Shown here piece after piece: positions 1-21,366 of a stretch of 21,366 nt of DNA. Every line of letters begins with the position of its first letter. Position 1 is the first letter of the stretch. This stretch comes from a virus. The stretch lies in IMG/VR virus record IMGVR_UViG_3300045135_000526, positions 1 to 21,366 of that record, one strand, 5' to 3'. The notes under the pieces were generated by a model, which worked only from the letters and a program-made list of their open reading frames with translations, was not told the origin of the DNA and ran no database searches. Both the position numbers and the translations under genes were made by a program.

Positions 1-2346
1 AGGAATTGTAAATCCAAACTCACCGTTGTACGCTAGTAGTGAACGTGGTTGGAATACAATATCATTTACGCCCATAGGATTCCAGAACTGTTCACCACCA
101 TTAGGCAATTTCTCTACGTAGTATGCATCATAGCTAATGTTAGAGATAGTACCAGCAGTTTGAGTAAGATCGAAGATTTGACCATTCTCTTGATATACAT
201 GATTCTCAGAAGTGTAGTCGCCACCTGCAAGATAAGCAGACGATAGATCGAGGTTGATCATGTCAAACTCAGAGTTAAGAACATCAGGAGTTGGTAGATA
301 CTCATTAGCAGGACCAATCAATACGTTCTGAGATGAGATAAAGAACTTAGAGCCGTAGACTGTTAGACCAGAACCAACGTTGTTGATCAAGTTATCTGAT
401 ACGATACCTTTATCGGTGTTAGTAACGTCAACTGCTAGACCAAAGTTTTCGAATCTATTAGAAGTAATTGTTGTCTTCTCGCCACCATAAGCGTATAATG
501 GAGAGTATGTTTCTCTATCAGAAACACCACTATTAAGAACTTCTGCATTAGTTACACGCAAGTCAACTGGTCTGTCTGCGTAGATACCTCCGCCGATTAC
601 ATTACGAATACGTACTTTATCGATAAGTGGACCGTCTGGGGAAAGACCTAGATCGATTGCATAGTTACGAGAAGAGTCTGTGCTATCTGGGAACAAGAAC
701 TGGTTAAGTGCATTACCGTCAAAGTCAACACCAACAATAGAAATGTTAGATGCACCAGATGCAGTTGCTACTTGAACCATGTTAGCAGATGATACACCTG
801 TCTCTGCGCCAGACCAAGGTAGTTTAACAATCTTAGTAATGTAAGATGTGCCAGTAATACCGAAGTTATTTGGGACAGTCAATGCACCAGATACATAAGT
901 CTTAGCGTTAAGTACAATAGACTTCTTATCTACAGATGCGTTTTGAGTAATTGCTTGGCGAATCTTCTGTGTATCGTTGTGACAGATTGTAACGTCTTCG
1001 TCTGATACGTATACACTATCACTTTCTGAAAGATACAAGTACTTGCTTGAGCCAATGATATTTGTAGACTCAATTACTTTATCTACCCAGCCACGTAGAG
1101 CAGTTGTAGGCGCAACGTGAGGGAAGTGAATAACATCAGTAGGATATGTATTGTCTTCTTCTACTTTACCAGTCCAAGGTGCCCAGTCAAAGTTGTAGTA
1201 GTCAATCCACTGACCATCTGCTACTTCTTTAGGACCAAGTACAGCAGTTAGAACGAATGCGTCATTTGTCTCAGGTGTTCTTCTGTAGATAGCTAGACCG
1301 CTACCTGCGTTAACGCCAGTGAATGAAAGACGAATAAAGTTGTCTGTGCTGAATGCTTGATATACATTATCAACTACGAACTGACCAGCTTCTGCGTCAT
1401 ATAGAGATTCTGGTGTAGCGATAATAACATCTTTCTGCGAACGAGCAGGTGAGATTTGACCATTCGTGTAGTCGAACTCACAAATCTTGTATGAGAATGT
1501 TGCTTGGTGACCAGACTCAGTTGATGAGTTTGCGAAACCAACTTTAGCAATAGTTAATGCAGAGTTAACAGGTCGAGCAGATGCGCTAGTACCACCAAGT
1601 AGACCATTCTCTGTGTCTGCACCGTAAATACGAATTACTTGACCAGCACTAAAGTTATCAAATACTTCAGTATCAGTGATACGCATGATACGACCTTGTG
1701 TATCTTGTGCTGTCAAAGATGCGTCTGTAAAACGAGCCGCTACATTGATAAGCGAGTCACGAACGTTACCATCATCGAATGTAGATGTAAATGAGTTGTA
1801 GTAGTCAGCAAAGTTAGCGTCAAAGAATGCTTCTACACGATCATTAGTAAAGTAAAGAGGACCTACTAGATTGCCACCATCATCTATTTGAGTATTCTCT
1901 TGTACGTTGTACGTAGAGATGTAAGTAGGAGTAGGATTACCAGAACCTTCATTGTCTAGATATACAAGACGAGGTGGAATTTGCGTAGTATCTAGTTTAA
2001 CAAATCCAGAGTTGTTTGTCAAGTCATCTAGATTAGATGGAATGTCTGGTGTATTTGTGAAGTTATCATAATCTAGAAAGTAATCTCCAGTACGGTAAGC
2101 ACCATTAACATACAACTGAGAAGCGTACAATGAGTTTGTGTCGTTACCAGAGTTATATGTGTTAAGTGCTGAGATAACTTCTGAAGCGTTAGCTTCGAAA
2201 GCTGAGGTACTCAATAGAGTATCGGTTAGGTCACCGAACGAAATTCGTTTTGTAGTACCTTCACTGATATCCTCAAGAATAATGAGGTCAGTTGTAGCTA
2301 CCTGTGTACCATCGATTAAATTGAGTTCTGTAATTGCAATTGCCAT
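1..2346 (-). CDS. Large tail fibre or tail spike protein with parallel beta-helix (partial, C-terminus cut)
   Basis: A frame starting at an ATG at 2346 stays open for 782 codons to the window edge, so the C-terminus is missing. The first 50 residues (MAIAITELNLIDG, then a TTDLIILEDISEGTTKRISF stretch) resemble the short adaptor region at the start of many T4-like fibre proteins. Residues about 450-690 look like a right-handed parallel beta-helix: an IRQAI...SIVLNAKTYVSG entry typical of pectate-lyase-like folds, then short strands rich in Asn, Gly, Val and Ile such as ITSNRFENFG and IVSDNLINNVGSGLTVYG. Such folds in phage tails usually bind or cleave host surface polysaccharide; no catalytic residues could be assigned. 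AAAGG sits 10 nt upstream of the ATG and an AATAAATA late-promoter-like core lies 35 nt upstream. Being a structural protein is well supported; adhesin or depolymerase function is inference. Confidence 0.8.
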   Translation of the reverse strand, partial: MAIAITELNLIDGTQVATTDLIILEDISEGTTKRISFGDLTDTLLSTSAFEANASEVISALNTYNSGNDTNSLYASQLYVNGAYRTGDYFLDYDNFTNTPDIPSNLDDLTNNSGFVKLDTTQIPPRLVYLDNEGSGNPTPTYISTYNVQENTQIDDGGNLVGPLYFTNDRVEAFFDANFADYYNSFTSTFDDGNVRDSLINVAARFTDASLTAQDTQGRIMRITDTEVFDNFSAGQVIRIYGADTENGLLGGTSASARPVNSALTIAKVGFANSSTESGHQATFSYKICEFDYTNGQISPARSQKDVIIATPESLYDAEAGQFVVDNVYQAFSTDNFIRLSFTGVNAGSGLAIYRRTPETNDAFVLTAVLGPKEVADGQWIDYYNFDWAPWTGKVEEDNTYPTDVIHFPHVAPTTALRGWVDKVIESTNIIGSSKYLYLSESDSVYVSDEDVTICHNDTQKIRQAITQNASVDKKSIVLNAKTYVSGALTVPNNFGITGTSYITKIVKLPWSGAETGVSSANMVQVATASGASNISIVGVDFDGNALNQFLFPDSTDSSRNYAIDLGLSPDGPLIDKVRIRNVIGGGIYADRPVDLRVTNAEVLNSGVSDRETYSPLYAYGGEKTTITSNRFENFGLAVDVTNTDKGIVSDNLINNVGSGLTVYGSKFFISSQNVLIGPANEYLPTPDVLNSEFDMINLDLSSAYLAGGDYTSENHVYQENGQIFDLTQTAGTISNISYDAYYVEKLPNGGEQFWNPMGVNDIVFQPRSLLAYNGEFGFTIP

Positions 2347-2381
2347 TATTCGGTGCCTTTATAGTAACTTAATGTTTACTC

Positions 2382-2389
2382 TATTTATT
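2382..2389 (-). promoter_or_regulatory. Candidate T4-type late promoter core AATAAATA before the beta-helix fibre gene
   Basis: Minus-strand AATAAATA differs at one position from the T4 late consensus TATAAATA. It lies in the widest intergenic gap of the window (2347-2392), 35 nt before the fibre ATG. The same gap has no convincing terminator hairpin, only a weak AGTAA/TTACT pairing. Confidence 0.45.
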
Positions 2390-2392
2390 GTT

Positions 2393-2569
2393 TTACGACA
2401 GCTCTTCAGATGAATAAGGTGGCACTTCTATATCTTTTGACAATAGATATTCATGCACAGCTTCAATCCCTTCGATGCCTTGACCATTTGGAATTAGAAT
2501 GTCACCATTCACTATAAACATTTCAACTTCGTCTTCGAAGTATTCGAACTCTACGCTATTGATTTCCAT
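2393..2569 (-). CDS. Small acidic protein, unknown function
   Basis: A 58-codon reading frame starts with ATG at 2569 and ends with TAA at 2393-2395. It begins MEINSVEFEYFEDEVEMF and ends VPPYSSEELS. Its ATG shares one base with the stop codon of the upstream 196-residue gene (TAATG), which suggests translational coupling, and it fills a space that would otherwise be the only sizeable gap in the operon. It is strongly acidic: 12 Glu and 3 Asp against a single Lys and no Arg. There is no signal peptide, membrane segment or cysteine. I do not recognise a family. Position among fibre genes suggests a virion accessory or fibre assembly role, but that is only context. Confidence 0.7.
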   Translation of the reverse strand: MEINSVEFEYFEDEVEMFIVNGDILIPNGQGIEGIEAVHEYLLSKDIEVPPYSSEELS

Positions 2570-3159
2570 TACTGATTATACCTACCTACGAATCTTAAAA
2601 ATACTCCGCCTTTACCGGAGTTTGTTGATTTGCAACAATACTCACCACCAATTCTACATGTATCGCTACCATCATAGTTTGCGTACATTCTCCACTGCTT
2701 GCTATAAATCTGTGGTACCCAAAGTGTTGGGCGTACTGTTCCATATGTAGCAAGCATTGTCAAGTGAGAAGTATTGATATGTTTCCAAGCTGTGTTAGGA
2801 TGATGCAAAATGCTTACTAGAAACTTCTCACCTACTTCAATGTCTGGAATGTAGTCTTTTACTTTAAATGTAGCAGAGTTTGAATAGCCGTATCCACTTT
2901 TAACTGGCGAAGCAGTATAGTTCCAGTACGTGCTCTTTTTTGCACCATAGAAATCTGCTAATGACAATACATTACCATCGACTGGTATATCGTCATTCAA
3001 GTCGCCAGTAAGTGAGCGAGTGTGATTATCCCAGTCCCAAGCGCCAGCAACATAAGAGCCTCCTTTGTAGTAGTCACTTAAATTGTTTGATGCGCTTGAG
3101 CCGCCAAACTCATCTTTAATATCACTGATTGAAATAGCACCAGAAGATTTAATTGTCAT
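2569..3159 (-). CDS. Fibre-like structural protein with YYKGG/FYG repeat motif and unknown C-terminal domain
   Basis: The 196-residue protein begins with a motif seen at the start or end of many phage tail-associated proteins: SSGAISISDIKDEFGG followed by NNLSDYYKGG (residues about 5-34), and a second half of the same pattern, PVDGNVLSLADFYGAK (59-74). The C-terminal domain (about 77-196) is rich in aromatic residues and has three cysteines (C168, C175, C176) just before the end; I recognise no family for it. The start is supported by GAGGAG on the minus strand (3166-3171), six nt before the ATG and overlapping the stop of the preceding gene. The location next to fibre genes fits a small tail tip or receptor-binding protein. 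That role is inference; the motif and reading frame are seen directly. Confidence 0.8.
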   Translation of the reverse strand: MTIKSSGAISISDIKDEFGGSSASNNLSDYYKGGSYVAGAWDWDNHTRSLTGDLNDDIPVDGNVLSLADFYGAKKSTYWNYTASPVKSGYGYSNSATFKVKDYIPDIEVGEKFLVSILHHPNTAWKHINTSHLTMLATYGTVRPTLWVPQIYSKQWRMYANYDGSDTCRIGGEYCCKSTNSGKGGVFLRFVGRYNQ

Positions 3160-3169
3160 TACTATCTCC

Positions 3170-4186
3170 TCATTCTATTATGGGCAAGCTCAGTAGGGTA
3201 CCAAATGCAGTAACGTCATCTTTAGCAGTAATCTTACCAGCAGTGCTGATAGATGCAACAACAGTACCATCATATGAGAACTCAAGATTACCAGAAGAGT
3301 CTACTGCAAAAGACCAACTACCAATAGCAACAGAAGTATCTAATGAAGCTGTATTAGCAGATACGCTTTCAAACTCAACATCGGCTGTTGTTGCTACGCT
3401 TTGTGCAATAGAGATTTGACCATTTGCTTCAACACTAACACCTGTACCAGCAGACATTGCGCCTACGATAGCACCATTTGGTACATATAGCGCATTGTTA
3501 GCATTAAGTTTGATTGTGCTACCATCGAAGTTAACTCCGAACGTATATCCGCCATCTACAGCTTTACGAGCTAACGCTTTAGATGCAGTGACGCCATATT
3601 CTGGAATCTCTGGCATTGTAAAGTCAAATACACCATTTGCAGAATCGTATGTAATTGAGCTACCTTGAGCGACAGAGATTGCGGCTCTTACACGTTCGTT
3701 GTTGTAGTAGAGATTGTTATTGCCTTCATCAATTGAATCTGTAGTAGGCATAAGATCAGCATGAATTGTTAGTCCAGATCCAGTGATAGTAGCTTCAGTG
3801 TAGTCAATACGCATGTATTTGTCATTGCGTATAAAGTCGATGCTATTATGATCAGAAGACGTATTCACTTTCCATGTGATTGTACCATCATCTAAGAATG
3901 TGATCTGTCCAACACCAGAACCGCCATTGTTGATAGTTAGACCGTCATCAATTCTAACAGCACCATTAAGAGCTAGATCGCCTGCAGGGCTATATGCATT
4001 AATCGTGTCAACTACAAGATTAGCAGTAGAAGTAATGTCACCACGAATTGTGATATCACCTTCTCTGTTATCAGTAGCACCACCAATTGTTACAACGTCC
4101 TCAAGGGCTTGTACAATTTCGTTTGTTCTGTCTTTCCAAACACCAAACGTGTTTGTATTGACAATTGGATCTAAACTTATGCTCAT
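3170..4186 (-). CDS. Fibre-like virion structural protein
   Basis: This 338-residue protein starts MSISLDPIVNTNTFGVWKDR, a type of N-terminus I associate with fibre or baseplate-periphery proteins of marine T4-like phages. The middle is made of short beta-rich stretches with many Gly, Asn, Thr and Ser (ITIRGDITSTANLVVD, VRIDDGLTINNGG), consistent with an elongated trimeric beta structure. The end (about 296-331: WSFAVDSSGNLEFSYDG, then ISTAGKITAKDDVTAFG) is a recurring C-terminal pattern of phage fibre proteins, sometimes preceding a chaperone or head domain that is absent here. Its ATG overlaps the preceding coiled-coil gene by four bases (ATGA), so the two are probably coupled. I infer a structural role at the tail periphery; no enzymatic motif is visible. 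Confidence 0.8.
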   Translation of the reverse strand: MSISLDPIVNTNTFGVWKDRTNEIVQALEDVVTIGGATDNREGDITIRGDITSTANLVVDTINAYSPAGDLALNGAVRIDDGLTINNGGSGVGQITFLDDGTITWKVNTSSDHNSIDFIRNDKYMRIDYTEATITGSGLTIHADLMPTTDSIDEGNNNLYYNNERVRAAISVAQGSSITYDSANGVFDFTMPEIPEYGVTASKALARKAVDGGYTFGVNFDGSTIKLNANNALYVPNGAIVGAMSAGTGVSVEANGQISIAQSVATTADVEFESVSANTASLDTSVAIGSWSFAVDSSGNLEFSYDGTVVASISTAGKITAKDDVTAFGTLLSLPIIE

Positions 4187-4371
4187 TTGTTAATCTCTTC
4201 TATCGTTTGCTCTAGGCGTTTAACGCATTCCTCAAGATTATTTATTCTTTCTTCTAAACGGAAAATGTGCATCTCACGTTGTTTACGCAACTTAGCCGCC
4301 CGATAGGCAGCTAAGTCATTGTTTACAAGTGTATCACCTTGTCTAGTGTAGTTTTGTTGTGCTGTTTGCAT
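4183..4371 (-). CDS. Small coiled-coil protein
   Basis: A 62-residue protein lies between the DUF4815-type gene (one-base gap) and the 338-residue fibre-like gene (four-base ATGA overlap). Residues about 28-62 (from AKLRKQREMHIF through RLEERINNLEECVKRLEQ to TIEEINK) show Leu/Ile spacing of three and four residues and charged flanks, as expected for a parallel coiled coil. The N-terminal half is polar with several Arg and Lys. There is one cysteine and no signal peptide. I do not recognise a named family. Tight coupling to structural genes on both sides supports a real, late-expressed protein; it could be a trimerising linker or assembly chaperone for a neighbouring fibre, which is inference. 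Confidence 0.75.
   Translation of the reverse strand: MQTAQQNYTRQGDTLVNNDLAAYRAAKLRKQREMHIFRLEERINNLEECVKRLEQTIEEINK
4239..4246 (-). promoter_or_regulatory. Candidate late promoter core AATAAATA inside the coiled-coil gene
   Basis: Minus-strand AATAAATA, one mismatch from TATAAATA, lies 52 nt before the ATG of the 338-residue fibre-like gene. It falls within the codons for Arg-Ile-Asn-Asn of the upstream coding sequence, so it may be a chance match. Confidence 0.3.
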
Positions 4372-4372
4372 A

Positions 4373-7300
4373 TTAGGTCACCGCAATCGCTCTGTAATCC
4401 GCTACATGTGTAAACAGATTAATGTCTGGTGTTAGACCATTCTGAGCGTATGCTTCTAGCTCAGAGTCAGTCATATGTCGCATAACAATCTTGATCTGGA
4501 ATGTACTGTATTCTTGACCAAATGAGGTTTCATCTAGATTGTATTCAAACTCACGGTAATCTCTTACGTTATGTGTAGCAGAGAATGTAGTTGGGTTGAC
4601 TAAATCTAGTTGAGTCCAATCAGTGTATGTCTCAATATCAGTAGGTAGAATGAAACGAGCATATACGTCTAGCATTGTACCAGTTGGGCGATATGCACCA
4701 ACTACAACTTTTAGACCTTCTGCGTACATTCTATCAGACAGTGAAGCTGGTTTAGAAACGTATGCTGAAGTTGTTTCTTCTACATCTGTAATATCATATT
4801 GATAAACGTTCAAGATAGATAGATCGTCATCGATGATAGGAGACACAGCAGTGTAGCCACCGTTAGTCATGTGTACACGAATCGCAAAGTCTTCTTCTAC
4901 TGACTGACCAGGATCTACAATGTTTGATGTACTTGGAACGTAACGAGCATTGCCCATCAAGTACACGTTGTCATTCTGAGAAATGCTCTTGTCTACATTC
5001 GAACCTTGCATTAGCTCCATAGTTGTACCAGTGTTAGTGGTGTTGAACTTATGAATCATTGGTTGGAAGAACGAAACAGGAATGTCCATCACATCAACAA
5101 CATCTGCTTCTGCGCCTGAACGAGCACCACGAATCTTCTCAGTACCATCACCGATGATACGGTAGATAGCTCTTGCAGAAGAACCTTTGATGTGTAGTTC
5201 GTCTGGCTTACCACCGTTGAAGTATGTTACTTCACCAGCAACTGCAAACGTAATGTTGATGTTGCCTTGAGATGTAGTATCAAACGGAACAGGTGTCTCT
5301 AGCACAAGTGTCGTTACACCACTAATTTCTACAGGTGCTTCTTCGATACGAGTAACATATACATCAGTGCCGCTTGTAGTTACTTTTTCTAGTACAACAT
5401 AGTCGTTCTGAGAGAATGCTGTTGCGCTGTTGATTGTAATAGTACGACTTGTAACGTCATCAGGATCAATACTTGCAACTGTATATTGACCAGCATTTGA
5501 TTTCTTAACGTAAGCCATCTCACCATCGATGAATCCACGAATACAGTTAGCAAGCTGAAGAAATTCTGGCTTGTTAGGAACAAGATCAACGTAACCAACT
5601 TGATCAGAGAATACAAGTGACTTAGCAGTGAACTTGATATCTTCGTCTTGGTAAGATTTCCATGCACGGTTGTTAGTAGATGTGAATAGAACACCATCGC
5701 CCCAGTCCTGAGTAACAGGTACACCAGCGGCATCTGACTTATCAGTTTCACCAACTTTAGAAGTCCAGATCAAGTACTCTGGTGAGTTAGCGTCTGGAAT
5801 AACAACGAATGCGTATTCACGCTCTACATCTAGTTTGATTGGATTATCAAACGAAACTGTAGTAGCCGCTGAACCATCGTTAGATACTACTACTTGATCA
5901 GCAGTTAGATACTTACGACCAAATGGTAGAATGTTAGCAGATGGGTAGCCATTCTGCACTTCACGAATCTCTACTGTAATACCAGCATTATCGTCTTTCT
6001 TCTGGAAGTATAGATCAATATCTTTTAGGAACATTGATTTAGCATCAGAAGTCATACCTTGACGCACGTAGAATGTTTGTGCAATAGGGTCAGGGCGTGG
6101 AATGCGTCTACGTGAAGTCTCACGGAAGCGAGTGTTATCTTGTGAAGGTGCTTTCTCAATATCAATCTTGAAATCTGGAGAACGTGTAGTTACATCTAGA
6201 GCCGCACGTGAGATACCTAGACGGTATGCACGATATACAGCCGCACCGTAAGATGTTGAAGCACTTTCAATATCTTCGTATGTAGGAACGTCTGTCACTT
6301 CAAGTGTGTTTTCGCCAACGTAGAATGTGCCTTCTGGAATAGTAAACACAGCCGCTAGTACGCCGTTTTCATCTGCACGTACAGCTTGACCAGCCGCAGT
6401 AGTTGAACCAGCCGAACCTGAAGCTGTAAACACGTCTTCACTGTTTAGTGTTTCAATACCAGAAGCATCTGTACGATACACTACTTGACCTGGTGTTACG
6501 TGTTCGTTAATATCTACACCATCTGCAAAGTAGAAGTAGTGGCGAGTATTAGGACGTAGACCAGTTACAAGAATCTTGATTTCACGTGACTTAACGAATG
6601 GCTTAAAGCTAACATCAGTTACGAAGTCACCAACTGCTTCTTGTGTAGAGTTAGTAGTATCGTAGCCAATCGATAGTGTTTGATAGTCTTGTCTCCAAGT
6701 ATCATTTACACCAGAGATGATGAAGCCACCAGATACTCTATCAGCCGCATCTACAGTGTCAACGAGATATTCTTCACCTACTGCATCTGTGCGAGTCATT
6801 GGGTAGAACTCTTGAATGTTCTCTAGCAGATCAATCATAGGAGTAGCAATATCGATGTTGATATTAACATCTGGATTACGTACCGTATCATAGTCAGATA
6901 CGAAGTCTGGCGTAATGATCACACTACCTTTGTAGTTGTAATAGTTTGATACACACAAACGAGTCGTAGTAGCGTATGGTTGCTGAATGAAAGTCTGTCT
7001 AGTACCAGTCTCGCCTAGAGTCGTGATCTTAGGGAAGTCAGTGATATTGCTTGATGTGCTTGCTCTTAAAGTCAAGTCAAGTGGGAATGTTTTAAGAGCA
7101 GGTTGACCAATCTTGTAAGAAGGATCGATAGCCATCTTGAAGTCTGGGTTAGTAACATCAGAAGTTGCTAGTGATTCAAAAGTATCAACTAGGAAACCAT
7201 TCTTAAATCTGTTAACACCAGAAGCATCTGGAATGAACATGCTATCAGCCGCTTTCTCAAGTGCATTCAATGCTACTTGTTCAGTCAAGCGTTTGATCTG

Positions 7301-9817
7301 AGTATCGAACTTAGTGATCTCTTTCATTGTGTAGTTCTTAACTGTCTTCTGTGTAATCTTCACAGGGTTAGAACCAGTTAGATCAAGATCGCCACCAGGT
7401 ACATAAACTTCACCAAGCTGGAACACATTGTTCAACTTAGGAATGCTTGGTTTCTCAGATGGCGAGCCTTTTACAATGTCAAACTGACCACGTGAGTCAA
7501 TTACAACAGAGTCGATACGAGGTAGATATACATCGTGTGTAGCAAGAATTGTGCTGTTAGTTGCAAGAACTTTGTCCATCGCAGGGAAAGACTTAACAAT
7601 TGACGATCCAACTGACTGTGCGTTACCAGAACTCAATGCGTACTCAACGACTGGGTTATGATAAGGTCTGAAGTCGATTGCATTCAATGGATTGATTACA
7701 GTACCATCTTTAGCGTAGTGCTTCTTAATAACTTTCTTATCAACACCAGCATATGAGTCGATAGTTAAGTAGCCGTTACCAACTGTAGATGTTCTACGTA
7801 GTGCTTTGAACTTAATCAATAGTGAAGAAGAACCAGATACGCTACGTAGAGATTGACCACGCTTCAACTGAATGTACGATAGATCGTAGTATGAGTCTTT
7901 AGCATTAGTAACAATCTTAAAGCGTGAAGTCACATCTTCGCCATTGCCATCGTCATCGATAACTTGTAGAAGTTCAACACCGTTTGGAATACCTAGATTC
8001 GCTTTACCACCAGTGTAAGTAGAACGAACGTATACATCACGCTCATCTAGAGTATCAGCATCAATACCAGATACTAGTCTATCGTAGTAAACAAATGCAG
8101 GAGTACCAGCACCTAGATCACTTAGAGTAACGTCATAGTTAGTACCGTAAGTACCAGCAGTCTGATTGATATTAGAAGGTAGAATAAGTTCGTTAACACT
8201 GTTGATAACGAAGATATTATTTGGGTTAACTGGTTGACCGTTTACTGTTGCTTCGATAACAAACTGATTGCTTGCTGTACCAACAACTTCACGTACACGC
8301 TCTACGTACTTAACGTCAGATACGCTACGCATTGCATTTGCGCCAGTTGGGAAAATTAGTTTAGCACTATTGACAGAACGAAGAGGAGATGTTATGATTG
8401 TATCACCAATCTTGTACACATCGTCTGTTTCATAACCAGCATTCTTCTCTACTGCATAAACGTATACACGACCTTCTGTAGTACCATTTACAGATGGACC
8501 AGAAGTTACTGAGCGAATAGAACACGTGCCGATAACATCGTTACCTAGATTGTACATGTTGTAACGAGTACCATCAAGCAAGAATGTATTAATTGCTGTA
8601 GACGTTGGGTTACCTTGACCATCAGTTCCTGGCGCTTCCCAGTTGAACTCATAGAACTGACCGTAGTTAGCACCAGTACCCATGTTCTCACGTGTAACGT
8701 AATCGCTTGTAGATGTAGGTGCAATGTTTAACCACTTCTTACCAGTCAACTCAACACCGTAGCCTTTTACGTAGGCTTTGCCTGGGTTGACTACTGCGTA
8801 AGTGCCATCAACGTCTTGATCAAGAGATAGCTCCATGCCACGTACAACGTAGTCGCCAGACTCTTCGTATGTACGTCTTGCTAGTTCTTTAGCAATAGAG
8901 TTGAACTGTGTAACGTCACGAATAGCAATTGCTTCACCACGCTCAAAGCGAATAAGAGTGAAGAAGTCGTCTGGCTCAGAACCTGCTTCATAAGCCGCAA
9001 GTACTGGTTGCAGTCTTAGACGATCTGCGCCAGGTGCATTATCGTTATTGTAACCTTGAGCATTGTCTAGTAGAGTTTGATCTTCGTTAGATGTAACAAT
9101 AGTTTCTTTAATGTCAAAGCCAATTGCGATATCACGAGGTACATCACTGTACTTCTCGATTATGATCAACTGACTTTCAGCAAAGATAAAGTGACCTTTC
9201 TGATATAGAATACCTTCGTCAACAGATGCACCGAACGAGCGACCAGCGTGATTTTCGACCTCAGCAACCACAGCATCGACTTGTTCACTACGATCAATGT
9301 CAACTATTTTTAGAACTTCACCTGGAAGGAATTCTTTGATATCTTCTGACTGCGCATTCTGATTCGTATTCAAGTAATTGATGAAGAATGTCTTCAGATC
9401 AGGATCACGTGTTTGGAAACCGTTAGCAGTTGTAAGAATCTTTGCACGTAGACCTGTTGTCTGACCTTCTAAGAAGTATTCTGTAGTCTCTTCTTGATCA
9501 GTTACAGCATTATAAACTGTAACAGGATTGTAGATAGTAGGATCAGGTAGTGCGGCTGTATCTTTAACTTTTACGAAGAAAATGTCAGAACGTTGGTTAG
9601 GGTTGATACCACTAATGATAGTACCTTCCTGATAAACGTTCGAGCCAAAGCGTTCAATCTGCTCTTGCAAGATTGTCTGCATCTGCGTAAGTTCACGTGC
9701 TTGTACTGCACGTGCTGGTCTAAAGAGAATTCTATTATACTGTTTGTACTGAGGGTTCTCAGGATCATAGAAGTTCTCAAAATATGGATCAATGTTGAGG
9801 TCTTTATTAATGCCCAT
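4373..9817 (-). CDS. Giant DUF4815-type tail or baseplate-periphery protein
   Basis: At 1814 residues this is the largest protein in the window. The N-terminus (about 11-75) has the signature I associate with DUF4815 proteins of cyanophage-like myoviruses: FYDPENPQYKQYNRILFRP, then AVQARELTQMQTILQEQIERFG and YQEGTIISG. Around residues 1070-1090 is GLRPNTRHYFYFADG, and around 1240-1340 a PIAQTFYVRQG start leads a beta-rich, jelly-roll-like region. The C-terminus (FQIKIVMRH ... DYRAIAVT) also matches the usual ending of these proteins. A purine-rich AAAGAGA precedes the ATG. T4 has no direct equivalent; the gene lies where T4-like phages encode outer wedge and fibre-attachment proteins (gp9-gp12), so I infer a peripheral baseplate or fibre-anchor function. 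Family assignment is from memory of the motif and not from a search. Confidence 0.85.
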   Translation of the reverse strand: MGINKDLNIDPYFENFYDPENPQYKQYNRILFRPARAVQARELTQMQTILQEQIERFGSNVYQEGTIISGINPNQRSDIFFVKVKDTAALPDPTIYNPVTVYNAVTDQEETTEYFLEGQTTGLRAKILTTANGFQTRDPDLKTFFINYLNTNQNAQSEDIKEFLPGEVLKIVDIDRSEQVDAVVAEVENHAGRSFGASVDEGILYQKGHFIFAESQLIIIEKYSDVPRDIAIGFDIKETIVTSNEDQTLLDNAQGYNNDNAPGADRLRLQPVLAAYEAGSEPDDFFTLIRFERGEAIAIRDVTQFNSIAKELARRTYEESGDYVVRGMELSLDQDVDGTYAVVNPGKAYVKGYGVELTGKKWLNIAPTSTSDYVTRENMGTGANYGQFYEFNWEAPGTDGQGNPTSTAINTFLLDGTRYNMYNLGNDVIGTCSIRSVTSGPSVNGTTEGRVYVYAVEKNAGYETDDVYKIGDTIITSPLRSVNSAKLIFPTGANAMRSVSDVKYVERVREVVGTASNQFVIEATVNGQPVNPNNIFVINSVNELILPSNINQTAGTYGTNYDVTLSDLGAGTPAFVYYDRLVSGIDADTLDERDVYVRSTYTGGKANLGIPNGVELLQVIDDDGNGEDVTSRFKIVTNAKDSYYDLSYIQLKRGQSLRSVSGSSSLLIKFKALRRTSTVGNGYLTIDSYAGVDKKVIKKHYAKDGTVINPLNAIDFRPYHNPVVEYALSSGNAQSVGSSIVKSFPAMDKVLATNSTILATHDVYLPRIDSVVIDSRGQFDIVKGSPSEKPSIPKLNNVFQLGEVYVPGGDLDLTGSNPVKITQKTVKNYTMKEITKFDTQIKRLTEQVALNALEKAADSMFIPDASGVNRFKNGFLVDTFESLATSDVTNPDFKMAIDPSYKIGQPALKTFPLDLTLRASTSSNITDFPKITTLGETGTRQTFIQQPYATTTRLCVSNYYNYKGSVIITPDFVSDYDTVRNPDVNINIDIATPMIDLLENIQEFYPMTRTDAVGEEYLVDTVDAADRVSGGFIISGVNDTWRQDYQTLSIGYDTTNSTQEAVGDFVTDVSFKPFVKSREIKILVTGLRPNTRHYFYFADGVDINEHVTPGQVVYRTDASGIETLNSEDVFTASGSAGSTTAAGQAVRADENGVLAAVFTIPEGTFYVGENTLEVTDVPTYEDIESASTSYGAAVYRAYRLGISRAALDVTTRSPDFKIDIEKAPSQDNTRFRETSRRRIPRPDPIAQTFYVRQGMTSDAKSMFLKDIDLYFQKKDDNAGITVEIREVQNGYPSANILPFGRKYLTADQVVVSNDGSAATTVSFDNPIKLDVEREYAFVVIPDANSPEYLIWTSKVGETDKSDAAGVPVTQDWGDGVLFTSTNNRAWKSYQDEDIKFTAKSLVFSDQVGYVDLVPNKPEFLQLANCIRGFIDGEMAYVKKSNAGQYTVASIDPDDVTSRTITINSATAFSQNDYVVLEKVTTSGTDVYVTRIEEAPVEISGVTTLVLETPVPFDTTSQGNINITFAVAGEVTYFNGGKPDELHIKGSSARAIYRIIGDGTEKIRGARSGAEADVVDVMDIPVSFFQPMIHKFNTTNTGTTMELMQGSNVDKSISQNDNVYLMGNARYVPSTSNIVDPGQSVEEDFAIRVHMTNGGYTAVSPIIDDDLSILNVYQYDITDVEETTSAYVSKPASLSDRMYAEGLKVVVGAYRPTGTMLDVYARFILPTDIETYTDWTQLDLVNPTTFSATHNVRDYREFEYNLDETSFGQEYSTFQIKIVMRHMTDSELEAYAQNGLTPDINLFTHVADYRAIAVT

Positions 9818-9833
9818 CTATTTGTCTCTTTTC

Positions 9834-11612
9834 TTAGAAGTCGAATACGAATTTAATCTTTTCACGTCTACCAGGAATGCGTTGAATCGCATCGAAGTCT
9901 ACGTAATGCAAAAGATCACCGCTGTAGTCTGTGTAAAGTCCAAGATCACTTTCACTAACTGTATTTATGTCGTAATCATTAGAAACAATTGATGTAAGAG
10001 TTTTTTTGATCTTGACAGAACCAGCTTGGAATGTGTCAGCCCAGTCACCAATGTAGTCAACTAGATATAGCGTTGTCTCATCATTAATCGAATCGTATAC
10101 CATTTCGTGAATCTTAGCGTGAATCTCTTCACCATCTATAGTCTGAGTGATATAGTAGTTTGTGTAGTCAGTTGTAAGCGTTGTTAGATTACCATCAATA
10201 TGTACAGTCATTCTATTATCAAAAGAAGTAGGCTGAACATCACCTCTAAAAGAAGGACTCTTAACTAGACCAACACGTGTGTACGTATTGCTATCTGGAA
10301 TTTCGTTTAGCGAATCCGAGAAGATGTTTGTGATAACAGCTAGTTTTGACATGTACAATTCTGATACTGGATCAGCACCATGACCACCACGTGAAGATAC
10401 GATAGTACGTAGAACTGTTAAATCTGATTTATCTTGCATAGCAGGCGGCATCAGAAGTTTAGACGTTGCGTATTTGTACTGTGTACCTTTCTCTACAAAT
10501 TCAATATCTTGAATTGTGCCGTTGTCATCTAATACTGCATATGCGATTGCACGTGTACCAGAAGTAGCAGAAATTTTTACTTTAGGTACAACATAACATA
10601 CAGTTGACTTCTCATAGTTGATGTTGAAGTCTGATTCGTCATTTGTAATGTACACAAAGAATCTTGTTTCTGTAGCACCAGCAGTAGCAGGCGCATCAGA
10701 TGATATGATATCATAGATAGTACCTTCGCTAGGGAAACGAACGTACATATTTGTGTAAGCATCTTTAGTGTTCTTTGGAATTGGACCGCTTGTGCGTAGC
10801 TCAACTTCCCAGTTGTAGATACCGTTACCTTGTGACATTAGCGATACTTGCTGTACAGTCAATTCACCTAGGTTGTATTCTGATAGTAGACCCCCTTCTG
10901 TCTTCTCTACAACAATATCAGAAATACTCTCTTCTGTTGTATCGATAACATTTTGATCTTTGAAGTAAGGCAGTGATACTACAGTTGAGTATGGTTGATA
11001 CTCAGAAGGTGGTACAGTGAACATGTATTTCCACACGTAACCGTCAGATGTAGTGACTTCGTAGTTAGACTCTAGATCAGTTGTACTAGGTTGAACTGTA
11101 GAAGCCGCACCGTTGTTATTACGTAGACATTTAAATACTTTGTATGAGCCTTCGTTGATAACGCCATCTAGAACAGTCACATACATGTTCAGTGTAGAAA
11201 TATCTGCGTTATCATCAAACGAGTCATACTTTGTTCCAGAAGCCCAGTTGTTGATATCGAACATATAACGAATATCAGATTGAGTCACTTTGCGACCAAA
11301 GATAACTCTGCGTTGAAACTCACGCTTCTGGAATTGAGTATTAGTGATAGTTTCGCCTTTTGTAATAGACGACCCCATGACATAGTATGTGCTATCTGGC
11401 TGAGACGCATTCATTACGTCTAGCATTGTATTAGAAGCAAATGTTTTTAGAGTGGCTTCATCATCATTATCGATAGTGATACCACCAGTGTTAAGCCAGT
11501 CTGTTAGCTCTGCATTGAATTCAGAAACAACACTAGCATTACCTTCAGTAAATGATCTGAAGAGTTCGTTTGTTGTCTGTACTCTAAAGTTTTCTGTTAT
11601 GATTTTAGCCAT
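9834..11612 (-). CDS. 8: Baseplate wedge protein gp8-like (enlarged)
   Basis: The protein is 592 residues, compared with 334 for T4 gp8. Several gp8 landmarks appear in the right order: YYVMGSS (76-82, T4 FITFGRS), RRVIFGRKVT (101-110), GSYKVFKCL (155-163, T4 GWLVYRCL), the diagnostic DGYVWKYMFTVPPSEY (190-205, T4 DGYVWEYLFEIPPD), and a C-terminal REKIKFVFDF resembling the T4 ending EEINILFTF. The extra length lies mainly between about 210 and 560 and is beta-rich. gp8 is a wedge subunit that bridges gp7/gp10 and the inner disk in the T4 baseplate. The gene follows the gp7-position gene by an 11-nt gap, consistent with wedge assembly genes being co-transcribed. A run of seven A residues near the 3' end is in frame and gives no sign of frameshifting. 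Confidence 0.85.
   Translation of the reverse strand: MAKIITENFRVQTTNELFRSFTEGNASVVSEFNAELTDWLNTGGITIDNDDEATLKTFASNTMLDVMNASQPDSTYYVMGSSITKGETITNTQFQKREFQRRVIFGRKVTQSDIRYMFDINNWASGTKYDSFDDNADISTLNMYVTVLDGVINEGSYKVFKCLRNNNGAASTVQPSTTDLESNYEVTTSDGYVWKYMFTVPPSEYQPYSTVVSLPYFKDQNVIDTTEESISDIVVEKTEGGLLSEYNLGELTVQQVSLMSQGNGIYNWEVELRTSGPIPKNTKDAYTNMYVRFPSEGTIYDIISSDAPATAGATETRFFVYITNDESDFNINYEKSTVCYVVPKVKISATSGTRAIAYAVLDDNGTIQDIEFVEKGTQYKYATSKLLMPPAMQDKSDLTVLRTIVSSRGGHGADPVSELYMSKLAVITNIFSDSLNEIPDSNTYTRVGLVKSPSFRGDVQPTSFDNRMTVHIDGNLTTLTTDYTNYYITQTIDGEEIHAKIHEMVYDSINDETTLYLVDYIGDWADTFQAGSVKIKKTLTSIVSNDYDINTVSESDLGLYTDYSGDLLHYVDFDAIQRIPGRREKIKFVFDF
9962..9969 (-). promoter_or_regulatory. Candidate late promoter core CATAAATA near the end of the gp8-like gene
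   Basis: Minus-strand CATAAATA has one mismatch to TATAAATA. It lies inside the gp8-like coding sequence, 144 nt before the ATG of the DUF4815-type gene. It could give that very long gene its own transcript, but the distance and coding location make a chance match equally likely. Confidence 0.25.
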
Positions 11613-11623
11613 TCTCGAATGCC

Positions 11624-13963
11624 TTAACTGTTAATTTGTTCTTGTAGTGCTTCTGTTTCATCGACAACAAGGTTCGCATCTCTTGCAATGATTTCATCCC
11701 ATAGACCAGGAATTAGACCAGTGTTCGAACCATGTGATATACGAGCCGCAATCGGTTCGCTCAATGCACCGCTCTCATCTGCATATAGAATATCGTTAAG
11801 TGTGTAAATTTCCATCACAATATCTATATCAGTTTCAAATGTATTAAAACTATTTATTAATGGCGAACTGAAGAGTTTTGTGCCAGCAGGCGCAACTTCT
11901 TCACGAATGAGACTTTCGTAATTGTCTGGGTTCACGATAGATGAAATGTCATACGAGTACTCTTGATAGTAGTAATTGTCACGAATAACTTTAGTGCTAT
12001 CATTCAAGAATGATGTAGTAGTTTTCCATACACCTTCTGTGTAACCCATACCACGAGTCTTGATATCTGCGCTTGCAACATATTTACCATAGTTTACATT
12101 AGATTCTTGATCGTTAATAATTTCTACAGTCTCACCATCTGTGTATCTATAGCCAGTCTCTGTTACTTTAATAGTAGAAATTTGACCACTTGCAAAGTAT
12201 GCTCTACCAGAGATAAGAGCATTTCGACCCATCTGTTCTGTTTCGTCTGCTTCGAAAATCTTAGTAATAGTATAAGTATCACCTTTGATTGTCAATGGCA
12301 AATCTGGATCAAGTTGATAGAAACTCTTAGGTCTAAAGTAAAATACATCTTTAACCCTTTCTAAGAATTCTAGTTTAACGACATATGGGACAGTAGCTTG
12401 AGCATAAGTCAAGTCTTCGATCTGAATTGTCTGTGATATGATATCGCCTGTTTGTAACAAGAAATCAACACGATCAAAAGACATACCGATTTCACGATAG
12501 TCGAAGTTAGAAATCTCTGGTTGCTTCATAATAGAAACAACATCGTTTTTATATCCAGTGCCAGAGTTGAGAATAGTGATCTTATCAATCTCACCGATTT
12601 CCCAAGTATTAGGCGTGAATGCATCACGTAGAGTTGTGCTTAGTGTCTCTGCACCAGAACCAGACATGCCGTAATCAGTTGCGTCTAGTTGAACATTAAC
12701 GAAGTCGCCAATAATATCTGGAATAAGAGTAACAGTCTCGCTATTCTTGATACTAGCAACTTTAAAATGTGCTTCTGGAGTATATTCAGCACTTTGTACA
12801 ATGCGAATAGTCTCACCAGTTCTATCGTTTACGCCTTCAAAGTAAGACTCAACTGGTATTACTGGAATTGTATCGTCTGGTGCAATAGTGTACAGCAGAG
12901 TATTATCTTGCTTCAAGAATGTAACAGAAGTATTAATTGCAGTGTAGCCAGCAGTCGCACTACCATCAGCATTAAATACGTCTGCATCAGTAAATGTGAT
13001 AGTGTCGAATTCTTGCAAATCATAGGTGCTTGTAGATGATACAACAAGAACTTGGTTAGAGATGTAGTGCTCATTTAAGTCTACACCTAAGTCTTCAGCA
13101 GTTTGACCATCCTTTGTGATAGCGTAACCATAGCCGCCGTCTTCAACTTTGAATTCGATGATACCAGTTGTTGTATCAGAAATACCTGTTACGATACCTT
13201 TACCTTCGATACCGAACATGTTAGACTTAAGTGTTACTCTATCGCCAATTTCATTGCCAGAGATACGATTAGGCTCTAGTACAACAAGTTCAGTAATGTT
13301 GCCCTTGATCAGTTTACCAACGTTTATTACTTCATTGTTGATAGTAACTTGAATACCGTCATCTGTAATGAATCGACCATTTACTCCTGAGATGAACATA
13401 ATAGGCGTAAGCGCACCATTGAAGTTCTTAAAGATAATCTCATCAACGAATGCTTCTGCTTTTGAAGTATCGCCACGAATCTTTGCGCCACGTGTAATTG
13501 GATAATTAAATACAGTTGTAACTGGGCGCATCTCAAGATATGTGTCTGAACCAAACTTAGAATCAGATGGCTTGAGAATAGAAGACGCAGGATAGAATAG
13601 TTCAACTTCTTCATCGAAGAACATACGGAAAAAGAGTCTTAGCGACTCTTCTGTACCTTTACGTCTATAGAAGTCTGTGATATGCTTTATGATGAATCGT
13701 AAATCTACCGATCCTTCATATGGCATGTCAGACATGTACTTGTTTTTGTAGTACAGTAGAAACTGATCAAAGTCAGCAGTATCTACGTTTCGTGCATAGA
13801 AGCCATCACGAAACTTAGGCAATTCAGAGTCAACGTATTCATAATACGCTTTAATAAATTCTACAAATAAAGCACCGTCTTCCTGATATACAGCAGGAAA
13901 TTGACTAGGAATATCTGTGTGGATATTCTCTCTAATACGATTTACGTTATCTCTTACAGCCAT
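11624..13963 (-). CDS. Baseplate wedge protein in the gp7 (P2 gpI) position
   Basis: The 779-residue protein follows gp6 with a one-base gap. Its N-terminal 125 residues are helical and include IPSQFPAVYQEDGALFVEF (18-36) and FYRRKGTEESLRLFFR (98-113). The RRKGT...L pattern resembles the conserved segment of P2 tail protein I (VHRRKGTRYALERAL). In T4 the inner wedge core is gp25-gp6-gp7, and P2 uses W-J-I in the same roles, so order and motif both point to a gp7/I equivalent. The remaining about 650 residues are beta-rich with many VEDGGYGY- and TILNSGTGYKND-like repeats, as in large virion proteins. T4 gp7 is longer (about 1032 residues) and I see no further clear similarity, so the equivalence is an inference. 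Similar proteins are common in cyanophage-like myoviruses as unnamed structural proteins. Confidence 0.8.
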   Translation of the reverse strand: MAVRDNVNRIRENIHTDIPSQFPAVYQEDGALFVEFIKAYYEYVDSELPKFRDGFYARNVDTADFDQFLLYYKNKYMSDMPYEGSVDLRFIIKHITDFYRRKGTEESLRLFFRMFFDEEVELFYPASSILKPSDSKFGSDTYLEMRPVTTVFNYPITRGAKIRGDTSKAEAFVDEIIFKNFNGALTPIMFISGVNGRFITDDGIQVTINNEVINVGKLIKGNITELVVLEPNRISGNEIGDRVTLKSNMFGIEGKGIVTGISDTTTGIIEFKVEDGGYGYAITKDGQTAEDLGVDLNEHYISNQVLVVSSTSTYDLQEFDTITFTDADVFNADGSATAGYTAINTSVTFLKQDNTLLYTIAPDDTIPVIPVESYFEGVNDRTGETIRIVQSAEYTPEAHFKVASIKNSETVTLIPDIIGDFVNVQLDATDYGMSGSGAETLSTTLRDAFTPNTWEIGEIDKITILNSGTGYKNDVVSIMKQPEISNFDYREIGMSFDRVDFLLQTGDIISQTIQIEDLTYAQATVPYVVKLEFLERVKDVFYFRPKSFYQLDPDLPLTIKGDTYTITKIFEADETEQMGRNALISGRAYFASGQISTIKVTETGYRYTDGETVEIINDQESNVNYGKYVASADIKTRGMGYTEGVWKTTTSFLNDSTKVIRDNYYYQEYSYDISSIVNPDNYESLIREEVAPAGTKLFSSPLINSFNTFETDIDIVMEIYTLNDILYADESGALSEPIAARISHGSNTGLIPGLWDEIIARDANLVVDETEALQEQINS
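11851..11858 (-). promoter_or_regulatory. Weak late-promoter-like core AATAAATA within the gp7-position gene
   Basis: Minus-strand AATAAATA lies 238 nt before the ATG of the gp8-like gene, within codons for Leu-Ile-Asn-Ser. It is listed for completeness of the motif set; location and mismatch make it the weakest candidate. Confidence 0.18.
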
Positions 13964-13964
13964 C

Positions 13965-15779
13965 TTACACCGTAGTCATGTTGATTCTAATGTCTTCATC
14001 ACGTACAACAAGGATGCGGTCTTTAGTAGAACTGATATCCTTCTTGACTGTGTTAGCATAGAATTTGATTGCGTTGCCATCGTAGTTGTCTACAATAAAG
14101 TTAGTAAGACGAACGATACCTGTGTTGTAGTCTACTGTACCAACACCTTTCTTGAACACACGTGGTGTTACAGTGTCAGCAGTGATTGCAATGATATTAC
14201 CTCGACCATCGTCTTGTAGTCTAACAAGTGAACCGCTTAATGTAAAGCTTGTTGTCGAAATACTTGGTTTGTATGCATCAAAACCTTCTACTTCGTTGAA
14301 GCCGTAAGGCACAACAAGTTCAGCAGAGAAGTCGAATGATGGGTTTGCTAGATCACCAAGAATAGGTTTGTATTCAATGATTGGTCGAGCAAAGATATCA
14401 GTTGATACAACAGAAACGTCTGTAGTGTCGATCAAGTTAGATAGACGTGATTGACGTAGCGTGAAGTTAAACTTGTTAAGCGTTGTATCGTTGTAGTTAT
14501 TGATTGCGTTGCGAACCAATGCTTCAAGTGTAGATGCATTCTTAGAAGTGATCTTAGGATTGTACACTGTACCGATTTCAAGATCAACGTACATAAACTT
14601 AGCTTGCAAGAATACAGGCTCAATAGTAAGAGGAGTCTTAGTACGAATGTACTCATCAAACTTAGCAATGTCTGTAGCTGAAGCACCGTCTGCATCGTAC
14701 ACGTCAACAGAGATGATTACTTTACCGTACTGTGGTGGATCGATTTCGTCACCACCGTAAACAGAGATAGTCTGAATCGATGGGAACTGATTCATCAATA
14801 GTACTTCATAATCTTTCTTAGTCACAGCACGTTCTTGTACTTGAATAGACTTAGGTGCAAAGAACTTGATTTCGTCTAGCGACTCACGATCAGAACCTTG
14901 AGATGCATTGTTCACACCGTTGTTAGTGATTGAAGCAGAGTAACCACCAATGTTAGATGTAGCAGTGAAGTTACCAGCACCGTTTGCTTCTGCACCTTTA
15001 GTTACACGATATTCAATTTCGATTACGTTACCGTTCATTGGTTGCTTACCGAAACGATCACGACCAAAGTCAATCTTGTATAGATTGTCAAAGTGTGAGT
15101 CGATATAGAATACTGGATCAGCAGGCTCTACACCAAAGATAGTAGAGGAGTATTTAAAGTCTGTTGAGTTAGCACCTTCTGTAGCTGTATCATATACAAC
15201 AACACGGATACTTTCTGTATCAACATTCTCATTATTTAAAATAAACTCTTGACTTTCTGTCCCGTTTACTGTATAATACTCTTTAACGATTTTCCCTTCA
15301 TATACTTTAAGGTCACTGATTACATAAGCACCGTTTGTATTAGGCTTAACGACTCTAGCTTCATCAGTGATAAATGTGTATGACTTAGTACCACACTGAG
15401 CAGTAAACTTAGTGTTACGAGGAATGTTAATGAATGCAGGTGACGTAGAAAGACCAGATGTAGATGATACATTAGTGTTGAACGTCAAAGCAAGAGTAGA
15501 GTTAGCACTTGTACGAGAGCGTACTGTGTAACCAAGTTCTTTAGCATGTGACATAGCATTCTCTCTCAACTGCGCTGAGTCGAGGAACATTTCTGAGAAA
15601 GCCATGTTATTGTAAAAGTTATTTTGGAACGTATTCTTCGCAAGAATGTCCAATAGAACATTCATGTTTGAGCCTTCGAAGTCGTAATCTTGGAATTGCT
15701 CTTGTCCCTTTAAAAAGTTCTTCAGATTTTCTTTAATCTGAAAAAAGTCTAATTCTGTGAATGGTGCTTGATTTGCCAT
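13965..15779 (-). CDS. 6: Baseplate wedge protein gp6-like (P2 J family)
   Basis: The 604-residue protein begins ANQAPFTELDFFQIKENLKN and continues with FEGSNMNVLLDILAKNTFQN (about 35-54) and SEMFLDSAQLRENAMSHAKE (63-82), the classic gp6 opening in which each wedge subunit commits to the ring. The central FFAPKSIQVQERAVTKKDYE stretch (about 310-330) is the other strong gp6/Baseplate_J landmark, where T4 and P2 J-type proteins share the A(V)TxxDY pattern. T4 gp6 is 660 residues, so the length fits. gp6 dimers with gp7 form the wedge core and the inner iris that opens on sheath contraction. Its ATG shares one base with the gp25 stop (TAATG), and AAGG lies upstream, so gp25 and gp6 are likely translationally coupled. 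Confidence 0.93.
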   Translation of the reverse strand: MANQAPFTELDFFQIKENLKNFLKGQEQFQDYDFEGSNMNVLLDILAKNTFQNNFYNNMAFSEMFLDSAQLRENAMSHAKELGYTVRSRTSANSTLALTFNTNVSSTSGLSTSPAFINIPRNTKFTAQCGTKSYTFITDEARVVKPNTNGAYVISDLKVYEGKIVKEYYTVNGTESQEFILNNENVDTESIRVVVYDTATEGANSTDFKYSSTIFGVEPADPVFYIDSHFDNLYKIDFGRDRFGKQPMNGNVIEIEYRVTKGAEANGAGNFTATSNIGGYSASITNNGVNNASQGSDRESLDEIKFFAPKSIQVQERAVTKKDYEVLLMNQFPSIQTISVYGGDEIDPPQYGKVIISVDVYDADGASATDIAKFDEYIRTKTPLTIEPVFLQAKFMYVDLEIGTVYNPKITSKNASTLEALVRNAINNYNDTTLNKFNFTLRQSRLSNLIDTTDVSVVSTDIFARPIIEYKPILGDLANPSFDFSAELVVPYGFNEVEGFDAYKPSISTTSFTLSGSLVRLQDDGRGNIIAITADTVTPRVFKKGVGTVDYNTGIVRLTNFIVDNYDGNAIKFYANTVKKDISSTKDRILVVRDEDIRINMTTV

Positions 15780-16189
15780 TATCGTACCCTTGCTAGAGTT
15801 GTGACTAACGTTATGTCTTCTTCACTATTTATGACGTTGAACACAACTACTACTGATATAGTATTTACATCGGGATTGGCTAGAATGTCCACACCAATCA
15901 AGTTTGCTCTAGGCTCATAGTTCTCAATAGTCTCACGCACCATCTGCTTTGCAATAACAACAGTGTCAGGTGTGAAATTTTCAAATAGTAACTGTCTCAG
16001 GTCACTACCTAGAAGTGGTTGAAACGGGCGTTCGCCTCTGTCAGTCAACAATAGATTTCTAATAGATTGCTTAACCGCTTCTTCGTCTGTATTACGGGCG
16101 AGATCAAGCGACACAGGATTCTGGAATAGATCCATGTGAAAATCTGCATATAAGCTTTTCTTACCCGTAAGCGGTGTTCTGATAGCCAT
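15779..16189 (-). CDS. 25: Baseplate wedge protein gp25
   Basis: The 136-residue protein has the typical gp25/TssE/P2 W features: a short N-terminus (MAIRTPLTGKKSLYADF), a DEEAVKQSIRNLLLTDRGER helix (35-54), and the conserved RGERPFQPLLGSDLRQLLFE block (51-70), which corresponds to the conserved E-P/R-containing loop of the family. T4 gp25 is 132 residues. In the T4 baseplate gp25 binds gp6 and gp53 and seeds the first sheath ring, so the neighbouring gp6 fits. The start is well supported: AAGGA lies upstream and a perfect TATAAATA late promoter ends 18 nt before the ATG, giving a short leader if transcription begins a few bases after the box. A gap of 32 nt separates it from the preceding M15 peptidase gene, one of the larger gaps in the operon. 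Confidence 0.95.
   Translation of the reverse strand: MAIRTPLTGKKSLYADFHMDLFQNPVSLDLARNTDEEAVKQSIRNLLLTDRGERPFQPLLGSDLRQLLFENFTPDTVVIAKQMVRETIENYEPRANLIGVDILANPDVNTISVVVVFNVINSEEDITLVTTLARVR
15826..15833 (-). promoter_or_regulatory. Candidate late promoter core CATAAATA before gp6
   Basis: Minus-strand CATAAATA, one mismatch from TATAAATA, lies 46 nt before the gp6 ATG inside the 3' end of gp25. The distance would suit a short leader, but the site is also coding, so chance is possible. Confidence 0.35.
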
Positions 16190-16207
16190 CTCTTTTTCCT
16201 TTTATTG

Positions 16208-16215
16208 TATTTATA
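16208..16215 (-). promoter_or_regulatory. T4-type late promoter TATAAATA for gp25
   Basis: The minus strand reads TATAAATA exactly in the 32-nt gap between the M15 peptidase gene and gp25. It is followed by CAATAAAAGGAAAAAGAG and the gp25 ATG. In T4, this box is read by RNA polymerase carrying gp55 with the gp33 co-activator and the gp45 clamp, with transcription starting several bases downstream. That would leave a leader of about a dozen nt holding the AAGGA ribosome site. Those regulators are not in this window, so use of the box is inferred from sequence and position. Confidence 0.75.
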
Positions 16216-16221
16216 AGAGCG

Positions 16222-17859
16222 TTAAGATAACGACTCGCCTCTTCTGAATCCGTCTGTCAAGTGCATTGCAATGTAGTTGTCGAGCACGTGACCTCTGTTC
16301 CACGAGCGTCTAGTACCTAAGTCGATATGCATAAAGTTACTACCTGGATAGTATGCAATACCGCTGAAGCCTTCTTGTGAAGCAATTCGAATAAAGTTTC
16401 TTTTATCTTCATCAGAGAATCCTGCCATACTCACGTCAAGTGCTAGACCTGTCATGTGCATAGAACGACTTGCTCCACCTATATTTCTATTGTATTCTGG
16501 CGAACGATATGCTGAGTTAATAGTCAACACTTTGCCCATTCTACGAGCAACAGGTACTAACTTCTGCCACACTTCGTTTTTAATCATGCGCCAGCCTGCG
16601 TCATCAGATGCATCAGAAACAGATTTACCCATATTCTTAACTGAAGATGCGAACGTAAAGTATCCATCCATTCCGCTATCTGATAGACCCATAAGTGCAG
16701 AGTTTTCTGCTTCTGTTAGATCACCAGATGCTACGTACTCTTCTGGCACTGGAGCAGGACCTGGTAAATCACCATCTCTTTGTCTAGCGCCACAACTTGC
16801 ACCACCAGAGATTCTTGCTCTAGCCGCTTTGATACCATCATCACTGATACGTACTGCGCCAGCGTTTACTGCGTCTTGCTTACGCACATCAGAAATCTTA
16901 TTTACAAGTTGCTCTTCTAGTGCTACGCCAGTAACAAAAGTTTTAAGAGCATCAACAGGTCCTTTCATAAACGACTGCATCATTTCTGTGAACTGACAGA
17001 AGCGGAAAAGCATAAGAGCGATTGCTTGTGGAGTCAACTCTTTAAACTGATCTGAAGCTTTCTGAACGAACTCGCCAATCTTGTCTTTTAAAGAACCATC
17101 TGAGTTTAAGAAGTCTTTGATGTTGTCAACCATCTTCTTGATCTTAGCCATGATCTTCTTAGCGCCAGCTTTGATATTGTTAACAATAGACTTCGCTGAA
17201 TCGACAAGACCTTTGACTTGTGCTTCAAGAGTTGATTTCAAACTATCGACTAGTTTACTCAGAGTTGCTTTTAGGATATTAAGCGGGCCCAATAAATCTG
17301 CTAAACTGAAGTTCAATAGACTATCAAGTAATGCGCCACCAAACTTCAATGCTTCAAGTGCGCCAAGTAATTTACCAAACGGATTAGCGATAGCCGCACA
17401 GAATCCACCTGAGATACTATTTGCCATGTTCTCGCTATAGTAGAACTCTAGCTGTGCAAAGATAGTACTAACATCAGATGGAACGTTATATGCAGGAATA
17501 CGCTTATCTTCAGTGTTTGATAGCACTGGGTTATTATTAAGATACGTATTAAAGTCAGTCATCGTAGTGTTTACGTTATCGATATTCAGACCAGTTTCAT
17601 TTAGAAAGTCTGCTATCTCTGCGTAAAGAATTGGCGACTGATTCTTACGACTTGTCAATAAAGGATACTGCTTTGTATCAACACGCTTTAGCGCATTATT
17701 AAGTGCTAATGATGTGCTTAGTAGTTTACCTTGATCGTATGCATCAGCAGGGTTCTCTTGTGAATTGACAAGATCAAACATGTCGAGATTAGGTGCTTCC
17801 CCTCTCTCGACAATAGCATCTGCATATCTACTTGCAATTGTTATTGGTTTACATGTCAT
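16222..17859 (-). CDS. Baseplate-hub-associated protein with C-terminal M15-type peptidoglycan peptidase
   Basis: The 545-residue protein ends in a domain (about 425-520) with the M15_3/VanY-like signature: INSAYRSPEYNR (448-459), IGGASRSMHMTGLALDV (460-476) and FMHIDLG (509-515). Expected zinc ligands are H468, D475 (H-x6-D) and H511, and R452 is the conserved Arg of YRSP. Such enzymes cut peptide bonds in peptidoglycan; carboxypeptidase versus endopeptidase cannot be decided here. Residues 150-330 are a glycine- and leucine-rich segment followed by Lys-rich amphipathic helices (LVDSLKSTLEAQVKGLVDSA, then AKKIMAKIKKMVDNIKDFLN). A short Pro/Gly-rich linker (about 352-375) precedes the peptidase. 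The N-terminal 150 residues are unrecognised. The ATG overlaps the needle gene by four bases (ATGA), so the peptidase is probably made together with the needle. Its role as the wall-opening enzyme of the tail is inference. Confidence 0.88.
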   Translation of the reverse strand: MTCKPITIASRYADAIVERGEAPNLDMFDLVNSQENPADAYDQGKLLSTSLALNNALKRVDTKQYPLLTSRKNQSPILYAEIADFLNETGLNIDNVNTTMTDFNTYLNNNPVLSNTEDKRIPAYNVPSDVSTIFAQLEFYYSENMANSISGGFCAAIANPFGKLLGALEALKFGGALLDSLLNFSLADLLGPLNILKATLSKLVDSLKSTLEAQVKGLVDSAKSIVNNIKAGAKKIMAKIKKMVDNIKDFLNSDGSLKDKIGEFVQKASDQFKELTPQAIALMLFRFCQFTEMMQSFMKGPVDALKTFVTGVALEEQLVNKISDVRKQDAVNAGAVRISDDGIKAARARISGGASCGARQRDGDLPGPAPVPEEYVASGDLTEAENSALMGLSDSGMDGYFTFASSVKNMGKSVSDASDDAGWRMIKNEVWQKLVPVARRMGKVLTINSAYRSPEYNRNIGGASRSMHMTGLALDVSMAGFSDEDKRNFIRIASQEGFSGIAYYPGSNFMHIDLGTRRSWNRGHVLDNYIAMHLTDGFRRGESLS

Positions 17860-18857
17860 TCGCTATCGTCCTGTATTCTATCAGAGATTGCTTGTGGTTG
17901 TGGTTGTACCATAGCAATACCAGTCTCACCATCAACAGATGGTCTACGTGCTTCTGGAGTCTTCAACTCTGGCATCTGAGCATTCTCAGGTTGCTGTGCT
18001 TGTTCTGGGCTTGCGCTACCTTCACCAAGACGTACTTCGCTACCTTCAAGATATGCTACGCCAGATGATTCCATTGACCAAGTTCCATCTATATAGAAGT
18101 CAGCATTACCACCAGTCTTGATGTGCATAGTGTCACCAGACTGTAGACGTACTTCGCTATCACCATATAGGTTAGCAACACTCATAGAGCTTGCAATCAA
18201 ATCACTCTTAGCGGCTAGACTCATACGACCAGCTACGGCAGTTGCACGAATATTCTCGGCAGCCGCCATATCAATATCTGTTACCGACCCTTCAATAGAT
18301 ACTTTTGCACCACGTAGTTCGAGTGCTTCTGCGGCATTAATGGTTGCTTTACCACGCACTTCTAAGTTATAATTCTCACATTCAATGTTTACGTCACCTT
18401 GAACATAAACATGCTTTGATCCGTTTTCAACACGAACGTTCCAGTCACCACCAACGTTTGTGTTAGTGTCACCGTCTGAGCGTTGATAATGTACGCCTTC
18501 TGTTGTGTTGTATGTGTCACCTTGCGACTTAATTAATACTGTGCCATGCTGATCGATCTGTACAACTGTACCAGAGTTGTGTGTGATCAGCATATAGCCT
18601 TCGCCATCTGAACCTTCATCGTTTACTACGATTGAGTTGCCACCATTCTTTGCTTGAAAGACAACAGTGTTCATACTACGAGATGGTGCAACTACGTCTG
18701 GTTCACTCCACGTTCTATCATTTGGTCCTTGGATATCAGTTCTACGAGAAGCACCATGTACAACAGTTGCAGTACGATTCGCTTGTTCACCACTCACCCA
18801 AGGTGACGTAGGAACGTTTCCGTAGTTGTCGATATAATCTTTAGTAGGTCTACCCAT
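17856..18857 (-). CDS. 5: Baseplate central spike needle, gp5C-like beta-helix (stand-alone)
   Basis: The protein of 333 residues corresponds to the C-terminal part of T4 gp5. Residues 62-125 (NTVVFQAKNGGNSIVVNDEG, then MLITHNSGTVVQIDQHG) look like the linker between enzyme and needle. Residues about 130-280 are a regular run of eight-residue steps rich in V, G, N and D (NVGGDWNVRVENGSKHVYVQ, GDVNIE, LEVRGKATINA, SIEGSV), the hallmark of the trimeric triple-stranded beta-helix that forms the membrane-piercing needle. The final 50 residues are Pro, Gln and Glu rich and probably disordered. I chose the ATG at 18857 because GGAG lies seven nt upstream; a longer frame from a TTG at 18872 would overlap the previous gene by 13 bases and put that site inside the coding sequence. 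There is no lysozyme domain. Confidence 0.88.
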   Translation of the reverse strand: MGRPTKDYIDNYGNVPTSPWVSGEQANRTATVVHGASRRTDIQGPNDRTWSEPDVVAPSRSMNTVVFQAKNGGNSIVVNDEGSDGEGYMLITHNSGTVVQIDQHGTVLIKSQGDTYNTTEGVHYQRSDGDTNTNVGGDWNVRVENGSKHVYVQGDVNIECENYNLEVRGKATINAAEALELRGAKVSIEGSVTDIDMAAAENIRATAVAGRMSLAAKSDLIASSMSVANLYGDSEVRLQSGDTMHIKTGGNADFYIDGTWSMESSGVAYLEGSEVRLGEGSASPEQAQQPENAQMPELKTPEARRPSVDGETGIAMVQPQPQAISDRIQDDSE

Positions 18858-18859
18858 TG

Positions 18860-19219
18860 TTATGCTCCACAAGAGTTGTCAGCAAAACCGAAGTCATCGA
18901 TGTTCTGCCCGTAGAGTGTTCCAAGAACAAATGGATTCTGACAATCACGACCGTCAGAGAAGAAGCCGAATACCCAGTCACCTTCATCTGGTACGGCGTG
19001 CATCTTACCCATTGTACCGTTAATGATAAAAGCCCAAGGCAAGTCTTGATCTTCTACGTAATTCTTACTTTCTTTATCGTTCAATAATTCGTTTGGTGCA
19101 TTTGTTGGATGTATACCAAAAGCACGTACTTTTACTCGACCGCTGTTAGTAGGATCGTCTTTACAAACAACTTCACCAATGAACCAATATGGTTGCATAC
19201 CACTTTCAGGTTTAAACAT
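18860..19219 (-). CDS. 5: Baseplate hub gp5 N-terminal OB-fold protein (stand-alone)
   Basis: This 119-residue protein matches the N-terminal OB-fold of gp5: WFIGEVVCKDDPTNSGRVKV (12-31), FGIHP (34-38), LPWAFIING (60-68) and EGDWVFGFFSDGRDCQNPFV (79-98) followed by LGTLYG. In T4 this domain (about 130 residues) sits below the gp27 trimer and holds the needle in register. Here the reading frame stops after FADNSCGA with no lysozyme and no needle; the needle starts in a different frame two bases later. The ATG shares a base with the stop of the gp27-like gene (TAATG) and GGAGAT precedes it. The separation is a real stop, not a frame lost at the window edge, but whether a sequencing error made it cannot be excluded from one sequence; needle and OB-fold are both complete in themselves. 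Confidence 0.88.
   Translation of the reverse strand: MFKPESGMQPYWFIGEVVCKDDPTNSGRVKVRAFGIHPTNAPNELLNDKESKNYVEDQDLPWAFIINGTMGKMHAVPDEGDWVFGFFSDGRDCQNPFVLGTLYGQNIDDFGFADNSCGA
18865..18868 (-). promoter_or_regulatory. Ribosome binding site deciding the needle start
   Basis: Minus-strand GGAG within TGTGGAGCATAACAATG sits seven nt before the ATG at 18857. This supports the 333-residue form of the needle over the longer TTG-initiated frame. Confidence 0.7.
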
Positions 19220-20577
19220 TATACATCTCCTATCGGTCCTCTAGATACAACTAATTCTTGAATATATGTATCTTCATAAAATACGTTATTAACAGATTCG
19301 ATGATATATGTACCAGAACGTTCTACGTCAATATTAGCGTATGTAGAAAAGTATGGAAACTCTAGATCGATCAAGTCACCGACAAACAATCTATTAGAAC
19401 CATACACTTTGATATTCATACGAGTCATTTTGTAATCGTAGTAATGCGAGTTCTTATGATTATGGATTTGCCCATAATACGTTTTAGTTCTTAGACCATT
19501 CGCATTACTCATATCATCATCTGGATAATCTTTGATCACATAAGTTTCAGCCCAGTTGTTCAAGTGTGCGTCAATAAACTTATCTGTGTGACGCATATTG
19601 ATATCTGTGTTCTGACCTGGGTAGATATACTCGAAGTACTCTTCATTGTGTTTGTATTCGTATGCGTTTACACGTCTGTTAGTCACATCAACTTCGTTTA
19701 GCTTACGGTTGTACGCACCAAACTTGAGTGCATCAAGTGTGTCGAATGGTGACTGAAAAGCTAAATCAATGATCTGATTCATTTTAATGATTTCTGCTTG
19801 TGGTGTCGTGTCAGTTGCACCAGAAACATATTGATATTTCTTCTTAGCAGTACCTGCGTTAAGCTGTTCCATGTTGACGAAGTTGTAGCCGTTACGTGCT
19901 TCAAAGAAACGATAGTAGCTTGACGGATAGTTAATACTGTATGCTCTACGTGACATGAGATGCATAGCGGCTTCAGGTCGCATGTTAGGAATTACGATTT
20001 GCTGTTCACTTTCTGTTTCGTGAATAGTAATCTCTTTCTTTGTGCCTTGATCATTATCACGATAATAGTCTTCGAATAGCACATCTACTTGTTCGCTAAC
20101 AGGAATATAGCGTCTGCCAGATCGTGTACCATTTGCAATACAGCGAGACACCATGAAACGCTCAGACCAGAACTTACCCCAAGATACAAAATGAATAGTA
20201 TATCCAAGAACACTGTCATCAGACTTCTTAGGTGTTTGAATATCTGTCACGCTGAATAGAAACATCTCTTCTGTGCGCTCATCACCAAAGTAGTCACGAT
20301 ATGTGATTGTGATTCTTTCTTGACCACGTATAGGGTAGTTGTAGAATATACCCTCTGCGTCATATACCTTTGCTGATCCTGAGATGTGACCTTTCGTCAT
20401 AGACTCAGATAAAGACCATGTGTGAATAATCTTTTTAATGTCCACGGATTGGTTTTCAAACGTATTCTCATTCGCATCGAACCCAGCCGCTTCTCCAATC
20501 TCAGAATCAGAAATAACGGGTCTTAATTTAAACTCTAATAATGTATACGTACCAGCAGGTATAACTGAATCAGTCAT
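19219..20577 (-). CDS. Baseplate hub protein, gp27-like candidate
   Basis: The 452-residue protein lies between gp53 and the gp5 OB-fold gene. T4 gp27 is 391 residues and forms the hub cylinder that holds gp5 and the tail tube. Supporting features are the beta-rich domain near residues 45-130 (IKKIIHTWSLSESMTKGHIS, then YRDYFGDERTEEMFLFSVTD) and the C-terminal region (384-452: MNIKVYGSNRLFVGDLIDLE, then GTYIIESVNNVFYEDTYIQE), which has the 'Gd...G..i..e' shape of phage hub proteins (gp27, Mu gp44, P2 D). The ATG overlaps the gp53 stop by eight bases, and a TAATG overlap couples it to the OB-fold gene. Order (hub protein then OB-fold then needle) supports gp27 equivalence strongly, but sequence similarity to T4 gp27 is weak, so the name is an inference. 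Confidence 0.75.
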   Translation of the reverse strand: MTDSVIPAGTYTLLEFKLRPVISDSEIGEAAGFDANENTFENQSVDIKKIIHTWSLSESMTKGHISGSAKVYDAEGIFYNYPIRGQERITITYRDYFGDERTEEMFLFSVTDIQTPKKSDDSVLGYTIHFVSWGKFWSERFMVSRCIANGTRSGRRYIPVSEQVDVLFEDYYRDNDQGTKKEITIHETESEQQIVIPNMRPEAAMHLMSRRAYSINYPSSYYRFFEARNGYNFVNMEQLNAGTAKKKYQYVSGATDTTPQAEIIKMNQIIDLAFQSPFDTLDALKFGAYNRKLNEVDVTNRRVNAYEYKHNEEYFEYIYPGQNTDINMRHTDKFIDAHLNNWAETYVIKDYPDDDMSNANGLRTKTYYGQIHNHKNSHYYDYKMTRMNIKVYGSNRLFVGDLIDLEFPYFSTYANIDVERSGTYIIESVNNVFYEDTYIQELVVSRGPIGDV

Positions 20578-21172
20578 TCATCAAACTCTCAAATTCTTTA
20601 GCAACTTGTTCAGCATATACGTCATTGATTAGCTGAATAACTCGCTTGTCTTCATTAGCTTCAACTTCTGCATCAAATACACGAACAGGTGTCCATCTAT
20701 CTTCACCAATTAAAGCGGCATCAAATTTAGAACCAAGAGCGTATGACTCTGGGCTCAACTTAATCTCTTCGTCACTGTCTAACGAGCGATAGAAAAGAAT
20801 ATTGTCATTACGTGTAGCATCTTGTGTCCAGTTAAGAACGTCTTGTGCGCTGTATGTTGTATTGCCAGTACTCTCTTCATATTCGTCTTTATACTTGTCT
20901 GCAATGTGTGCATACAGTTCTCTATCACGCATAGGCCAGTCTTTATACGGATCGATCATATTGTTTGCTAGATAGATCATCCAGACGTAATCCACTGTAC
21001 CATAATATAGATACGAGATTTCTTCTACAGTCTCGCCATCTTTAATTGTATACGGTAGATACACGTTAGGGTTCTGAGCAATCGTATTCAGAAACTTAGC
21101 ACGTTTCGTGATATCAACTAGAATCTCATTCGTGTGCTTTACTTTAGGAAAGTTAGTAAAATACTTAGGCAT
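20570..21172 (-). CDS. 53: Baseplate wedge protein gp53
   Basis: The protein of 200 residues matches the length of T4 gp53 (196). The diagnostic block is the LysM-like stretch at residues 39-82: LPYTIKDGETVEEISYLYYG, then TVDYVWMIYLANNMIDPYKD and WPM, where the D-G-E-T and WMIYLANN...WP positions are typical of gp53. gp53 joins neighbouring wedges through gp25 and gp6, and the LysM-like fold is a known feature of the family. Its ATG shares one base with the stop of the tail-tube cap gene (TAATG), with GGGAGAAG upstream. The start is therefore well supported. Downstream, its stop overlaps the hub gene by eight bases. Confidence 0.92.
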   Translation of the reverse strand: MPKYFTNFPKVKHTNEILVDITKRAKFLNTIAQNPNVYLPYTIKDGETVEEISYLYYGTVDYVWMIYLANNMIDPYKDWPMRDRELYAHIADKYKDEYEESTGNTTYSAQDVLNWTQDATRNDNILFYRSLDSDEEIKLSPESYALGSKFDAALIGEDRWTPVRVFDAEVEANEDKRVIQLINDVYAEQVAKEFESLMND

Positions 21173-21366
21173 TATTCTTCTCCCAAGGCTTCAATGTCGT
21201 TGCGAGTGTGAATCTGCGCTTCAGTTACAGTCATCGTCATGTTGATGAATGAAGGCTTACCACCTTTGTTTAGCGCAAGACCTTGAGGTGTAAAGTCAGT
21301 TGTGAATGTATTAATCATAGCAGGTTTAAAGTAATAGAAGTAGCTCTGATTAATACCAGTGAAGTA
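21172..21366 (-). CDS. Tail-tube cap/initiator protein, gp48/gp54 family (partial, N-terminus cut)
   Basis: A minus-strand frame is open from the window edge to a TAA at 21172-21174 and shows the last 64 residues, including FKPAMINTFTTDFTPQGLAL, GGKPSFINMTMTVTEAQIHT and RNDIEALGEE at the end. This pattern (P-x-x-I...D/Y-TP-x-G then P-x-x-I-x-M/L then T/F-x-E-x-x-I-x-T) is the C-terminal signature of gp48 and gp54, the two related T4 proteins that sit on the hub and start the tail tube. Being immediately before gp53 fits the gp48 position in cyanophage-like genomes. I cannot choose firmly between gp48 and gp54 without the N-terminus. Confidence 0.75.
   Translation of the reverse strand, partial: YFTGINQSYFYYFKPAMINTFTTDFTPQGLALNKGGKPSFINMTMTVTEAQIHTRNDIEALGEE

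Follow-up and report, generated by a model that had tools for sequence, protein, structure and literature searches.

The DNA analyzed here, a virus record of 21,366 bases (hereafter the window) with a GC content of 40%, derives from an uncultured T4-like marine phage and carries a gp5 spike in two genes, followed by a gene for a peptidase of the M15 type. Did this peptidase take the place of a spike lysozyme, as an earlier, sequence-only reading of the locus had proposed, or is it an older companion of the spike? The results of our analysis favor the latter answer: familiar components are arranged in an uncommon way, as a gp5 spike variant that is split once, has an exchangeable enzyme slot and keeps a constant neighboring peptidase.

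The two gp5 genes and their surroundings

A baseplate cluster of the T4 type lies on the minus strand of the window, with the gene order gp53, gp27-like, OB, needle, M15 protein, gp25 and gp6 that is also kept in relatives. The gp53-like wedge gene (20570..21172; PF11246, E 1.5e-6; PHROG 232) is followed by a 452-residue gp27-like hub gene (19219..20577; PHROG 350, E 1.7e-45), a homologue of the phiM12 gene annotated as gp27 that lies directly upstream of the OB gene. At the other end, a gp25-like wedge gene (15779..16189; PF04965, E 2.6e-13) lies downstream of the peptidase gene and precedes the gp6-like wedge gene (13965..15779; PF21379, E 7e-17; PHROG 219, E 1.7e-149), all on the minus strand, with more wedge genes and fibre-like genes after gp6. 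Elsewhere in the window, a protein of 1814 residues contains DUF4815 (4373-9817, minus strand; PF16075, E 1.8e-53), and a 782-residue fibre-like gene without a Pfam match runs off the end of the record (1-2346, minus strand). There is no PAAR tip gene of the gp5.4 type between spike and gp25 (15779-19219), a difference from the OC, Aeromonas and cyanophage relatives. The gp27 homologue of one relative is broken over two frames (L165:4352-5130), by error or in reality.

The OB gene (18860..19219, minus strand) encodes 119 residues whose alignment profile matches residues 7-103 of T4 gp5 (1pdl) with E 1.6e-15, so that the N-terminal OB fold is present, and its match to the PHROG family of 'baseplate hub and tail lysozyme' is confined to the OB part. 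Judging from these matches, it is the equivalent of the N-terminal domain of T4 gp5, with no lytic domain attached. The adjacent gene (17856..18857, minus strand) encodes a needle of the triple beta-helix type with 333 residues, and its ATG start lies two bases after the OB stop TAA, with GGAG upstream; ribosome site, stop and start are all contained in the junction at 18855..18871 of the minus strand (TGTGGAGCATAACAATG). The needle protein matches positions 354-557 of PHROG 430 (E 8e-14), which form the C-terminal part of the PHROG gp5 profiles, as well as solved VgrG/gp5 spikes in profile searches (best E 6e-4), while its match to DUF2345 falls below the Pfam cut-off. These similarities identify the needle gene as the equivalent of T4 gp5C plus linker, a protein of beta-helix type.

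The T4 character of one polypeptide that is cut during maturation is not found in the window, where OB and needle are two genes in different frames, as they are in relatives. Also absent is the lysozyme domain between OB and needle, for which the 119-residue OB gene leaves no room; neither Pfam searches of the other large ORFs of the window, which found no lysozyme domain, nor family searches of the 21,366-base record, which found no PF00959 and no PF01464, disclosed one elsewhere. The coordinates and lengths of the two genes, the clean stop with a new ribosome site between them and the lack of a lysozyme in either agree with what the sequence-only reading had described, and no lysozyme-bearing gp5 occurs among the ORFs of the record, which is the part of the genome seen.

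Origin of the split

IMG/VR scans yielded many relatives of the locus. All close relatives (44-70% identity) keep OB and needle separate, with the break at the same linker and mostly with a TAATG stop-start overlap at the junction; none has one fused gp5, which confirms that the split noted earlier is a conserved property of these phages. Given that more distant relatives do have a fused gp5, a sequencing or assembly error could be imagined, but all the close relatives, coming from separate metagenomes, share the stop-start arrangement, and extending the OB frame past its end runs into a stop codon in no more than about 20 codons. Such an error is extremely improbable, and we have discarded it on the basis of the same break across relatives.

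A phylogenetic tree was built from gp53, gp27, gp25 and gp6, leaving out the trait genes themselves. All split loci group together in a single clade, which has a local support of 1.0 in the FastTree analysis with denser sampling, and parsimony explains the split by one change on the baseplate-gene tree; the support for this clade was weaker, 36%, with IQ-TREE on fewer loci. The outgroups of the split clade, phiM12 included, have one fused gp5. This topology indicates that the split arose once, from fused gp5 ancestors. In phiM12 the needle profile starts immediately behind the OB fold, and the break therefore lies in the linker between OB and needle. The corresponding region of T4 gp5 contains the lysozyme and the site of proteolysis, which is located between Ser351 and Ala352, on the needle side of the lysozyme (PMC3004832). 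Searches of the open-licence literature brought up no account of a gp5 encoded in two pieces or of an M15 peptidase at this location.

The helical-M15 protein and its neighbors

The needle gene overlaps the following gene by ATGA (17859-17856). This latter gene (16222..17859, minus strand) encodes a protein of 545 residues with helices at about 8-355, a linker and an M15_3 domain at about 396-525, the N-terminal side containing about 345 residues of helices. The match to PF08291 spans residues 427-513 with E 9e-19 and 68 bits, against a curated cut-off of 23.2, and the peptidase domain with its zinc-ligand triad (H468, D475 and H511) is located at 16321..16593 of the minus strand. The three residues are invariant, and their counterparts in the alignment with the zinc DD-peptidase of S. 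albus (1lbu) are H154, D161 and H197, the zinc ligands of that enzyme. The ATGA junction and the terminal M15_3 domain with its intact triad, both recorded in the sequence-only reading, were recovered.

The protein matches PHROG 25247 over residues 64-525 (E 4e-46), a match to the helical-M15 protein of phiM12 type that includes the helical part, and its position between gp5/needle and gp25 fits this assignment by synteny. In the AlphaFold model, the pLDDT is about 80-93 over most of the peptidase region (381-520) and the helices are predicted at moderate confidence. Foldseek and VIA-align assigned the expected DD-peptidase/hedgehog fold to the catalytic part and gave no clear fold match for the helical part, the similarities of which are at the level that the tool calls common. 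The helical part also shows weak tape-measure-like profile matches in PHROGs (E 1e-7 at best), which may be an effect of composition; in phiM12, it is another gene that carries a tape-measure-like label. A relationship of the helical part to the middle of cyanophage gp5, hinted at by PHROG 694 (E 9.5e-5), was dropped after profile-profile comparison returned a probability of 0.2. Among relatives, the M15 proteins of L055 (3811-6174), L053 and L041 have a low-complexity insert of Thr, Ser and Gly, of roughly 50-170 residues, after residue 110 or so, and L111 (6798-9200) has one frame of 801 residues that combines OB and needle with a C-terminal stretch of weak similarity to M15 (E 2e-3).

Across the lineage of phiM12 and the window, the helical-M15 gene lies between gp5 or needle and gp25 wherever the contig reaches, with the exception of the reshuffled L044. 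It follows a fused gp5 that has a lysozyme-like C-terminus in phiM12, PF00959 lysozyme in L063 and L066 (E 7e-17), an SLT domain in L083 and no recognized enzyme in L046, L048, L051, L055, L084, L085 and others; in a contig of 218 kb, the PF00959 lysozyme and M15 domains are about 1.3 kb apart. The gene is still present where the split OB gene carries Hydrolase_2/SleB (L015; PF07486, E 3e-8), SLT (L041; PF01464, E 1e-8) or an extra, putatively lytic domain (L016 and L022). The same slot of the OB gene carries M15 in L044 (PF08291, E 3.5e-16) and is empty in the window. The lytic assignment of the extra domain in L016 and L022 follows from a transglycosylase-like motif (SEG...GPYQ) and position alone, profile searches having returned no convincing solved structure and nothing in PHROGs; the structure prediction for the L022 OB gene has a mean pLDDT of 41.

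Under parsimony, the content of the OB slot has undergone at least five changes within the split clade, and at least six changes are needed to explain which gp5 or OB genes carry a glycosidase, recognizable or presumed, where an absent glycosidase signifies no Pfam match and divergent enzymes can escape detection. Such exchanges mark the tail of the OB gene as a swappable slot for wall enzymes. The presence of M15 alongside fused and split, glycosidase-bearing and glycosidase-free gp5 argues for independent variation of the split, the glycosidase and M15, with M15 as the constant. The helical-M15 gene is, judging from its distribution, older than the split, a constant neighbor that often stands beside sugar-cutting enzymes.

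These results bear directly on the proposal that the module was rebuilt, a peptidase replacing the glycosidase and the enzyme moving off the spike as gp5 split. The window indeed contains no recognizable glycosidase, and M15 adjoins the split spike; however, M15 predates the split, coexists with lysozyme, SLT or SleB (phiM12, L063, L083, L015 and L041) and is also found in many relatives with a fused, apparently glycosidase-free gp5, and we regard the proposal as unlikely. Nor do the split and the M15 gene always occur together, since the latter also follows fused gp5 in phiM12 and many uncultured phages, and the distribution rules out M15 as a replacement that arrived with the split. While evolutionary replacement has to be abandoned, a part of the idea may survive: in the window phage, the glycosidase having been lost, M15 is perhaps the one wall enzyme that the baseplate retains.

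Is the peptidase part of the puncturing device at all? In L044 the needle comes first, followed by a helical protein that lacks the peptidase and then by OB fused to an M15 domain (8971-11335), while in Ochrobactrum phage OC one gp5 chain comprises OB, M15_3, Phage_lysozyme2 and needle; M15 is linked to the OB spike because it is fused to OB in both phages, and OC lies far from the split clade holding L044 in both the IQ-TREE and the FastTree trees. The peptidase is probably, on this evidence, part of the device, and translational coupling, fixed neighborhood and conserved helical half would fit a hub-associated virion protein. Being on a separate chain, M15 could act elsewhere, for instance at lysis, and M15_3 domains are common in phage endolysins, none of which is seen among the window genes. 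That the protein acts late, as an endolysin or another lysis factor, instead of being a virion component nevertheless seems improbable in view of its fixed place between spike and gp25, the ATGA coupling to the needle, the long helical half that is conserved and the fusions, in L044 and OC, of this domain with OB. Even less probable is a mainly structural role, as a hub plug or helical scaffold whose peptidase either has phage proteins as its substrates or is inactive. The helical part does stand as its own gene in L044, and within a fused-gp5 group one or more of the M15 zinc ligands are lost in L089, L092, L093/L094 and L098, whose neighbors keep them. The loss in L089, L092, L093 and L098 suggests pseudo-peptidases kept for structure and, therefore, that an M15 domain can persist without being an enzyme; the window and most relatives, however, retain the complete triad.

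A split spike with an enzyme slot, compared with known systems

We consider it likely that the window encodes a puncturing device related to that of phiM12, with gp5 split once, an empty OB slot and an older M15 peptidase that travels with the hub. This explanation builds on the observed structure and order of the genes, their homologies, the tree, the exchange of domains and the intact metal ligands, while the virion location and activity of the helical-M15 protein and the assembly of the spike are inferred. According to the proposed mechanism, gp5 was broken once, at the gene level, in the linker between OB fold and beta-helix, and the two chains, translated in tandem, would assemble non-covalently on the gp27-like hub. 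The tail of the OB gene is an exchangeable slot for wall enzymes, empty in the window phage, and the helical-M15 protein would most likely travel with the hub and cut the peptide cross-links of peptidoglycan at entry. A bolder version, in which the OB part of a two-piece spike is a modular enzyme port, M15 is carried by the hub and entry in the window branch proceeds by peptidase only, free of glycosidase, is tentative and rather doubtful.

Because proteolysis severs the T4 chain in the very linker where the gene is broken here, the divided gene reproduces at the genetic level the mature gp5*/gp5C state. The split spike thereby offers a natural test of whether a covalent precursor is needed for spike assembly, and the relatives form a series (fused, split, OB-SleB, OB-SLT, OB-M15 and enzyme-free) with which to ask which wall chemistry phage entry requires. 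They also correct the tempting story of a neighboring peptidase that replaces the lysozyme.

As in T4 gp5/gp27, an OB fold and a beta-helix needle lie beside a gp27-like hub, but T4 has one gene with the lysozyme between OB and needle, whereas the window has two genes and no lysozyme. To our knowledge, T4 has no M15 gene beside gp5. T4 cuts its single gp5 chain in the linker that joins the lysozyme to the needle (PMC3004832). The phiM12 group of Sinorhizobium phages (Emdodecavirus: phiM12, phiM7, phiM19 and phiN3) shares the gene order of the window and has a homologous helical-M15 gene after gp5 (30% identity over 85%), but its gp5 is fused, with the lysozyme-like domain C-terminal, after the needle. 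OB, M15_3 and needle are combined in one spike in gp5 of Ochrobactrum phage vB_OspM_OC (phiOC_p064), which differs in being a single chain of 808 residues that includes Phage_lysozyme2. Anabaena phage A-1(L), in whose hub protein gp15 peptidase activity has been shown by assay (PMC10966104), provides an example of a hub with an active peptidase, as is predicted for the window; it differs in that the lysozyme, endoglucanase and peptidase domains are all inside the hub protein.

The cyanophages S-CREM2 and S-H34 resemble the window in having a separate needle-homologue gene directly after an OB-bearing gp5, as indicated by hhalign (probability 92, E 6.5e-7). These genes (L072:8643-9695 in S-H34 and L004:10388-11347 in S-CREM2) are annotated as hypothetical or 'baseplate wedge' but have the appearance of gp5 needles in genes of their own. 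The two cyanophages differ from the window in their OB gene of about 810-900 residues, in the lack of a helical-M15 gene and in a helical region that is not similar. The products of both the OB-bearing gp5 and the separate needle gene have been detected in virions of S-CREM2 (PMC10665884), and a two-piece spike is therefore workable.
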